A stretch of DNA of 64,000 bases. Source: Inhella crocodyli. GTDB taxonomy: Bacteria > Pseudomonadota > Gammaproteobacteria > Burkholderiales > Burkholderiaceae_C. Below are positions 1-64,000 of this stretch, one piece after another; the stretch's first letter is position 1; each line of letters begins with the position of its first letter. Location of the stretch: contig NZ_SACM01000005.1 of assembly GCF_004004565.1 (NCBI RefSeq), forward strand, positions 62,001-126,000, given 5' to 3'. The position numbers were made by a program, and so were the translations under genes. The notes under the pieces were generated by a model, which had not been told where the DNA came from, did not search any database, and saw only the letters and a program-made list of their open reading frames with translations.

Positions 1-777
1 CGCGTGGCGCTGCGTCGCGCTCAGTTCGGGGGCCGCTTGCAGGCGGACCAGCTCGGCGCGGGCCTGGGCCAGGCGGCGTTCCCAGGCTTCCCACTCGGCC
101 TGCACGGCGGCTTCGCGCTCGGCGGCTTGGGGGTGCAGGGGCGGCGTGGGCTCGGGGGCGGCCGGGGCGGCTTGGCCGGATTCCAGCGCGACGATGGTGG
201 CGCTGAGTTCGCGCTCCTCGTCGGCGTAGAAGGCCGCGGCCCAAGCGGGGCCCAGGTGCTGGCGGCGCACCTGCTGGCGTTCGGCCAGCGCGGGGCGCCA
301 GGTCTCGGGACGGCGGGGGTGCACGTGGGTGCGCCAGGGGTGCTGCTGCAGGGCGAGGTAACGCCCCCACAGGGCCAGCACCTCGTCGGCCGCATGCGGC
401 GGCAGCTCGGCGCGGGCCAGGCGCGCCAGCTCAGCCTGCAACGCCGCCAGGGGCAGTTCGCCCTGGCGGCTGAGCAGGTGGTCGAAGCGGCGGCGCAGGC
501 CGGCGCTGGGGCGCAAGCCGCCTTGGCCGGGCCAGGCCCAATCGCCGTCCAGCTCGGTGCCGGCCAGCGAGCCGCGGCCCAGCACCGGCGCGAAGGCAGC
601 CGAGGCCGCGCTGGGGGCAAGGCCGGGCGCGGCCGCCCGCGCCGGGGCGGCGGGCGGGGGCGTGACGGCGGTCGGCGCACCCGCCGGCGCGGGCTCGCCG
701 CGAGGCGGGCCCCCGAACACGGCCCAGCCCAGCGCCACGGCCAGCAGGCCGCCGCCGAGCAGCACGGCGGGCTTCAC
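1..777 (-). CDS. lifO: Lipase-specific foldase (lipase chaperone, LifO family), 3' end cut by the window
   Basis: A steric chaperone anchored in the inner membrane that folds the subfamily I.2 lipase in the periplasm before type II secretion. The protein reads on the minus strand from a GTG at 777 that overlaps the lipase stop codon (GTGA). 259 residues are visible and the frame stays open to the window edge; family members are usually 280-350 aa. Residues 3-20 form one hydrophobic anchor, followed by a Pro/Ala-rich linker (22-58). The family motif SLAGTELDG lies at 70-78 and the RRRFDHLLSRQGE motif (RxxFDY-like, essential in characterised foldases) at 95-107. The C-terminal part is rich in Arg, Ala and Glu, as expected for the all-helical arm that wraps the lipase. 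Translational coupling to the lipase gene supports the assignment. Confidence 0.88.
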   Translation of the reverse strand, partial: MKPAVLLGGGLLAVALGWAVFGGPPRGEPAPAGAPTAVTPPPAAPARAAAPGLAPSAASAAFAPVLGRGSLAGTELDGDWAWPGQGGLRPSAGLRRRFDHLLSRQGELPLAALQAELARLARAELPPHAADEVLALWGRYLALQQHPWRTHVHPRRPETWRPALAERQQVRRQHLGPAWAAAFYADEERELSATIVALESGQAAPAAPEPTPPLHPQAAEREAAVQAEWEAWERRLAQARAELVRLQAAPELSATQRHA

Positions 778-1718
778 AGGCCGGCGTTCTTCAGCCGGTT
801 GGCGTGGGCGCGGTACACGGCCACGGGGTCGGACGCAAAGATGCTGCGCAGGCCGAACACGTGGTTCATCTGGTCGATGTGGTTCCAGCCGTAGTCGTCG
901 CGCAGCACGGTGCCCCAGTGGTTGGAGCAGCGGCTCACCAGACCGTCGTTGGCCTCGAAGCCGAAGAACACGGCGCTGGCGCCCAGGAAGGCGTCGGACA
1001 CGTCCAGCGCGTTCGTCAGCACCCAGGTGCCGCCCATGGAGTAGTAGCGCACGCCGTTGACGCTGGCCGGGCCGCTGCCGCAGGCGGTGGTGGGCGCGCC
1101 CTGCGGGAAGCGGCGGTTGAAGTCTTTGGCGCCGGCGGTGGACAGCGACTGCAGCGAGCCCAGCGCGTTCTGCGGGTTGGCGCCGCTGCCCGAGAGGTAG
1201 GCCACCACGGCCGACAAGCCGTTCACCACGGCGGCCACGGCGGCCGTGGTGCCGGTGGCGCTGGTGATGCCTTGGATGGCGTCGGCCACCTTGCTGCCTT
1301 GGTGCGGCGTGCCCACGGTGGTGACGCTGGCCACCAGGTCCGGCGCCACGGCGGCCACGTAGCGCGCGGTGTTGCCCCCGTGGCTGTGCCCCAGCAGGTT
1401 GAACTTGGCGTGGCCGTAGCGGGCCTTGAGGCCGCGCAACTCTCTGAGCAGCTGCTCGCCGCGCACCTCGGTGCTGTTGCTTTGCGACACGCTGGCCGTG
1501 TAGACCGTGGCGCCGCCGCCGCGCAGGTTGCTGGGCACGCCGTAGAAGTACTGCACGGGCCCCAGGGCGTCAAAGCCCAGCAGGCCGTGCACCAGCACGA
1601 TGGGGTGCTTGGTCTGGGTGTAGGTGTCGGCCTGGGCGGCGCCCAGGGGCGCGAGCGCCATGCCAACGGACAAGGCCGCAGCGGCGGCCCAACGCAAGGG
1701 GAAGTTCTTTCGGTTCAC
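774..1718 (-). CDS. lip: Secreted triacylglycerol lipase, subfamily I.2
   Basis: An extracellular esterase of long-chain triacylglycerols, 314 aa. The signal peptide spans about residues 1-30 (cleavage after AQA). The oxyanion loop HPIVLVHGLLGFD is at 38-50. The nucleophile Ser112 sits in GHSHGG (110-115), and the other triad residues appear to be Asp258 (NDGLVS) and His280 (WNHIDQMN). Cys213 and Cys264 match the conserved disulfide, and acidic residues between them and the His fit the calcium site. Length and motifs match Burkholderia/Pseudomonas foldase-dependent lipases, and the overlapping downstream foldase gene confirms the subfamily. An inverted repeat lies about 55-80 bp upstream of the start. 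I see no sign of damage to the gene. Confidence 0.93.
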   Translation of the reverse strand: MNRKNFPLRWAAAAALSVGMALAPLGAAQADTYTQTKHPIVLVHGLLGFDALGPVQYFYGVPSNLRGGGATVYTASVSQSNSTEVRGEQLLRELRGLKARYGHAKFNLLGHSHGGNTARYVAAVAPDLVASVTTVGTPHQGSKVADAIQGITSATGTTAAVAAVVNGLSAVVAYLSGSGANPQNALGSLQSLSTAGAKDFNRRFPQGAPTTACGSGPASVNGVRYYSMGGTWVLTNALDVSDAFLGASAVFFGFEANDGLVSRCSNHWGTVLRDDYGWNHIDQMNHVFGLRSIFASDPVAVYRAHANRLKNAGL

Positions 1719-1771
1719 GGCCAGGTCTCCTGAGGGCTCGAATCAGGGACCGACTCGGCCGCTCCGTCGCC

Positions 1772-1797
1772 CCTTCACCCCCACTGAAGGGTGAAGG
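1772..1797. promoter_or_regulatory. Inverted repeat upstream of the lipase gene
   Basis: Perfect 9-bp arms CCTTCACCC (1772-1780) and GGGTGAAGG (1789-1797) with an 8-nt centre. It lies about 55 bp before the lipase start and could be an operator or a leader hairpin. No T-run follows, so a terminator is less likely. The function is inferred from position only. Confidence 0.4.
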
Positions 1798-1993
1798 TTC
1801 GGAGCCCCGTGTTGCCCACCGAAACCTTCGGGGCGAACAGAGCGGCGCAAGTGCAGTCCCAACGGGGGGGGCAGGACAAGGACAAGGCGACGCGCAAGGG
1901 GCCGGTACCGCATGGCTGTGGCGCAACGCCCCTACAACCAACTACGGGGGCCAGCCGACCGTGGGGGCGACTGGAGCGCTGCGGAGTGTGGCG

Positions 1994-2031
1994 AGGTACA
2001 TGCGGTTACGTACCCGTAACTTCCCGTACCT
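1994..2031. promoter_or_regulatory. Nested double dyad, candidate TetR-type operator
   Basis: Two perfect inverted repeats share one centre. The inner pair is GTTACG (2005-2010)/CGTAAC (2015-2020) with a 4-bp centre. The outer pair is AGGTAC (1994-1999)/GTACCT (2026-2031). The 38-bp symmetric block fits a site bound by one or two regulator dimers. It lies 68 bp before the start at 2099 and about 275 bp before the lipase start. No TetR gene is adjacent. Confidence 0.55.
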
Positions 2032-2098
2032 GCAGCGCTTCCTTCGCGAAAGTGACTGGCTAGCATCGTCCCCTTTTGAAACTCAGGGGCGCAGGGGC

Positions 2099-2956
2099 AT
2101 GGGAGCTTGGCGGATCGGGATCGGTGCAGCGCTGCTGGCGCTGGGAATGGCGGGCCCGGCCAGCGCTCAGTCGCCGTCGGCGTTCCGGCAGCAGCTGCAC
2201 GGGTGGTCGAAAGACGCCGAGGCCCTGCTGGACGCCCAGCCCCGCCGCGGCCCGCTGCGCACGGCCTTGCGGGACTGGCTGACGTCGCAGGCCGACTCGC
2301 TCTCGGCCGTGCCCTCGGGCCTGGTGGGCCCAGCGCAGCCCGTGAAGATGCGCGCCAGCGCGGCCTTCGTGCTGGACCGCGCCAACGAGTTCCAAGCCGA
2401 CCTGAAGCCGGCCGAGTTCGAAAGCCTGATGGCCCTGGCCGAGCGCATGGCCGACCACTGCCACGCCGCCTACGGCGCCACGCAGAACCCTTGCACCAAC
2501 GCCGACTACTGGACCTTGAAAGGCCTGATCGCCGTGGCCCGCGCGCGCCAACCCGGCGCCAAGCCCGCCGAGCAGCTGGCGCCGGTGATGGGCTGGCTGC
2601 GCGCCAGCTTCACCCCCGCGCCCGGCAGCTGGCAGCGGGCCGAGGACATGCCCGCCGAGGTGTGCACCTACTGGTGGCGCAGCCTGCGCGTGCAGCTGAA
2701 CCCCGAGCTCTTCCCGCTGGGCGAGCCCGCCAGCGACCGCGCCTTCTTCGAGGCCTATTTGGCCCTGGTGCCCCCAGTGCTGGCGGCCTGCCAGTCCGAG
2801 CTGCCCAAGCACCACAGGGCCCTGACGCAATGGGCCGAGGCCGTGGAGGCCACGTCGGTCGCGCTGGCACGCGACCCGGCCGCCGACGCCGCGCCCTTGC
2901 GGCAAGCCGCCGCCGCGGCCCAGCGCGCGCGCAACGACCCCGAGAACGAGCCCTGA
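2099..2956 (+). CDS. Secreted protein of unknown function, 285 aa
   Basis: Not recognised. The ATG at 2099 is preferred over an upstream in-frame start at 1961, because it follows a purine-rich stretch (GGGGCGCAGGGGC) and opens directly into a classic signal peptide (about residues 1-23, ending ASA). The upstream start would also read through the nested dyad. The mature part looks all-helical, rich in Ala, Leu, Arg and Trp, with four Cys (in the MADHCHA, NPCTNAD, EVCTYWW and LAACQSE contexts) that could form two disulfides in the periplasm. The stop is 2 bp before the next start, so it is probably co-transcribed with the TRIC-family gene. No enzyme motif is visible. Confidence 0.7.
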   Translation: MGAWRIGIGAALLALGMAGPASAQSPSAFRQQLHGWSKDAEALLDAQPRRGPLRTALRDWLTSQADSLSAVPSGLVGPAQPVKMRASAAFVLDRANEFQADLKPAEFESLMALAERMADHCHAAYGATQNPCTNADYWTLKGLIAVARARQPGAKPAEQLAPVMGWLRASFTPAPGSWQRAEDMPAEVCTYWWRSLRVQLNPELFPLGEPASDRAFFEAYLALVPPVLAACQSELPKHHRALTQWAEAVEATSVALARDPAADAAPLRQAAAAAQRARNDPENEP

Positions 2957-2958
2957 AC

Positions 2959-3618
2959 ATGCCGCTGATCGCCCTGCCCTCGGCCCTGAGCCCGGCACTG
3001 AGCCCGTCGACCTTGGTGTCGGCCATCGAAATCGCCGCCACTGTGGCCTTTGCCCTGTCCGGTCTGTTGGCCGGCGCGCGCAAGAAGCTGGACGCCGTGG
3101 GCCTCATCGTGGTGGCCGGCCTGGCCGCCTTTGGCGGCGGCACGTTGCGCGACGTGCTGCTGGACCGCCGCCCCTTCTTCTGGGTGGAGCACGCCAACTG
3201 GCTGTGGGCCTTGGTGCTGCTGTGCCTGGGCGCCATGCTGTTCCTGCGCAAGCGCCACCTGGCCGTGACCGAGCGCGCCATGCAATGGCCCGACGCCCTG
3301 GGCCTGGGCCTGTTCACCGCCACCGGCACGCAGCTGGCGCTGGCCATGGGCCAGCCGGCCATCGTGGCCGTGCTGATGGGCGTGATCACCGCCGTGTGCG
3401 GCGGCGTGCTGCGCGACATCGTGTGCAACGACATCCCCAGCGCCTTCCACGACCACCGTCCCTACGCCGTGTGCGCCTTCCTGGGCGGCTGGGCCGTGGT
3501 GGGCGCCCAGGCCCTGGGCTGGCCCGAAGGGGCGGTGCTGCTGGTGGGCGCCGGACTGGCCAGCGGACTGCGCCTGCTGGCGTTGGCGACGGACTTTCGG
3601 TTGCCGTCTTGGGAGTGA
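2959..3618 (+). CDS. TRIC-family (UPF0126, YadS-like) trimeric intracellular cation channel protein
   Basis: A 219-aa integral membrane protein with about seven hydrophobic segments. It carries the two internally repeated Gly-rich motifs of the family: GGGTLRDVLL near residue 56 and CGGVLRDIVCNDIP near 150. Prokaryotic TRIC proteins are homotrimeric monovalent-cation channels, and YadS-type members have also been linked to glycine uptake. Length and repeat layout are normal for the family. It starts 2 bp after the preceding stop, so it is likely second in a two-gene operon. Confidence 0.85.
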   Translation: MPLIALPSALSPALSPSTLVSAIEIAATVAFALSGLLAGARKKLDAVGLIVVAGLAAFGGGTLRDVLLDRRPFFWVEHANWLWALVLLCLGAMLFLRKRHLAVTERAMQWPDALGLGLFTATGTQLALAMGQPAIVAVLMGVITAVCGGVLRDIVCNDIPSAFHDHRPYAVCAFLGGWAVVGAQALGWPEGAVLLVGAGLASGLRLLALATDFRLPSWE

Positions 3619-3619
3619 G

Positions 3620-3638
3620 GCGGGGCCACCAACCCCGC
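3620..3638. terminator. Weak hairpin between convergent genes
   Basis: 6-bp arms GCGGGG (3620-3625) and CCCCGC (3633-3638) lie directly after the TRIC stop and before the end of the convergent DoxX-like gene. There is no T-run, so intrinsic termination would be inefficient. It could still act as an mRNA 3' end structure. Confidence 0.25.
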
Positions 3639-3655
3639 ACCCAGCGCATGCCCGC

Positions 3656-4078
3656 TCAGCGTCCCGCCGCGAAGGGCCGCGCCCGCGTGCGGCCCCAAAG
3701 GACGAAGACCGCCAGCGCCAGCAGCACCAGGTTCATGGGCAGCACCATGGCCTCGCCGCGAACGATGTGAAAGCCCATCGCCAGCACCTGCAAGGCGGTG
3801 ATGCCCGCGGCGGCCCAAACGCTCAGCACGGGCCAGATGCGCAGCAGCGCGGGCAGCACGATGCCCAAGCCCCCAAGCAGGTCCACCACACCGGTGAAGC
3901 GGGCCAAACCAGGATGGGCCGCCACCCAGGGCGCCATCTTGGCGGCCTCGTCCAAGGGCATGCCGAGCTTCATGTAAGCCCCCCACAGCAAAAAGAAGGC
4001 TAGCCCGCCTTGGGCCAACCAGAGGCCAGCGCCGAGCAGGTTGCGGGGGCGCGCGAGAGCGAGGGATTCGGTCGTCAT
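3656..4078 (-). CDS. DoxX-like small membrane protein
   Basis: A 140-aa protein with four hydrophobic segments, resembling DoxX-like/DoxD proteins. Characterised relatives take part in quinone-linked redox chemistry or in membrane complexes, but the substrate here is unknown. The ATG at 4078 has a strong ribosome binding site (AGGAG seven bases upstream). A longer reading from 4129 adds 17 unconserved residues. It is transcribed divergently from a LysR regulator, whose probable operator overlaps this gene's -10 box, so it is likely the regulator's target. Confidence 0.7.
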   Translation of the reverse strand: MTTESLALARPRNLLGAGLWLAQGGLAFFLLWGAYMKLGMPLDEAAKMAPWVAAHPGLARFTGVVDLLGGLGIVLPALLRIWPVLSVWAAAGITALQVLAMGFHIVRGEAMVLPMNLVLLALAVFVLWGRTRARPFAAGR

Positions 4079-4143
4079 GAAATGCTCCTGAGTTGCAGTG
4101 GCCGACGACGGTCGGCGGCACGGATGCAACGGTAGGACCTGCG

Positions 4144-4176
4144 TTCCATTTATGGAAGCGATAACATTTCGATCAA
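4144..4176 (-). promoter_or_regulatory. doxX-like gene promoter with overlapping LysR-type operator
   Basis: On the minus strand, TTGATC (4176-4171) and ATAAAT (4153-4148) are separated by exactly 17 bp, a good sigma-70 layout. The palindrome TTCCAT-TT-ATGGAA (4144-4157) covers the -10 box and fits a LysR-type T-N11-A dyad. The whole stretch 4140-4200 is sharply AT-rich for this genome. This arrangement suggests control of the DoxX-like gene, and possibly autoregulation, by the neighbouring LysR protein. Confidence 0.6.
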
Positions 4177-4200
4177 TTTAATCTTGTTTGTAGATAGATA

Positions 4201-5106
4201 GTGATCGGCGCCCTCACCCTCGACCAATTGCGCGTGCTCGTCGCCATCGACGAAGCGGGCAGCTTTTCCGCGGCGGGTCGGCGCCTGCGGCGGGTGCAGT
4301 CGGCCATCAGCCACGCCGTTCAGGGCCTGGAAGACAGCCAAGGGGTGCAACTCTTCGATCGCAGCACACGCACGCCACGCTTCACCGACGCGGGCCGGGC
4401 GCTGGTGGCCCAAGCCCGCCAGGTGCTGCGCCAGGCGGAGCGCTTCGAGCGCACGGCCCAAGACATCGCGGCCGGCATGGAGCCCGAGTTGTCCCTTGCC
4501 ATGGACAGCTTCGTGCCCTCGCCACCGGTCATCCAAGCGCTGGCGCTCTTGCAATCCGAGTTCCCCAACTTGGCGGTCACGCTGTTCACCGAGGGCATGG
4601 GCTCGGCCGAGCGCCGGGTGCGCGATGGCAGCGCCACGATCGGGCTTTGCGCCTTGCTGCCCTCAGTCGCCCAAGACCTGCAGGCCATGCCACTGACCCA
4701 AATCACGATGGTGCCAGTGGTGGCCCCCTCCCACCCACTCGCGCAGGAAACGGGCCCCATCACGCGCGACCTGCTGCAAGACCAAGTGCAACTGATCTTG
4801 ACCGACCCGCAGCAGCGGCCCGGCCCGCGCTTCAGCGTGGTGAGCACCCGGGTCTGGCGCTTTGTCGACATCGCCCGGCGCCTGGAGTTCCTGCTGGCGG
4901 GTTTCGGCTGGGGCACCATGCCCCGCCATCTGGTGCAAGCCCACCTCGACGCTGGCGCGCTGGTGCCATTGCGCATCGAAGACCCGGGCGTGCTGCCGCC
5001 GTCCATCGGCCTGTTTGCCATCCACGACCGCATCCACCCACTGGGGCTCGGCGCTCGGCGTCTGCTCGTCGCGCTGCAGGAACAGCCATGGCCTCGGCCC
5101 ACGTGA
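4201..5106 (+). CDS. LysR-family transcriptional regulator
   Basis: 301 aa. The N-terminal winged helix-turn-helix spans about residues 4-62, with SFSAAGRRL and the SAISHAVQGLE recognition region. It is followed by the long linker helix and a periplasmic-binding-protein-like effector domain (about 92-295). The start is a GTG at 4201; no convincing ribosome binding site precedes it. Divergent pairing with the DoxX-like gene and the palindrome between them indicate that this is its local target. The effector cannot be predicted. Confidence 0.88.
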   Translation: MIGALTLDQLRVLVAIDEAGSFSAAGRRLRRVQSAISHAVQGLEDSQGVQLFDRSTRTPRFTDAGRALVAQARQVLRQAERFERTAQDIAAGMEPELSLAMDSFVPSPPVIQALALLQSEFPNLAVTLFTEGMGSAERRVRDGSATIGLCALLPSVAQDLQAMPLTQITMVPVVAPSHPLAQETGPITRDLLQDQVQLILTDPQQRPGPRFSVVSTRVWRFVDIARRLEFLLAGFGWGTMPRHLVQAHLDAGALVPLRIEDPGVLPPSIGLFAIHDRIHPLGLGARRLLVALQEQPWPRPT

Positions 5107-5244
5107 ACCGTCGGCGCGTCCTCGAACGGGACCTGACCCACCGCTGCGGGCCACGGGCGCGCCCCCACGGCGTAGGGGACGAGCCGACGGCGGCGTGGCC
5201 GTGCCGCCCTGTCGACGCCTGAAACCGCCCCTCCTCCCCCTGCG

Positions 5245-5772
5245 ATGCCCACCCGAATCCACGCCCTCCAGGCCGACATCACCACCCTGAGCGTCGACGC
5301 CATCGTCAACGCCGCGAATTCGTCCTTGCTCGGCGGCGGGGGCGTGGACGGCGCCATCCACCGCGCCGCAGGGCCTGACCTGCTGCACGAATGCCGCTTG
5401 CTGGGCGGCTGCAAAACGGGCGAGGCCAAGCTCACGAAGGGCCACCGCCTGCCGGCGAAGTTCATCGTCCACACGGTGGGCCCGGTGTGGCGCGGCGGCG
5501 AGCACGGCGAGCCCGCGCTGCTGCAGTCCTGCTACGAAAAGTCGCTGGCCCTTGCCGCCCAGAACGGTTGTCGCTCGATCGCCTTCCCGAGCATCAGCAC
5601 GGGCATCTACGGCTACCCGATCGAACTGGCCGCCCAGGTCGCGGTGTCGACCGTGAAGGCGGCGGTCGCGGGGTTTGATTCGCTGGAGGAGGTGGTGTTC
5701 TGCTGCTTCTCGGCGGGGGATTTGCACGTCTACGAACGCTTACTGAACGCAGGTGCAGCGCAGCCCCGGTAG
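5245..5772 (+). CDS. Macro-domain protein, O-acetyl-ADP-ribose deacetylase type (YmdB-like)
   Basis: A 175-aa stand-alone macro domain of the MacroD/YmdB class. These enzymes hydrolyse O-acetyl-ADP-ribose and can remove ADP-ribose from acidic residues. The catalytic loop [19 protein letters not shown] (about residues 21-39) contains the Asn-Asn and Asp that contact the distal ribose. The second substrate loop [10 protein letters not shown] (about 115-124) is intact. The domain fills the whole protein. It stands alone, about 140 bp after the LysR gene and before two genes of uncertain function, so it may belong to an accessory islet. Confidence 0.88.
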
Positions 5773-6125
5773 GCCGCCGGTCCACCTTACCGTCCAGCCG
5801 GCGCCCTGCCCTGAATCCATCGCTCAACAGAAAAGCGCCGTTCACGCCATCGCCTGGACCTAGTTCATGCGAGTAGGCCGATCGTTCGAGAACGCTTGCG
5901 AGCCATCAGCGGTTTGTCGAAGTCGGCTGGTGTTGTGTCCCGCTTAGCGACCACGAGCACCACGCCTATGACCGATAACGCCAAGGGCGGTCATCGAAAG
6001 CTCGCTGCGAAGCCTCCCTGCTGGCTCGCCAAAATGGTGCCCATTGCAGGGCAGCCACCCCGGCAGCGACCCGCCCCCCAAGCCGCGAGGGGTGAAATCC
6101 ATCGCCATCAACGCGACCAGCTCTC
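5773..6125. other. Intergenic region with no recognisable gene
   Basis: About 350 bp, visibly less GC-rich than the flanks. Short open frames here (for example 5896-6129) have no family resemblance or ribosome binding site. Two small dyads are present: CGTTC/GAACG at 5883-5894 and ATGACCG/CGGTCAT at 5968-5994. It may be the remnant of an older insertion. Confidence 0.45.
5968..5994. promoter_or_regulatory. Inverted repeat upstream of the DUF4261-like gene
   Basis: Perfect 7-bp arms ATGACCG (5968-5974) and CGGTCAT (5988-5994) with a 13-nt centre. It could be an operator or a terminator-like hairpin for the macro-domain gene. No T-run follows. Confidence 0.3.
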
Positions 6126-6938
6126 ATGAACACCTCCAGGCGCAGCGCACTTGGCGTCATCACATCAAGCGCGACAGCTTTCTTGCTCACCGAGACCCCC
6201 ATGGCCCAGCCAATGCCCGTCACCGAAGCCATCTTCTGCATTCCTGGCATGTGGGACGGTCGTTCCGACTTCATTCGACGCGTCGTCACCCACGAGCCCA
6301 AGGGACGGTTCATGTTTGCGGGCATGGTGTTGGCGGACATGCAAGAGAAGGAGCACGTCGGGCTCGAAGTGCAACCTCGCGATCCGCAGATCAAGCGTGC
6401 GTTTGAGTTGGCCGGGCAAGGAAAGCTCACGGAGGCGGCGCTGGCGGCCATCGACCGCCATGCCAGCGTCGCTTACCTTCGCGCCCCCCCGCGTCTGTTG
6501 GAGGAGCGGGCCAAGGTCGCCAAGTTCACCAAGCTCTTGGAGAGCGTGGGGGGTCTGGCAATCAAGGTCGAATCGACCGGCGTTGCCCACACATGGGAGC
6601 GCTGGAGCCAGTTGGTGTCCGGGACCGCTTTCGACTTGTACGCCGCCGTCGTCACACTGGTCGCAGATCGCGACCACTATTACTCGTGCGGCATGCACAA
6701 CTTCTCCCTGCCGGACTGCGAAGTGCCGCGCACGCTGTCCCCAGATGCCGCCGCTGAACTGATGAACCGGTTCAACCATTGGCGCCTGACCGAAACGCCC
6801 GTGCTCGCCGACCAACACACGTTCAGCCTAACGAGCACCGCCCCGCGCTACCGCATCCAGTTGGAGGCAGACGCAAGACACGCGGCCGATGAGCCCTTCT
6901 TCAATCCGCACGGCTTGTGGCGGCTGAGTGTGGCCTAG
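6126..6938 (+). CDS. DUF4261-like protein
   Basis: A 270-aa protein that by overall pattern resembles DUF4261 proteins (CIPGMWDGRSDF near the start, GMHNFSLPDCEVP about residue 190). I hold this assignment moderately. Neither the domain's biochemical role nor this protein's function is known to me. The N-terminus read from 6126 has a twin-arginine-like stretch (SRRSALG) and a weak hydrophobic segment, but an internal ATG at 6198 would remove it. Without that leader the protein looks cytoplasmic. Codon use is less GC-biased than the neighbours, suggesting more recent acquisition. Confidence 0.55.
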   Translation: MNTSRRSALGVITSSATAFLLTETPMAQPMPVTEAIFCIPGMWDGRSDFIRRVVTHEPKGRFMFAGMVLADMQEKEHVGLEVQPRDPQIKRAFELAGQGKLTEAALAAIDRHASVAYLRAPPRLLEERAKVAKFTKLLESVGGLAIKVESTGVAHTWERWSQLVSGTAFDLYAAVVTLVADRDHYYSCGMHNFSLPDCEVPRTLSPDAAAELMNRFNHWRLTETPVLADQHTFSLTSTAPRYRIQLEADARHAADEPFFNPHGLWRLSVA

Positions 6939-7050
6939 GCTTCGGTCCTCTGCCGGTCCATCGTGACCCTGGGACGTCGCCCGAACTGCTGATGCATCGG
7001 CCCATGGAAGGCAGCCGACCAGCCTCACCAACACCAACACGCCTCGGTCC

Positions 7051-7596
7051 ATGCCGAACCCTGCCCCGTTTGAATTCATGCGCTTTTCAGCGCCCGACCC
7101 AGAGGCGCTGGCACGTCGCATTGAGCAGTCGCGTGCAGACCTGGCGGCCGCACGTGCTGCGGGCGACGACGCCACAGTGCTGGACCTTGTTGCCGATCTC
7201 GGGGGCTTGCTCACCACCGCTCGGCAAGAACACGCAGCGCTGACCTTGCTGCAGGGGCACGAGGCACTGGCGCAGTCTCTGCCTCTTGAAGAACCCATCG
7301 CTTGGTTCTGGACGGCATTGGCCACAGCAGAACAGTACGTAGGAGAACGTCAGCTGGCCGATGGCCACTTCGCCTTGGCTGTGGCGTTGGCTGACCGACG
7401 CGGGTGGCGACGCATCGAGGCGATGGCCCTTCACCACTGGGGCCGCAGCTTGGTCGAGCAAGGCCGGCTTGACGACGCAGATGAACGCTTTGCAAGGGCC
7501 CTCCGCTTGCGAGAAGCGTTGAACCACCAAGTCGAGTCGTCGCATGCCGCATTGGCGGCCTTGGCCCAGCTACGGACCGAGCGCTCCGGCACTTGA
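7051..7596 (+). CDS. Tetratricopeptide-repeat-like protein
   Basis: A 181-aa helical protein with TPR-like repeats. Paired Ala/Leu-rich helices run from about residue 45 to 175, with recognisable repeat pieces WGRSLVEQGRLDDADERF and ALRLREALN. Bacterial proteins of this layout are often annotated as tetratricopeptide repeat proteins beside immunity-like genes. The ATG at 7051 is used; ATG 7078 (MRFSAPDPEAL) is also plausible. It follows the DUF4261-like gene by about 110 bp in the same orientation and shares its lower GC content. The function is probably protein-protein binding. Confidence 0.6.
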   Translation: MPNPAPFEFMRFSAPDPEALARRIEQSRADLAAARAAGDDATVLDLVADLGGLLTTARQEHAALTLLQGHEALAQSLPLEEPIAWFWTALATAEQYVGERQLADGHFALAVALADRRGWRRIEAMALHHWGRSLVEQGRLDDADERFARALRLREALNHQVESSHAALAALAQLRTERSGT

Positions 7597-7674
7597 CTTA
7601 ACCGGCCGCATCATGCCAATGGCGGCGGCGACGGGCCATGTGGCGCGGCAGTCCAGCGGTCGGCGCTAGGACCC

Positions 7675-9402
7675 TCACCGCCTCGGCGGCACGCAAGGAT
7701 CGCAAAGCACGCCCTGCACCGCCGGCTCGGGCGCCACGGGCGCCTGGGGCTGCGGCGGCCAGACGCCCACGCGGTCGGCCGGGGGCCGCTCGCGGGCGGC
7801 TTGGGCTTGGCGTTCGGGCGCGGCGCTGGCCGGGCGGTTGGCCAGCACCTGGGCGTAGAACTGCGCCAGCGCGGCGCGCTGGGCGGGGCGACTGGTGTCG
7901 TCCAGGTAGCTCATGTGGCCGCCGGCGTGGTTGCTGACCTGCACGCGGTCGGAGCCCAGGCGGGCGAGGTCCAGCTCGGTGGTGTGGAAGGGCGTGGCCA
8001 GGTCGTGCACGCCGTTGACGGCCAGGATGCGCAGGCGGGGGTTTTGTGCGAGCGCGGCGGCGAGGTCGGGCACGGTGTCGGGCAGGTTGCGGCCGGCGTG
8101 GCGGAAGTCCCAGAGCTGGATGGCGTTGCTGAGCACGACGTAGGTGGACGCGTTGCGGTAGCGCAGCTCGTCGCGCAGGTAGCGGTCGATGGCGCGGGCA
8201 AAGCCGCCGCTGATGAAGGTGCTGCTGGGGTCGCCCTCGGCGGCCAAGACGCTGCCGTTGGGCGCGGCCATGCGGGCGTCGTAGCGGCCCAGCAATTGCC
8301 CCGGCAGCAAGCGGCTGCGGTAGGGGCTGGGCGGCAGGTTGAACTGGCTTTGCCACTGCACGGCGGGCAGGCCGGTCCAGTCGGCCAGCAGCGGCGGCAG
8401 GTCGGCCGGCACGCTGCCTTGGCTCAGGAAGGTTTGCACCGCCGGGGCGTAGCGGGTGCTGGCGAACTGGCGGACTTGGTTGACCCAGGCGCCCAGGTCG
8501 GTGGGCACGGGCCGGCTGAGGCCGAACCAGGCGCCCGTGGCGGCGTAGCTGGGCACGTAGCCGGTGCAAGCGATGGTGGGCGCGCTGCCGATGTCGCAGT
8601 TGCTGTTGTAGTCCAGGGCCGGGGACTGCAGGACCAGGCCGTCCAGCATCACGCCGGCGTCTTGCAGGCGGCGGGCCAGCACGGCGGTGCGCGGGCCGCC
8701 GTAGCTTTCGCCGAAGAGGAACTTGGGCGAGGCGTTGCGCTGGTTCACGTCGAGGTAGCGGCGCACGAAGTCGCGGAACACGGCGGCGTCGGCGTCCACG
8801 CCCCAGAAGCTGCGGTTGCTGAAAGGCGCGATGGCCTGCGAGCGCCCGGTGCTGATGGCGTTGACGAAGACGAGGTCGGTCTGCGGCAGCAGGGTGTCGG
8901 CGTTGTCGACGAGGGGGAAGTCTTGGGTTCCCGTGGTGCTGGGCGCCCCGGTGGCCAGGCGCTTGGGACCGTAGGAGCCCAGGTGCAGCCACACGCTGGC
9001 CGAGCCAGGGCCGCCGTTGTAGAAGAAGGTGACGGGGCGCGTGGCGGGGTTGGCGCCGTTGAGCGTGTAGGCCACGTAGAAGAAGCTGGCCTGCGGGCGC
9101 TGCGCGCCGTCGGGCTCGCGGGCGATCAGGTGGCCGGCGGTGGCGGTGTAGTCCAGCCGCTGGCCGCCCAGCACCAGGCTGCGCGGCGTGACGGCCGCGG
9201 CCTCGATCGCGCTGGCCAGCGCGGCGTCGGCCCCGCTGCTGTAGACCGTGGGGTCGTCCAGCGAGCCGTCGGTCTGCTGGACCGGCGGGGGCGCGGGTGT
9301 GGGGGCCGGCGCGCTGCCACCGCCTCCGCCGCCGCAGGCGGCGAGGAAGAGTGCGAGCAGCGCGGCAGCGCCGCGCGTTTTAGTGCTTGCAAACGTGCCC
9401 AT
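7675..9402 (-). CDS. S10-family serine carboxypeptidase-like lipoprotein
   Basis: 575 aa. The lipobox (LAAC, Cys23) is followed by a Gly/Pro/Ala linker, so the protein should be anchored at the outer face of a membrane. The catalytic Ser233 lies in FGESYGG. Asp467 (GVHDLATPF) and His496 (HAGGHMSY) complete the triad, and NGGPGSAS (129-136) matches the S10 oxyanion motif. S10 enzymes remove C-terminal residues from peptides at acidic pH. The ATG at 9402 lies inside the end of the upstream amidohydrolase gene (23-bp overlap), implying co-translation. The C-terminus carries an unusual 50-residue Pro/Ala/Arg extension past the catalytic domain. Confidence 0.85.
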   Translation of the reverse strand: MGTFASTKTRGAAALLALFLAACGGGGGGSAPAPTPAPPPVQQTDGSLDDPTVYSSGADAALASAIEAAAVTPRSLVLGGQRLDYTATAGHLIAREPDGAQRPQASFFYVAYTLNGANPATRPVTFFYNGGPGSASVWLHLGSYGPKRLATGAPSTTGTQDFPLVDNADTLLPQTDLVFVNAISTGRSQAIAPFSNRSFWGVDADAAVFRDFVRRYLDVNQRNASPKFLFGESYGGPRTAVLARRLQDAGVMLDGLVLQSPALDYNSNCDIGSAPTIACTGYVPSYAATGAWFGLSRPVPTDLGAWVNQVRQFASTRYAPAVQTFLSQGSVPADLPPLLADWTGLPAVQWQSQFNLPPSPYRSRLLPGQLLGRYDARMAAPNGSVLAAEGDPSSTFISGGFARAIDRYLRDELRYRNASTYVVLSNAIQLWDFRHAGRNLPDTVPDLAAALAQNPRLRILAVNGVHDLATPFHTTELDLARLGSDRVQVSNHAGGHMSYLDDTSRPAQRAALAQFYAQVLANRPASAAPERQAQAARERPPADRVGVWPPQPQAPVAPEPAVQGVLCDPCVPPRR

Positions 9403-12400
9403 AGCCCGACGCGTCGTCCAGCGCGTGCTCGTCCACCGCCACATCGCGCGCGGCGCCTTCGAAGAAGAAGGGCTTGCGGGCCTTGGGGCGTGCGCCGACT
9501 TCGTTCATGGTGGGCACGTCGAACAGGCGGCCGCCTTGCATCACGAAGCGGATGCGGTCGCTCTGGCGGATGTCTTTGAGCACGTCGCCGTCGATGACCA
9601 CCACGTCGGCCAGTTTGCCCACCTCGAGCGAGCCCAGGTCCTTGTCCAGGCCAAGCACCTGGGCGGGGTTCAGGGTGGCGGTGCGCAGGGCTTCGATGGG
9701 GGTCATGCCGCCCAAGGCGAACATCCACATTTCCCAGTGGGTGCCCAGGCCCTCGCGCTGGCCGTGGGCGCCGATGCTGGTCTTGATGCCGGCGCGCTGC
9801 ATCTCGGTGGCGGTTTTGGCCACTTGGATGATGTTGAAGTCCTCGGTGGGCGCGGTCAGGCGGCGCACGGCGCGCGGCTCGAGCACGCTGCGCGGCACGA
9901 ACTGGCTGAGGATGGGGTGCTTCCACACCTCGGTGTTGGCGTACCAGTAGTGCTCGCCGTCCAGGCCGCCGTAGCCCACGTTCAGCGTGGGCGTGTAGCC
10001 CACGCCGTTCTGGCCCCAAAGCTGCTTGACGTCGTCGTACACCTTGGCCACGGGCAGCGCGTGCTCCACGGTGGTGTGGCCGTCCACCACCATGGTCATG
10101 TTGGCCTGGAACAGCGAGCCGCCTTCGGGCACGACCATCATGTTGGTTTGGCGGGCGGCCTCCAGCACCTGCTGGCGCTGCTCGCGGCGGGGCTGGTTGT
10201 AGCTCTTGACGCTGATGGCCCCGGCGGCCTTGAGGCGCTTGAGGTGGGTGAGCGCATCGTCGAGGTTGTTGACCACGGCCGTGACGTCGGCCTTCGCGCC
10301 ATAGAGGATGGTGCCGGTGCTGAAGATGCGCGGCCCGACGATGCGACCGGCGCGCTGCATCTCGGCGGCGGTGTGGATGTCGCTGGTGCGGTTGCTGGGG
10401 TCGTGCAGCGCCGTGACGCCGAAGGCCAGGCTGGCGTAGTTGACCCAGCTTTGCTGCGGGATGAACTGCGTCTCGGCCATGGCGCCGTGCCAGTGGGCGT
10501 CGATGAAGCCGGGCACCAGGGTCTTGCCCTTGGCGTCGACCACCTGCGCACCGGCCGGGATGCCGACCTCGCCCTGGCGGCCCACGGCCACGATGCGGTC
10601 GCCCTGGACCACGAGCACGCCACCGTCGATGACCTCGTCGCCCTTCATGGTGACGATGCGGCCGCCCACGAAGGCGGTGGCGCCTTGGGGCTTGTCAGCG
10701 GCCTGTTGGAAGCCGATCTTCAGACCCTGTTCGGGGCGCTTGAAGTCCTTGGCGTAGGCGGCGCCCACGGGGATGCTGAACAGCTCGTCGCCCAGGCTGT
10801 AGCGCAGGGTGCCGCTGTCGCCCGACCAGTGCAAATACTCGCCGGCGTTCACGTCCAGCTGGCGCACGGGCAGCGCGTCCATCTTGGGGCCCACGCTCAC
10901 CAGCTTGCCGGTTTGCGGCATGGGGGTGACGTACGTGTGGAAGCGCTCCACGAAGCCCAGCCACTGGCCGTCGGGCGAGACGGCGTACTCGCTGGCGAAG
11001 TCGCTCTTGGCCACGGGGGTTTCTTCGCGCGTGGCCAGGTCGATGCGCACCAGGGTGCGCAGCATGTCGACCTCGCTCGGGTAGGTGGTGCGCGTCAGGT
11101 ACAGGCTGCTGGCGTCGGCGCCCCACTGCGGCGCTTCGCCGTCTTTGCTGATGCGCGTGAGCTTGCCGCTGCCATCGGCCGCCACGGTGAAGACCCCGGT
11201 GCCCAGCCCTTGCCAGGGCGTGGTCAGGTAGCCGCCGCGGGCCTTGACGTAGGCGACCTGCTGGCCATCGGGCGACAGGCGCGGGGCCACGAACTTGCCG
11301 CGCTCTTGCGTGACCACGACCTCCTTGCCGGTGGCCAGGTTGCGCACACGCACGTCGCCCAGCTTCTCGTCGTGCCAGGTGCTGTAGACGAGGGACTTGC
11401 CGTCGCGCGAGAACGAGGGGAAGAGCTCGAAGTGCTCGTTCTGGTTCGTCAGGCGGCGGGGCGTTCCGTTGGGCAGGTCTTTGACGTAGAGCTGGCCCAG
11501 GGCCGAGTACACGGCCTGCTTGCCGTCGGGCGAGGTGTTCACCCAGCGCAGCTGGCGCACGTCAAAGCGCTCGGGCGCCACGTCGTGCTGCACGCGCAGG
11601 GGCTCGCGCACCTCGCGGGTGTGCTGCACGTGGAAGGGGATGTTGGCGGCCGTGCCCTGGGTGACGTCCACGCGCCAGATCTGGCCGCGGGCCCAGACGA
11701 CCATCTCGCGGCTGCCCGGCATCCAGGCGATGCCGGGGTACACGCCCTGCACCGACCAGGCCTCTTGCATGTCGCGCTCCAGCGGCCCCCAGACGGCGCG
11801 CTCGGCGCCGGACTTCAAGTCCTTCAGGTACAGCATGCTGGCCTGCGTGCCGTCGGCCTGGCGCTGGCGGCGGATGAAGGCGAGGTGCTTGCCATCGGGC
11901 GAGGGCGTGGGCCGGATGGCGCCGCCGGGGCCGGTGACGAAGGGCTCGCTGCTGCCGTCCTTCAGGTCTTGCCGCACGATGCGGAAGATCTCTTTGTTGC
12001 TGTCTTTGTTGTACTCGAAGGTGCGGCCGGGGGTGGCGTCCATCGAGTAGTACAGGTGGCGACCGTCGGGCGAGATCGCCGGCTCGCCCAGGTCCTTTTG
12101 CCAGTTGGGCTTCTCGTTGAGCTGCACGCCCTTGCCGCCGTCCAGGTGGTAGAGCCAAATCTCGCCCGAGCCGGCCGAGCGGGTGCCGGTGTAGTGCTTG
12201 CGCGCCGCGATGTAACGCCCGTTGGGGTGCCACACCGGGTTGTTCATCATCCGGTAGTCCTCGGTGCTGATGGCGCGGGCGTTGCTGCCGTCGGCGTCCA
12301 TCACCCACACGTTCTCGCCGCCGCCAGCGTCGCTCACAAAAGCGATCTGCTTGCCGTCGGGGCTGAAGCGGGGCTGCATCTCCCAAGCGATGGAGTGCGT

Positions 12401-12670
12401 GAGCGCCTTGGCCGGACCGCCGGTGATGGGCATCACGTACAGGTCGCCCAGCAGGTCGAACACCACCGTCTTGCCGTCGGGGCTGACGTCCACGCTCATC
12501 CAGGTGCCGGTGCGGGTGTCGAGCGTCACCGTCTTGGCGGTGCCCGGGGGTTGGTTGACGTTCCACTTGGCGGGCGCGGCGGGTTTGGCGGCGTCTTGGG
12601 CCAAGGCGGGGGCGGTGAGCAGGCAAGCGCCCAGGAGGGCGGCACAAAGCGGGGCAAGGCGTTGGGTCAT
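9380..12670 (-). CDS. Secreted TolB-like beta-propeller / amidohydrolase fusion
   Basis: 1096 aa with a signal peptide (residues 1-25, ending ALA). Residues about 50-640 form repeated propeller blades with many SPDG motifs, as in TolB/DPP-IV-like propellers. From about residue 660 an amidohydrolase domain begins. It has PGFIDAHWHG with the metal pair His726/His728, later metal-site His residues in VEHALP and GAHGQ, and the closing NPAQVLGLDKDLGSLEVGK motif. Such proteins are annotated as amidohydrolase-family or imidazolonepropionase-like, and the true substrate is unknown; cyclic or acyl-peptide substrates are plausible beside an S10 peptidase. The ATG at 12670 opens the signal peptide; the longer frame upstream to 13633 is spurious and overlaps a real gene on the other strand. 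Confidence 0.85.
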   Translation of the reverse strand: MTQRLAPLCAALLGACLLTAPALAQDAAKPAAPAKWNVNQPPGTAKTVTLDTRTGTWMSVDVSPDGKTVVFDLLGDLYVMPITGGPAKALTHSIAWEMQPRFSPDGKQIAFVSDAGGGENVWVMDADGSNARAISTEDYRMMNNPVWHPNGRYIAARKHYTGTRSAGSGEIWLYHLDGGKGVQLNEKPNWQKDLGEPAISPDGRHLYYSMDATPGRTFEYNKDSNKEIFRIVRQDLKDGSSEPFVTGPGGAIRPTPSPDGKHLAFIRRQRQADGTQASMLYLKDLKSGAERAVWGPLERDMQEAWSVQGVYPGIAWMPGSREMVVWARGQIWRVDVTQGTAANIPFHVQHTREVREPLRVQHDVAPERFDVRQLRWVNTSPDGKQAVYSALGQLYVKDLPNGTPRRLTNQNEHFELFPSFSRDGKSLVYSTWHDEKLGDVRVRNLATGKEVVVTQERGKFVAPRLSPDGQQVAYVKARGGYLTTPWQGLGTGVFTVAADGSGKLTRISKDGEAPQWGADASSLYLTRTTYPSEVDMLRTLVRIDLATREETPVAKSDFASEYAVSPDGQWLGFVERFHTYVTPMPQTGKLVSVGPKMDALPVRQLDVNAGEYLHWSGDSGTLRYSLGDELFSIPVGAAYAKDFKRPEQGLKIGFQQAADKPQGATAFVGGRIVTMKGDEVIDGGVLVVQGDRIVAVGRQGEVGIPAGAQVVDAKGKTLVPGFIDAHWHGAMAETQFIPQQSWVNYASLAFGVTALHDPSNRTSDIHTAAEMQRAGRIVGPRIFSTGTILYGAKADVTAVVNNLDDALTHLKRLKAAGAISVKSYNQPRREQRQQVLEAARQTNMMVVPEGGSLFQANMTMVVDGHTTVEHALPVAKVYDDVKQLWGQNGVGYTPTLNVGYGGLDGEHYWYANTEVWKHPILSQFVPRSVLEPRAVRRLTAPTEDFNIIQVAKTATEMQRAGIKTSIGAHGQREGLGTHWEMWMFALGGMTPIEALRTATLNPAQVLGLDKDLGSLEVGKLADVVVIDGDVLKDIRQSDRIRFVMQGGRLFDVPTMNEVGARPKARKPFFFEGAARDVAVDEHALDDASGYGHVCKH

Positions 12671-12820
12671 GGCCACGAGGATAGGCAGGCCGCACCCCCC
12701 CTGACGATTGGCACTCAGGGCAGACCCTAGGGGCCTGGGAATGCACTTCGTCACAAAGACGGACGACACGTGCATTGCGCATGGGCAGGATGCGCGGCTT
12801 CGACACTTTCCTGGCTCGAC

Positions 12821-13693
12821 ATGCGTCTTTCCTCCCTGCAGTGCCTCGGCGCCCTGTTGCTGACCCTGGGCCTGAGCGCCTGCCAAACCATCGCCGTGGG
12901 CGAGCAAGACCTGCTGCGCTCCAACGCCGCGCTGAAGAACCCGCCGCTGGCGCCGGTGTTCGACAGCACCGCCGCGCAGAAGGTCTGGCCCCAGGCCACC
13001 GTGGCCGAGTGGCAAGTGCCCGTGGCGCCCGACCTGGCCCTGCGCGCGCTGCACGTGCAGCGCCCGGGCGCCAAGGGCACGGTGCTGTTCTTCGGCGGCA
13101 ACCTGTTCCGCGCCGACGAAACCGCCGCCAGCTTGATGCGCACCTGGGCCGACGCGCCGGTGAACCTGGTGCTGGTGGACCACCGGGGCCACGGCCGCAG
13201 CCCGGGCGCCCCCACCGTGGCCTTGGTGGCCGAAGACGCGGTGAAGCTCTACGACGTCGCCCGCGCCCGCACCAGTGGCCCGCTGCTGGTGGGTGGCTTC
13301 TCGCTGGGCAGCTTCGTGGCCGGCCACGTGGCGCAGCAGCGCCCGGTGGACGGCCTGGCGCTGGTGGGCACGGGCACAACGGTGCCCGATTTGATCCGGG
13401 GCCAGCTGCCTTGGTACGCCGTGCCCTTCGTGACCCTGAAGATCGACCCGGCGCTGGAGCCCGTGGACAACCTGCGGGCCGTGGCCGCGGTGAAAGCGCC
13501 GGCGGTGGTCATCAGCGGGGCCGAGGACCGCACCACGCCGCCGGCCGCCGCGCGCCGCGTGTTCGATGCCCTGCCGAGCCCGGCCAAGCGCTGGGTGCTG
13601 GTGCCGGAAGTCGGGCACAACGGTTTGCTGCAACGGCCCGAGACGAAAGAGGCCTTGACCGCACTCGCGCGCAGCGTGACCCAGGCGAACTGA
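12821..13693 (+). CDS. Lipoprotein alpha/beta hydrolase
   Basis: 290 aa. The signal peptide ends in a lipobox (LSAC, Cys18 or nearby). The alpha/beta hydrolase core has the nucleophile elbow GFSLGS, an acidic residue in SGAEDRT and the final VGHNG histidine, all in correct order. HRGHGRS resembles the lid region of esterase/peptidase-type hydrolases. The ATG at 12821 starts the signal peptide; a frame from 12770 adds an unrelated extension. It is divergent from the amidohydrolase gene with about 150 bp between. The substrate is unknown; periplasmic esterase activity is most likely. Confidence 0.8.
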   Translation: MRLSSLQCLGALLLTLGLSACQTIAVGEQDLLRSNAALKNPPLAPVFDSTAAQKVWPQATVAEWQVPVAPDLALRALHVQRPGAKGTVLFFGGNLFRADETAASLMRTWADAPVNLVLVDHRGHGRSPGAPTVALVAEDAVKLYDVARARTSGPLLVGGFSLGSFVAGHVAQQRPVDGLALVGTGTTVPDLIRGQLPWYAVPFVTLKIDPALEPVDNLRAVAAVKAPAVVISGAEDRTTPPAAARRVFDALPSPAKRWVLVPEVGHNGLLQRPETKEALTALARSVTQAN

Positions 13694-13711
13694 GGGCCGT
13701 CAGCCGCCACC

Positions 13712-14689
13712 TCAGGCGCGGCGCGGGCGGGCGTACAGCGCGCCCACCGCGCGCGCTTGGTCCGCCACCGCTTGGCGCACGCCCTCGGGCGCCAGCACCT
13801 CCAGCTCGGCCCCAAAGGCCAGCAGCTGCCGGGCGGCCATTTCTTCGCTTTCAAAGGCCAAGCTCAGCTCGGTGCCCTGCCCTTCGGGCGGCGCCGGCAG
13901 CGGCGCGTGCAGCAGCCGCGCGTTGCGCAGCCAGCCCAGGCCCCGCGGTGTGACGCGCACGCGCACCTCCAAACGCCGCAGCTCGGCCTCGAAGCGCTGG
14001 GCCGATTCGCGCCACCACGTGGGCAAATCGAAGTCGGCCGGGCGCTCGAAGCCCTCGCCCGTGGCGCGCAGGGCTTGGATGCTGGCCAAACGGTAGGTTC
14101 GGTAGGTCCGCCCCGCGGTTTGCGCCGCACGCCGGGCCACCAAGTACCAAGCCCCGGCCTTGATCACGAGGCCCAGCGGCTCCAGCGTGCGCTCGGCCTC
14201 GCCGGTCCAACTGGCATAGCGCAGGCGCAGGCGCTGGGCGTGCCACACGGCATGGGCCACCTCTTGCAGGAAGCGGGGCTCGTCGGGCGCGCGGTACCAG
14301 TCCAAGGGGTCCAGGTGCAGGCGCTGGGCCACGCGGTTGCTCAGGTCGCGCAGGGGCAAGGGCACGCTGGCCAGCAGCTTGAGCCTTGCGCTCACCGCGG
14401 CGCCGCCCAGGCCCAACTCGGCCGCGGCGCCGGGCAGGCCGGCCAGCAGCAGGGCCTGGGCCTCGGGCTCGGTCATGCCGGTCAGCGCCGTGCTCCAGCC
14501 GGCTTGCAGCTGGAAGCCTCCTTGCCGCCCCGGCTGCCCCCACAGCGGCACGCCCGCGGCGCTGAGCTGGTCGATGTCTCGCAGGATGGTGCGGGTCGAG
14601 ACCTCCAGCGCCTGCGCCAGGGCCGGTGCCGTCATGCGCCCGCGGGACTGCAACAGCATCAGGATCGACAACAAACGGCTGGCTTGCAT
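13712..14689 (-). CDS. YafY-like regulator (HTH plus WYL domain)
   Basis: 325 aa. An N-terminal winged helix-turn-helix of the HTH_11/DeoR-like type (residues 1-60, STRTILRDIDQLSAAGVP) is followed by a WYL ligand-sensing domain (about 140-220, with GLVIKAGAWYLVARR) and a C-terminal extension. WYL regulators respond to nucleic-acid or small-molecule ligands. It is divergent from a LysE-family exporter, and a 19-bp dyad lies between the two starts. This arrangement is common for YafY-type regulators controlling a LysE/RhtB transporter. Confidence 0.87.
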   Translation of the reverse strand: MQASRLLSILMLLQSRGRMTAPALAQALEVSTRTILRDIDQLSAAGVPLWGQPGRQGGFQLQAGWSTALTGMTEPEAQALLLAGLPGAAAELGLGGAAVSARLKLLASVPLPLRDLSNRVAQRLHLDPLDWYRAPDEPRFLQEVAHAVWHAQRLRLRYASWTGEAERTLEPLGLVIKAGAWYLVARRAAQTAGRTYRTYRLASIQALRATGEGFERPADFDLPTWWRESAQRFEAELRRLEVRVRVTPRGLGWLRNARLLHAPLPAPPEGQGTELSLAFESEEMAARQLLAFGAELEVLAPEGVRQAVADQARAVGALYARPRRA

Positions 14690-14703
14690 GGTTCGGATTC
14701 AAA

Positions 14704-14722
14704 CATGACACGCCTTGTCATG
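14704..14722. promoter_or_regulatory. Operator dyad between the WYL regulator and the LysE exporter
   Basis: Perfect 7-bp arms CATGACA (14704-14710) and TGTCATG (14716-14722) with a 5-bp centre. It lies 15 bp from the regulator start. An alternative ATG for the exporter (14705) falls inside it, which favours the GTG start at 14768. It is most likely bound by the neighbouring WYL protein. Confidence 0.6.
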
Positions 14723-14767
14723 GTTGAGGGCGCAGCATCGCACCCACATCAACGCTGGGCCCTTGCC

Positions 14768-15394
14768 GTGACCGAATCGAACCCCCTGTGGCTGTACTTT
14801 TTGCTGGTGGCCGGCATCGTGGCCCTGCCCGGCATGGACATGGCCCTGGTGACGGGCAGCGCGCTGGCCCACGGCCGCCGCGCGGGCTTCGCCGCCTTGG
14901 GCGGCATCGTGGCCGGCGGCCTGGTGCACGTGGGCCTGGGCGTGGCCGGCTTGGGCCTGTTGCTGCAGGCCTGGCCGGCGCTGTTCAACGGCCTGCTGGT
15001 GGCCGGCGCCGCCTACGTGGCCTGGCTGGCCTGGGGCCTGTGGTGCGCCCCAGCGCTGGCCGGGCCGGATGCATCGGCGGCGCCCGGCCGGCCCGCGCGC
15101 CAGGCCTTCGCCAGCGGCGCGCTCACCTGCCTGCTCAACCCCAAGGCCTACCTCTTCGGCGTGGCCGTCTTCCCGCAGTTCCTGCCGCCCCCGGGCGCCA
15201 GCGCCACCGACTGGTGGGCGCGCGCGCTGGGCTTGGCGGCCATCACCGCCAGCACCCAGGTGGCGGTGTACGGCGGCCTGGCCTTGCTGGCCGGTCGCCC
15301 CCGGAGCGCCCCTCGGCCCCACCTGCAGCGCGGCGTGGCCTTGCTGCTGGCGGGCACCGCCGCGCTCACCCTGGCCCAAGCCTGGCGTGCCTGA
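14768..15394 (+). CDS. LysE/RhtB-family amino-acid exporter
   Basis: A 208-aa inner-membrane protein with about six transmembrane segments. It has the family N-terminal signature (PGMDMALVTGSALAHGRRAGFAALGG, about residues 19-44) and the conserved FASGALTCLLNPKAYLF region (about 117-133). Members export amino acids or small metabolites. The GTG at 14768 is chosen because the alternative ATG at 14705 sits in the operator dyad. It is probably regulated by the divergent WYL repressor. Confidence 0.85.
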   Translation: MTESNPLWLYFLLVAGIVALPGMDMALVTGSALAHGRRAGFAALGGIVAGGLVHVGLGVAGLGLLLQAWPALFNGLLVAGAAYVAWLAWGLWCAPALAGPDASAAPGRPARQAFASGALTCLLNPKAYLFGVAVFPQFLPPPGASATDWWARALGLAAITASTQVAVYGGLALLAGRPRSAPRPHLQRGVALLLAGTAALTLAQAWRA

Positions 15395-15431
15395 CCCCTG
15401 TCCCTCTCCCCCACCCCTCCAGGAGCCTTCG

Positions 15432-16004
15432 ATGCCCAACCTGCCCCAACGCCGCACCCTCTTGCAAGCCGTCACCGCCCTGGCCGCCGGCGGCCACGCG
15501 GCGCTGCCCGCCAACGCCGCCCCGTTGCCCACGACCGCGCCCGCCATCCCGCCCGGCCAGCCGGGTGACTTCCACTTCCTGCACGGCGAGTGGCGCATCG
15601 CCCACCGCCGCCTCAAAGCCCCCGGCGAGTGGGACGCGTTCCGTGGCGAGGCCACCTGTTGGAGCCTCCTGGGCGGCGTGGGCAGCGTGGAAGAGCTGCG
15701 CATCCCCGACCGCGGCTTTGCGGGCATGGGCCTGCGATTGCTGGACGTGAAGGAGCGTGTGTGGCGCGACTTCTGGGTCAACGCCAAGAGCGGCGTGCTC
15801 TCGCCCCCGGGCATGCCCGGCGGCTTCGTGGACGGCGTGGGCACCTTCGAGGCCGACGACGACGACAACGGCCAGCCCATCCGCGTGCGCGGCGTCTGGG
15901 ACCGCATCACGCCCACCAGCTGCCGCTGGCACCAGGCGGTGTCGCGCGACGGCGGCCAGACCTGGGAGGGCAACTGGTTCATGGACTGGACACGCGTGGG
16001 CTGA
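15432..16004 (+). CDS. Secreted DUF1579-like protein
   Basis: 190 aa with a signal peptide (about residues 1-30; QRRTLLQAVTALAAG is weakly twin-arginine-like). The mature part opens with DFHFLHGEWRIAHRRL, which resembles the start of DUF1579/lipocalin-like beta-barrels. It is rich in Trp and Gly, as in small-ligand beta-barrels. A ribosome binding site (AGGAG) lies nine bases before ATG 15432. It follows the LysE exporter by 37 bp and may be co-transcribed. The biochemical role is unknown. Confidence 0.65.
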   Translation: MPNLPQRRTLLQAVTALAAGGHAALPANAAPLPTTAPAIPPGQPGDFHFLHGEWRIAHRRLKAPGEWDAFRGEATCWSLLGGVGSVEELRIPDRGFAGMGLRLLDVKERVWRDFWVNAKSGVLSPPGMPGGFVDGVGTFEADDDDNGQPIRVRGVWDRITPTSCRWHQAVSRDGGQTWEGNWFMDWTRVG

Positions 16005-16069
16005 GCCCGGGCGCGCCCTAGGATGCGCGCCCCGCCCTGCCTGCGCCGCTACGCCAGCGGAACGATCCG

Positions 16070-17383
16070 ATGCCCCGTCGCCGCCTTGCCTTCCTGTGGA
16101 TCGCCCTGCTGAGCGGGGCGGGGCTGCTAGGGTGGTGGGGCTTGGCGCCACAAGTCCCTTCCCATGGGCAGACGGCGCCCTGGCCCGTGCCGACAGTCAG
16201 CGCCAGCGCGCCTGCACCGAACGCCTCTGGCGGCGACCCTTGGGGGCTGCTGGCCGCGGCGCAAAGCGCGCAAAGCGCGCAAAGCGGCGAACCACCCGCC
16301 ATGCCCCAGGTCAAGCCCGAAATGAGCGAGGCCGACTGGCAAGCCTTCGACCGCCAATGGTGCGCGGCCATGGCCCCGGTGCGCGAGCGTCTGCAAGGAG
16401 GCGGCAGCTGGCTCGACTCGGTGCGCGTGGCCATGGAAGACCCCGAGCGCTTCGAACTGTCCAAGGACCAGCAGGACTTGATGCACGAACTGCTCGCGCA
16501 GCGGACCGAGCAAGCGCTCCTGACCAAGGACCACGCACGCAGCCGTGCCGTGGCACTGTGGGCGCACAGCGCGCGCAGCGGTTCGGCGGAGCCCGCCCCG
16601 GGTGCCGCGCTGCTGGCGCTGGCGCAAAGCACCCGCGACCCCATGGTCGTGGCCTTGGCTGCGCAGACCTTGCGCGACCCAGCGTCGGCGCAACTGGCGC
16701 GTGCCCTGTGGCGCGAACTGGAGCCCGACAACCTGGCCCCATTGCTGCTGGCGCGGGGCGACGAGAAGCTGGCACCCGAAGTGTTCTTGCAGCGCATCGC
16801 CCAGGCAGGACGGCACGAGACTTACCTGGACGACGCGATGGCACTCCTGCTCGGCGTGCCACCGCCCATCCGCGGCGGCCCCTCTGAATGGACGGCGCAG
16901 GTGGCCGCCACAGGACGCCAGGCGGCCGTGGCCGTTCCCTGGGCCCGGTCGCTCTCGCGACCCTGCCAAGGCTCGGTTGCACCGGACCGCGCTGCCTTGT
17001 GCGAGCAGGCCGCCCAGCGCATCTGGAACTTAGGACCCGACAGCGTGCTGCTGGCCTCAGAGGCCCTGAAGATGGTGCGTGACCGCCCCGCCCAGCGCTC
17101 CACCGCGTGGGACGAGCGCGCGCAACAAGTGGAGGCGAGCTTCCAGTGGCAGGCCGACGAGGCGCAGCGCACGATGGACGAGACCCCCAAGCGCATCGCT
17201 TGCCTGCCTGCGCCCTCCCTGCAGCGCGCGATGGTGGAGAGCCGGGTGCAGGGGGAATGGGCCACGGTCCAGCGCCACCTCAGTGCGCAGCCCGGGGCGA
17301 CGGCGGCCCTGGCGGCGCGCTTCCGGGCCGGGCGGCAGGGTCGGAGCCTGATCGATCCCGAGCCGTCCAAGTCGCGCCTCTGA
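16070..17383 (+). CDS. Membrane-anchored protein of unknown function, paralogue A
   Basis: Not recognised. 437 aa: a short Arg-rich N-terminus, one transmembrane segment (about residues 7-24), a Pro/Ser/Ala linker, then a helical periplasmic domain. Its sequence runs in register with the next gene: both share DPWGLL/TAWTLLAAA, MSEADWQAFDRQWCAA/MSDADWLAYDRQWCAA, LAQSTRDPMVVALA/LAESTRDPLALALA, ACLPAP/ACMPSP and a similar C-terminal end. The repeated Cys contexts (QWCAA, PCQG, LCEQA, IACLPAP) suggest disulfides. It begins 65 bp after the DUF1579-like gene. Confidence 0.65.
   Translation: MPRRRLAFLWIALLSGAGLLGWWGLAPQVPSHGQTAPWPVPTVSASAPAPNASGGDPWGLLAAAQSAQSAQSGEPPAMPQVKPEMSEADWQAFDRQWCAAMAPVRERLQGGGSWLDSVRVAMEDPERFELSKDQQDLMHELLAQRTEQALLTKDHARSRAVALWAHSARSGSAEPAPGAALLALAQSTRDPMVVALAAQTLRDPASAQLARALWRELEPDNLAPLLLARGDEKLAPEVFLQRIAQAGRHETYLDDAMALLLGVPPPIRGGPSEWTAQVAATGRQAAVAVPWARSLSRPCQGSVAPDRAALCEQAAQRIWNLGPDSVLLASEALKMVRDRPAQRSTAWDERAQQVEASFQWQADEAQRTMDETPKRIACLPAPSLQRAMVESRVQGEWATVQRHLSAQPGATAALAARFRAGRQGRSLIDPEPSKSRL
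16261..16287 (+). repeat. Three tandem 9-bp units encoding Ala-Gln-Ser
   Basis: GCAAAGCGC occurs twice (16261-16269 and 16270-16278), followed by GCAAAGCGG (16279-16287). The array lies in the linker just after the membrane anchor of paralogue A and is absent from paralogue B. The unit length is a multiple of three, so copy-number change would only lengthen the linker. Confidence 0.7.
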
Positions 17384-17408
17384 CGCCCTACAGCGCCCGC
17401 CAATCGCC

Positions 17409-18680
17409 ATGACCCACCGACGCTTCAACCTGTTCGCTCGACAACGCTGGGCGTGGGGGGCCCTGCTGTTGTTGGCCGGCGCCGGACTGGGCTGGATGCT
17501 GAGCGATCGCCCTCCTGCGCCCCAGGGCGAAACTGTCAGCGCGCCCGCCCGACCCGCCACCGCATCGCCCTCCGTACCGAGCGCATCAGCACCCACGGCG
17601 TGGACCTTGCTGGCCGCCGCCGAGCAAGCCACCCGAGCCGCGATCCCGCCCAAGCCGAAGCTCAAGACCCGCATGAGCGACGCCGACTGGTTGGCCTACG
17701 ACCGGCAGTGGTGCGCGGCCCTGCAGCCTTTGCGGGAGAGCCTGCAAGCCAGCCCGGACTTGCACCCGCTGTTGATGGCCGCCTGGATGCCCTCGGAAGA
17801 TGACTCCCGCCGAATGGCCGACCTCTTGACGCAGCGCGCGCAGCAAGTGCTGCAGGCCAAGGGCGACGTGGCCAGCCAGGCGGTGGGACTTTGGTGGCGC
17901 GCCACGTTGGTGCCCCCCCACGACTTCAGCGCCCTGCACGCGCTGGCCGAGTCCACGCGCGACCCGTTGGCCTTGGCCCTGGCCCACCGCAAGGACGGGC
18001 CGGCCCGCTTGGGCCTGCTGTGGCGGGACACGGAGCCGCAGAACTTGGCGGCGATTTGGGCCGCCCAGACGCACGAGAAGCTGCCGATTGAGGAACTGCT
18101 CGCGCGCGTGGCCCAGGCCACGCGCAACGACAACGGTCTCCCGGAAGCCTTCCGGCGCCTGGACGCCACGGCACCGCCCCATGGCGGCGGCTTCGTGGCC
18201 GTGATGCACCAGACCTGGGCCGTGGGCGTCTACTCCGCAGAGGCCTTGCCTTCGCAGGCCCTGGCCATGACACAGGCCTGCAGCCGGTCCCGCGACCCCG
18301 CGCTGCTGGCGGCCTGTGAACGCGCGGCCGAGCGCATGTGGGCCCTCGGCCCGAACGACGTTATGGGTGCGCTGACGGTGCTGTCCATGGTGCGGGCCCA
18401 CAGCGGGCGCTCCCCGGCCTGGGACGCCCGCGCACGACAGGTGGAGGCCATGTGGCAGATGGAAGCCGACGATGCGCAAGCGGCGCTGCACGCCATGCCC
18501 CGCGCCCTGGCCTGCATGCCCAGCCCCGTGACCCAGGCGCTGACCCGCGAGCGCCTGATCCAGGACGCCTGGGCCTGGTGGCAGGCCCGACTGCCCCAAG
18601 ACCCCCAAGCGCTGCTGACCTTGAGCGAGCGTTACCGCCAGGGCAACAAGGGCAAGGGCCTGCTGGCCCCGCGACCTTAG
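17409..18680 (+). CDS. Membrane-anchored protein of unknown function, paralogue B
   Basis: 423 aa with the same plan as the preceding gene: one N-terminal transmembrane segment (about residues 14-31), a Pro/Ala-rich linker, then a helical domain with shared motifs (DADWLAYDRQWCAAL, ESTRDPLALALAH, CERAAERMWALGPNDV, ARQVEAMWQMEADDAQAAL). It is clearly a tandem duplication that has since diverged. The start is 25 bp after the previous stop. It ends in a 4-bp convergent overlap with the histidine kinase gene on the other strand. No enzymatic motif is seen. Confidence 0.65.
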   Translation: MTHRRFNLFARQRWAWGALLLLAGAGLGWMLSDRPPAPQGETVSAPARPATASPSVPSASAPTAWTLLAAAEQATRAAIPPKPKLKTRMSDADWLAYDRQWCAALQPLRESLQASPDLHPLLMAAWMPSEDDSRRMADLLTQRAQQVLQAKGDVASQAVGLWWRATLVPPHDFSALHALAESTRDPLALALAHRKDGPARLGLLWRDTEPQNLAAIWAAQTHEKLPIEELLARVAQATRNDNGLPEAFRRLDATAPPHGGGFVAVMHQTWAVGVYSAEALPSQALAMTQACSRSRDPALLAACERAAERMWALGPNDVMGALTVLSMVRAHSGRSPAWDARARQVEAMWQMEADDAQAALHAMPRALACMPSPVTQALTRERLIQDAWAWWQARLPQDPQALLTLSERYRQGNKGKGLLAPRP

Positions 18681-20785
18681 TGCAGCGGGCGGCCGGCGCC
18701 CTGCGGCCCGGCCACCGGCACCCACACCCGGAAGCGCGTGCCCACGCCGGGCGTGGAGTCGAGCTCGATATGGCCCTCGTGCTTCTTGATGATCGAGAAC
18801 GACAGCGACAGGCCCAGGCCCGTGCCTTGCCCCACGGGCTTGGTGGTGAAGAAAGGTTCGAACACGCGGCGCTGCACCTCGGGCGTCATGCCCATGCCGT
18901 TGTCTTGCACCTCGACCCACACCCCATCCACGCCCTCGTGGGCGCCCACGCCGGTGCGCACCACGATCTCGCCGTCTTGCTCGATGGCCTGGGCCGCGTT
19001 GACGACGAGGTTCATGAACACCTGGTTCAACTGACCGGCCAGGCAATGCACGCGCGGGATCTCGCCGTAGGCCTTCACCACGCGGGCCTTGTACTTGAGC
19101 TCGTGCATGGCCATGTTCAGCGTGCTGTCCAGGCCGGCGTTGAGGTCGGCGTCCTGCCAGTCGGATTGGTCGACGCGGCTGAAGTCCTTGAGGTCCAGGA
19201 TGATCTTCTTGACCCGCGCCAGCCCCTCGTCGCTTTGGTCCAGCAATTGCGGCAGGTCTTGCAGCACGTAGTCCACGTCGGCGGCGTGGCGAAGGCGCGC
19301 CAGCTCTTGCGGGGCAGCGCCTTGCTCGTGGCCCCGCACCAGGGCGATGAGGCCGAGGGCGTAGCGGCGCATGGACACGAGGTTGCTGCAAACGAAGCCC
19401 AAGGGGTTGTTGATCTCGTGCGCCAAGCCCGCGGCCAACTGTCCCAGCGAGGCCATCTTTTCCGACTGGATGAGCTGGTTCTGGGCCTCGGCCAGGCGCT
19501 GATTGACCTCCTTGAGCGCGCGGTAGTTGCCGACCAACTCGCGCTGGGCCCGCATCACACCGGTGCGGTCTTGCAGCAGCCACCAGACCTGGGGCACGCC
19601 GTCGATCGCGTCCGACAGGTAAGCAATGCACTGCACCCACAGGCTGCTGCCATCGGCGCAGCGCAGGTGCACCTCGTGGGTGAAGGAGTCGCCGTCGCGC
19701 AGCGCGGCACGGGCGGTTCGCAAAAAGTCGCGGTACTCGGCGCGGCTGAAGAAGAAGCGGCGGGCGCCGAGCCCGCCGGGGCCGCCCTCGTCCAGGCCGA
19801 ACATGTGGTGGAAGGTGCGGTTGGCGCGGGTGATGCGCCCACCGCGGCTGGCCACGATGCCCACCGGCGCATTGGCCATGAAGGCGTCCAGTTCGTGGTG
19901 GGTGACCAGCAGCTCGGCCGTGCGCGCGGCCACCATGTCCTCGAGCTCGGCGCGATGGCGGCGCACCTCGTCCTCGGCGATGCGGCGGTCGCTCACGTCT
20001 TGCAGGGTTTCGATCGCGCCGACGACACGCCCGCCTTCGTCTTGCAGGGGCGCCGCCGTCACTTGCAGCCATCGCCCCCTTCCACCCAAGTTGGGAAAGT
20101 AGCCTTCGAACTGCCAAGCCCGGGGGTCGGAGGCCGATCGTTTGAGCCCGGTCCCGTAAATCTCCAGCCCGACGCGATCGACGCGACCGTCCATCACCAA
20201 GTCGGCCAGCAAGGGGCGCGGTGCCTCGTAGAAGGCGCGCCAGGCCTCGGTGGCCCCCATCATGTCGCGCGAGGGCACGCCCGTGAGCCGCTCGCAGGCC
20301 GCGTTCCAGTAGCTGACGCGGCCGCGCTCGTCGAGCACGAAGGCCGGCACCGGGTCGTTCTCCATGATCTGGTGCAGCAGCTGGCTGAGCTCCAGCAAGG
20401 TTTCTTGGCTGGTATGGATGTCTTGCAGGTCGCGCCCGGTCAGCACCAGCACGCGATCACGCCCGACGGCCCAGGGCCGGGCGCTGAACTCAAACGCCCG
20501 CGCCCTGCCGTCGGCGCCATGCAGGCGCAGTTCGACCCCACTCGTGTCCGCTTCCCCGGCCCAGGCTTGCGCCAGGTAAGCCTGAAGGGCCTGGCCGCCC
20601 TCGCCCACCCACCAGTCCAGGCCGGCCAGCGGCGTGCCGGCCGGGGCCTCGCGCCCCAGCAGTTGGCGCAAAGCGGTGTTGGCGAAGCGCAGGCCCTGGG
20701 CGTCGCACACCAGGGTGGGCGCGCTGCTGGCGTCCAGCAGCGCGAAAGGGTCCGAGGCCGGCTGGGGAAAGGGGGCGACGGCCAT
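18677..20785 (-). CDS. Soluble triple-PAS histidine kinase (copy 1)
   Basis: 702 aa with no transmembrane segment. PAS-like modules lie at about 15-120, 135-270 (NDPVPAFVLDERGRVSYWNAACERLTG; with a PAC-like region ending SDRR) and 305-420, with a coiled coil at about 275-300. The dimerisation/phosphoacceptor helix has His456 in LAHEINNPLGF. The ATPase domain shows the N box (NQVFMNLVVNAAQAI), the DNGMGM G1 box, the FEPFFTTKPVGQGTGLGLS F/G2 boxes and a final GTRFRVWVP. It is cytoplasmic by sequence and so probably senses an internal redox, light or ligand cue. It lies 24 bp downstream of a receiver gene, its likely partner. A close relative lies at 22941-25076. Confidence 0.9.
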   Translation of the reverse strand: MAVAPFPQPASDPFALLDASSAPTLVCDAQGLRFANTALRQLLGREAPAGTPLAGLDWWVGEGGQALQAYLAQAWAGEADTSGVELRLHGADGRARAFEFSARPWAVGRDRVLVLTGRDLQDIHTSQETLLELSQLLHQIMENDPVPAFVLDERGRVSYWNAACERLTGVPSRDMMGATEAWRAFYEAPRPLLADLVMDGRVDRVGLEIYGTGLKRSASDPRAWQFEGYFPNLGGRGRWLQVTAAPLQDEGGRVVGAIETLQDVSDRRIAEDEVRRHRAELEDMVAARTAELLVTHHELDAFMANAPVGIVASRGGRITRANRTFHHMFGLDEGGPGGLGARRFFFSRAEYRDFLRTARAALRDGDSFTHEVHLRCADGSSLWVQCIAYLSDAIDGVPQVWWLLQDRTGVMRAQRELVGNYRALKEVNQRLAEAQNQLIQSEKMASLGQLAAGLAHEINNPLGFVCSNLVSMRRYALGLIALVRGHEQGAAPQELARLRHAADVDYVLQDLPQLLDQSDEGLARVKKIILDLKDFSRVDQSDWQDADLNAGLDSTLNMAMHELKYKARVVKAYGEIPRVHCLAGQLNQVFMNLVVNAAQAIEQDGEIVVRTGVGAHEGVDGVWVEVQDNGMGMTPEVQRRVFEPFFTTKPVGQGTGLGLSLSFSIIKKHEGHIELDSTPGVGTRFRVWVPVAGPQGAGRPLH

Positions 20786-20809
20786 GGCAGGACGGCGCAG
20801 GGTCGCGCG

Positions 20810-21286
20810 TCAGGCGGCCGCGGGGGGCTCGCTGCCCGAGGTCTCGCCGGGGTGGAAGTCGGCGCGGGCCAGGGCCTCGGCCTGCGCCGTTTCGCCCAGG
20901 TAATGGGCCAATCCAGCCTCCAGCGCCAGGATCAACTCCGCGTCGTTCCAGGGCTTCATCAAGAAGCGCTGCACCTGCGCCGCGTTGATGGCCGCCGCCA
21001 GGCCGTCGCGGTCCACCTGGCCTGAAAGCATGATGCGCGCGCAGTGCGGCTGCAGGCAGCGGAGCTCGGCCAAAACGTCGGCCCCGTTGAGACCGGGCAT
21101 GCGGTAGTCGGACACCACCACGGCGTAGGCCTGCGTCTGAATGCGCTGCACGGCGGCCACCGGGTCGGACTCCAGGTCCACCTCCACCGGGATCGAGGCA
21201 TCGCGAAAGTGATGCCGGATTTGCCGGTGCAAGGCTTGCAAGATGTGGGGTTCGTCGTCGACAAGCAAGACGCGCAAAGGGGTCAT
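20810..21286 (-). CDS. Single-domain response regulator (copy 1)
   Basis: 158 aa: one receiver domain (about 1-125) plus a 30-residue low-complexity tail and no DNA-binding or enzymatic output. The acidic pocket is VDDE (Asp10-Asp11), the phosphoacceptor Asp60 lies in VSDYRMP, Ser88 and Lys111 (LMKPWND) are in place. The KPW-type alpha5 region and SGQVDRDGL resemble receivers of RpfG-type proteins. It is the first gene of an operon with histidine kinase copy 1 and is divergent from the GAF-PAS-PAS gene. Confidence 0.88.
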   Translation of the reverse strand: MTPLRVLLVDDEPHILQALHRQIRHHFRDASIPVEVDLESDPVAAVQRIQTQAYAVVVSDYRMPGLNGADVLAELRCLQPHCARIMLSGQVDRDGLAAAINAAQVQRFLMKPWNDAELILALEAGLAHYLGETAQAEALARADFHPGETSGSEPPAAA

Positions 21287-21543
21287 GCCAAGCTCCTGTG
21301 AGGGTCCACCAACGCGCGCTTTGCCCGGGCTGGCTCGGCGTCATGCACGGCCCCATTCTTCTCCACGCCGCGACCGCTGGGCAGTGACCTTGTGCGCAGA
21401 TCGGCGCGAATAAGTTTTCGAGTTCGCCAAGACATCACGATCTCCCTGCCGCGCCTGCGGCTTTTGTCGCGACCGTGAACGAATTGGCAGACAGCGCCCG
21501 CCGCCGTCCTTAGGCTTGCGTCCGCGCCAAGGAGCTCGTTGCC

Positions 21544-22884
21544 ATGAACACTGCCCTTCCCGCGCCGGCCCCCTCGTTGGCACCGGACGCCGATTTGCTG
21601 GAGCACATCGCCACGATCGGGCTGAACCTGACCGGCAACCTCGACCTCGATGGCGTCTTCCAGGCCCTGCGCCGCGAGGCCGGATCGCTGCTCGATGCGA
21701 CCTCCTTCATGCTGTGGTGGCGCGAGCCCGACGGCGCCGGCCTGAGCCTGCGCCTGGGCGACGAAGCGGGGCAGCCCCTGCCCGCGCGACGGGTGGACTG
21801 GCACGACCCGGGCTCCAACGTGGCGCGTTGCGCGCGCGACTGCGTGGAGGTGGTGCTGAACGTGCCGCGCGGCACGCAGGACGCGCAGCACATGCCCGGC
21901 ACGCAGTCCATGCATTCGGCGCTCTTCGGTCCATTGGTGGTGGGCGCGAAGGTGATGGGCGTGCTCTCGGTCCAGTCGCCCGACGAGCAGGCCTATGGCG
22001 ACGCGCAACGGCACATCTTCCGCACCCTGTGCGCCTTCGGCGCCATCGGCATCAACAACGCCCACGCCTACCGGGCGATGCAAGACGCCCAAGCGGCGAT
22101 GCAGGCCGAGCAAGCGCGCTACCGCAACGTGGTCGAGCACGTGTCCGAGGCCGTGTGCATCTACCAAGACGGCCGCATCGTGTTGTGCAACTCCAAGGCT
22201 TGCCGGCTGACGGGCTACGCTGCGGAGGAGTTGCTGGGCAAGACCTTCGAGCAGACCACCTACGTGGGCGACATCCCGGCCACGGCCGCCTGGATCCGCC
22301 AGCATTTGAAGCAGCAAGCGGCGCCGCGCTACCACCGCTTCCGCGCGTTGCGCAAAGACGGCAAGGTGGTCTGGACCGAGGCCAGCATGGAGGCCATCGT
22401 GTGGGACGGTCGCCCGGCGGTCATCGGCGTGTTCACCGACCTCACCGAGCGCATGGGCCTGGACCACGCGCTGCGGCGCTCGGAAGAGTTGCACCGCGCG
22501 TTGGTGACGCACGCGCAAGAGGGCATCCTCGTCGTGCAGGACGGCTGCATCGTGTTTGCCAATCCCAAGGCCGACCGGCTGATCGGCGCGCACCTCGGCG
22601 GTCGCGCCGTCGATCGCCTGTTTTCGATGGTGCCGGAAGCCGATGCCCGAACCCTGCGCAAGGCTTGCCAGGGCTTGCTGGACCAAGGCAAGGACAGCCA
22701 CTTCGTCAGCGAGCAGCCCGTCGGCTTGGTGGCCGAGTCGGGGGCCGTGCGGTGGCTGGCTTTCAGCGCCGTGTGCGTGGAGTGGGAGCACCAACCCGGC
22801 CTGCTGGTCTTTCTCGGTGACCTGACGCGATGCACCGAGAACGAGCTGCGCGCCCGCAGCGCCACGCTGGCCGCCCCCGATTGA
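21544..22884 (+). CDS. GAF-PAS-PAS sensor without an output domain
   Basis: 446 aa. A GAF domain covers about 17-180, a first PAS about 190-315 (VSEAVCIYQDGRIVLCNSKA, PAC ending TDLTER) and a second about 320-435 (AQEGILVVQDGCIVFANPKA). Nothing follows the second PAS: no kinase, GGDEF, HD-GYP or DNA-binding module. The ribosome binding site AAGGAG lies well placed before ATG 21544. The protein sits on the strand opposite to two kinase/receiver operons, and its 3' end converges with kinase copy 2. It may act as an accessory ligand sensor that docks to one of the PAS kinases. Confidence 0.85.
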   Translation: MNTALPAPAPSLAPDADLLEHIATIGLNLTGNLDLDGVFQALRREAGSLLDATSFMLWWREPDGAGLSLRLGDEAGQPLPARRVDWHDPGSNVARCARDCVEVVLNVPRGTQDAQHMPGTQSMHSALFGPLVVGAKVMGVLSVQSPDEQAYGDAQRHIFRTLCAFGAIGINNAHAYRAMQDAQAAMQAEQARYRNVVEHVSEAVCIYQDGRIVLCNSKACRLTGYAAEELLGKTFEQTTYVGDIPATAAWIRQHLKQQAAPRYHRFRALRKDGKVVWTEASMEAIVWDGRPAVIGVFTDLTERMGLDHALRRSEELHRALVTHAQEGILVVQDGCIVFANPKADRLIGAHLGGRAVDRLFSMVPEADARTLRKACQGLLDQGKDSHFVSEQPVGLVAESGAVRWLAFSAVCVEWEHQPGLLVFLGDLTRCTENELRARSATLAAPD

Positions 22885-22940
22885 CTTGCTTTGGCCTGAA
22901 GCGCTGACGCACCGGCCCCGCACCGAGGCGGCTCCGGCCC

Positions 22941-25076
22941 TCAGGCCGCGTCGGTCTTGGGGCCGCGCAGCGGCACCCACACCCGGAAGCGCGTGCCCGC
23001 GCCCGGCGCCGAGTCCAGCTCGATGTTGCCCGCGTGCTTCTTGACGATCGAGAAGGACAGGGACAGGCCCAGCCCGGTGCCCTGACCGACCGGCTTGGTG
23101 GTGAAGAAGGGCTCAAAAATGCGCCGTTGCACCTCGGGCGGCATGCCGCAGCCGTTGTCCTGCACCTCAACCCAAGCAAAGCGCTCGCTACCCAGGTCGT
23201 CGGTGCCTGTGCGCAGCGTGATCACGCCGTCCTTTTCGATGGCATGTGCGGCGTTGACGATGAGGTTCATGAACACCTGGTTCAACTGGCCCGCCAGGCA
23301 GCGCACGGGCGGCAGGGTGCCGTACTCGCGCACCACGCGCGCCTTGTACTTGACCTCGTTCATCACCACGTTGAGCGTGCTTTCCAGGCCGGCGTTCAAG
23401 TCGGCGTCCTGCCACTCGGAGTGGTCCACGCGGCTGAAATCCTTCAAGTCCTGGACGATCTTCTTGACGCGGTTGAGGCCGTCTTCGCTCTCCTTGAGCA
23501 GGACGGGCAGGTCTTCCGCCACGTAGTCCAAATCGGCCGCCTTCCTCAGGGGCTGGAGCTCGGCCGTGTCGGCGCCGCGTTCGTAGGCCTGCAGCAGGGC
23601 CAACATGCCTTCCACGTAGCGGCGCATCGAGCCCAAGTTGCTGTTGACGAAACCGATGGGGTTGTTGATCTCGTGCGCCACGCCGGCGGCCAATTGGCCG
23701 ATGGAGGCCATCTTTTCCGACTGCAACAACTGCCCCTGCGCCTCGGCCAAGCGGTCGTTGGTTTCTTGCAGTGCGCGGTTGTTCTCGACCAGGTCGCGCT
23801 GGGCGCGCATCACGTCGGAGCGGTCCTGCAGCAACCACCACACGCGCGGGCTGCCATCGGCCGCCTCCACCACGTAGGCGATGGCCTGCACCCACAGGCT
23901 CTCTCCCTGCAAGGTGCGCATGCGCGTCTCGTGCGAAAACATGCGGCCACTCTCCAGCTCGCCGCGGGCCATCTCGAAGAACGCGCCGTACTCGGCGTCG
24001 CTGAAGAACAGCTCGCGGCTGCGCAGGCCCGCGCCCTCGCCCTCGGGGATTTGGAACATGCGGGCGAACATGCGGTTGTGCCGGCCGATGCGCGTGCCCT
24101 CGGTCGCCGCGACGCCCACCGGCGCGTTCTCCATGAAGGCGTCCAGGTCGTGGTTGGAGATCAGCAGCTCGGCGGTGCGCTGGGCCACGGTTTCTTCCAA
24201 CTCGTTGCGGTGCCGCGTCAGGGCTTCCGCGGCCTCGCGGCGGTCGCTCACGTCTTGCAGGGTTTGGATGGCGCCGACGACCCGGCCGTCGCTGTCCAGC
24301 AAGGGCGCGGCCGTGGCGTGCACCCAGCGCCCCAGTTGGGGCACGAAGGCCTCGACCTCCCAGGCCTGCTGCGTCAGGGGCGAGGGCCGCAGGGCGTCGC
24401 CGTAAATCGCGAGGCCTTTGGAATCGGCCGAGCCGTCGACGACCAGGTCGGCCAGCAGCGGGCGGGCCGCCGGAAAGAAGGCCTTCCAGGCCTCGGCGGC
24501 ACCGACCATCGCGTAGCCCTGGCAGCCGGTCAGCCGGGCACAGGCCGCATTCCAGTGCGTCACGCGGTGGCTGGCGTCGATCACGAAGGTGGGGACCGGG
24601 TCGTTCTCGACGATCTGGTGCAGCATCTGGCTGACGTCCATCAGGCTCTGCTGCACGAAGTGCATGTCGCTCAGGTCCTGGGCCGTCATCAAGACCCAAA
24701 CCGCCCCCGCTTCTTCCAGGCGGCGCGCCGTCAACTCCAAGGTGCGGCTGGCGCCGCTGCCGGTGGTGACGCGCACCTCCAACACCGGCAGTTCTTCCGC
24801 CGACTCCAAGGCCTTGAGCCCGTAGGCACGCAGGCCCACGCGCTGCTCGGGCTCGGCCCAGGCATCGAAGGGCATGGCCTGCAATTCGGCCAAGGAATAG
24901 CCCAGCAGGCGCTGCATGGCGCCGTTGGCCAAGAGCAGGTTGCCCCCTGCGTGCACCAGGGTGGGCGCACTGACCGCGTCCAGCACCCGGGCGAACGCCG
25001 CCAGGCCGTCGGCGCTGGGCCGCGGCGCGGGGGTTGCGTTGGCCTGGATCGGCCAGGGGTGGACGGTGGCCGGCAT
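22941..25076 (-). CDS. Soluble triple-PAS histidine kinase (copy 2)
   Basis: 711 aa with the same architecture as copy 1: PAS-like modules at about 25-130, 150-285 (NDPVPTFVIDASHRVTHWNAACARLTG) and 315-430, a coiled coil, then His468 in VAHEINNPIGF and a complete ATPase domain (NQVFMNLIVNAAHAI, DNGCGM, FEPFFTTKPVGQGTGLGLS). The two kinases align almost throughout, with the N-terminal PAS region most different. No membrane segment. It is the last of three genes (25636-27003, 25079-25624, then this one) separated by only 2-11 bp, so the operon encodes an HD-GYP-type receiver, a lone receiver and the kinase. Confidence 0.9.
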   Translation of the reverse strand: MPATVHPWPIQANATPAPRPSADGLAAFARVLDAVSAPTLVHAGGNLLLANGAMQRLLGYSLAELQAMPFDAWAEPEQRVGLRAYGLKALESAEELPVLEVRVTTGSGASRTLELTARRLEEAGAVWVLMTAQDLSDMHFVQQSLMDVSQMLHQIVENDPVPTFVIDASHRVTHWNAACARLTGCQGYAMVGAAEAWKAFFPAARPLLADLVVDGSADSKGLAIYGDALRPSPLTQQAWEVEAFVPQLGRWVHATAAPLLDSDGRVVGAIQTLQDVSDRREAAEALTRHRNELEETVAQRTAELLISNHDLDAFMENAPVGVAATEGTRIGRHNRMFARMFQIPEGEGAGLRSRELFFSDAEYGAFFEMARGELESGRMFSHETRMRTLQGESLWVQAIAYVVEAADGSPRVWWLLQDRSDVMRAQRDLVENNRALQETNDRLAEAQGQLLQSEKMASIGQLAAGVAHEINNPIGFVNSNLGSMRRYVEGMLALLQAYERGADTAELQPLRKAADLDYVAEDLPVLLKESEDGLNRVKKIVQDLKDFSRVDHSEWQDADLNAGLESTLNVVMNEVKYKARVVREYGTLPPVRCLAGQLNQVFMNLIVNAAHAIEKDGVITLRTGTDDLGSERFAWVEVQDNGCGMPPEVQRRIFEPFFTTKPVGQGTGLGLSLSFSIVKKHAGNIELDSAPGAGTRFRVWVPLRGPKTDAA

Positions 25077-25078
25077 GG

Positions 25079-25624
25079 TCAGGGCGCCAGGACGTAGGCG
25101 CCGTCGCGGTCGAACTCGACGCGGGTGAGGCCGGGTTCCAGGCGTTCCAGGCGGCGGCGTTCCAGCTCCTGCGGGCTGATCTCGCCCTGATCGCTGCGCG
25201 CGCGGTCCAGCAATTCAACTTCGACGCGCGCGGCGTGGTGCTGGGCCAGGGCCGACTCGACGGCATCGACCAGGGCCCCTTCCGTCCAGGGTTTGGCCAG
25301 GAAGCGGTGCACTTGCGCGGAGTTGATGGCCTTGGTCAGGCCGTCTTGGTCCACCTGGCCCGACAGCATCAGGCGCGTGCACTGCGGCTGGGTGCTGCGC
25401 ATGTAGGTCAAGACCTCCACGCCGGTGAGGTCGGGCATGCGGTAGTCGGAGATGACCACGGCGTACGCCCGCTCCTCGATCAAGGCCAGGGCCCGGGTGG
25501 GGTCGCTCTCCATGTCGATGACGATGGCGCGGGGGTCCTGGCGGTAGTGGAAGCGCAACTGGCGCGCCAAGGCACTGAGGATGTGGGGCTCGTCGTCCAC
25601 CAAGAGCAGTCGCAGCGTGTCCAT
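25079..25624 (-). CDS. Single-domain response regulator (copy 2)
   Basis: 181 aa: a receiver domain like copy 1 (VDDE at 9-12, Asp60 in ISDYRMP, Lys in LAKPWTEG) followed by a longer charged tail (about 125-181). No recognised output domain; the tail could be a docking or coiled-coil segment. It begins 11 bp after the HD-GYP-type gene and its stop is 2 bp before the kinase start, so all three are probably translated together. A divergent relative of the receiver at 20810-21286. Confidence 0.88.
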   Translation of the reverse strand: MDTLRLLLVDDEPHILSALARQLRFHYRQDPRAIVIDMESDPTRALALIEERAYAVVISDYRMPDLTGVEVLTYMRSTQPQCTRLMLSGQVDQDGLTKAINSAQVHRFLAKPWTEGALVDAVESALAQHHAARVEVELLDRARSDQGEISPQELERRRLERLEPGLTRVEFDRDGAYVLAP

Positions 25625-25635
25625 GGCGATCTCCT

Positions 25636-27003
25636 TCAAGCGATGGTTTCGGGCTCGGACGAGGCCTCGGCCTCGGTGCCGGGTTCGTCGGCGCGGACGT
25701 ACAGCGTGAGCTTGCCCCCTTCGCGCCGGATGAACTCGTGAATCTGACGCACGACGCGCGGGTCGAAGCGGAAACCCGCCGCCAGCAGCAGGCTGCCCTT
25801 GGGGCTGAGCAGGTCGCGCGCCAGCACCATGCCCACCCGCAAGGCGCTGGCCTCGATCAGCCGGTCGTTGTTGCGCGCCGCCTCGCGCGCCAGCACGTCT
25901 TTGAAGGCCTGCACCACGGCGTGGCTGAAGTGCGAGCCGGCCAGGCCGACGATGACCTGGACCGCTTCCTTCTCGGTGGGGCGGCGCACGCTCAAGCGTC
26001 CTTCGGCCAAGGCGCGGAACTCCGAGGCCAGGGCCAGGATCTGCGCCGTCATCGGCAGGTCGTCGCCGGCCAAGCCGTCGGGGAAGCCATTGCCGTCGAA
26101 GCGCTCTTGCTGCATGCGCACCAAGCGCGCCACCCGCTGCAAGGAGGCCAAGGGCATCAGGGCCGACTCGGCCGCCAAGGCGTGGCGGCGGTAGCGCACC
26201 TGCTCCTCGCTGGTCAGCGCCGAGAAGGGCTTGTTCAGCATGCCGTCGGGCAGGCTGATCTTGCCAATCTCGTGCAGCAGGCCAGCGACGTAGACGTCTT
26301 GCACGTCGCGCGCAGGCAGCTTCAGGGTCTCGGCGATGGAGCGCGCCAGCGTGGCCACTTGGCGGCTGTAGCCGGCGGCGCCCACCTGGCGCAGCTCCAG
26401 CAGGCCGGCGAACACGTCCATCGACAGCAAGAAGTTGTCTTCGAGCTGCGCATAGGCCTGCTCGAGCATGCCGTTGACTTGCTCGATCTCGGCCGTGCGC
26501 GCCTTGACCCGCGCTTCCAAGTCGGCATTGGCCTTGGCCAGCTCCGCGTTCTGCGCCTGGGTCAGCGCGGTCAGGCGCTGGTTCTCTTGCTCCAGCCGGC
26601 GGCGCGACAGGCCTTCGCGCACGGCCAGCAGCAGGTCCTGGTCGTCCCAAGGCTTGGCGATGTAGCGGTGGATCTCGCCGCGGTTGATGGCCGCGATGGT
26701 GGAGCCGATGTCGGCGTAGCCCGTGAGCAGCATCCGCTGCACGCGGGGCCAGCGCTGCCGCACTTGCTCCAGAAACTGGGCCCCGTCCATGTGCGGCATG
26801 CGCATGTCGGACACCACCAGGTCCACCTCCTCGGCGGCCAGGAGCTCCAAGGCCGCCGCACCGCTTTCGGCCAGCAGCACCCGGTGCCCGAGGGGGCGAA
26901 GCAGGCGCCGCACGGCGCTCAGGATGGGGGCCTCGTCGTCCACGAACAAAACGCATCCCGGCGAGTCCGCGGGGGGCGCGAGGGGCAGGCTGGGCGTTTC
27001 CAT
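25636..27003 (-). CDS. Response regulator with degenerate HD-GYP domain
   Basis: 455 aa: receiver domain (Asp66 in VSDMRMP, Lys117 in IAKPWDD), a long coiled coil (about 133-190), then an HD-GYP fold (about 195-365). HD-GYP enzymes such as RpfG hydrolyse c-di-GMP with a metal centre. Here the diagnostic residues are altered: HD is HE (His244-Glu245 in LLHEIGKI), the HHE pair is QQE (298-300), GYP is GFP (306-308), and VADxxDA reads LASEFRALA. The LPDGMLNKP, RFDGNGFPDGL and surrounding helices prove the fold. The protein is probably a non-hydrolytic binding or signalling module. First gene of the three-gene kinase operon. Confidence 0.85.
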   Translation of the reverse strand: METPSLPLAPPADSPGCVLFVDDEAPILSAVRRLLRPLGHRVLLAESGAAALELLAAEEVDLVVSDMRMPHMDGAQFLEQVRQRWPRVQRMLLTGYADIGSTIAAINRGEIHRYIAKPWDDQDLLLAVREGLSRRRLEQENQRLTALTQAQNAELAKANADLEARVKARTAEIEQVNGMLEQAYAQLEDNFLLSMDVFAGLLELRQVGAAGYSRQVATLARSIAETLKLPARDVQDVYVAGLLHEIGKISLPDGMLNKPFSALTSEEQVRYRRHALAAESALMPLASLQRVARLVRMQQERFDGNGFPDGLAGDDLPMTAQILALASEFRALAEGRLSVRRPTEKEAVQVIVGLAGSHFSHAVVQAFKDVLAREAARNNDRLIEASALRVGMVLARDLLSPKGSLLLAAGFRFDPRVVRQIHEFIRREGGKLTLYVRADEPGTEAEASSEPETIA

Positions 27004-27153
27004 GATCGACTCCTGCTGCTGGGGCCCAGGGTCCGCGACCGTGCATCCGCCAGCGCGACTTGAGCATGCGCCTGTTGACGCCGCCCGTGGGAAGCGTTAG
27101 GCGATAAATTCGCGCCGCTCAGTGATTTTCTTGGCGATGTGGGTAACTAATCG

Positions 27154-27978
27154 TCACAACCACGCGGCGCTGTCGCAACCGTAATACGTCGCCAGGGCCC
27201 TGTAAAGCGGCGGGTGCTGCGCTTGCAAGGCGGCGCCTTGCTCGAAGAACACCTCCGAGGCCACCGCGAAGAATTCGGCGGGGTCGGTGGCGCCGTAGGG
27301 GTCCAGCAGGGCGGGCACCTCGCCGCGCGCCAGGGTCTGGCGCAACTCGGCATAGGCCTGGCCCATGACCGCCGCCCAGTGCTCGCGGTCGCGCCGAACC
27401 GGCATCCACGGCGCGCCATTGGCGACGCCTTTGACTTGGTCGAGCTGGTGGGCGAATTCGTGCACGACCACGTTGCGGCCGTCGTCGGGCACGGCGGCAC
27501 CATGCACCACGTCGGCCCACGAGAGGATCACCTGCCCCTCGCCCCAGCTTTCGCCGAGCAGCGCGCGGCGCTGGTCTTGCACCACGCCGCCAGGGGCGTT
27601 GAACGGCCGGTTGACCACGAAGGCGCCGGGGTACAGCAGCACCTGGGTGAGCTTGGGGTAATAGCCCCGTGTGTGGCCCAGCAGCGGCAAGCAGGCCTGC
27701 GCGGCCACGGTCACGCGCATCTCGTCGGTCACCACCAGGCCGCCGCAGCCGATGAAGGCCTTCTCGGCCAAGAAGACCTGCATCAGGCCCTTGAGGCGCA
27801 GCTGCAAATCGGCCGGCAGGCGCGCCACCTGCGGCACGCGGCGACGCAGGATGCGGCGCCAGGCCAGCGGAAACGGTTGCTGGCGCAGGCGCCAGCGGCG
27901 GTGCGAGCGCCACAGCGGCTGGCCAACGAGGAAGGCCACCACCGCCAGGCCCAAGAGCATCAACACGGTCAGGGCCAT
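27154..27978 (-). CDS. mtfA: MtfA-like M90-family zinc peptidase
   Basis: 274 aa with one N-terminal transmembrane segment (about 3-22). The zinc site is HEFAH (His173, Glu174, His177), with the downstream glutamate probably Glu235 in DPAEFFAVASE, as in the MtfA/M90 family. E. coli MtfA relieves Mlc repression and cleaves aminopeptidase substrates; many betaproteobacterial homologues are membrane-anchored like this one. The ATG at 27978 is preferred over one at 28008. It is divergent from the TfoX-type gene and separated from the upstream regulator by about 150 bp. Confidence 0.83.
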   Translation of the reverse strand: MALTVLMLLGLAVVAFLVGQPLWRSHRRWRLRQQPFPLAWRRILRRRVPQVARLPADLQLRLKGLMQVFLAEKAFIGCGGLVVTDEMRVTVAAQACLPLLGHTRGYYPKLTQVLLYPGAFVVNRPFNAPGGVVQDQRRALLGESWGEGQVILSWADVVHGAAVPDDGRNVVVHEFAHQLDQVKGVANGAPWMPVRRDREHWAAVMGQAYAELRQTLARGEVPALLDPYGATDPAEFFAVASEVFFEQGAALQAQHPPLYRALATYYGCDSAAWL

Positions 27979-28008
27979 GGTGGAATCTCGTCGAAGGGTG
28001 AGTCGCAC

Positions 28009-28308
28009 ATGGGTCGCCCTCGCCCCAATTCAAGCCCGGTGATGCCCCGCCCCGACGCCCTGCCCAACCTCGGCCCCGTCTCGCGCCAGATGCTGGCCGA
28101 TGCCGGCATCGACTCCGTGCAGGCGCTGCGCCGCCTCGGCGCCGTGGCGGCCTACGCGCGGGTCAAGGCGCTGCACCCGCGCGCCAGCCTGAACTTGCTG
28201 TGGGCGCTGGAAGGCGCGCTGACCGGCCTGCGCTGGCAGGACGTGGCGCGCGAGCACCGCACCAGCCTGCTGCTGGCGCTGGAATCACTCCAAGAGCAGC
28301 GCCGGTAG
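28009..28308 (+). CDS. TfoX/Sxy C-terminal domain protein
   Basis: 99 aa. From about residue 15 it matches the TfoX C-terminal domain (LPNLGPVSRQMLADAGI, VQALRRLGAVAAY, ASLNLLWALEGALTG). The TfoX N-terminal domain is absent. Stand-alone C-terminal proteins are common in proteobacteria, while full-length TfoX/Sxy activates competence genes. ATG 28042 would give 88 aa and still cover the domain; 28009 has the better purine stretch upstream (GAAGGGTGAG). It overlaps the 3' end of the convergent pabB-pabC gene by 24 bp. Confidence 0.85.
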   Translation: MGRPRPNSSPVMPRPDALPNLGPVSRQMLADAGIDSVQALRRLGAVAAYARVKALHPRASLNLLWALEGALTGLRWQDVAREHRTSLLLALESLQEQRR

Positions 28309-30084
28309 CCAGCCGCGCAGGGCGTTGAACCAGGCCAGGCCCTCGGCCCGGGCCAGGTCGTCGAGGGTCAGCCGGGCCTCGGCGATGCGGCCCTGCGCCA
28401 GCCAGTGCGCCCGGCCCACGCCGGGCAGCAGGCCGGCTTCGCGCCGCGGGGTGAGCCAGCGGCCGTCCAGCCGCAGCGCGAGGTTGCCGAAGGTGCCTTC
28501 GGTCAGCTCGCCGGCTTCGTTGAACAAGACCAGGTCCCAGGCCTCGGGCGGCTTGGTGGCGGCTTGGGCCTCGTAGACCTCGCGGCGCGTGGTCTTGTGC
28601 TGGATGAACTCGGCCAGCGGACCGCGCGTGGGCATGGGCTGCTGCGCCAAGCTCAGCACCACGCTGGAAGGCGGCTCGGTCAGCGGCTGCACCTGGGTGG
28701 CGGCGTGGCCGTCGGCGGCCAGGGTCAGGCGCACGCGCCAGGCGCCTTTCGGATGGGCGCTGGCGACGGCCTCCAGGGCTTGCTGCACATCGGCCGCCCG
28801 GTGGCGCAGGCCGAAGTGGCGGGCCGTGGCGGCCAGCCGGGCCAAATGCGCGGCGCGCATCGGGTAGGCCCCGCCGTCCAGGCGCAGGGTTTCCAGCGCG
28901 GCGATGGGCGCCTGCGCGCGGGCCAGGAAGCGCGTCTTGGCGCGCCATTCGGCCAGCTCGGGCGCGGGCTCGGCGTCCAGGGTGATCCCGCTGCCCACGC
29001 CGGCGCGCAAGGCCCCGTCGGCGGGCACCTCCACGGTGCGGATGGGCACGTTGAAGGTGGCGGCCCCGCCGGGCTGGATCAGGCCCAGGGCGCCGCAGTA
29101 CCAACCGCGCGGTGCACCTTCCAACTCGGCGATGACCTCCATCGCCCGGCGCTTGGGCGCGCCGGTGACGCTGCCGCAGGGGAACAGAGCGGCGAACACC
29201 TCGGCCAGCGTGCGCTGCGGCGGCGTGACGGCTGTGACCGTGCTGGTCATCTGCCAGACCGTGGGCAGCTCGTGCAGTTCAAAGAGGCGCGGCACGCGCA
29301 CGCTGCCGACGCGGGCCACGCGGCCCAGGTCGTTGCGCAGCAGGTCCACGATCATCAGGTTCTCGGCCCGCTCCTTGTCGCTGGTGCGCAGGTGGGCCTG
29401 GGCGGCCTCGTCGCTGGCACGGTCAGTGCCCCGCGCCGCCGTGCCCTTCATGGGCTGGGCGGCCAGCAGCCAGGTGGCCGGGTGGTCGGGCAGCGGGCGC
29501 CAGTCGAAGAACAGCTCGGGCGACACGCTGGCCACCCCGCCCTCTCCCGCCATCTCGGCCAGGAACAGCGAAAAGCCCCCGGGCTGCGCCGCGTGCAGGC
29601 CGTGGAACAGCGCGGCCAGCGGCACGCCCGGCGCGAGGCGGCTGGCCAGGCGCGTGGTGAGGTTGACCTGGTAGCAGTCGCCGGCGCGGATGTAGTCGCG
29701 CACCCGCTCGATGGCGGCGGCGTCTTGCGCCTCGTCGTGCAAGGCCTGCACCCAAGCGTCGCTGCGCACGCCCTCGTGCGCGACGGGCGACCAAGGCTCG
29801 GGCGCGCGGCGGTACACGGCGAAGGCGGCCAGCCAGCCTTCGGCGGGTGGCGCGCTCAAGCGCGGGTCCAGCGCCGGGCCGGCCTCGTAGCGCAGGCCGC
29901 CCAGCACCCAGGCCCCGGATTGGGCCTCGGCGTGGGCCTGGTTCAGCACCCTGGCCAACTCGTCCGCGCTGCGTGCGCACAGCCAAGCGTCGGGCGGCGT
30001 GGCCCACTGGCCCCGCACGCGCTCGCCGTCCTCGCGCGCCAAGGGGTGGCGCGGGAAGTCGAAGGCGGCGAAGGGGGCGCTCAA
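28285..30084 (-). CDS. pabB: Aminodeoxychorismate synthase component I fused to aminodeoxychorismate lyase (PabB-PabC)
   Basis: 599 aa bifunctional folate (p-aminobenzoate) enzyme. The N-terminal part (about 1-385) is the chorismate-using synthase: PMKGTAARG has the catalytic Lys213, and CGSVTGAPKRRAMEVI and the GVGSGI motif are present. From about 400 a class-IV aminotransferase lyase domain follows (Lys497 in QHKTTRREVY as candidate PLP lysine, NEAGELTEGTFGNL). It makes p-aminobenzoate from chorismate together with a PabA amidotransferase not in the window. The fused arrangement occurs in many betaproteobacteria. The gene directly precedes the end of orn and overlaps the TfoX gene. Confidence 0.92.
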   Translation of the reverse strand: MSAPFAAFDFPRHPLAREDGERVRGQWATPPDAWLCARSADELARVLNQAHAEAQSGAWVLGGLRYEAGPALDPRLSAPPAEGWLAAFAVYRRAPEPWSPVAHEGVRSDAWVQALHDEAQDAAAIERVRDYIRAGDCYQVNLTTRLASRLAPGVPLAALFHGLHAAQPGGFSLFLAEMAGEGGVASVSPELFFDWRPLPDHPATWLLAAQPMKGTAARGTDRASDEAAQAHLRTSDKERAENLMIVDLLRNDLGRVARVGSVRVPRLFELHELPTVWQMTSTVTAVTPPQRTLAEVFAALFPCGSVTGAPKRRAMEVIAELEGAPRGWYCGALGLIQPGGAATFNVPIRTVEVPADGALRAGVGSGITLDAEPAPELAEWRAKTRFLARAQAPIAALETLRLDGGAYPMRAAHLARLAATARHFGLRHRAADVQQALEAVASAHPKGAWRVRLTLAADGHAATQVQPLTEPPSSVVLSLAQQPMPTRGPLAEFIQHKTTRREVYEAQAATKPPEAWDLVLFNEAGELTEGTFGNLALRLDGRWLTPRREAGLLPGVGRAHWLAQGRIAEARLTLDDLARAEGLAWFNALRGWLPALLLE

Positions 30085-30091
30085 GCCAGGT

Positions 30092-30652
30092 TCAAGCCAA
30101 GTTCAAGAACTGCTCGCGGTAGTGCGCCAGCTCGTCGATGCTTTCGTGGATGTCGGCCAGCGCGGTGTGCGCCTGGGCCTTCTTGAAGCCGTCCATCGCG
30201 ACCGGCTTCCAGCGGCGAGCCAGCTCTTTCAGGGTGGACACGTCGAGGTTGCGGTAGTGGAAGAAGGCTTCCAGCGTGGGCATGGTCTCGACCAGGAAAC
30301 GGCGGTCTTGGCAGACGGAGTTGCCGCACATGGGGCTCTTGCCCTTGCCCACGTACTGCTCCAGGAAGGCGATGGTGGCGGCCGCGGCGGCGGCTTCGTC
30401 CACGGTGCTGGCCTTCACGCGGTCGATCAGGCCGCTCTTGCCGTGGGTGCCCTTGTTCCAGGCGTCCATCTTGTCCAAGGTCTCGTCGCTCTGGTGGATG
30501 GCGAACACCGGGCCTTCGACGCGCACGCTCAGGTCGGGGCTGGTGACGACCACGGCGACTTCGATGATGCGGTCGGTCTTGGGCTCCAGGCCGGTCATCT
30601 CGCAGTCGATCCAGACCAGGTTGTTGTCGTTGCGTTCCAGCGTGGCGCTCAT
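30092..30652 (-). CDS. orn: Oligoribonuclease
   Basis: A 186-aa 3'-5' exoribonuclease that degrades 2-5-nt RNAs, including pGpG from c-di-GMP breakdown. The DEDDh residues are visible: Asp16 and Glu18 (WIDCEMTG), Asp116 (QDRRFL), and His162 and Asp167 ([11 protein letters not shown]). Full family length. Its stop is 7 bp upstream of the pabB-pabC start, so the two are probably co-transcribed. It is divergent from the M48 protease gene. The pGpG role is relevant because the window encodes several c-di-GMP-type proteins. Confidence 0.95.
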
Positions 30653-30731
30653 GGGGGTTCTCGGGTGGGAATGAATGGCCGGAATTGTGCCCGCCTACAC
30701 TTTTCGACCGCCCTTTCCTGCGAACTTGCCC

Positions 30732-32039
30732 GTGTTGACTGCCCCTTTGTCTGCCCCTGTCGTGGCCCTTGTGTTTGCCCTGGCCGTGCTGGTCACCACC
30801 AGCCTGCGCCTGTGGCTGCTGACCCGCCAGGTGCGGCACGTGGCCCGCCACCGCGATGCGGTGCCGGCCGACTTTGCCGGCCAAGTGACGCTGGAAGCCC
30901 ACCAGAAGGCGGCCGACTACACGCTGGCCAAAGCGCGCCTCGGGGCGGTGTCGCTGATGGTGAGCACCGTGCTGCTGATCGGCTGGACCCTGATGGGCGG
31001 GCTGGAGGCGCTGAACCAATGGGTCAACGCCCAAGTCGCGGCCGACACCTGGGGCGGCTACGCCCGCCCCCTGGTGTTGGTGGGGGCCTTTGCCTTCATC
31101 GGCATGCTGCTGGACCTGCCGCTGGAGTGGATCGGCACCTTCCGCGTGGAGGCGGCGCACGGCTTCAACCGCACCACGCCGGGCCTGTTCTGGGCCGATT
31201 GGGTCAAGGGCATCGGCGTGGGCCTGCTGCTGGGCGGCCCGCTGCTGTGGGCCGTGCTGGCGCTGATGAAGGGCGCGGGTGCGCAGTGGTGGCTGTGGGC
31301 CTGGGCGCTGTGGATCGGCTTCCAGTTGCTGGTGATGCTGCTGTACCCGCTGGTGATCGCCCCGCTGTTCAACCGCTTCGAGCCGCTGAAGGACGAAGGC
31401 CTGGCCGCGCGCGTGAAGGCGCTGTTCGCGCGCGCCGGCTTCCAGGCCTCGGGCCTCTTCGTGATGGACGGCAGCCGCCGCAGCAGCCACGGCAATGCCT
31501 ACTTCACCGGCCTGGGCGCGTCCAAGCGCGTGGTGCTGTTCGACACCCTGATGCAGCGCCTGGCCCCCGACGAAATCGAGGCCGTGCTGGCGCACGAGCT
31601 GGGCCACTTCAAGTGCCGCCACATCCCCAAGCGCTTGGCCCTGTTCGCCGTGGTGTCGCTGCTGGGCTTTGCGCTGCTGGGCTGGCTGGCGCAGCAGCCG
31701 GGCTTCTACACCGGCCTGGGCGTGCGCCCCAACCTGGACGGCGGCAACGAGGCCTTGGCCCTGCTGCTCTTTCTGATGGCGGTGCCGGTGCTGGCCTACC
31801 CGCTGGGCCCCTGGATGAGCGCGGGCAGCCGCAAGCACGAGTTCGAGGCCGACGCCTACGCCTGCCAGCACAGCGACGGAAAGGCCCTGGCCCGCGCGCT
31901 GCTGAAGCTGCACGAGGACAACGCCAGCACCCTGACGCCCGACCCCCTGGTGGTGCGCTGGACCTACAGCCACCCGCCCGCCGTGGAGCGCCTCGCCGCC
32001 ATTCGCGCCCAAACCCCAGCCACCCCGCAAGCCGCCTGA
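30732..32039 (+). CDS. M48-family membrane metalloprotease (Ste24-like)
   Basis: 435 aa. Several transmembrane segments surround the zinc motif HELGH (His288, Glu289, His292), with the third ligand glutamate in KHEFEADAY. The M48A/CaaX-protease-like layout places the active site at the cytosolic face. The frame extends to an ATG at 30675, but that would include the short region between the divergent orn start and a TACACT -10-like box. GTG at 30732 is therefore preferred, though not certain. The gene order orn, M48, pterin dehydratase, rsgA recurs in related bacteria. Confidence 0.85.
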   Translation: MLTAPLSAPVVALVFALAVLVTTSLRLWLLTRQVRHVARHRDAVPADFAGQVTLEAHQKAADYTLAKARLGAVSLMVSTVLLIGWTLMGGLEALNQWVNAQVAADTWGGYARPLVLVGAFAFIGMLLDLPLEWIGTFRVEAAHGFNRTTPGLFWADWVKGIGVGLLLGGPLLWAVLALMKGAGAQWWLWAWALWIGFQLLVMLLYPLVIAPLFNRFEPLKDEGLAARVKALFARAGFQASGLFVMDGSRRSSHGNAYFTGLGASKRVVLFDTLMQRLAPDEIEAVLAHELGHFKCRHIPKRLALFAVVSLLGFALLGWLAQQPGFYTGLGVRPNLDGGNEALALLLFLMAVPVLAYPLGPWMSAGSRKHEFEADAYACQHSDGKALARALLKLHEDNASTLTPDPLVVRWTYSHPPAVERLAAIRAQTPATPQAA

Positions 32040-32050
32040 CGAGCCCCGCC

Positions 32051-32389
32051 ATGACCGAAGCCCTGAACCTGCTGACCGCCCGCTGCACGGCCCACGCCCC
32101 GGCCCTGAGCGCCGAGGAGCGCGACTTCTACCTGGCCGAGTTGCCGGGCTGGGCCCTGGAGAACGGCGCCCTGGTGGGCCGCTTCGGCTTCGACAACTTC
32201 CGCGAGGTCATGGACTTCGCCAACGCCGTGGCCGAGGTGGCCGAGATGCACGACCACCACCCCGACCTGGCCCTGAGCTACCGGCAGGCCGAGGTGCGCT
32301 TCAGCACCCACAGCGCCGGCCACCAGGTGACGCTGAACGACGTGATTTGCGCCGCGCAGGTGAGCCACCTGCCCGAGGCGGCGCCTTGA
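32051..32389 (+). CDS. phhB: Pterin-4a-carbinolamine dehydratase
   Basis: 112 aa. It dehydrates 4a-hydroxytetrahydrobiopterin to regenerate the pterin cofactor for aromatic hydroxylases, or acts in pterin cycling. The signature EMHDHHPDL (about residues 67-75) includes the catalytic histidines, and WALENGAL and LNDVICAAQ fit the family. It begins 11 bp after the M48 stop and ends inside the rsgA start (TTGA), so these genes are coupled. No phenylalanine hydroxylase gene is nearby. Confidence 0.9.
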   Translation: MTEALNLLTARCTAHAPALSAEERDFYLAELPGWALENGALVGRFGFDNFREVMDFANAVAEVAEMHDHHPDLALSYRQAEVRFSTHSAGHQVTLNDVICAAQVSHLPEAAP

Positions 32390-33333
32390 ACAAGGGGCGC
32401 AAGGCGCAGCAAGCGGCGCGCGAGGGCGCGGCGCTGGACACCGGCTTGGTGGTGCGCGGCCACGGCCGGCACTACCTGGTGCAAACCGACGACGGTCAAC
32501 GCCTGCAGTGCGTGCCGCGCGGCAAGAAGAGCGACTGCGTGGTGGGCGACCGCGTGCGCTGGCTGCCCACCAGCCCTGGCGAGGGCGTGATCGAAGGCCT
32601 AGAGCCCCGGCGCAACCTGCTCTACCGGCAGGACGAATGGCGCAGCAAGAGCTTCGCCGCCAACGTCGACCAGCTGCTGGTGCTGGTGGCCGTGGAGCCG
32701 GTGTTCAGCGAAAGCCTGCTCAGCCGCGCGCTGCTGGCCGCCGCCGAGGCCGGCATCGAAACGCGCATCGCCCTGAACAAAACCGACCTCCCCGGCGTGG
32801 CAGCGGCGCGAGAGCGCTTGGCGCCCTACACCACCATGGGCGTGCAAGTGATGGAGCTGGCCCTGAAGGCCGATGCGGCCGTCAGCTTGGGCACGCTGGC
32901 GCCCTGGCTGGCGGGCAAAACCACCCTGGTGCTGGGCCCCAGCGGCACGGGCAAGAGCACGCTGACCAACCTGTTGGTGCCCGACGCGCAGGCGCAGGTG
33001 GGCGAGATCAGCGTGGCGCTGAACAGCGGCCGGCACACCACCACGCACACGCAGTGGTACAGCCTGACTGCTGGACCGATCGGCAGCGGCGCGTGGATGG
33101 ATTCGCCGGGATTCCAGACCTTTGGCATCCAGCACATCGAGCCCATGCGATTGGCGTCGCTGATGCTCGACTTCGCCGAGCCGGCCACGCGCTGCCGCTT
33201 TGCGAATTGCACGCACCGGCAAGAGCCGTCCTGCGCTGTGCGCGCCGCGGTGGAAGGCGGCCAGATCGCGGCCAGCCGCTACCGGATCTACCTGGAACTG
33301 TTCGACGAGCTGAGCCGACCGCCGATCTACTGA
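32386..33333 (+). CDS. rsgA: Ribosome small-subunit biogenesis GTPase RsgA
   Basis: 315 aa circularly permuted GTPase that checks late 30S maturation. OB domain at the N-terminus, then G4 (NKTD), the P-loop GPSGTGKST, G3 DSPG and a C-terminal zinc knuckle (RCRFANCTH, then Cys). The start is probably TTG at 32386 overlapping the phhB stop. A longer TTG at 32347 would add 13 residues. RsgA normally opens with a short basic stretch like NKGRKAQQA. Confidence 0.93.
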   Translation: MNKGRKAQQAAREGAALDTGLVVRGHGRHYLVQTDDGQRLQCVPRGKKSDCVVGDRVRWLPTSPGEGVIEGLEPRRNLLYRQDEWRSKSFAANVDQLLVLVAVEPVFSESLLSRALLAAAEAGIETRIALNKTDLPGVAAARERLAPYTTMGVQVMELALKADAAVSLGTLAPWLAGKTTLVLGPSGTGKSTLTNLLVPDAQAQVGEISVALNSGRHTTTHTQWYSLTAGPIGSGAWMDSPGFQTFGIQHIEPMRLASLMLDFAEPATRCRFANCTHRQEPSCAVRAAVEGGQIAASRYRIYLELFDELSRPPIY

Positions 33334-34796
33334 CGGCCGCGCAACTCGATGGCGAAGGGCTGCCCCGGCCGCGCCGGCACGCAAGCCAGCTCGGCGTTCA
33401 ATTGCCGCGCCATCTGCGCCACGATGGCCAGGCCCAGGCCGCAATGGCCCAAGTCGGACCGCGTGCTGTCCAAGCGCACGAAGGGCTGGCAAGCCGCCGC
33501 GAACTGCTCGGCCGTCATGCCAGGGCCGCCGTCGCTGACGCGCAGGGCCCAGGTGCCGTCGTCGGCCACGCTGACGGCCACGCCCACGGGGGGGCGGCCG
33601 TAAGCCAGCGCGTTGTCGATGAGGTTGCTCAGCACCCGCTCCACCGCCCGCTCGGGCAAGAGGCAGGGGCGCGCCGCCGGCACTTGCGGCAGCTGCGGGG
33701 CCTGCAACGCCTGCCCTGCCTGCCGGGCCTGCGCCACCACCCGTGCCACGGTGGCCGCCAAGGGCTGGGGCTCGCCCAAGCGCGGGGCCGCCTCGCCCTG
33801 GACGTAGGCCAGGAACTGGTTGACGACGTGTTCGATGGCCGTGAGGTCGGCCTCCAGGCTGGCCACCACCGGCCCTTCCAGCTGCGTTTCCACGCGCAGG
33901 CGCAGGCGGGCCAAGGGCGTGCGCAGGTCGTGGCTCACGCCGGCCAACAGCGCGCGGCGCTCGCGCTGCGCGGCCTGCACCCTTTCGGCCAGGCGGTTGA
34001 AGCGGTCGACGAACTGGTGCAGTTCCTGGCCGGCGCCGGGGTCCACGCGCAAGGGCTGCACCTCGGCATCGGTCAGCGGGTGCTGGCGGTCCAACTGCTC
34101 GGCCAGGTCTTGCAAGGGGCGCGCGACGGCGCGCACGGCCACCGCCTGCACGGCGAACAGCACCGCCGCCAGGGCCACCAGCCACAGCACACTGCCCCAG
34201 GGGACGAAGAAGGGCGGCGTGCCGATGCCGCGACCCAAGGCCCCGCCCCCCTCGGGCGGCGCTGGGCGGGGGCCGCTCCCAGGGTCGGCCGACGCCCCCA
34301 CCCGCGGCGGGCCGGGCCGGTCGTCGAACCGGCGTTCGAGCTGCCACTGCTCGCCGTCCATCGGCGGCAAGGTCACCAGCAAGCGCGGCGGCCCCTCGCC
34401 ACGCAGCAGGCGCACGCGGTAGTCGGGCCCGAGCCAACGCTGCACCGGGTTGAACCAAGGATCGCGCTCGCTGACCTCGTCGGTCGACGGAGAGACGCTG
34501 GCCGGCAGGCGGGTGAGCAGCACCCCAGCCTCTTGCAACCGAGCGGCCAGCGCGGGACGGTCTTCAGCGGGCACCGCCGACAGGGCCAGCGCCACGGTTT
34601 GCACCTCCCGGGCCAGGCCGTGCACCGGGCCGCCCTTGTCGCGCCCCAGCCAAACGAGGGGCGCGAGGCCCTGCAACACCAGGGCCAGCAGGCCAATGCC
34701 CAGCACGCCCAGGGCCAAACGGCGCACCGTGGTGCCCGGCGCGCCGAGCAGCCGCACGACGAGCCGGCGCCACCAGGCCTGCAGCGTGCGGCTCAC
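33327..34796 (-). CDS. EnvZ-type sensor histidine kinase
   Basis: 489 aa, two transmembrane segments (about 30-50 and 200-225) around a periplasmic loop rich in Pro, Gly and Arg, then HAMP, DHp with His289 (VSHDLRTPLAR) and an ATPase domain (NLIDNALAYG, DGGPGM, CGLGLAIVAQM). It forms an OmpR/EnvZ-type pair with the next gene, sharing a 4-bp ATGA overlap. The signal sensed is unknown. Its 3' end overlaps the convergent rsgA by 7 bp. Confidence 0.9.
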   Translation of the reverse strand: MSRTLQAWWRRLVVRLLGAPGTTVRRLALGVLGIGLLALVLQGLAPLVWLGRDKGGPVHGLAREVQTVALALSAVPAEDRPALAARLQEAGVLLTRLPASVSPSTDEVSERDPWFNPVQRWLGPDYRVRLLRGEGPPRLLVTLPPMDGEQWQLERRFDDRPGPPRVGASADPGSGPRPAPPEGGGALGRGIGTPPFFVPWGSVLWLVALAAVLFAVQAVAVRAVARPLQDLAEQLDRQHPLTDAEVQPLRVDPGAGQELHQFVDRFNRLAERVQAAQRERRALLAGVSHDLRTPLARLRLRVETQLEGPVVASLEADLTAIEHVVNQFLAYVQGEAAPRLGEPQPLAATVARVVAQARQAGQALQAPQLPQVPAARPCLLPERAVERVLSNLIDNALAYGRPPVGVAVSVADDGTWALRVSDGGPGMTAEQFAAACQPFVRLDSTRSDLGHCGLGLAIVAQMARQLNAELACVPARPGQPFAIELRGRQ

Positions 34797-35512
34797 GCGC
34801 TGCCGCCCGGCACGAACATGTAGCCGTGGCCGCGCACGGTTTGAATAAATCGCGGCATGGCAGGGTCGGGCTCCACCAGCTTGCGCAAGCGCATGACGGC
34901 CACGTCGATGGTGCGCTCGGCCACGCTGTCGGCGCGCTGGTGCGTGGCCGCCAGCAAGCGCTCACGGCTCAAGGGCACGTGCGGGCTGGCCACCAGCTCG
35001 GCCAGCAGTGCAAACTCCACCGTGCTGAGCACGCGCGCGCCGTCGGGACCCTGCAGGGTGCGGCTGGCCGGGTCGAAGCGCAGGTCGCCCAGCGCCACGG
35101 GGGCGGCGCCGGGCACCGGCAGGCCGGGCGCGGTGCCCACGCGGCGCAGCACGGCGCGGATGCGCGCCAGCAGCTCGCGCGCGCTGAACGGCTTGCCCAG
35201 GTAGTCGTCGGCACCCATCTCCAGGCCCAGCACGCGGTCGATCTCGTCGCTTTGCGCCGTGAGCAAGATGATGGGCAGGCGGTCGCCCTGGGCGCGCAGC
35301 TGCTGGCAGGCCTGCAGGCCGCTGAGGCCCGGCAGGTTGATGTCCAGCACGACCAAGTCAGGACGCAAACGGTCCATGCGCTTGAGCAGTTCTTCCGCGC
35401 TGGCCATGGCGGTCACGGCCATGCCTTGGCGCTCCAGGTAGGTGGCCAGCATGTCGCGCAGGGCGACGTCGTCTTCGACGACGTAGAGGTGGTGGGGCCG
35501 GGCGTCGGTCAC
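34793..35512 (-). CDS. OmpR-family response regulator
   Basis: 239 aa: receiver domain with Asp57 (VVLDINLPG), conserved Thr (LLTAQSD) and Lys (GKPFSARE), followed by a winged-helix DNA-binding domain (about 135-239, ending RGHGYMFVPG). The GTG at 35512 opens directly into the receiver. Partner of the EnvZ-type kinase. A set of inverted and direct repeats lies about 85 bp upstream, between this gene and the divergent DUF4397 gene, and is the probable autoregulatory site. Confidence 0.9.
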   Translation of the reverse strand: MTDARPHHLYVVEDDVALRDMLATYLERQGMAVTAMASAEELLKRMDRLRPDLVVLDINLPGLSGLQACQQLRAQGDRLPIILLTAQSDEIDRVLGLEMGADDYLGKPFSARELLARIRAVLRRVGTAPGLPVPGAAPVALGDLRFDPASRTLQGPDGARVLSTVEFALLAELVASPHVPLSRERLLAATHQRADSVAERTIDVAVMRLRKLVEPDPAMPRFIQTVRGHGYMFVPGGSA

Positions 35513-35597
35513 AGGAAAACAGCGGGGCGGCAGGGCCGAACAGGGGACGGTCGCACGATAGCCGCCCAGGACCCGCGGGCAGGTGCCGCCCCGATGT

Positions 35598-35638
35598 CGC
35601 CGTGTGACACGGCATGACATCCAAGGCGTCACACGGCG
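35598..35638. promoter_or_regulatory. Composite inverted/direct repeat, candidate OmpR-type operator
   Basis: CGCCGTGTGAC (35598-35608) and GTCACACGGCG (35628-35638) form perfect 11-bp arms. The left arm is also part of a 15-bp palindrome, GCCGTGTGACACGGC (35599-35613). Read on the minus strand, GCCGTGT occurs twice, 24 bp apart. It lies between the regulator start (35512) and the DUF4397 gene (35725), so it could control both. Confidence 0.5.
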
Positions 35639-35724
35639 TCATCCGGTGCCACGACCGCGTCACCCAAGCCGCGCTGGTGCTGGGTGCAATGACCGCCGTG
35701 TTCAGCCCCTTGTTTGCGATCGCC

Positions 35725-37011
35725 ATGTTCCGTTCCCCTCGCCTGTCCCGCCGCCACCTCCTCGCCACCGCCCCGGGGGCGCTCGCCCTGGGCCTGAGTG
35801 CCTGCGGAGGCGGCAGCGACAGCGCCGGCAAGGCCCAGATCCGCGTGCTCAACCTCTCCAGCGACGTGGCCAGCCTCGACATCGACCTGGACGCCGCCAC
35901 CTGGGTGACCGGCGCCACCACGGCCCAGCTGACGGATTACAAGGAGGTCGACCCCGACAGCTACGACTTCAGCCTGCGTCGCAGCGGCAGCACCATCGCC
36001 CTGGCCAGCGGCGAGCGCACCCTGACCAAGGACGCGCACTACACCCTGGTGGTGTGGGGGCGCGAAACGGCGCTGACCTTCGTGACCTTGACCGAAGACG
36101 AAGACCCCGACGACGTGGACAGCGGCAAGGCGCGCATCCGCGTCTACAACGCCAGCGCCGACAGCGGCGCGCTCGATCTCTACCTGACCAGCACGGCCGT
36201 GGACCTGCAAGACACCACCGCCGCGCAAAGCGCCGTCGCATCGGGCCTGTTGAGCGGCTACCGCGACATGAGCGCCGGCTCCTACCGCCTGCGTGTGACG
36301 GGGTACGGCGACGCGAGCGATCTGCGTTTGGACGTGGGCACCATCGCGCTCACGGCCAAGACCTTCACCACCCTCATCCTGACCGGCACCAGCAGCGGCG
36401 TGCTGGTCAACGGCTACGCGCTGACGCAGCAAGGCAACGTGACGCCCATGGCCACCGGCAAGTCCCGCGTGCGCGTGGTGGCCAGTGCGGACGGCCGCGG
36501 CGCCGTGGGCGTCACCTGGGCCGGCCAGCCCCTGGCGGCCGCCCTGTCCAGCCCGACGGTGGGCCCGTACAGCAGCGTCGACGCCGGCACGCAAACGATG
36601 AACGTGCTGGTCAACGGCCAAGTCGTCAGCAGCGCCCAGCGCACCCTGGCGGTGGGCGTGGACTACACGCTGATGGTCTGGGGCAGCGGCGCCGTGAGCC
36701 TGATCGCCGACGACAACCGACTGCCGACCAACAGCGCGCGGGTCAAGCTGCGCCTGATCCACGGCAGCGCGGGAACCGAGCCCTTGACCATGGCGGTGGA
36801 CTACAGCGTCACCGCCTCCGGGGTGGTGCAAGGCGCGGCCTCGGCCTTCAGCACCCTGAACGCCAGCAGCAGCGTGCGCCTGGACGTGAGCACCTCGGCC
36901 GACCAGGTCTACACCGACGACGACGTGACCCTGACGGCACAAGGCGTGTACACCGCCTTCGTGCTGGGCGGCCGCAGCACGCCCACCGGCCTGTTGCGCA
37001 AGGACCGCTGA
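35725..37011 (+). CDS. DUF4397 Tat-exported lipoprotein
   Basis: 428 aa. The leader combines a twin-arginine motif (SRRHLLA, Arg9-Arg10) with a lipobox (LSAC, Cys27), so the folded protein is probably exported by Tat and lipidated. The body contains repeated DUF4397-type immunoglobulin-like units beginning RIRVLNLSSDV, RIRVYNASAD, RVRVVASADG and KLRLIHGSAG, i.e. four copies. The family is found in surface-associated beta-sandwich proteins; no enzyme motif is seen. It is divergent from the OmpR-type regulator. Confidence 0.85.
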   Translation: MFRSPRLSRRHLLATAPGALALGLSACGGGSDSAGKAQIRVLNLSSDVASLDIDLDAATWVTGATTAQLTDYKEVDPDSYDFSLRRSGSTIALASGERTLTKDAHYTLVVWGRETALTFVTLTEDEDPDDVDSGKARIRVYNASADSGALDLYLTSTAVDLQDTTAAQSAVASGLLSGYRDMSAGSYRLRVTGYGDASDLRLDVGTIALTAKTFTTLILTGTSSGVLVNGYALTQQGNVTPMATGKSRVRVVASADGRGAVGVTWAGQPLAAALSSPTVGPYSSVDAGTQTMNVLVNGQVVSSAQRTLAVGVDYTLMVWGSGAVSLIADDNRLPTNSARVKLRLIHGSAGTEPLTMAVDYSVTASGVVQGAASAFSTLNASSSVRLDVSTSADQVYTDDDVTLTAQGVYTAFVLGGRSTPTGLLRKDR

Positions 37012-37020
37012 GGGCGCCCG

Positions 37021-37506
37021 TCAGTAGGCGTGGATGCCGTCGAAATCGGCCTTGCCCAAGCCCAAGCCCGCGTGTCGCAGCAAGGCGTGCACCAGGGTGT
37101 GGTGGAAAAGGTAGTTCGGCAAGGCGTAGCGGTCCACGAACGCATCGGGCGGCGCCCGGTGCACGGCCCGGCCGGCGCCGTCCTCGCAGGTGCCCACCAC
37201 CGGCGAGGGCGGCCGCTGCCAGACGGCGATTGCGTGCTCCAGGCGCCGCAAAACGCCTTCGGGCGAGCCGGCCGCGGGGCCCCAGCGCACCGGCTGGGCC
37301 AGCAAGGCGGCGTGGGTGCGCAAGGCGAAATTGACGGCCATTTCGGCCTGCTCCAAGAGCGGGGCCATGTCCGGCGCCAAGCGCGAGGCCCAAACCGCCG
37401 CCGGCAAGGCCTCTTGCGCCCGCAGCAAGGCCTGGCGCAGGCGCGGCAGGTAGTCGAGGAAGACCCCCTGGGCCCGCGCGGCGGCCGCTTGGCCTGAGGG
37501 TGTCAC
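37021..37506 (-). CDS. DUF1993-like protein
   Basis: 161 aa, helical, resembling DUF1993 proteins by length and by the FHHTLVHALLRHAGLGLGKADF C-terminal motif. That fold is related to DinB-like four-helix bundles. Biochemical function is unknown. The start is GTG at 37506, overlapping the stop of the small membrane-protein gene (GTGA), so the two are translationally coupled. Confidence 0.7.
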   Translation of the reverse strand: MTPSGQAAAARAQGVFLDYLPRLRQALLRAQEALPAAVWASRLAPDMAPLLEQAEMAVNFALRTHAALLAQPVRWGPAAGSPEGVLRRLEHAIAVWQRPPSPVVGTCEDGAGRAVHRAPPDAFVDRYALPNYLFHHTLVHALLRHAGLGLGKADFDGIHAY

Positions 37507-37814
37507 CGGATCTCGCGAACGTCGGCCTCGATGACCTCGCCCTGCCCGGGCGCCGGGCGGCGCTGCGGCGTGCCGTAGCGCCGCCAAGTCTGCTGGCCCC
37601 AGTGCTGGGCGCGCGCGCCCCACTGCGGCTTGCGCCGCGTCACGAGCGTGACGAGCAAGAAAACCAGGGCCACCACCACCCCCAGGGCCATCAGCCCCAG
37701 CAGCAGGACGAGCACGGCCACGCCGAAAACGAGTCGGGTGGCCACTTGGAGCAAGGTGTTGAGCACGGCGAGGGGCAGCGGGGTGACAGGGAGTGCCCGG
37801 AGGTGGGGGCGCAA
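37503..37814 (-). CDS. Small membrane protein of unknown function
   Basis: 103 aa with a long hydrophobic region (about 15-58) that may span the membrane twice, followed by a basic, Gln/Arg-rich tail. No family recognised. Start codons further in (GTG at about residue 10) are also possible. Coupled by a 4-bp overlap to the DUF1993-like gene and divergent from the CheY-like receiver. Confidence 0.55.
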   Translation of the reverse strand: MRPHLRALPVTPLPLAVLNTLLQVATRLVFGVAVLVLLLGLMALGVVVALVFLLVTLVTRRKPQWGARAQHWGQQTWRRYGTPQRRPAPGQGEVIEADVREIR

Positions 37815-37886
37815 CTCCGATTGTCAAGGCAAGGTCCCGGTCGCGCGGCAGAATCGCCCCCCAACCGCCACCGCCTGCCGCGCGCC

Positions 37887-38267
37887 ATGCCCGACTACCG
37901 ATTGCTCTACATCGAAGACAACCCGGTCAACACCCTGGTGGTGGAGGAGTTGATGAACCGCCGGCCGGACATCGTGCTGCACTGCTGCGAAGACGGGGCC
38001 TCCGGCCTGACCGAGGCCGAAGCTTGGCGCCCGCAGTTGGTGCTGCTGGACATGCAACTGCCCGACATGGACGGTTTTGCCGTGCTGCAGCGCCTGCGCG
38101 CCATGGAGGCCACGCGCGCGATCCCCTGCATCGCCCTGAGCGCCAACGCCATGCCCGACGACGTCGAAGCCGCCTTGAAGGGCGGCTTCGATGCCTACTG
38201 GACCAAGCCCATCGACTTCAAGGCCTTCTACGCCGGCCTGGAAGCGCACTTCCCACCGACGGCCTGA
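37887..38267 (+). CDS. CheY-like single-domain receiver
   Basis: A 126-aa receiver: acidic pair YIEDN (10-11 region), Asp55 (LLLDMQLPD), Ser85 (ALSANAM) and Lys107 (WTKPID). This form (ALSANAMPDDVEAALKGGFDAYWTKP) is typical of receivers found on hybrid kinases, here encoded alone. It could receive phosphate from one of the orphan kinases in the region, such as the Cache/HAMP-type kinase at 43281. It is convergent with the oligopeptidase gene. Confidence 0.88.
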   Translation: MPDYRLLYIEDNPVNTLVVEELMNRRPDIVLHCCEDGASGLTEAEAWRPQLVLLDMQLPDMDGFAVLQRLRAMEATRAIPCIALSANAMPDDVEAALKGGFDAYWTKPIDFKAFYAGLEAHFPPTA

Positions 38268-38277
38268 ACCTCGCCGT

Positions 38278-40329
38278 TCAGGCCGGGATCAAGCCCCGGC
38301 CGCGCAGCATCGGCTCGATCTGCGCGTCGCGCCCCCGGAAGGCCCGGAAGGCCGCGCCGGGCTCCACGCTGTTGCCGCTGGCCAGGATGTGCTCGCGCAA
38401 GCGCCGGGCCGTGGCCGGGTCGAACAGGTCGCCGGCTTCTTTGAAGGCCTCGAAGGCGTCGCAGTCCAGCACCTCGGCCCACAGGTAAACGTAGTAGCCA
38501 CTGGCGTAGCCGTCGCCCACGAACAGGTGCTGGAAGTGCGCCAGGCGGTGGTTCATGCCGCAGTCGGCCGGCGCGCCCAAGCGGGCCAAGGTGTCGCGCT
38601 CGAAGGCGGTGATGTCGGGCGCCTCATCGTCTTCCAGCGCATGGATGGCCAGGTCCACCAAGGCCGAGGCGGTGTAGCGCACCGTTTCGTAGCCTTGGTT
38701 GAACAGCTCGGCCGCCTTGATGCGCTCGACCAACTCGGCCGGGATGGGGGCGCCACTCTGCCAGTGGCGCGCGTGCTGCTGCATCACGGCCGGGTCGGCG
38801 ATCCAGTGCTCCATCAGCTGCGAGGGCAGTTCCACAAAGTCGCGCAGCACCTGCGTGCCCGACAGGCGCTCGTAGCGCGTGTCGCTGAGCATGCCGTGCA
38901 GGCCGTGGCCGAACTCGTGGAACAGGGTGCGCACGTCGTCCAGGCTCAGCAGCGTGGGCTGCCCCGGCGCGCCCTTGGCGAAGTTGTTGGTGTTGAGGAT
39001 CACCGGCGTTTGGCGCGCGCCATTGCGGTGCGCCCAGCGCAGGGCATTCATCCAGGCCCCGCTGCGCTTGCCCTCGCGGGCAAAGTTGTCGTGCAGGAAC
39101 ACGGCCCGGTGCGCGCCGTCGGCATCCAGCACCTCGTAGGCCATCACGTCCGGGTGGTAGACCGGCCAGTCGGGGCGGTGCTCGAAGCGCAGGCCGAACA
39201 GGCGCTGCGCGCAGGCGAACACGGCCTGCACCATCGCGTCCAGCGGGAAGTAGGGCTTGAGTTGCGCCTCGTCCAGGGCGTACTGCGCCTGGCGCACCTT
39301 CTCGGCGTAGAAGCGCCAGTCCCAGGCCTCGATGGGGTCGACGAAGCCATGGGCCAGGGCCGCCCCCCGCACCGCTTGGCGTTCGCGTTCGGTGGCCTGC
39401 AAGGCGGCGTCCCAGACGCGCATCAAGAGGCCTTGCACGGCCTCCTTGGTTTGGGCCATGGTGTCGGCCAAGGCGTAATCGGCAAAGCTGTCGCGGCCGT
39501 GGAGCCGGGCTTGTTCGTTGCGCAGGGTGAGGATCTCGCGCGCGACCTCGCGGTTGTCGCTGTCGCCCTCGTGCTCGCCCCGGCCCACCCAGGCGCGCCA
39601 GGCCTGCTCGCGCAGGTCCCGCCGGGCGGAGAAGGTCAAGAAGGGCACGATGTGCGAGCGCGACAAGGTGACCAGGTGCGCGCCATCGGGCAGGCCTCGC
39701 TCGGCCGCCGCCTGGCGCATCACCGCGCGGGCGAAGTCCGGCAGCCCCGCCAACTCGACCTCGGTGCGCAGCACCAAGCGGTAGCTGGCCTCGTCGGCCA
39801 GCACGTTCTGGGCGAACTGCGTGTTGAGCTTGGCCAGGCGCTGCATGATGGCCGCGTAGCGCTGTTGGGCCTCGGGCGCCAACTTCGCGCCTTGGCGGAC
39901 GGCCTCCAGGTGCAGGCGCTCCAGCAGCCGGCGTTGGTCCGGTTCCAAGCCCAGGGTGTCGATGCGCTGCACCAGCGCGTCCAGGCGCGCGAACACGCCG
40001 GCGTGCATGGCCACCCAACTCCAGTGGGCGGCCAGGGGCTCGGCCATGTCGCGCTGCACGGCCTGCAGCGCGGGGCTCGACACGGAGGCGTTGAGGGTGT
40101 GGAACAAGGCCTCGATGCGCGCCAGCAAGCGGCCACTGGCATCCAGGGCAGCGACGGTGTTGTCGAAGCTGGGCGGCTCGGTCGACCGACCGATGGCGTC
40201 CAACTCGGCGCGTTGCGCGGCCATCGCGTGGGCGAAGGCCGGCGGGAAGTGCGCCGGCTCGACCTGCGAGAACGGGGGCAGGCCCTGGGGCGTGTCCCAG
40301 TCCTGCAGCAGGGGGTTGCCGGCGCCCAT
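38278..40329 (-). CDS. prlC: Oligopeptidase A (M3 family)
   Basis: 683 aa cytoplasmic zinc oligopeptidase, no signal peptide. The zinc site HEFGH is at His471-Glu472-His475, with the third ligand Glu about 25 residues on (FVELPSQLMEHW). Family signatures QGYETVRYTASALVDLA and GYASGYYVYLWAEVLD are present. It degrades signal and other oligopeptides. Its start is 3 bp after the stop of a secreted coiled-coil protein, implying an operon. A relative with a signal peptide lies at 49952. Confidence 0.92.
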   Translation of the reverse strand: MGAGNPLLQDWDTPQGLPPFSQVEPAHFPPAFAHAMAAQRAELDAIGRSTEPPSFDNTVAALDASGRLLARIEALFHTLNASVSSPALQAVQRDMAEPLAAHWSWVAMHAGVFARLDALVQRIDTLGLEPDQRRLLERLHLEAVRQGAKLAPEAQQRYAAIMQRLAKLNTQFAQNVLADEASYRLVLRTEVELAGLPDFARAVMRQAAAERGLPDGAHLVTLSRSHIVPFLTFSARRDLREQAWRAWVGRGEHEGDSDNREVAREILTLRNEQARLHGRDSFADYALADTMAQTKEAVQGLLMRVWDAALQATERERQAVRGAALAHGFVDPIEAWDWRFYAEKVRQAQYALDEAQLKPYFPLDAMVQAVFACAQRLFGLRFEHRPDWPVYHPDVMAYEVLDADGAHRAVFLHDNFAREGKRSGAWMNALRWAHRNGARQTPVILNTNNFAKGAPGQPTLLSLDDVRTLFHEFGHGLHGMLSDTRYERLSGTQVLRDFVELPSQLMEHWIADPAVMQQHARHWQSGAPIPAELVERIKAAELFNQGYETVRYTASALVDLAIHALEDDEAPDITAFERDTLARLGAPADCGMNHRLAHFQHLFVGDGYASGYYVYLWAEVLDCDAFEAFKEAGDLFDPATARRLREHILASGNSVEPGAAFRAFRGRDAQIEPMLRGRGLIPA

Positions 40330-40332
40330 CGC

Positions 40333-41016
40333 TCAGCCCGCCTTGCGGGCGGCGGCCTTTTCCTTCTGGATGGCCTTTTCGTCGTCTTCGCTGTACGGGC
40401 GCGAGCCGCACTCGGCGCGCCAGGCGTCTTGCTTCTCGCCCACTTGGTCGGCGCGCGCGCCCAGGTCGTCCTTGCGCTTGTTGAAGGCGTCGACTTTGGC
40501 CTCGAAGGCCTTGACCTCCTCCAGGAAAGCGCGGCGCTTTTGGTTGTGCGGATCGACCTTGGCATTGGTCGCGGCCGCCAGGGCGTCGTACTCGGCCTTG
40601 GCCGCCACCTGCTCCTTCTTGCTCATTTCCTTCATCTTGGCCGTCAGCTCGTTGGCCTTGGCGGTCACGGCGGCCATCTCTTCCTTCAAGGCATTGCCTT
40701 CGGCCTCGATCGCGGCGTTCTTCTCTTTGATGAGGTCGCGCTCGGCCAGCACGGCCTTGCGCTCTTCGGCGAGCTTCTTGTCATCGGCTTCGACCAGGTC
40801 GGCCTCGGCCTTGTTGTCGTCGGCGCGCTGCAAGCAGGCGCGCAGTTCGTCGCGCGTCATCAACTTGGACTTGGCCTTGGCGGCCGGGGCAGGCGCAGCA
40901 GCGGCCGGCTTGGCCGGGGCCTTGGGCGCCGCCGGCTTGGCGGGAGCGGTCTGGGCGTGCACGGCCGTGAACATCGCGGTGGCACAAAGGGCGGCAAAAA
41001 CGGCGGTCAAGCGCAT
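40333..41016 (-). CDS. Secreted coiled-coil protein of unknown function
   Basis: 227 aa. Signal peptide at about 1-22 (ending VHA), then an Ala/Pro/Lys linker (23-52), and a long, highly charged helix (about 55-205) rich in Lys, Glu and Ala with heptad character, and two Cys (CLQRAD and AECGSR) that could form one disulfide. No family is recognised. The ATG at 41016 has a ribosome binding site (GAAAGG). The gene is 3 bp upstream of prlC. Confidence 0.7.
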   Translation of the reverse strand: MRLTAVFAALCATAMFTAVHAQTAPAKPAAPKAPAKPAAAAPAPAAKAKSKLMTRDELRACLQRADDNKAEADLVEADDKKLAEERKAVLAERDLIKEKNAAIEAEGNALKEEMAAVTAKANELTAKMKEMSKKEQVAAKAEYDALAAATNAKVDPHNQKRRAFLEEVKAFEAKVDAFNKRKDDLGARADQVGEKQDAWRAECGSRPYSEDDEKAIQKEKAAARKAG

Positions 41017-41086
41017 GGCAAAAGGCCTTTCAAACGGGGTAGCCGGGCATGATGCCATGGCCTCCGGCACGCGGTCACACGCTGGA

Positions 41087-41092
41087 CATAAT
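41087..41092 (+). promoter_or_regulatory. Candidate -10 box for the prolyl oligopeptidase gene
   Basis: CATAAT at 41087-41092 is the only AT-rich hexamer in the 120 bp between the coiled-coil gene and the prolyl oligopeptidase start, and sits about 47 bp upstream of ATG 41139. No good -35 box is visible at 17 bp. Confidence 0.3.
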
Positions 41093-41138
41093 CCCCGCTC
41101 CTTTGGCCCCTACGCGCCCACAAGGCGCCCCGGATGCG

Positions 41139-43256
41139 ATGAACAAGACCCTGCTGACCGCCGCGCTGATGACCCTGGGCGCGGCCCACGCCCAGACCCC
41201 CGCCGCCACCGACCCTTACCTGTGGCTGGAAGACGTGACGGGCGACAAAGCCCTGGCCTGGGTGCGCGAACGCAATGCCGAGACCGAGGCCGTGCTCAAG
41301 GCCCAACCCGGCTTCGACGCGCTGCGCGCCGAGCTGCTGGAAGGCCTGAACGCCCGCGATCGCATCCCCCGCTTCACGCGCATGGGCGACCACATCTACA
41401 ACCTGTGGACCGACGCCAAAAACAAGCGCGGCCTGTGGCGCCGCACGACCCTGGCCGAGTACGCCAAGCCCGACCCCGTGTGGGAACCCGTGCTGGACCT
41501 GGACGCGCTGGGCGCGGCCGAAAAGGAAAGCTGGGTCTTCAACGGCGCCGCCTGCCTGGCGCCCGAGTACAAGCGCTGCTTGTTGCAACTGAGCCGCGGC
41601 GGGGCCGACGCCACCGTGGCGCGCGAGTTCGACACCCAGGCCAAGGCCTTCGTGAAGGACGGCTTCACGCTGCCCGAAGCCAAGCAGCAGCTGGATTGGC
41701 AGGACGAGAACCACGTGCTCGTGGGCACCGACTTCGGTCCCGGCAGCCTGACCGATTCGGGCTACGCCCGCATCGTCAAGCTGTGGAAGCGCGGCACGCC
41801 GCTGACGGCGGCCAAGACCCTGTTCGAGGGCGACAAGAAGGACACCTATGTCTTCGCGTCGGCGCAGGGCGTGGGCAAGGACCAAACGGTGATCGTGCAG
41901 CGCGCGCTGGACTTCTACCGTTTCGACCGCTACCTGGTGAAGGGCGACAAGCTGGTCAAGCTGGCACTGCCCGCCGACGCCCAGTTCCAACGCTGGGACC
42001 AGCGCCTGCTGGTGGAGCTTCGCTCCGATTGGAAGGAGGGCGGCACCACGCACAAGGCCGGCTCGCTGCTCGTCGGCTCCTGGCCCGACTTCCTGGCCGG
42101 CAAGGCCACGTGGCGCACCCTGTTCACGCCCACGGCCACGCGCTCGCTGGCCGGCTTCACGACCACCCAGCACCACGTCGTGCTGAACGTGTCGGACAAC
42201 GTGGCCAGCAAGTTGGAAGAGTGGGACTTCTCCGGCAAAGGCGCGCCGCAGCGCCGCGAGGTCAAGGCCCCCTTCCCCGGCAACCTGAGCGTGGCCAGCT
42301 TGCGCGACCCCGACCTGGCCCAAGACAGCCTGGCCGACCGCTACCTGGTGAACTACGCCGACTTCCTGACGCCCGACACCCTGTACCTGGCGCAGGCCGG
42401 CAGTGACGAGCGCCTGCGCCTGAAGAGCCGCCAAACCTGGTTCGACAGCACCGGCATGCGCGTCGAGCAGCAATTCGCCACCAGCAAGGATGGCACCAAG
42501 GTGCCCTACTTTGTGATCTACCCCAAGGGCGCGACCAACAACGGCAAGAACCCCACCCTGCTGTACGGCTACGGCGGCTTTGACGTGAGCATGACCCCGC
42601 GCTACAGCGCCAGCTGGGGCCGCGGCTGGCTGCAGCGCGGCGGCGTGCTGGTGATGAGCAACATCCGCGGCGGCGGCGAATTCGGCCCCAGTTGGCACAA
42701 GAGCGCCATCCGCGAGAACAAGCAGCGCAGCTACGACGACTTCATCGCCATCGCCGAAGACCTGATCAAGAAGGGCATCACCACGCCCAAGCAACTCGGC
42801 ATCATGGGCGGCAGCAACGGCGGCCTGCTGATGGGGGCCGTCACCGTGCAGCGCCCCGACCTGTTCAACGCCGTGGTCTGCCAAGTGCCCCTGCTGGACA
42901 TGCAGCGCTACCACAAGCTGCTGGCCGGCGCCTCGTGGATGGCCGAGTACGGCAACCCCGACGTGCCCGGCGACTGGGCCTTCATCTCCAAGTACAGCCC
43001 GTACCAAAACGTGAAGGCCGGCGTGAAGATGCCGCGCATGCTGATCAACACCAGCACCCGCGACGACCGCGTGCACCCCGGCCATGCGCGCAAGATGGCG
43101 GCGCGCATGATCGAGCAGGGCCACGCCCCGCTGTACTGGGAAAACATCGAAGGCGGCCACGGTGGCGCGGCCGACAACGAGCAGCGCGCCGTGTGGCAGG
43201 CCATCGAGTACGCCTACCTCTGGATGCAACTCGGCGGCCAAGGGGCTCAGCGCTGA
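41139..43256 (+). CDS. Secreted prolyl oligopeptidase (S9A family)
   Basis: 705 aa. A signal peptide (about 1-18, ending AHA) is followed by a seven-bladed propeller (about 75-420) and an alpha/beta hydrolase. The nucleophile Ser559 lies in GGSNGG, an aspartate in TRDDRVHP (642-643) and His674 in EGGHGG complete the triad. The early PYLWLEDVTGDKALAWV motif fits S9A. S9A enzymes cut after proline in short peptides, and this one is periplasmic or secreted by its signal. It converges with the Cache-type kinase gene. Confidence 0.92.
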   Translation: MNKTLLTAALMTLGAAHAQTPAATDPYLWLEDVTGDKALAWVRERNAETEAVLKAQPGFDALRAELLEGLNARDRIPRFTRMGDHIYNLWTDAKNKRGLWRRTTLAEYAKPDPVWEPVLDLDALGAAEKESWVFNGAACLAPEYKRCLLQLSRGGADATVAREFDTQAKAFVKDGFTLPEAKQQLDWQDENHVLVGTDFGPGSLTDSGYARIVKLWKRGTPLTAAKTLFEGDKKDTYVFASAQGVGKDQTVIVQRALDFYRFDRYLVKGDKLVKLALPADAQFQRWDQRLLVELRSDWKEGGTTHKAGSLLVGSWPDFLAGKATWRTLFTPTATRSLAGFTTTQHHVVLNVSDNVASKLEEWDFSGKGAPQRREVKAPFPGNLSVASLRDPDLAQDSLADRYLVNYADFLTPDTLYLAQAGSDERLRLKSRQTWFDSTGMRVEQQFATSKDGTKVPYFVIYPKGATNNGKNPTLLYGYGGFDVSMTPRYSASWGRGWLQRGGVLVMSNIRGGGEFGPSWHKSAIRENKQRSYDDFIAIAEDLIKKGITTPKQLGIMGGSNGGLLMGAVTVQRPDLFNAVVCQVPLLDMQRYHKLLAGASWMAEYGNPDVPGDWAFISKYSPYQNVKAGVKMPRMLINTSTRDDRVHPGHARKMAARMIEQGHAPLYWENIEGGHGGAADNEQRAVWQAIEYAYLWMQLGGQGAQR

Positions 43257-43280
43257 CGCGCTAGCGCCGACCGAGCGCCC

Positions 43281-45503
43281 TCAGGGCGCCCTCAGGGGCA
43301 AGGTGAGCACGAAACGTGTCCCTTGCCCCTTTTTGCTGTCCACGTCGATGCGCCCCCCCAAGGGCCCGGTCACCAGGTTGTGCACGATGTGCAAGCCCAA
43401 GCCGCTGCCGCCCTGGCCCAGCTTGGTGGTGAAAAAGGGCTTGAAGATGTGGGGCAGGTGCTCGGGCGCGATGCCGGTGCCGTTGTCGACCACGGCCAGC
43501 ACCACCCGGTCGTCGTCCTTCGACACCAAGCCGACCGTCACGCGGCCGTCCTCGCGGCCGGCCAGCCCGTGCAGCACGGCGTTCTGCACAAGGTTGGTCA
43601 GCACCTGCCCGAGGGCGCCTGGGTAGCTGTCCATCGCAATGCCCGGTGGCAGGTCCACATCGAGGCTTGCTCCTGGGTGACGCAGCGACAGGCCCAGCAG
43701 GGCCACCACCTCGTGCACGGTGGCCCCCAGGTCGAAGGGGCGGCGCTGCAGGCCTGCGCGGTCCACCGCCACCTGCTTGAAGCCGGCGACCAAATCCACA
43801 CTGCGCTGCAAATTGCCGCAGGCCAAGGCCACGGCCTGTTGCGCCTGCTCGAGCTGCGACGCGATGAGGCTGCGTCGCGGGCGGGCGCTGACCAGTTCCT
43901 GCGCCAACTCCCGGAGGCGGGCTTGCACCGTGTCGGCGGCGATCAGCGCATTGCCCAGCGGCGTGTTCAGCTCGTGGGACACGCCCGCCACCATGGCCCC
44001 CAACCCGGCCAAGGTCTCCTGCTGAACCAGCTCCTGCTGAGCCCGCTGCAAGGTGTCCACCGATGCCGCCAAACGCTGGTTGGTCTCGCTCAGGGCCTGC
44101 GTGCGCTCGGCCACCACGCGCTCCAGCGCCAGGTTCAGTTCGCGCACCGCCTGCTCGGCCTCCTTGCGCTCGGCCACTTGGTGCACCAGCTCTTGGGCGT
44201 ACAGGCGCTGGCGCACCTTCTCGGCCTCCAAGGCGGCCGCCATGTGGTCGAAGGCGTCGCCGAGTTGGGCCAGTTCGGCCGGTCCGGCCAGGGCCAGGGG
44301 CTCGGGGCGCCGCTGCTCGGCCAGCGCGGCCACGCCTGCGTGCAGGCGCCGCAGTGGCTGCGTGACGGTGCGCCGCACCACGCGGCGCAGGGCCCAGAGC
44401 ATGAGCGCCGCGCTGCCCAGGCCCAGGGCCAAGAGGGCCGCGGCGAACTGGCGCATCTCGGCGTCGATCACCGCCTGCGGCAGGACCAGCACCGTCCACC
44501 ACCCGGGGCCGGGCAGGCCGGCGGAGGCCACCCAGTAGCGCCCGTCGGGCGTGCGCTGCACCTGGGGCTCGGCGCCGCTGCGCTGCACCTGTTGGTACAC
44601 CGCGTCCAGCATCGGGTCGTTCAGGCGCGACAAGGCCAACTGGCCCTCGGCCTGGTCGATGCGCTGCGCCCAGTCGCGGTGGGCGATGAGCTCGCCCTTT
44701 CGGCTCAGCACCATGCCAACGACGCCGGTGCCAGCCCCCACGCCCACATCGCGGCGCAGGCGATCGACCGACAGGTCGTGGCCCACGGTGCCCACCCAGC
44801 GCCCCTGCCAGTCCAGCGGGTGGATGACCGAGACCATCCAGGTTTTGGCCTCGGCATCGAAGTACACCGGCGTCCAAAACACGCTGCGGCGCGGGTTGCG
44901 GGCCGGGTCGCTGCCCTGCATGGTGGGGTAGCCGAAGTTGTCGGTCTGCGGCGTGGCGCCAGCCCCCCAGTCGAAGTCGGGGGAATAGACCATCAGGCCC
45001 TTCTCGACGAAGTCCACGTAGGCCGAAAAGAAGGGCGGCACCAGGGCCGGGCCCTGCTCGCTCAACAGTTCGAGGCTCAGCACGGCGCGAAAGCGCGTGT
45101 CTTCGCTGACGGCCGGACCGGGCTGCAAGTAAAAGGTGGGGCGCGTGGCCAGCGACACCCATTGCGGCTTGAGCCGCCAGACACCGTCGGCGCCTGGGGC
45201 GAACCAGTGCGCAAAGCGCGCCGCCACGGCGGGCACCGACGCCGCTTGGGCGCGGGCCTGCCAGGTGGCGTGCAGGCGCCGCACGCTGCGCTCGCCTTCG
45301 GCCAGCATCTGCCCCTGCGCCTGCGCCTGCAGGCTCACCTGGCGCAGCAGGCTCGTGCGGGCCACGGATTCGGCCCGCTGGCCGATGACCCAGTACGCCA
45401 GGCCGATGAGGGCGGTGAGCATCGCCAGCACCAGCGCTCCGACGCCGACCAGCAGCTGGCGCGACAGGGACGGGGCATGAATGGCAGCGGCGGCAGGCAT
45501 CAT
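43281..45503 (-). CDS. Cache/HAMP-type membrane histidine kinase
   Basis: 740 aa. Two transmembrane segments (about 17-42 and 350-375) enclose a large periplasmic sensor of dCache type (FGYPTMQGSDPARNPRRSVFWTPVYFD, GTVGHDLSVDRL). A HAMP domain and coiled coil follow, then His510 (VSHELNTPLGN) and an ATPase domain (NLVQNAVLHG, DNGTGI, GGSGLGLHIVHNL). No receiver on the same chain and no regulator adjacent, so it is an orphan. dCache domains often bind amino acids or carboxylates, which fits the peptidase-rich surroundings. Confidence 0.88.
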   Translation of the reverse strand: MMPAAAAIHAPSLSRQLLVGVGALVLAMLTALIGLAYWVIGQRAESVARTSLLRQVSLQAQAQGQMLAEGERSVRRLHATWQARAQAASVPAVAARFAHWFAPGADGVWRLKPQWVSLATRPTFYLQPGPAVSEDTRFRAVLSLELLSEQGPALVPPFFSAYVDFVEKGLMVYSPDFDWGAGATPQTDNFGYPTMQGSDPARNPRRSVFWTPVYFDAEAKTWMVSVIHPLDWQGRWVGTVGHDLSVDRLRRDVGVGAGTGVVGMVLSRKGELIAHRDWAQRIDQAEGQLALSRLNDPMLDAVYQQVQRSGAEPQVQRTPDGRYWVASAGLPGPGWWTVLVLPQAVIDAEMRQFAAALLALGLGSAALMLWALRRVVRRTVTQPLRRLHAGVAALAEQRRPEPLALAGPAELAQLGDAFDHMAAALEAEKVRQRLYAQELVHQVAERKEAEQAVRELNLALERVVAERTQALSETNQRLAASVDTLQRAQQELVQQETLAGLGAMVAGVSHELNTPLGNALIAADTVQARLRELAQELVSARPRRSLIASQLEQAQQAVALACGNLQRSVDLVAGFKQVAVDRAGLQRRPFDLGATVHEVVALLGLSLRHPGASLDVDLPPGIAMDSYPGALGQVLTNLVQNAVLHGLAGREDGRVTVGLVSKDDDRVVLAVVDNGTGIAPEHLPHIFKPFFTTKLGQGGSGLGLHIVHNLVTGPLGGRIDVDSKKGQGTRFVLTLPLRAP

Positions 45504-45539
45504 GGTGGGGTCGGTGATTCAGCCATCCTAGGGCCTGCC

Positions 45540-45812
45540 ATGAACGTCCAACACGATCCCCAGCGCCAGCAGTTTTGGCTGGAACCCCAGCCCGGCCTTC
45601 GCGGCGAACTCGACTACGCCCTGGGCCCCGGGCTGGTGAACTTCCACCACACGGGCGTGCACCCGGGGCTGCGTGGCCAAGGGGTGGCGGCGGAGTTGGT
45701 GGAAGCCGGCTTGGCCTGGGCGCAAGCCGAGCACCGGCGCGTGCAGGCCGGTTGCAGCTATGTCGCGACCTACCTCGAGCGCCACCCCGAGTGGGCGCAT
45801 TTGCGCGCCTGA
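45540..45812 (+). CDS. Small GNAT-like acetyltransferase (YjdJ/Gcn5-type)
   Basis: A 90-aa minimal acetyltransferase of the YjdJ-like type. GVHPGLRGQGVAAELVEAGLAWA is the acetyl-CoA binding motif (R/QxxGxG/A), and the C-terminus CSYVATYLERHPEW is characteristic. Substrate unknown. It starts 36 bp from the divergent kinase start. Confidence 0.85.
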   Translation: MNVQHDPQRQQFWLEPQPGLRGELDYALGPGLVNFHHTGVHPGLRGQGVAAELVEAGLAWAQAEHRRVQAGCSYVATYLERHPEWAHLRA

Positions 45813-45848
45813 CTCGGTGCGAAGTCCTGGGGGAAGGCCCATGTCGAG

Positions 45849-45876
45849 GGTCCATAGCCCCCCCACATAATGGACC
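45849..45876 (+). promoter_or_regulatory. Inverted repeat overlapping the start codon of the GGDEF-EAL gene
   Basis: GGTCCAT (45849-45855) and ATGGACC (45870-45876) are perfect 7-bp arms with a 14-nt centre. The right arm includes the ATG. In mRNA, the start codon would lie in the stem; no Shine-Dalgarno is visible. It could be an RNA switch or a protein-binding site. Confidence 0.4.
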
Positions 45877-48800
45877 GAGTGACATCCCGAGACCCCTCGC
45901 CGCCCCGTGCATCGGGCGCCCTCCGCCTCGTCGATCGCTGGGCCACCTCCATCCGCATCACCCACGAGTTCTCCCGGCTGGACCGCGCCTTGTTTTGGCT
46001 GGCGGTCGTGGGCATCCCTGCGGCGCTGCTGGCCATCAGCCTGGGGGCGTGGCTGCGTTGGGCCCCCACCCAAGCCCCCGAATCGCCGCACCCCGTGGCC
46101 TTCCGCGTGCTTCCGGACGCGCAAGGCCAATGGGACTGGGCCGCTGCCGCTGCCCGCCTGCCGGGTCAAGCCGCTGCCCAACAGCACCTGGACACGCACC
46201 TGTCCACCGCGCCCCACTGGCTGAGTTTTCCGCTCGGGACGTCGGCCCAACGTTGGTCGCTGCCCTCGCGCCACGCCACCGAGTGGGCCTGCTGGCTGGC
46301 CCCCCAGGGCCAGCGCCTGGGCCACGCCACGCGCACGGCCAGCCAAGGCGAGATCGCGCCCTTCAACGCGGGCTTCGTGCTGAACACGCCGCCCGGGGAG
46401 GCGGGACGGACCGCCCTGTGCCGCGTGCGCGCGGAAGGCCCGGCCCGTTTGACGGTGGAAGCCCTGGACGACGGGGCCTGGTTGCAAGGCCTGCAACGCT
46501 TCGAGCGCCACGCGGGCCTCGTGGACGGCGGCCTGATGATCCTGGCCGGCTTCTTGGCGCTGGCCGCCTTGATCAACCGCAACGTCACTTACCTGCTGTT
46601 CGCCGCCTGGATGGTGCTGAACCTGCGCATGGCCGCGTTGTCTGGCGGCTGGGACGTGCAGTGGCTCGGGCATCGCATCCCTGCCGAATGGTTGACGCCA
46701 TTGCGCCACGCCACGGTGGCGGCCTTCTTCCTGTGCACCTACGCGCTGTTCCGCCGCTTCTTCGCGCAGGAACTGGCCCGGGTTCGTCATCCGCGGGTGC
46801 TCGCGGCCGCCGGCCTGGTCGCAGCGCTGAACACCGGCCTGGCCGCCGTGCTGCCGTTCGAGGCCTACCTGAAAGCCACCTGGGTCTTGGCCCCCTTGGG
46901 CATCGCGCTCTTGGTCGGGCTTTTGGCACGCATCCTGTGGGTCACGCGCTCGCGCGTGGCGCTGTGGTGGGCCGCGGCCATCGGCGTGACGCTGGCGGCC
47001 AGCCTGCACGAAGTGGTCGCTGCGGCCTGGGGCTACAAGGCGCTGATCGGCCACTTCAACCACGTGACCAGCGCCCTGCTGGCCAGCCTGCTGGCCGTGG
47101 CCGCGGTGGCCCAACAAATCAAGCAAGAGCGCGTGGCGCGCCGCGAGGCCAAGGCCAAGCTGCTGCAAACCTACGACGCCATGCCCCTCGGGCTCTTCAC
47201 CGTGGCCCGCGACGGCACCTGGCTGGCGGCCAACCCGGCCATGCACGTCCTGATGGGCGAGCCGCCGCTGGACCTGGGGCACGAGCGTTGGGCGGCGCGG
47301 CTGGGTGACGCCAGTTGGCAGCGCTTGATCGACGCAACGGCCGCGGGCGAAGCGATCGAGTTCAGCGTGCCCACTCCCGGGCCCGAGTCCGACGCGGCGC
47401 GCCTGATGGCCCGCGCCACCTGGGCCGGCGACGTGCTGGAGGGGTCCCTGCAAGACGTCACCGAACGCGCCAAGGCCACCGAGCGCCTGCGCTTCCTGGC
47501 CGAGCACGACTCCCTGACCCAGGTGCTCAACCGCCGGGGCATCCAGCGGGCCCTGGAGCAGGCCTTGGCCGACCTGCGCGCGGGCGAGCACCTGTGCATC
47601 GCCTACCTGGACCTGGACCGCTTCAAGCTCATCAACGACCTGTACGGGCACCCGGCCGGCGACGAGGTGCTGCTGCAGGTCTGCCAGCGCGTGCAGGGCC
47701 TGCTGTCACCGGGCATGACCTTCGGGCGTGTCGGCGGCGACGAGTTCTTGTTGTTGATGCCGCAGCTGCCGGTGGACTTGGCCGCCTTGCTGTGCCAGGG
47801 CATGACCACCGCCATCGGCCAAGAGGTGTACCGCGTGGGCGAGCGGGCCTTCCAGGTGGGCGGCTCGGTGGGCCTGGCCGAGATCGCGGCCGGCACCAGC
47901 GCCAAGGACGCCATCGCCACCGCCGACCGTGCTTGCCGCGCCGCCAAGCGCGGCACCCCGCTGGGCCTGGTGGTCTACGAGCACGACGCGAGCGACTTTG
48001 CCGAGCACCACGCCGAGATGGCCCTGGTGCAACGCCTGGCCACGCGACAACCCCTGACCGGCCTGTTCGTGGAGATGCAGCCCATCATGTCGCTGAGTCA
48101 GCCTCGGGGCTCGCTGAATTTTGAAGTGCTGCTGCGCATGCAGGACGCCGACGGCCAGCGCGTCCCCGTGGGCCGGCTGATCCAAGCGGCCGAACAGACC
48201 GGGCGCATGGGCGAGGTCGATCGCTGGGTGCTGGCGCACGTGCTGGGCTGGTTGCGGCAGCACGAGGCGCAACTGACCCGCACCCAGTTCGTCTGCATGA
48301 ACCTCAGCGGCTCGTCCTTGAACGACGAGCGCTTTTTGGAAGACGCCTTCGCGCTGCTGAAGGGGCACCTGGACGTGGCCCATCACCTGTGCCTGGAGGT
48401 CACCGAAAGCGTGGCCTTGCACGACCTGGCCAACACGCGCCGCTTCATCCACCAAGTGCGCCAGACGGGCGCCAAGGTGGCCCTGGACGACTTCGGGGCG
48501 GGCTACACCTCGTTCTCTTACCTGGCCGAGCTGCCGGCCGACTTGCTGAAGATCGACGGCAGCTTCATCGTGCACATGAACCAGCACCCGGCGCACATCT
48601 CCATCGTGGAGGCCGTGGTCAGCCTGGCGCACAACCTGGGCATGAAGACGGTGGCCGAGTGGGCCGAGGACGCGGCCACGGTCGAGACCTTGGCCGAGAT
48701 CGGCGTGGACTACGTGCAGGGCTACGCCATCGCCAAGCCCATGGCGCCCGAGCGCCTGGTGCAGCACGCGTCCTGCGCCGACTTCCTGAGCTCCGACGAG

Positions 48801-48896
48801 ATGCGCCAGCTGGCCCGCCGGCTGGAGACCCTGGGGCGCACGCCGGACTTGGTGGTGGGTGCCGCCCCCAGCCCGGTGGGTGGCGGCGGGCACTGA
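45870..48896 (+). CDS. Membrane-bound diguanylate cyclase/phosphodiesterase (GGDEF-EAL)
   Basis: 1008 aa. One transmembrane segment near 38-60, a periplasmic domain (about 65-215), then about seven transmembrane segments (7TM-type, 220-410), a PAS-like linker, GGDEF (GGDEF at 622-626 in RVGGDEFLLLM) and EAL. The EAL motif reads EVL (752-754), but LEVTES, DDFGAGYTS, KIDGSF and YVQGY are intact, so phosphodiesterase activity is plausible. An RxxD inhibitory site is not seen before GGDEF. It likely adjusts c-di-GMP in response to a periplasmic or membrane signal. Convergent with the FeeM-like gene, 7 bp apart. Confidence 0.9.
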   Translation: MDRVTSRDPSPPRASGALRLVDRWATSIRITHEFSRLDRALFWLAVVGIPAALLAISLGAWLRWAPTQAPESPHPVAFRVLPDAQGQWDWAAAAARLPGQAAAQQHLDTHLSTAPHWLSFPLGTSAQRWSLPSRHATEWACWLAPQGQRLGHATRTASQGEIAPFNAGFVLNTPPGEAGRTALCRVRAEGPARLTVEALDDGAWLQGLQRFERHAGLVDGGLMILAGFLALAALINRNVTYLLFAAWMVLNLRMAALSGGWDVQWLGHRIPAEWLTPLRHATVAAFFLCTYALFRRFFAQELARVRHPRVLAAAGLVAALNTGLAAVLPFEAYLKATWVLAPLGIALLVGLLARILWVTRSRVALWWAAAIGVTLAASLHEVVAAAWGYKALIGHFNHVTSALLASLLAVAAVAQQIKQERVARREAKAKLLQTYDAMPLGLFTVARDGTWLAANPAMHVLMGEPPLDLGHERWAARLGDASWQRLIDATAAGEAIEFSVPTPGPESDAARLMARATWAGDVLEGSLQDVTERAKATERLRFLAEHDSLTQVLNRRGIQRALEQALADLRAGEHLCIAYLDLDRFKLINDLYGHPAGDEVLLQVCQRVQGLLSPGMTFGRVGGDEFLLLMPQLPVDLAALLCQGMTTAIGQEVYRVGERAFQVGGSVGLAEIAAGTSAKDAIATADRACRAAKRGTPLGLVVYEHDASDFAEHHAEMALVQRLATRQPLTGLFVEMQPIMSLSQPRGSLNFEVLLRMQDADGQRVPVGRLIQAAEQTGRMGEVDRWVLAHVLGWLRQHEAQLTRTQFVCMNLSGSSLNDERFLEDAFALLKGHLDVAHHLCLEVTESVALHDLANTRRFIHQVRQTGAKVALDDFGAGYTSFSYLAELPADLLKIDGSFIVHMNQHPAHISIVEAVVSLAHNLGMKTVAEWAEDAATVETLAEIGVDYVQGYAIAKPMAPERLVQHASCADFLSSDEMRQLARRLETLGRTPDLVVGAAPSPVGGGGH

Positions 48897-48903
48897 GCCT
48901 GGC

Positions 48904-49668
48904 TCAGTGCGCAGCGCTCGGTGCCGCCGCCGGGGCGCCGACGCCCAAGAGATCGGGGTGGGCCGTGTGGCTCATGAAATCGGTCAGCGGGTGGCGGGCA
49001 GCGCACCAACGCTGGTAGGCCGTGCCCACCTCGAATCGCAGAATCGCGTGCGGCAGGTTGGCGGCGTGCCGCAGCGGCACTTGAAAGCCGGGCTCGAACA
49101 CGTCCACGAACAGCAACTGGCGGTAGTGGCGGTCCAGCGGCGAGCGGCTGGCGATGACCATGTCGTCCACGCCCGCTTGCTGGCAATGCAGGTAAAAGGC
49201 TTTGAACAGGGCCATCTTCACCAGGCGACCTTGGCTGGAAGCCGTGACCCCCAGTCGCGTGGCCTCGGCCAGCCGGCGGTGGGTCAGCCGGTAGGGCAGC
49301 GGCACCGAGTGCTCGATGGGCAAGGGCCCGTGCTCGTTGGTTTGAAAGCGCATCGTGCCCAGCGGCGACCCGTCGAGCTTGCTGCGCGCCAAGAGGATCA
49401 CCGTGTCGGTCAAAAGGTCGGCGGGCTCCGGGGTTTGGAGCTGGCGCGCCAGGTCGGGCACGTGGCGCGCGTAGGCGGCAAGGCGCACGCTGACGGCGGC
49501 CAACAGGTCGTCCTCGCTGCGAACCCGCGTCACCGTGAAGGGCAGCCACGCGGTGGGGGCGCCGGGCTGGACGGCGGCGGTGCGCGCCGCCTCCCAAGCG
49601 GGGCTCTGCGCGGGGCGTCCGGCGCTGTCCAGCCGGGGGCGAACCAAGGGGTCGATATCGACGGACAT
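48904..49668 (-). CDS. FeeM-like N-acyl amino acid synthase
   Basis: 254 aa in the autoinducer-synthase/GNAT superfamily, closest by pattern to FeeM-type N-acyl amino acid synthases (RLAAYARHVPDLARQL, LPIEHSVPLPYRLTHRRLAEATRLGV and LVKMALFKAFYLHCQQAGVDDMVIASR). These transfer acyl chains from acyl carrier protein to an amino acid such as tyrosine; the donor and acceptor here are not known. The ATG at 49668 follows a purine-rich GGGAGC. No luxR-type gene is in the window. PEP-CTERM/exosortase-linked acyltransferases are a related alternative. Confidence 0.75.
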   Translation of the reverse strand: MSVDIDPLVRPRLDSAGRPAQSPAWEAARTAAVQPGAPTAWLPFTVTRVRSEDDLLAAVSVRLAAYARHVPDLARQLQTPEPADLLTDTVILLARSKLDGSPLGTMRFQTNEHGPLPIEHSVPLPYRLTHRRLAEATRLGVTASSQGRLVKMALFKAFYLHCQQAGVDDMVIASRSPLDRHYRQLLFVDVFEPGFQVPLRHAANLPHAILRFEVGTAYQRWCAARHPLTDFMSHTAHPDLLGVGAPAAAPSAAH

Positions 49669-49951
49669 GGGAGCTCCCGGGAGGACTGCGACGACCCGAA
49701 CTCTAGGAACACCCCCCCCATTCACGCAGTGGGCGGGCCCCCATCCCGCGTGTCAGACGAATTCCGACAAACCGGACGCCGCGTCGCCCGGCAGGCGTTG
49801 CGCCATGGCCCTGCAGGACCCCGTGACTTTGCGTTCGCGCGAGCATGCCGAGGCAGACTGGTGCCGCCGGCCGTTCCACCGCCGCTCGATCGCCGGCCCA
49901 GCACCGCCCACGCGCCCACCGGGGCGCCACCCCATCGACCCTGGATCGTCC

Positions 49952-52063
49952 ATGTTGCTTCGTCCCCTGCTTGACCGTGCCCTGCCCCGCCGCCTGCTGG
50001 GCAGCCTGCTGCTGCTGCCGGCCCTGGCCCAGGCCAACGCCCTGTTGCAGCCCAGCCCCCTGCCCCTGCAGTACCCGCCCTTCAACGCCATCGCCGACGC
50101 CGATTTCGCCCCCGCGCTCAGCGCCGGCATGGCGGTGCAGCGACGCGAAGTGGCCGCCATCGTGGCCAACCCTGCGGCGCCAAGCTTCGAGAACACCATG
50201 GAGGCGCTGGAACGCAGCGGCCGCCTGCTCAACCGCGCGCTCACCGTGCTGTCCAGCCTCAACGGCGCCGACAGCAACCCCGAGCGCCAGCGCCTGCAGC
50301 GCGAGTTCGCCCCCCTGCTGGCCCAGCACCGCGACGCCATCGCGCTCAACCCGGGCCTGTTCCAGCGCATCGACGCCCTGCACCGGCAGCGCGAGCAACT
50401 CCGGCTCAACCCCGAGCAACGCCGACTGCTCGAACGCCGCCACGCGGACCTGCTGCGCGCCGGCGCCCAACTGCCGCCGGCGGCCCAAGCGCGCCTGCGG
50501 GCCATCAACGTCGAGCTCTCCCGGCTGGGCGCGGACTTCAACCAAAAGGTGCTCGCCGAAGTCAACGCCAGCGCCTTGACCGTGGCCACGCGCGAGGAGC
50601 TGGCCGGCCTGAGCGAGGCGCAAATCGATGCCCTGCGCCAGAGCGACGGCCGCTACCGCCTGCCCCTGCAAAACACCAGCGGCCAGCCCCTGCTGGCGCA
50701 GCTGAGCCACCGCCCCACGCGCGAGCGCCTGATGCAGGCCTCACTGAGCCGCAACGCCCGCGGCGACGGCAACGACACGCGCGAGCTCATCAGCCAGGTG
50801 CTGCGTCTGCGCGCCGAACGCGCTGCGCTGCTGGGCCACGCCCACCACGCCGACTTCACGCTGGAAACCGAAACCGCCGGCAGCACGGCCACCGTGAACG
50901 CCCTGCTGGCCCAGCTGGCCCCAGCCGCGGTGGCCTCGGCCAAGAAGGAAGCCGCCGCGCTGCAAGCCCAGCTGGAGAAGGACCACCCCGGCGCCACCTT
51001 GCAGGCCTGGGACTGGGCCTACTACGCCGAGAAAGAGCGGGCACAGGCCTACGGCTACGACGAGTCGCAGCTGCGGCCCTACCTGGAGCTCAACAGCGTG
51101 CTGGAGCGCGGCGTCTTCGAGGCCGCCAAGCGGCTCTACGGCCTCAGCTTCAAGCGCCGGCCCGACCTGCCCGTCTACCACCCCGACGTGCAGGCCTGGG
51201 AGGTCTTGGGCCCCAACGGCAAGACCCAAGCCCTGCTGCTCGTGGACCTGTATGCCCGCCCCAGCAAGCGCGGGGGCGCCTGGGCCAATGCCTACGTGGG
51301 TCAGAGCCATTTGCTGGGCACGCGGCCGGTGGTGGGCAACCACATGAACATCCCCAAGCCGCCGGCCGGCCAGCCGACGCTGCTGACCTGGGACGAGGTC
51401 AACACCCTGTTCCACGAGTTCGGGCACAACCTGCACACGATGCTGTCGGACGTGCGCTACCCCAGCCAGGCCGGCACCGCCGTGCCGCGCGACTACGTCG
51501 AGTTCCCCAGCCAGGTCAACGAGATGTGGCAAACCTGGCCCAGCATCCTGGCGAACTACGCGCGGCACCACCAAACCGGCGAGCCCATGCCCCAGGCCTT
51601 GCTCGACAAGATCGCCGCCGCCAAGCGCTTCAACCAAGGCTTCGCCACCACCGAGTACCTGGCCGCCACGCTGATCGACCAGCACCTGCACCAACTCAAG
51701 GCCGACCAGATTCCGAACGCCTCGGCGCTGATGGACACCGAAGCCCAGGTCATGAAGGCCCACGGCTTCGACACCGTGCCCGTGCCCCCGCGATACCGCA
51801 CGCCCTACTTCAGCCACATCATGGGCGGCTACGCGGCCGGCTACTACGCCTACCTGTGGAGCGAGGTGCTGGACGCCAACACGGTCGAGTGGATCGAGCA
51901 GCATGGCGGCCTGAACCGCACTACAGGCGAGCGCATGAAGCGCTTCCTGCTGGCGCGCGGGGGCACCGAAGACCCGATGGTGCTGTTCCAGCAACTCGTG
52001 GGGCACGAGCCCAAGCTCGGGCCCTACCTGAACCGCCGCGGCCTGGTCACCGCCCAGCCCTGA
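49952..52063 (+). CDS. dcp: Secreted M3-family peptidase (Dcp-like)
   Basis: 703 aa. A signal peptide (about 1-29, ending AQA) is followed by an M3 metalloprotease with HEFGH (His488-Glu489-His492) and the later VEFPSQVNEMWQ glutamate. The family signature GGYAAGYYAYLWSEVLD is intact. Peptidyl-dipeptidase Dcp-like enzymes release C-terminal dipeptides; the signal peptide points to the periplasm. Related in sequence to the cytoplasmic enzyme at 38278. It is divergent from the FeeM-like gene across about 280 bp. Confidence 0.87.
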   Translation: MLLRPLLDRALPRRLLGSLLLLPALAQANALLQPSPLPLQYPPFNAIADADFAPALSAGMAVQRREVAAIVANPAAPSFENTMEALERSGRLLNRALTVLSSLNGADSNPERQRLQREFAPLLAQHRDAIALNPGLFQRIDALHRQREQLRLNPEQRRLLERRHADLLRAGAQLPPAAQARLRAINVELSRLGADFNQKVLAEVNASALTVATREELAGLSEAQIDALRQSDGRYRLPLQNTSGQPLLAQLSHRPTRERLMQASLSRNARGDGNDTRELISQVLRLRAERAALLGHAHHADFTLETETAGSTATVNALLAQLAPAAVASAKKEAAALQAQLEKDHPGATLQAWDWAYYAEKERAQAYGYDESQLRPYLELNSVLERGVFEAAKRLYGLSFKRRPDLPVYHPDVQAWEVLGPNGKTQALLLVDLYARPSKRGGAWANAYVGQSHLLGTRPVVGNHMNIPKPPAGQPTLLTWDEVNTLFHEFGHNLHTMLSDVRYPSQAGTAVPRDYVEFPSQVNEMWQTWPSILANYARHHQTGEPMPQALLDKIAAAKRFNQGFATTEYLAATLIDQHLHQLKADQIPNASALMDTEAQVMKAHGFDTVPVPPRYRTPYFSHIMGGYAAGYYAYLWSEVLDANTVEWIEQHGGLNRTTGERMKRFLLARGGTEDPMVLFQQLVGHEPKLGPYLNRRGLVTAQP

Positions 52064-52079
52064 GGTTTCAGAAGCAGGG

Positions 52080-53267
52080 TCAGAAACTGAGCACGAAGGC
52101 CGCGCCGCCTTCCAGCGGCCGCACGTGCCGCACGCGGCCGCCCATGCCGTGCACGAGGCGGCGCACCACGGTCAGGCCGATGCCCTGCCCCGCCTCGCCA
52201 TCGGGCCCCGGCTCGCGCGCGCTGAAGAAGGGCAAGAAGATTTGGCGCTCCAGCCCGGGTGGCACGCCCGGGCCGTTGTCCCGCACGCTCAGGCGCAAGC
52301 GACCACCGCGCGACAGGCTGGCTTGCACCCACAGGCGGGGCTCGGGCGTCGCCGCCGTGGCCTGCTCGGCGTTGCGCAGCAGGGCCAGCAGGGCCTGCTC
52401 CAAATGGCCTTCATCGGCCTGAAGTCGAAGGGTAGGCGCGCTCAGCTCGAAGCGCGCTTGCCCGCCACGCGCGCGCCACGCGGCGCCCACGGTCCGCTCA
52501 AGGCGGGCAAACAAAGCCGACAACTCCACCGGCGCCAACACCGGTGCCGGCCACTGGCTCACGCGGCGGTAGTTGCCCACGAAGGCCGCCAGGCCCTGCG
52601 CGCGGCGCGCGATGGCGTCCAGCGCCAGGCGCAGCTCGGGCGGCGCGTCCGGGCCCGGCTCGTCCAGCAAGGCCAAGGCGTCATGGCTCAGGCTTTGGAC
52701 GGGCGTCAGCGAGTTCATGATCTCGTGCGTCAGCACCTGCACCAGTTGCTGCCAGGCCTGGAGGCTCTCGGCCTCGAGCGCGTTCTCCAAGGGCACCAGC
52801 ACCAGCAGGGCCTGGGCCTCGCCGTCCAGCGCCAAGGTCTGGCGTTGCAGCTGCCAGCGCTCCTGGCCGCGTTCGGTGTCCAGCAGCACGGGGCCCGCGT
52901 CGGCGGTGCGCAAGTGATGCTGCAGCAGGGCCAGCTCGCGCACGCCGCCCGGGGCTTGCAGTCGGTGGGCCCGGCTGGACAGCGGCGTCAAGCGCTCGCC
53001 CTCCATCACCCAGGCGGCCACGGGCAAGTGCTCCAGCCACGCCTGAACCCGGCGAAGGCGCAGCGTGGCATCGGGGAGCGGGGGTTCGGGGGCCAAGGGC
53101 ACCGCGGTCCGGGCGCGCGCCAGCGGCACAGCCACCGCACCACCCAGGGCCAGCAGCACGGCCGCGGCGGCCCAGCCGCGGGCCGCGTCGCCCATGCCCA
53201 TGCCCACCGCACCAGCCCCCGTCCACAGCAGGGCCGCGGCGATCAGCCGAAGGCGCTCAGAGCCCAT
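52080..53267 (-). CDS. NtrY-type histidine kinase
   Basis: 395 aa with two predicted hydrophobic segments at the N-terminus (about 8-27 and 32-50), a PAS-like region (about 72-165) and His181 in LTHEIMNSLTPVQSL. The ATPase domain (NAEQATA, DNGPGVPPGLE, GQGIGLTVVRRL) follows. It overlaps the upstream response-regulator gene by 11 bp. This kinase/regulator unit is divergent from a membrane-fusion/ABC exporter and may control it. Confidence 0.87.
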   Translation of the reverse strand: MGSERLRLIAAALLWTGAGAVGMGMGDAARGWAAAAVLLALGGAVAVPLARARTAVPLAPEPPLPDATLRLRRVQAWLEHLPVAAWVMEGERLTPLSSRAHRLQAPGGVRELALLQHHLRTADAGPVLLDTERGQERWQLQRQTLALDGEAQALLVLVPLENALEAESLQAWQQLVQVLTHEIMNSLTPVQSLSHDALALLDEPGPDAPPELRLALDAIARRAQGLAAFVGNYRRVSQWPAPVLAPVELSALFARLERTVGAAWRARGGQARFELSAPTLRLQADEGHLEQALLALLRNAEQATAATPEPRLWVQASLSRGGRLRLSVRDNGPGVPPGLERQIFLPFFSAREPGPDGEAGQGIGLTVVRRLVHGMGGRVRHVRPLEGGAAFVLSF

Positions 53268-53838
53268 GCTTGTCCAAGCGCCGGTACAGCGCGGCGCGCG
53301 ACAGGCCCAGCGAACGGGCCGCTTCGCTCAAGTTGCCCTGCGCCTCGGACACCGCGGCCAGCACCGCCGCACGCTCTTGTGCGGCCAAAGAGCGCGGGGC
53401 TTCGGTGGGCGGCTCCGTGGCTGACATCGCAGGCGGCGCCGCCCCGGGCTGCGCGCGGGCCAGGGCCTCGTGGCAGGTGGCCACCAGGCGCACGTTGTCC
53501 CAAGGCTTGGTGACGAAATCGAAGGCACCCCGCTTCAGCGCTTGAACGGCCAGGTCGATGTCGGCATAGGCCGTCATGACCACCACCGCAGGGGCATGGG
53601 CACTCGCCAGCACCTCGGCCAGCAAGCGCAGGCCCTGCGCGCCGTCGGTGCGGCCTGGGCCAAAGTTCAAGTCCAGCAGCAGCACGCCGGGCCGCAGGCG
53701 GTCCAGCGCCGCAAACAACTCGGCCGGACGCTGCAGCACCGTCACGGGGGCCACGCGGCGCTGCAGCAGCAGCTGCGCAGCGAGGCCCACATCGGGGTCG
53801 TCGTCCAGCAACACGATGGGGCGAAGTTCGGGGGTCAC
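53257..53838 (-). CDS. Short response regulator with Fis-type HTH
   Basis: 193 aa: a receiver (Asp56 in LLLDLNFGPG, Lys111 in VTKPWDN) followed by a linker (about 130-150) and a Fis-type helix-turn-helix (about 165-193, SEAARSLGLSRAALYRRLDKHG). There is no sigma-54 AAA+ domain, so it resembles RegA/PrrA-type activators rather than NtrC. GTG start at 53838. Directly upstream of its kinase, divergent from the exporter. Confidence 0.88.
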   Translation of the reverse strand: MTPELRPIVLLDDDPDVGLAAQLLLQRRVAPVTVLQRPAELFAALDRLRPGVLLLDLNFGPGRTDGAQGLRLLAEVLASAHAPAVVVMTAYADIDLAVQALKRGAFDFVTKPWDNVRLVATCHEALARAQPGAAPPAMSATEPPTEAPRSLAAQERAAVLAAVSEAQGNLSEAARSLGLSRAALYRRLDKHGL

Positions 53839-53937
53839 AGCGCCATCTTCGCTGGCCCGCGACGCGCGCGCGAGGGCCCTGTCCGAAAGCGGACACCCCT
53901 CTGGCGCCATCGCACCCGCTCGGCGACGCTGCGAAGC

Positions 53938-55191
53938 ATGAGCTCGCCTTCCGCCCCACCGAATGCGCCGTCCGGCGCGGCGATGGACCGCCCCTTGCCA
54001 GCACCCCGCCGTCGCGTGCCCGTCGCGCTGCGCTGGGCGCTGGCCTGCCTGGTGGCGATGGGTTTGGGGGTGGCGACTTGGCCGCTGCGCGAGCGCGTGC
54101 CCGCCGTCCGCCAGGCCCAGCTGGCGCCGGTGGTGGCGGGCGAGTTTCGCGACGAGCTGCCGCTGCGTGCCGTGGTGGAGCCGCTGCGCTCGGTCCAACT
54201 CGATGCCCAAGAGGCCGGCCGCGTGGAGGCCGTGCTGGTGCGCGATGGCGACACCGTGGCCGAAGGGGCGCCCCTCTTCCGGCTGCACAGCCCCGAGCAG
54301 GAGCAGCTGCTGATGCAGCGCAGCGCCGAGGTGGCGCAGCAGCTGGCCAACGTGTCGGTGCAGCGCAGCGCGCTGGCCAGCAGCTTGGCGCAGAACCGCC
54401 GCGAGCTGGCCCAGTTGCAGGCCGCACAGCAGCAGGCCGAAGCCGAGCACCAACGCCAGGCCCGCTTGGCCGCCGACGGCTTCGTGGCCCCCGCGGCGTT
54501 GGAGCACAGCCAGCGCCAACTGGCCCTGGCCACCACGCTGCTGCAGCAGACCCGCCAAGACCAGCACGTCGAGGCGCAAACCCGCCAGCAATCGCTGGAC
54601 GAAATGGCCCGCGCGGTGCAAGGCTTGCAGCGCGGCCTGCAGCTCTTGGCGCGTTCGCGCGAACGGCTGGAGCAGCGCGCGCCCATGGCCGGGCGACTCA
54701 GCGGCTTCACGCCCCAGGTCGGCGCCAGCGTGCGCCCTGGCGAGCGCCTGGGCCGCATCGACGACCCCGACGGCGGCACCCAACTGCTGGCCGAGGTGGA
54801 CGAGTTCTACCTGCCGCGCCTGCAGGTGGGCCAAGCCGCCACCAGCGCCCACGGCCCCCTGGCCCTGACCCAAACCCTGCCCCAGGTGCAAGGCGGCAAA
54901 GCCCGCGTGCGCTTGCAGTGGCACGCCCAAACACCCAGCCTGCGCCCGGGTCAGGCGGTGGAGCTGCGCCTGCAATTCAGCGCCCCGCGACCGGCCTTGA
55001 TGCTGCCCGACGGCCCCGGCGTGCAGCCGCAGCTGTACGTGCGCCACGGCGACCGCCTGGAGCGCCGCGCCGTGCAACTGGGCCAGCGCGCCGCGGGCCG
55101 CGTGGAAGTGCTGCACGGCCTGCAAGCCGGCGACGAGGTGCTCGTCTCTGCCCCCCCGAACTTCGATTCCCCCACCCTGCGACTGCCTTGA
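53938..55191 (+). CDS. Membrane-fusion protein of an ABC exporter (HlyD/MacA-like)
   Basis: 417 aa. One transmembrane segment (about 30-48), then lipoyl-like beta strands, a long coiled-coil hairpin (about 115-240) and beta-barrel domains. The pattern (QEAGRVEAVLVRDGDTVAEG, RLSGFTPQVGASVRPGERLG, QVDEF-type) matches MacA/HlyD adaptors. Its stop overlaps the ATPase start by 1 bp (TGATG). With the next two genes it forms a tripartite exporter; the outer-membrane partner is not in the window. Confidence 0.88.
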   Translation: MSSPSAPPNAPSGAAMDRPLPAPRRRVPVALRWALACLVAMGLGVATWPLRERVPAVRQAQLAPVVAGEFRDELPLRAVVEPLRSVQLDAQEAGRVEAVLVRDGDTVAEGAPLFRLHSPEQEQLLMQRSAEVAQQLANVSVQRSALASSLAQNRRELAQLQAAQQQAEAEHQRQARLAADGFVAPAALEHSQRQLALATTLLQQTRQDQHVEAQTRQQSLDEMARAVQGLQRGLQLLARSRERLEQRAPMAGRLSGFTPQVGASVRPGERLGRIDDPDGGTQLLAEVDEFYLPRLQVGQAATSAHGPLALTQTLPQVQGGKARVRLQWHAQTPSLRPGQAVELRLQFSAPRPALMLPDGPGVQPQLYVRHGDRLERRAVQLGQRAAGRVEVLHGLQAGDEVLVSAPPNFDSPTLRLP

Positions 55192-55877
55192 TGCCCATGA
55201 TCGAACTGCAACAGCTGACCAAACGCCACCGAGCCGGTGACGTGGAAACCACGGCGCTCGACGCCATCGACTTGCACATCGAAGCCGGCGAGTACCTCGC
55301 CGTCACGGGCCCTTCGGGCTGTGGCAAGTCCACGCTGCTGGGCCTGCTGGGGCTGCTCGACCGCCCCACCAGCGGGCGCTACTTGCTGGAGGGCGAGGAC
55401 GTCACCCAGCACCCCGAACGCCAGCTGGCCGCCATCCGGCGCGGCCGCATCGGCTTCGTGTTCCAAAGCTTCAACCTCGTGGACGAAATGACCGTGGCCG
55501 CCAACGTGCAGCTGGCCCTGCGCTACGGCCCCTTGCCCGAGAAGGCGCAGCGCCTGCGCGTGGCCGAGGTGCTGGAGCGCCTGGGCCTGAGCCACCGCGC
55601 GGCCCACCACCCCAGCCAGCTCAGCGGTGGGCAGCAGCAGCGCGTGGCCATTGCGCGCGCCATCGCCGCGCGCCCGGCCCTGCTCCTGGCCGACGAGCCG
55701 ACCGGCAACCTCGACAGCGCGCATGGCTCGGAGGTGATGCGCCTGCTGCGCGAGCTCAACGACGAAGGCACCACGCTGGTAATGGTGACCCACAGCGCCG
55801 AGCACGCGGCGCTGGCCTCGCGCACGGTGCGCCTGCTGGACGGGCGCGTGTTGGTTGACGCGACGGTGGCCGCATGA
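55191..55877 (+). CDS. MacB-type ABC transporter ATPase
   Basis: 228 aa. Walker A GPSGCGKST (40-48), signature LSGGQQQR (144-151), Walker B LLLADEP (164-170) and a His in VMVTHSAE. Length and sequence match the LolD/MacB-type ATPases that power mechanotransmission exporters. Start ATG 55191 or 55197. It overlaps the permease start by 4 bp (ATGA). Confidence 0.92.
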   Translation: MPMIELQQLTKRHRAGDVETTALDAIDLHIEAGEYLAVTGPSGCGKSTLLGLLGLLDRPTSGRYLLEGEDVTQHPERQLAAIRRGRIGFVFQSFNLVDEMTVAANVQLALRYGPLPEKAQRLRVAEVLERLGLSHRAAHHPSQLSGGQQQRVAIARAIAARPALLLADEPTGNLDSAHGSEVMRLLRELNDEGTTLVMVTHSAEHAALASRTVRLLDGRVLVDATVAA

Positions 55878-58315
55878 AGGCGCTGCTGCTGGACGCCTGG
55901 GCCGGCCTGCGCGCCCGCCGGGCCTCGCTCTTGGTGGCCCAGGCCGGCTTGGTGCTGGCGCTGACCGCCAGCCTGTTGGTCGGCCTGCTGGCCATCGCCC
56001 TGTCGGACATGGACCCCAGCCTGCCCGAGCCCGAGCGCATCGTCATGCTCGACTTCAAGGGCAACCCGCCGGGGCAACCCAGCGACTGGTTCGCCGCCTC
56101 CCCGGTCTTCTTCGGCCCAGCCTTGAAGGCCCGCCAAGCCCCGCTGGACCACCTGGCCCGCGTGCAAGAAACCGGCATGACCCTGCGCGCGGCGTCGGGC
56201 CCGCGCGTGTTCAGCCTGCTGCTCGCCGACCCCGAGCTCGTGCCGCTGATGCGCCTGCGCGCGCTGCACGGCGACCTGCCGACCGTGCTGCGCCGCCCCA
56301 ACGCCCTGGCCATCAGCACCGAGCTCGTGCGCGCGCTGTGGGGCGACCTGCCGCCGCAGCAGGCCATCGGCCGCACCCTCGTGGCGAACGACAAGACCTA
56401 CGAGGTGCTGGCGGTGATCACCCCCTTCGACACCCGCCACCCCCTGTCGGGACGCGACCTGATCGCCGCCATCGACGGGCAGGCCAGCCCCAACAGCGCC
56501 GAGGACCGGGACGCGATCTACATGGTCAACGGCCAGGTCTACGCCCGCCTTCGCCCCGGCGCGGACGTCTCGCAGGTCGGCGCTTGGATGCGCGAGGCCT
56601 TCCAGGCGCACCCCGGCTACGCCAAGCTCCCGGCCGACTGGCGCACCGGCCGCGAGGCCGCGTACTTCCGCGCGCTCACGCTGCCGCAAACCCGCTTCGA
56701 GGGCGGGCAGAACCAGCTCCGCTGGGGCATGCTGGGCGCCTTGGCGGCAGCGTGCGCCCTGCTGGTGCTGATGGCCGGCGTCAACGCCCTGAACCTGCAG
56801 GCGGCGCACCTGCTGCAGCGCCAGCGCGAAACCGCCCTGCGCCAAAGCCTGGGCGCCAGCCGCGGCCGCTTGCTTCAGCTCTGGGCCACCGAGCAAGGCC
56901 TCGCCCTGCTGGCCAGCGGGCTGGTGGCCTGGGGCCTGGCCTGGTGGCTGGGCCCGCTCTTGGTGGACGCCCTGGGCCTGCCGCCCCACACGCCGCTGTT
57001 CGACCCCCTGCCCGGCCGCCTGCTGGCCGGCTTGTCGGCGGTGCTGCTCACCCTGCTCGTGCTGACCGTGGCCACCCCGGCCGCCATGGCGCTGCGCCAA
57101 GCCCCAGCGCGCGCCCTGCAAGGCCGCACGGCGAGCGAGGGCCCGTGGGGGCGCCGCCTGCGCCAGGGTCTGTTGGCCCTCCAGCTGGGCGGCGCCGTGC
57201 TGCTGCTGGCCCTGACCGGCGTGCTGACCTTGCAGCACCAACACTTGCAAGGCTTGGAACACGGCTACCAGCTCGAGGGTCGCTTGCTGCTCGACGTCTG
57301 GGCCCGGCCCGAAGACGCGCCGCGTTTCAAGCCCTTGGTGGAGGCCTTGCAGCGCGAGCCCCTGGTGCGCAGCTGGAGCTTCAGCAACAGCGTGCCCGGG
57401 GGCGGCTGGAGTGGCAGCGTGGAACAGTTCCGCCGCAGTGGCGACCCTGCCGCAGGCAAGGTGCTGCGGGTGACGCAGGTGTCCAGCGGCTTCTTCCGCA
57501 CCTACGGCATGAAGGTGCTGGCCGGCGACCCGGGCGACCGGTCCGGCGACCCGCCCGGCGCAGCGCGCAGCGAGGCGCGGGTGGTGCTCGACGCCCACGC
57601 CGCCCGCTTGCTGGGCTTTGCCAGCCCCCAAGCGGCCGTGGGCAGCCTGCTGACGGCCGGTGGCGAGTTTCTGCAGGCCGGCCAACAGCCGCGGCGCGTG
57701 GTGGCCGTGGTGGGCGACGTGAAGCTCGAGTCGGCCCGCGACGTCGCGCAACCCCAGGCCTTCGTCCTCACGGACGACTACTTGCCCTTCCTGACCCTGT
57801 ACGGCGAGCAACCGGGTGCCCTGCATGCCGCGGTCGAACGCCTGTGGAAGCAGTTCGACCTGCCCTACTTCCACATCCTGGAGGAAGTGGCCGTGCAGCG
57901 CGCGCTGGCCTACCAGCAAGAGGCGCAAATCGCCGCGCTGCTGGGCGCCGTGGCGCTGCTGTCGGTGGCGGTGGCGGCGGTGGGCGCCTACGCCCTGGTG
58001 GCCGACACCCTGCGCCGGCGCCGCACCGAGCTGGTGCTGCGCCGCCTGCACGGCGCGCGGCACCGGCACATGGCCCGCGCGGTGCTCGGCGAGTTCGCCG
58101 CCCCCCTGGCGGTGGCCCTGGGCCTGGGCCTGCCGGCGGCGGCCTTGCTGGCCGAGCTCTACCTGGGCGGCTTCGTGGACCGGGTGCCGCTGCAGCAGGG
58201 CCTGCTCCCGGCGCTGCTGGTGGCCACGGTCACCACCGTGGTCGTGGTGCTATTCGCGGCCCTGCGCCACACCCGCCGCGCCCTGGCCTTGCGCCCCATC
58301 GAGGCGCTGGGCTGA
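55874..58315 (+). CDS. MacB-type ABC transporter permease with duplicated FtsX domains
   Basis: 813 aa with an N-terminal transmembrane segment (about 22-45), a periplasmic MacB-like domain (50-270), a cluster of four transmembrane segments (about 285-435, FtsX-like), a second periplasmic region and a further FtsX transmembrane set near the C-terminus (about 690-805). Two permease halves on one chain fit MacB-like proteins that work with a separate ATPase. Substrate not predictable; peptides, lipoproteins or a secondary metabolite are possible. Its 3' end overlaps the convergent GNAT gene by 66 bp. Confidence 0.88.
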   Translation: MKALLLDAWAGLRARRASLLVAQAGLVLALTASLLVGLLAIALSDMDPSLPEPERIVMLDFKGNPPGQPSDWFAASPVFFGPALKARQAPLDHLARVQETGMTLRAASGPRVFSLLLADPELVPLMRLRALHGDLPTVLRRPNALAISTELVRALWGDLPPQQAIGRTLVANDKTYEVLAVITPFDTRHPLSGRDLIAAIDGQASPNSAEDRDAIYMVNGQVYARLRPGADVSQVGAWMREAFQAHPGYAKLPADWRTGREAAYFRALTLPQTRFEGGQNQLRWGMLGALAAACALLVLMAGVNALNLQAAHLLQRQRETALRQSLGASRGRLLQLWATEQGLALLASGLVAWGLAWWLGPLLVDALGLPPHTPLFDPLPGRLLAGLSAVLLTLLVLTVATPAAMALRQAPARALQGRTASEGPWGRRLRQGLLALQLGGAVLLLALTGVLTLQHQHLQGLEHGYQLEGRLLLDVWARPEDAPRFKPLVEALQREPLVRSWSFSNSVPGGGWSGSVEQFRRSGDPAAGKVLRVTQVSSGFFRTYGMKVLAGDPGDRSGDPPGAARSEARVVLDAHAARLLGFASPQAAVGSLLTAGGEFLQAGQQPRRVVAVVGDVKLESARDVAQPQAFVLTDDYLPFLTLYGEQPGALHAAVERLWKQFDLPYFHILEEVAVQRALAYQQEAQIAALLGAVALLSVAVAAVGAYALVADTLRRRRTELVLRRLHGARHRHMARAVLGEFAAPLAVALGLGLPAAALLAELYLGGFVDRVPLQQGLLPALLVATVTTVVVVLFAALRHTRRALALRPIEALG

Positions 58316-58858
58316 CCACTCGCGCGCCAGCAGGCCGTACATCGCCGAGTCCGACACCACCCCGTCGACGATCCAGCGCTCGCGCAAGCGGCCTTCCAAC
58401 TGGAAGCCCAGGCGCGTGAGCACCGCCGCCGACGCGGCGTTGGCGGGGTCGATGTCGGCCTCCACCCGGTGCAAGCCCAGGGGACCAAAGCCCCAATCGA
58501 GGAGCGCCCCCACGGCCTCCCGCGCGTAGCCCTGGCCCCAGTGGGCCGGCCCCAAACCGTACCCGACTTCCGCGCGCCGGTTGCTGGCGTGAATCTTGTA
58601 GAGCGTGCAGGTGCCCAGCAAGGCGCCGTCGCGCGTTCGCTCGATGCCCAATCGCACATGCTCCCCACCCGCCAAATCGCGCTGGTCTTGCTCGATCAAG
58701 GCCAAGGCCTGCGCCGGGTCGGTCCAGGGGGGGCTGCTCCAGTAGCGGGCGAACAAGGGGTCCGAATGGATGCCGTACAGCGCCATCTGGTCGGCCAGCT
58801 GCAAAGGACGCAGCAACAAGCGCTGGGTGCGCAAGCGCAGGGTGCGGTGGTCGGGCAT
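58250..58858 (-). CDS. RimJ/RimL-like GNAT acetyltransferase
   Basis: 202 aa. RLLLRPLQLADQMALY opens a GNAT domain; the acetyl-CoA motif is GYGLGPAHWGQGYAREA (about 97-113), followed by HRVEADIDPANAASAAVLTRLGFQLEG. This form acetylates the N-terminal amine of proteins or small amines. Its 3' end overlaps the ABC permease gene by 66 bp on the other strand, and its ATG is 10 bp from the three-domain sulfur gene stop, implying an operon. Confidence 0.88.
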   Translation of the reverse strand: MPDHRTLRLRTQRLLLRPLQLADQMALYGIHSDPLFARYWSSPPWTDPAQALALIEQDQRDLAGGEHVRLGIERTRDGALLGTCTLYKIHASNRRAEVGYGLGPAHWGQGYAREAVGALLDWGFGPLGLHRVEADIDPANAASAAVLTRLGFQLEGRLRERWIVDGVVSDSAMYGLLAREWSAQRLDGAQGQGAAGVAQGRE

Positions 58859-58870
58859 GGGGCAGAGGGC

Positions 58871-61138
58871 TCAGATGCTGAGGGCGGCATCTTCGGCGAT
58901 CGGCCGCGCCAGCAGCGGGACCGCCAAGGCCATGCCACCGGCCAGGCTCCAGGCCTGTGCCCGCCCGAGCCGACGCAAAGCGCGCGCCACCTGGGTGCTG
59001 CGATTGCCGCTGCGGCAGATCAAGAGCAAGGGCTCCGCGCTCGCCAACCAGCGGGGCAGCGCATCCAGCAACGCCGACTGCGGCACGGTTTCAAGCACCC
59101 CGGTGCCCACCAGCTCGGGCATGGGGCCGACTTGCTGCTCGTAGGGCTCGCGAATGTCCAGCACGCGGGTGCCCGCCGAGCGCGTCAGCAGTGCCGCGGC
59201 CTGCTCGGCGTCCAAGGTGACGCAGGTGTCTTCGTCGGTGGCGGCGATCCGGGCGCCGCAGGCCACCGTCTGGTCCTCGGTCATGCCCAGACCCTGCTCC
59301 AGCGCGGCCTTGCGCGCGGCAAAGGCTTCCGCACTCAGTCCCTCGGACCACAGCGAGCCCAACAGGGGCTGGGCCTCCCGCTCGCACGCCAAGGTGGTGG
59401 CCAGCCGGGCGTCGTAGTCGTGGCCTGGCAACAGCAAGCCCCGAGGCCCCACGGCCTCGAGCAGGCGTTTCAGCGAGTCGGCGAACGCCTGTGGCGCGCT
59501 GACCGGGAAGTCGCTGCGGCCCAGGGCGCCGGGCATCACGGTGTCGCCCACGAACGCGGCCACCAGGTGGCCCTCCTCGTGCACCAAGTAGGCCGTGGCG
59601 TCGTCCGTGTGGCCCGGCACGGCCAAACGGCTCACGCGCAGCGGGCCCAGCAGGAGCGCGTCGACGTCCTGCGGCCAGCCCAGCTTGTCCACCGGCCGCT
59701 CGCGGTCGACCGGACGGCAAAGCGCCTGGCGCAAGGCCGTAGCGCTGGATTCGTGGTCGCCGTGGCTGTGGGTGTCCAGCACCGCCAGCACGCGATGCCC
59801 GTGGCAGCCCAACCAACGTTGCAGTTGGGTGCTGAGTTCGGGCAGGGGGTCGATCACCACGCTGCTGCGGGAGGCCGGGTCGCTGAGCACGTAGCAACAG
59901 GCGCCGGCGACGACGAAGCGGTTCAGTCGCGCCGGCGGCAAGGTGGCGTCGGCCGGATCGGGCGCTAGGCAGCTGGCCCGCAGCGCTTCCCCGCAACTGC
60001 GCAGCGCAGCGCAGGCCCGCTCGATGAACGCGGCGTCCGCCGCCGGCCCGAAAGACAGCCGCACGGCCGATTCGCATTGCCAATCGGGCAGGCCCATCGC
60101 CTGCAACACGAAGCTGGGCTTGGCCTTGGAGGCGCCGCAGGCCGACCCGGCGCTGACGCGCACACCAGCGGCATCGAACAGGTCCAGCAGCAGCTTGGCG
60201 CTCAGGCCCGGCACGGCGAAGTTCAAGGTCGTGGGCAGGCAGAGTGCCGCCGGCGCGTTGAAAACGAGCCCCGGAAAGGCCTGGGTCAATGCCGCGCTCA
60301 GGCGCTCGCGATGTCGCTGCAACTCGTCGGCGCTGGCCAGCACGTCGCCAGATTCCAGGGCCGCCAGCACCGCCCCCAGCGCGGCGATGCCGGCCATGTT
60401 CTCGGTGCCCGAACGCAGGGCGCCTTCCTGGCCCCCGCCCATCATCAGCGGCGTGAAGGGCGCTCCTTCGCGCACGTAGAGCAGGCCGATGCCCTTGGGC
60501 GCGTAGAGCTTGTGGCCCGAGAACGGGGCGTAATCGATGCGCCGCTCGGCCAAGCGCAGCGGCAACTTGCCCAGGGCCTGCACGCCGTCCACCAACCACA
60601 GGGCCGGGCTGCCGGCGAGCGCCTCGGCGATGCCGTCCAAATCGCTGACGACGCCGGTCTCGTTGTTCGCGGCCATGGTGCAGACCAACCCGGCACGCGC
60701 GGCGTGGGCGCGCAACCAGGCCAAGTCGTGGCGGCCATCGCGCCCGACCGGAATGGCGCGCAGCTCCAGGTTCAGGCCCAGCAGCGCGTTCCAATGCTGC
60801 AGGGCCTCGGGCACGGCCTTGTGCTCGGTGGCGCCGTACAGCAGCAGGTCCGGCGAGGCCCCCGGCGCATCGCGTCGCGCCCGCAGCGCGGCCAAGGCCG
60901 ACAGCACGGCGGTTTGGATGCCCTCGGTGGCGCCGCTGACAAAGATCAGGTCCCCCGTTGGGGCCCCCAGCACCCGGCGCGCCGAGGCCCGCACCCGGTC
61001 CATCATGGCCCGCGCTTTCAAGCCCGTGGTGTGCACGCTGCTCGGGTTGCCGAAGTCTTCGGCCATCGCCCGCAGCGCAGCGGCGCGTGCCTCGGGCAGG
61101 ACCGGGGTGGTGGCATTGGCGTCGAGGTACAGGTCCAT
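58871..61138 (-). CDS. Cysteine desulfurase - persulfide-dioxygenase-type MBL - rhodanese fusion
   Basis: 755 aa, three domains. Residues 1-385 are a class-V aminotransferase of the NifS/IscS type: PLP Lys210 (SGHKLYAPKG) and catalytic Cys334 in SAGSACGASKAKPS. Residues 400-620 are an MBL domain of the ETHE1/CstB type: THSHGDH (456-462), His510 (PGHT), Asp532 (VGDT), GRSDF (540-544) and His573 (PGHDY). Residues 640-750 are a rhodanese with Cys708 in CRSGNRS. CstB-like proteins join an MBL persulfide dioxygenase to rhodanese; the added desulfurase is unusual. Plausible chemistry: cysteine to enzyme persulfide to sulfite and thiosulfate. ATG 61138 follows AGGA; start upstream at 61288 would cross tRNA-Ser. 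Confidence 0.87.
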   Translation of the reverse strand: MDLYLDANATTPVLPEARAAALRAMAEDFGNPSSVHTTGLKARAMMDRVRASARRVLGAPTGDLIFVSGATEGIQTAVLSALAALRARRDAPGASPDLLLYGATEHKAVPEALQHWNALLGLNLELRAIPVGRDGRHDLAWLRAHAARAGLVCTMAANNETGVVSDLDGIAEALAGSPALWLVDGVQALGKLPLRLAERRIDYAPFSGHKLYAPKGIGLLYVREGAPFTPLMMGGGQEGALRSGTENMAGIAALGAVLAALESGDVLASADELQRHRERLSAALTQAFPGLVFNAPAALCLPTTLNFAVPGLSAKLLLDLFDAAGVRVSAGSACGASKAKPSFVLQAMGLPDWQCESAVRLSFGPAADAAFIERACAALRSCGEALRASCLAPDPADATLPPARLNRFVVAGACCYVLSDPASRSSVVIDPLPELSTQLQRWLGCHGHRVLAVLDTHSHGDHESSATALRQALCRPVDRERPVDKLGWPQDVDALLLGPLRVSRLAVPGHTDDATAYLVHEEGHLVAAFVGDTVMPGALGRSDFPVSAPQAFADSLKRLLEAVGPRGLLLPGHDYDARLATTLACEREAQPLLGSLWSEGLSAEAFAARKAALEQGLGMTEDQTVACGARIAATDEDTCVTLDAEQAAALLTRSAGTRVLDIREPYEQQVGPMPELVGTGVLETVPQSALLDALPRWLASAEPLLLICRSGNRSTQVARALRRLGRAQAWSLAGGMALAVPLLARPIAEDAALSI

Positions 61139-61165
61139 CGCAGCAGTCCTACGGAGGCGGAATGG

Positions 61166-61200
61166 AAAAACGCCCCGGTGGCGAACCAACGGGGCGTTTT
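61166..61200 (-). terminator. Intrinsic terminator downstream of tRNA-Ser
   Basis: Stem arms AAAACGCCCCG (61167-61177) and CGGGGCGTTTT (61190-61200), 11 bp with a 12-nt loop, followed on the minus strand by a T-run (TTTTT at 61170-61166). It follows the tRNA by about 10 bp and precedes the fusion gene start by about 28 bp, so the fusion gene needs readthrough or its own promoter. Confidence 0.85.
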
Positions 61201-61209
61201 CGTTATCAC

Positions 61210-61302
61210 TGGCGGAGTCGGAGGGATTCGAACCCTCGATGCAGGTTTTGCCCACATACTCCCTTAGCAGGGGAGCACCTTCGGCCACTCGGTCACGACT
61301 CC
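61210..61302 (-). tRNA. tRNA-Ser (anticodon GCU), CCA encoded
   Basis: Acceptor arms GGAGTCG (5') and CGACTCC (3') pair fully, followed by G and the encoded CCA (61212-61210). The anticodon loop CTGCTAA gives GCU (61268-61266), reading AGC/AGU serine codons. The long variable arm between the anticodon and T arms is typical of tRNA-Ser, and GGTTCGAATCC gives the T loop. It follows lysC by 28 bp in the same orientation. Confidence 0.95.
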
Positions 61303-61330
61303 AGCGCGAAGCCGCGCATTATGGCAGAAA

Positions 61331-62599
61331 TCAGGCCGCTTCTTGATCGAGGTCGAAAGCTTTGTGCAGGGCGCGCACGGCCAGTTCCATGTACTTCTCG
61401 TCGATCACCACCGAGGTCTTGATCTCGCTGGTCGAGATCATCTGGATGTTGATCGCCTCTTCCGACAGGCAGCGGAACATCTTGGCCGCCACGCCCACGT
61501 GGGACTTCATGCCGATGCCCACGATCGACACCTTGCAGATCTTGGGGTCGCCCAGCACCTGGGTGGCTTGCACGGCCGGGCCCACGGTGTTCTTGAGCAG
61601 GTCCAGGCAGCGCGCGTAGTCGTTGCGGTGCACGGTGAACGAGAAGTCGGTTTTGCCGTCCTGGCTCACGTTCTGGATGATGACGTCGATGTCGATGTTG
61701 GCATCGGCCACCGGGCCCAAGATTTGGAAGGCGATGCCCGGCTTGTCGGGCACGCCCAACAGGGTCACCTTGGCCTCGTCGCGGTTGAAGGCAATGCCGG
61801 AGACGACGGCTTGTTCCATTTTTTCGTCCTCTTCAAAGGTGATCAGGGTGCCAGACTTGGCTTCCTCAACGATGTCGATGTCCCAGGGGGTGAAGCTGGA
61901 GAGCACGCGCAGCGGCACGCGGTACTTGCCGGCGAACTCCACCGAGCGGATCTGCAGCACCTTGCTGCCCAGGCTCGCCATTTCCAGCATCTCTTCGAAG
62001 CTGATGGTGTGCAGGCGCCGGGCTTCGGGAACGATGCGCGGGTCGGTCGTGTACACGCCGTCCACGTCGGTGTAGATCAAGCACTCGTCGGCCTTCATGG
62101 CCGCGGCCACGGCCACGGCCGAGGTGTCGGAGCCGCCCCGCCCCAGGGTGGTGACGTTGTCGTCCTCGTCCACGCCTTGGAAGCCCGTGATGACGACGAC
62201 CCGGCCGGCGGCCAGGTCGGCGCGCACGCGGGCGTCGTCGATGCTCTGGATGCGGGCCTTGGTGTAGCTCTTGTCGGTGCGAATCGGCACCTGCCAACCG
62301 CTGTAGCTGACGGCCTCCATGCCCTCTTGCTGAAGCGCGATGGACAGCAAACCCACCGACACCTGCTCGCCAGTGGCGGCGATGGCGTCGAGCTCGCGCT
62401 GGATGGAGGGCGTGACCACCTCGGGGCTCAGCTCCTTGGCCAGGCCCAACAGTCGGTTCGTTTCCCCCGACATGGCCGAGGGCACCACCACCAACTGGTG
62501 GCCCGCGCGCACCCATTTGGCGACGCGTTTGGCGACGTTGCGGATGCGCTCGGTGGAGCCCATCGACGTGCCGCCGTACTTGTGAACGATCAAGGCCAT
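61331..62599 (-). CDS. lysC: Aspartate kinase
   Basis: 422 aa monofunctional aspartokinase that phosphorylates aspartate, the first step to lysine, threonine and methionine. The kinase signature KYGGTSMGSTERI is at 7-19, and the substrate motifs TLGRGGSDTSAVAVA and FTPWDIDIVEE are present. Two ACT domains follow (about 265-422), the usual site of lysine and threonine inhibition. Length normal. Downstream tRNA-Ser in the same orientation suggests a shared transcript. Confidence 0.96.
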   Translation of the reverse strand: MALIVHKYGGTSMGSTERIRNVAKRVAKWVRAGHQLVVVPSAMSGETNRLLGLAKELSPEVVTPSIQRELDAIAATGEQVSVGLLSIALQQEGMEAVSYSGWQVPIRTDKSYTKARIQSIDDARVRADLAAGRVVVITGFQGVDEDDNVTTLGRGGSDTSAVAVAAAMKADECLIYTDVDGVYTTDPRIVPEARRLHTISFEEMLEMASLGSKVLQIRSVEFAGKYRVPLRVLSSFTPWDIDIVEEAKSGTLITFEEDEKMEQAVVSGIAFNRDEAKVTLLGVPDKPGIAFQILGPVADANIDIDVIIQNVSQDGKTDFSFTVHRNDYARCLDLLKNTVGPAVQATQVLGDPKICKVSIVGIGMKSHVGVAAKMFRCLSEEAINIQMISTSEIKTSVVIDEKYMELAVRALHKAFDLDQEAA

Positions 62600-62657
62600 G
62601 ATGTAACTGGGTTACGTGAAATCAGGCAAAAGGAGGGCGGATTCTAGGCAGCGCCCC

Positions 62658-62669
62658 GGGGTTAACCCC
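62658..62669. other. 12-bp palindrome between tilS and lysC
   Basis: GGGGTTAACCCC is a perfect palindrome lying in the short gap between the tilS stop and the lysC start. Function unknown; could be a regulatory site or a weak RNA hairpin. Confidence 0.3.
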
Positions 62670-62677
62670 TGACAGCG

Positions 62678-63637
62678 TTACTTCGCCTTGAGCGAAGGCT
62701 CCAGCCGCATCACGCCCTTTCGAGAAAGCAAGCTGCCCTGGGGCGCCGGCCAGCGACCGCCCTGCCCGCGCCATTCGACCAACAAGCGGTCCACCAAGGC
62801 GACGGGAACGCCCGCCGGCAGGCATTGGGCCAACCAGGCGTGCAGGGCGTTGGCGCGTCGCCCGGGCGGCAGGGCGCTCCAACAGCGAAAGACCAGACCG
62901 CCATCGGGACCCGTGCAGCGGGGCAGGTCCTCGGCCGCCACCTCGTTGGCCAGCGAGCGGGCCCGCGCCGCTTGACGCGCCACGTCGCCCAGCACATGCA
63001 CGCTTTGCGGAAAGGCACTCGTCAGGGGCGGCATCACCTCTCGCCGCAAGCGGCTGCGGGCGAAGCGCGGATTGGCATTGCTGGCGTCGTCCACCCAGCC
63101 CAAGCCCGAGGCTTGCGCCGCCGCGCGCAGCTGGGCCCGGGGGCGGTCGAGCCAAGGCCGGGCCCAATGCAAGCCGTCCGCGTCCCACCGGGCCGGCATC
63201 CCTGCCAAACCGGCCGGCCCCGCCCCACGCAGGGCCTGCAAGAGCACGGTTTCGGCCTGGTCGTCGGCGTGCTGCGCCAGGAGCACCAAGCCCGCCCCGG
63301 CGTCCCGCGCCATCGCGGCCAAAGCGAGGTAACGCTCCCGCCGCGCCCAGGCTTCGACGCTGTCGCCTGGGGCCGGCGCGCCCGCCAGGCGGCGGACCAC
63401 CAGGCGCACCGGGCAGCCGACCTCGCCCAGGCGCTGAACGGTGGCCTCGGCGTGGGCCACCCAGGCATCGGCCTCGGGCATGAGGCCGTGGTGCACGTGC
63501 AGCGCCACGACGGACACGCCCAGCAAAACGCCCTGCCGGGCGGTCAACCACAGCAGGGCGGTGGAGTCGAGGCCGCCGCTGTAGGCGACGGCGACGCAGG
63601 GTCGCTCAGCGGGCTTTGGTGTCGCTGAATCGGCCAT
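62678..63637 (-). CDS. tilS: tRNA(Ile)-lysidine synthetase
   Basis: 319 aa. It attaches lysine to C34 of tRNA-Ile(CAU), converting Met to Ile decoding. The ATP-binding PP-loop SGGLDS is at 20-25, and [11 protein letters not shown] and [11 protein letters not shown] (family signatures) follow, then [15 protein letters not shown]. The C-terminal domain is short, as in many betaproteobacteria. The start lies inside the end of accA (32-bp overlap). Confidence 0.94.
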
Positions 63638-64000
63638 AGGCCAGCAGTCGCTCTTGGCGGCGTGCCAGCAGTTCGCTGGTCTTGAGGTCGGTGAGCTGAC
63701 GCAGCGATTCGCCCAGCGCGCGCTTGAGCGCGGCGGCCATGGCCTTGGCGTCGCGGTGGGCGCCGCCCACCGGCTCGTTGACGATCTTGTCGATCAGGCC
63801 CAGGGCCTTCAAGCGGTGCGCGGTGATGCCCAAAGACTCGGCCGCCTCGGACGCGCGGTCGGACGATTTCCACAGAATCGACGCGCAACCTTCGGGCGAA
63901 ATGACCGAGTAGGCGCTGTACTGGAGCATCAGCACCTGGTCGGCCACGCCGATGGCCAAGGCCCCGCCGCTGCCGCCCTCGCCGATCACCGTGGCGATCA
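63606..64000 (-). CDS. accA: Acetyl-CoA carboxylase carboxyltransferase alpha subunit, 5' end outside the window
   Basis: C-terminal 131 residues of AccA, which with AccD transfers carboxyl from biotin to acetyl-CoA for fatty-acid synthesis. Motifs [29 protein letters not shown] and [22 protein letters not shown] are diagnostic. The frame is open to the window edge. accA-tilS-lysC order is typical of Burkholderiales. Confidence 0.95.

Follow-up and report, generated by a model that had tools for sequence, protein, structure and literature searches.

Fusion of a cysteine desulfurase (CD) to a rhodanese (Rhd) domain is known from Pseudorhodoferax sp. Leaf274, whose CD-Rhd protein (WP_056898193.1) is a PLP homodimer. 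The available sections of PMC8931425 give an activity of 7600 nmol/min/mg with cysteine and DTT, and its authors rank the protein as the most efficient of the desulfurases characterised to date. According to the same sections, the rhodanese cysteine accepts sulfur, the rhodanese substitution C466S costs about a factor of 10 in activity when GSH or beta-ME is used, thiosulfate is also taken, about eightfold less efficiently (2.7e3 vs 2.2e4 per M per s), and roGFP2 is oxidised through transpersulfidation. The catalytic residues are Cys334 and Cys466, and the cysteine biosensor CyReB is based on this protein (PMC12319549, available sections). A second known fusion type, MBL-Rhd (PRF, CstB), joins an MBL domain to a rhodanese. 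The protein that we analyse here, CD-MBL-Rhd, combines these two types in a single chain. The preliminary description knew of no characterised enzyme with all three domains in this order, and we found no description of one in the titles and abstract openings of the open-licence papers that our searches listed; nor is it mentioned in the parts available to us of PMC8931425, PMC11763069, PMC12319549, PMC9774590, PMC10135228, PMC12856154, PMC6060420 and PMC7373191. The CD-Rhd form, however, has already been characterised (PMC8931425, PMC12319549).

The gene lies in the window, by which we mean the whole analysed stretch of 64,000 nucleotides of Inhella crocodyli DNA. The features on which the following argument draws are these.

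58871..61138, minus strand: CD-MBL-Rhd fusion gene, 755 amino acids (single open frame, Pfam domains)
59963..61138, minus strand: cysteine desulfurase (CD) domain, IscS/NifS type, residues 1-392
60509-60511, minus strand: PLP lysine K210 of the CD domain
60137-60139, minus strand: catalytic C334 of the CD domain
59339..59926, minus strand: persulfide-dioxygenase-type MBL domain, about residues 405-600
58928..59206, minus strand: rhodanese (Rhd) domain, about residues 645-737, with the loop CRSGNRS
59015-59017, minus strand: rhodanese catalytic C708
61210..61302, minus strand: tRNA-Ser (GCT), upstream neighbour of the fusion gene
61166..61198, minus strand: inverted repeat followed by T's, between the tRNA-Ser and the fusion gene, a possible terminator (by eye)
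58250..58858, minus strand: GNAT acetyltransferase, directly downstream, with 12 bases between the genes (Pfam Acetyltransf_3)

Translation of 58871-61138 gives an ATG start, 755 residues and a stop in an uninterrupted frame. An alternative frame of 805 amino acids opens at GTG 61288; because it runs into the tRNA-Ser gene, this start is ruled out and ATG 61138 is the likely one. A scan ahead of the fusion gene gave no sigma-70-like promoter, and a terminator scan covering loops of 3-8 gave none there, including at the inverted repeat of 61166..61198. Beyond the tRNA-Ser lie a gene for an ACT-domain amino-acid kinase, which reads as an aspartokinase, and a PP-loop gene. In the family described below, one other member (L050) has a related GNAT gene beside it, on the opposite strand, and one further window neighbour gene recurs near two other members. 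Farther downstream, reading of the frames between 52080 and 58315 suggests a minus-strand sensor kinase and response regulator and plus-strand HlyD-like, ABC ATPase and permease genes.

Pfam bears out the domain order CD, MBL, Rhd that had been read from the sequence, with each domain above its gathering score: Aminotran_5 at residues 4-372 (6.5e-54), Lactamase_B as a partial match at 423-472 (8e-8) and Rhodanese at 645-736 (3.8e-5; 24.5 bits against a gathering score of 22.2). The coordinates, strand and residue numbers first given proved right, and K210, C334, C708, H457, H459, D461, H462, H510, D532 and H573 all lie where the motifs had been placed. The CD domain has the aminotransferase class V fold, PLP lysine and catalytic cysteine of a group I cysteine desulfurase; it falls below the NCBIfam equivalog cut-offs for NifS (263.9 bits against 530.75) and IscS (172.7 against 643.2), and the protein misses the threshold in each of the 19 listed NCBIfam models. 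The rhodanese is of the single-domain thiosulfate type, with CRSGNRS supplying the loop C-x-x-G-x-R and C708 the catalytic cysteine. In the MBL domain, positions were mapped from the available part of PMC6060420 together with profile alignments. The 2-His-1-Asp iron ligand positions are occupied by H457, H510 and D532, and the second-sphere and glutathione positions by T456, H459, R541, H573 and Y575; D461 and H462 complete the ten positions followed below. A full-length AlphaFold model (pLDDT 84.5, pTM 0.82) has cysteine desulfurases as its top matches in a fold search.

The search for relatives was seeded with six aligned proteins, that of the window and five related ones. Of at least 546 stretches confirmed when species genomes were scanned, the best 80 were kept, a sample that may miss other forms; these 80 come mostly from Burkholderiales, including Roseateles, Variovorax, Pelomonas and Comamonas, and also from Pseudoalteromonas and Parashewanella. 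Searching whole genomes at strict thresholds gave matches in 60/399 genomes of the window's family, 5/349 of its order, 2/369 of its class and 10/398 of its phylum, the window's own genome being included in each count. The second class-level match, a NifS-like protein adjoining an IscS-like gene, was rejected as a member. Merging at 95% identity reduced 123 rows to 108, and removal of the non-member L127 left 107 non-redundant members from Burkholderiales and gammaproteobacteria, the window protein counted among them. One Variovorax sp. E3 member (L071) has a reading frame broken near residue 135 and is excluded from the counts; the tree was built without it and without L073, which meets a contig end.

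The 107 members form one clade in the CD tree (SH-aLRT 100), and K210, C334 and C708 are kept in every one of them. The window protein, with its CD falling within this clade and followed in the chain by a rhodanese, belongs to this CD-Rhd fusion family. Median identity to the window protein (68 members) is 76% for the CD, 58% for the MBL and 51% for the Rhd domain. The same domain order with the three iron ligands recurs in 69 of the 107, which dismisses chance and a sequencing error, frameshift or assembly join of separate genes as its origin; equally, the concern that relatives might lack the architecture falls away with those found in the genome scans. CD-MBL-Rhd is thus a real, conserved three-domain enzyme family.

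A profile built from 33 MBL domains of the family was run against the PDB, where the top seven of 43 sequences reach 134-108 bits. Six of these (4ysb, 8zbd, BpPRF twice, human ETHE1 and 2gcu) are persulfide dioxygenases or ETHE1 relatives, in part by their entry titles, including 2gcu, which is listed as a putative hydroxyacylglutathione hydrolase; the remaining one, 9rhq, is named just as an MBL-family protein. With the same profile, type II dioxygenases score 77-73 bits, barely above the glyoxalase II-named entries 2xf4 (a hydroxyacylglutathione hydrolase entry, 71) and human glyoxalase II (68), and GloB scores 63. A fold search with an AlphaFold model of the MBL-Rhd part (mean pLDDT 89.3) puts BpPRF first. 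At the level of residues, the T456-H462 motif, R541, H573 and Y575 match the motif, R139, H171 and Y173 of the dioxygenase AcPDO (PMC6060420, available part). Sequence, profile and fold comparison together support the earlier assignment to a persulfide-dioxygenase type, and the domain is closest to the type I enzymes among these dioxygenases.

Members of the family can do without an MBL domain. When "full" is defined by the three iron ligands H457, H510 and D532, the 107 members divide into 69 full, 16 degenerate and 22 without the domain, so that it is degenerate or absent in 38. All ten mapped positions, three of which define the group, are kept in 62/69 full members. Decay can be seen in L007, where the ligand motifs have decayed and the CD and Rhd domains are intact. 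Within the window's genus, genomes G000, G002 and G003 carry a full member and G005 a CD-Rhd form only, and at the strict threshold no member was found in G001 or G004. The CD-based tree requires 11 changes of MBL state, with an unsure root. When it is rooted on distant desulfurases, some MBL-less members fall at the base, but a single clade of eight of the MBL-less members is not rejected (AU p 0.58; the constrained tree scores higher). Within the MBL-bearing part of the tree some absences have support, as for L008, which branches beside the window protein (support 96). Roseateles toxinivorans DSM 16998 (G082: L110, L201) has two copies, one full (L046) and one degenerate (L075). The degenerate L083, from a record titled Pantoea sp. 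18069, groups with an Acidovorax member, which reflects either transfer or a mislabelled contig. Two gammaproteobacterial sisters, L130 and L135, keep the three iron ligands and have D461/H462 replaced (H-Q and E-N), which may be early decay. We dropped them as proof of a mononuclear metal site because they are sisters and because the counterparts of the lost residues form an ionic pair in AcPDO (PMC6060420, available part).

The state of the MBL domain was compared with the presence of separate dioxygenases. The sample comprised 72 genomes with a member: 35 full (G082 counted here), 13 degenerate and 24 without the domain. A separate type I persulfide dioxygenase occurs in 5/35, 11/13 and 20/24 of these, respectively, or in 5/35 genomes with an intact MBL against 31/37 of the others (Fisher 3.5e-9, ignoring relatedness), and in 34/36 genomes with the type I enzyme the match spans the rhodanese part too. 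Type II dioxygenases show the opposite trend (25/35, 4/13 and 11/24; 15/37 for the last two combined), and a separate dioxygenase of any kind is found in 30/35, 12/13 and 24/24. The five full genomes with neither type are all gammaproteobacterial. Exceptions to the complementarity are five genomes that have both an intact MBL and a type I enzyme, and six of the 37 that have no type I enzyme; of these six, five have a type II enzyme and G453 has neither. After correction for relatedness, 2 pairs on well-supported branches, or 6 on all branches, are not significant because too few independent changes lie behind the pattern, and the complementarity is a lead, short of proof. The window genome itself has a separate type II (Blh-like) persulfide dioxygenase gene (L004:1111-1986), whose neighbour on the opposite strand is YeeE/YedE-type by reading only.

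The gene most often linked to the family is a regulator. A divergent Lrp/AsnC-type gene, a type assigned by Pfam on one representative, lies at most 400 bases upstream at 59 of the 106 loci with enough upstream DNA (36/68 full, 18/22 without MBL, 5/16 degenerate), and at seven more loci a gene of this type is present but differently arranged. The clustered set holds 42 regulators at 41 loci; all but one of them resemble E. coli DecR (44-55%) more than Lrp (32-39%) or AsnC, and the exception, nearer to Lrp, is a second Lrp-type gene, more distant from its locus. The E. coli regulator YbaO/CyuR/DecR responds to cysteine (PMC7373191, available part), and the linkage therefore suggests cysteine detoxification, with expression of the fusion perhaps induced by cysteine. 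The window locus is without a DecR-like neighbour, and the Lrp-type match that scores best in its genome shows 37% identity. A site resembling TTGGAAT-N3-ATTCCAA, scored at 10/14 or better, occurs in 15/36 intergenic regions vs 3.3% of shuffles; we do not claim it as the operator, because we derived the pattern from the very sequences that were scored, and some regions classed as unlinked turned out to be linked. A thioredoxin-reductase-type gene is directly downstream at 5/107 loci (L058, L054, L064, L077 and L159; one checked), and in the gammaproteobacterial neighbourhoods we saw no neighbour common across families.

Based on these data, and in line with the route from cysteine to sulfite or thiosulfate raised in the preliminary description, we propose that CD-MBL-Rhd is probably an aerobic, one-chain cysteine-catabolic enzyme that carries cysteine sulfur to sulfite without release of persulfide or H2S. 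The CD domain, with PLP on K210, would convert L-cysteine to alanine and leave a persulfide on C334; the sulfane sulfur would then pass from C334 to rhodanese C708 and on to glutathione, giving GSSH. We infer that the MBL domain would hold one iron, ligated by H457, H510 and D532, and would oxidise GSSH with O2 to sulfite and GSH, for a predicted net reaction of cysteine, O2 and H2O to alanine and sulfite. A fast desulfurase would thereby be kept from releasing H2S or persulfide, and thiosulfate may be a further product or substrate of the rhodanese. It is quite possible, if short of probable, that the protein is a single-chain cysteine-to-sulfite oxidase in the strict sense, in which the persulfide travels by way of the rhodanese to the dioxygenase and never leaves the protein. 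Bacteria would then have an O2-dependent means of cysteine detoxification distinct from both cysteine dioxygenase and the H2S-releasing desulfhydrases, its dioxygenase module being kept or dropped depending on whether the cell has a stand-alone one. Against the catabolic proposal stand the lack of a DecR-like neighbour at the window locus and the separate type II dioxygenase in the genome. The few independent changes behind the complementarity and its exceptions, the opposite trend of the type II enzymes, the narrow margin of type II dioxygenases over glyoxalase II-named entries with the MBL profile, the loss of D461 and H462 in L130 and L135, and TrhO downstream at 11/107 loci also count against it.

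Three other readings have to be weighed against cysteine catabolism. It is decidedly improbable that the central domain works as a zinc hydrolase of the glyoxalase II kind, with a glutathione thioester or something else as substrate, in a chain that oxidises no sulfur. GloB is the best NCBIfam model over the domain, but at 50.2 bits it is far under its cut-off of 200.8, itself a weak test when taken alone because L187, a dioxygenase-rhodanese fusion of known type, also misses it (99.5 bits). In glyoxalase II the equivalents of D461 and H462 are second-metal residues, and both are kept in 67/69 intact members. These residues do not discriminate, however, because type I and type II dioxygenases both keep the motif that contains them, and the counterparts of R541 and Y575 in dioxygenases bind glutathione (PMC6060420, available part). 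With the family profile, moreover, type I dioxygenases stand about 40-66 bits above human glyoxalase II, and they come first in the fold search.

A role in sulfur supply, in which the CD and Rhd domains feed persulfide to biosynthesis (tRNA modification, for example) and the MBL serves as a safety valve or regulator, we regard as unlikely. It would fit the absence or decay of the MBL in 38 members that all retain the CD and Rhd residues, and it draws on a TrhO-type tRNA uridine hydroxylase gene directly downstream at 11/107 loci (L076, L078, L080, L082, L086, L093, L121, L009, L144, L146 and L070; one representative checked), ten of which belong to members without an intact MBL; a purely catabolic role leaves these loci unexplained. 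Transpersulfidation of roGFP2 by the CD-Rhd relative (PMC8931425) points the same way. The commonest linked gene is nonetheless the DecR-like regulator, another gene of desulfurase type is present in the window genome (G000:C9, 31% identical over residues 2-384), and no known sulfur acceptor of Fe-S assembly appears among the annotated neighbour clusters, many neighbours being unannotated. A thiosulfate-directed, BpPRF-like enzyme, whose rhodanese would make GSSH from thiosulfate for oxidation by the MBL, with the CD as a second persulfide source, is very improbable. The MBL-Rhd part does match BpPRF over both domains and is collinear with stand-alone fusions (for example G1288, query 15-340 of 355), and the CD-Rhd relative uses thiosulfate, though with the eightfold penalty noted above (PMC8931425, available sections). 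Yet the CD is the best conserved part of the chain, and the relative placement of the MBL and Rhd domains in our model departs from that of BpPRF by an rmsd of about 16 A.

If cysteine catabolism is indeed the function, the source of persulfide and its oxidation would share one polypeptide. The enzyme would also open to experiment the question of how a very fast cysteine desulfurase can operate in a cell without poisoning it with sulfide. The family offers natural versions with an intact, decayed or missing dioxygenase.

Set beside the known systems, the window protein shares with the IscS/NifS desulfurases the fold, PLP lysine and loop cysteine; it differs from them in being fused, in scoring below the NCBIfam cut-offs and in having a DecR-like regulator linked to many of its relatives. 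With ETHE1 and other type I dioxygenases it shares the motifs T-H-x-H-x-D-H, PGHT, GD, GR-S/T-DF and HDY, but those enzymes have no flanking desulfurase, whereas the window MBL lies between two sulfur-transfer domains. BpPRF and CstB, the latter known here by mention only, have the same order of MBL then Rhd, the iron ligands and the fold of each domain; both are without a cysteine desulfurase, and BpPRF is 22-24% identical to the window protein in structural alignment, with a different domain placement in the model. The Pseudorhodoferax CD-Rhd protein has CD then Rhd, as here, but no MBL; in the window protein an intact dioxygenase-type domain separates the two. Because its Cys334/Cys466 positions coincide with those of the MBL-less members L138, L140 and L142, it probably belongs with them, a grouping drawn from residue numbering. 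The tree places these three among MBL-bearing members, and the Pseudorhodoferax enzyme may be a member of this family that lost its MBL domain.
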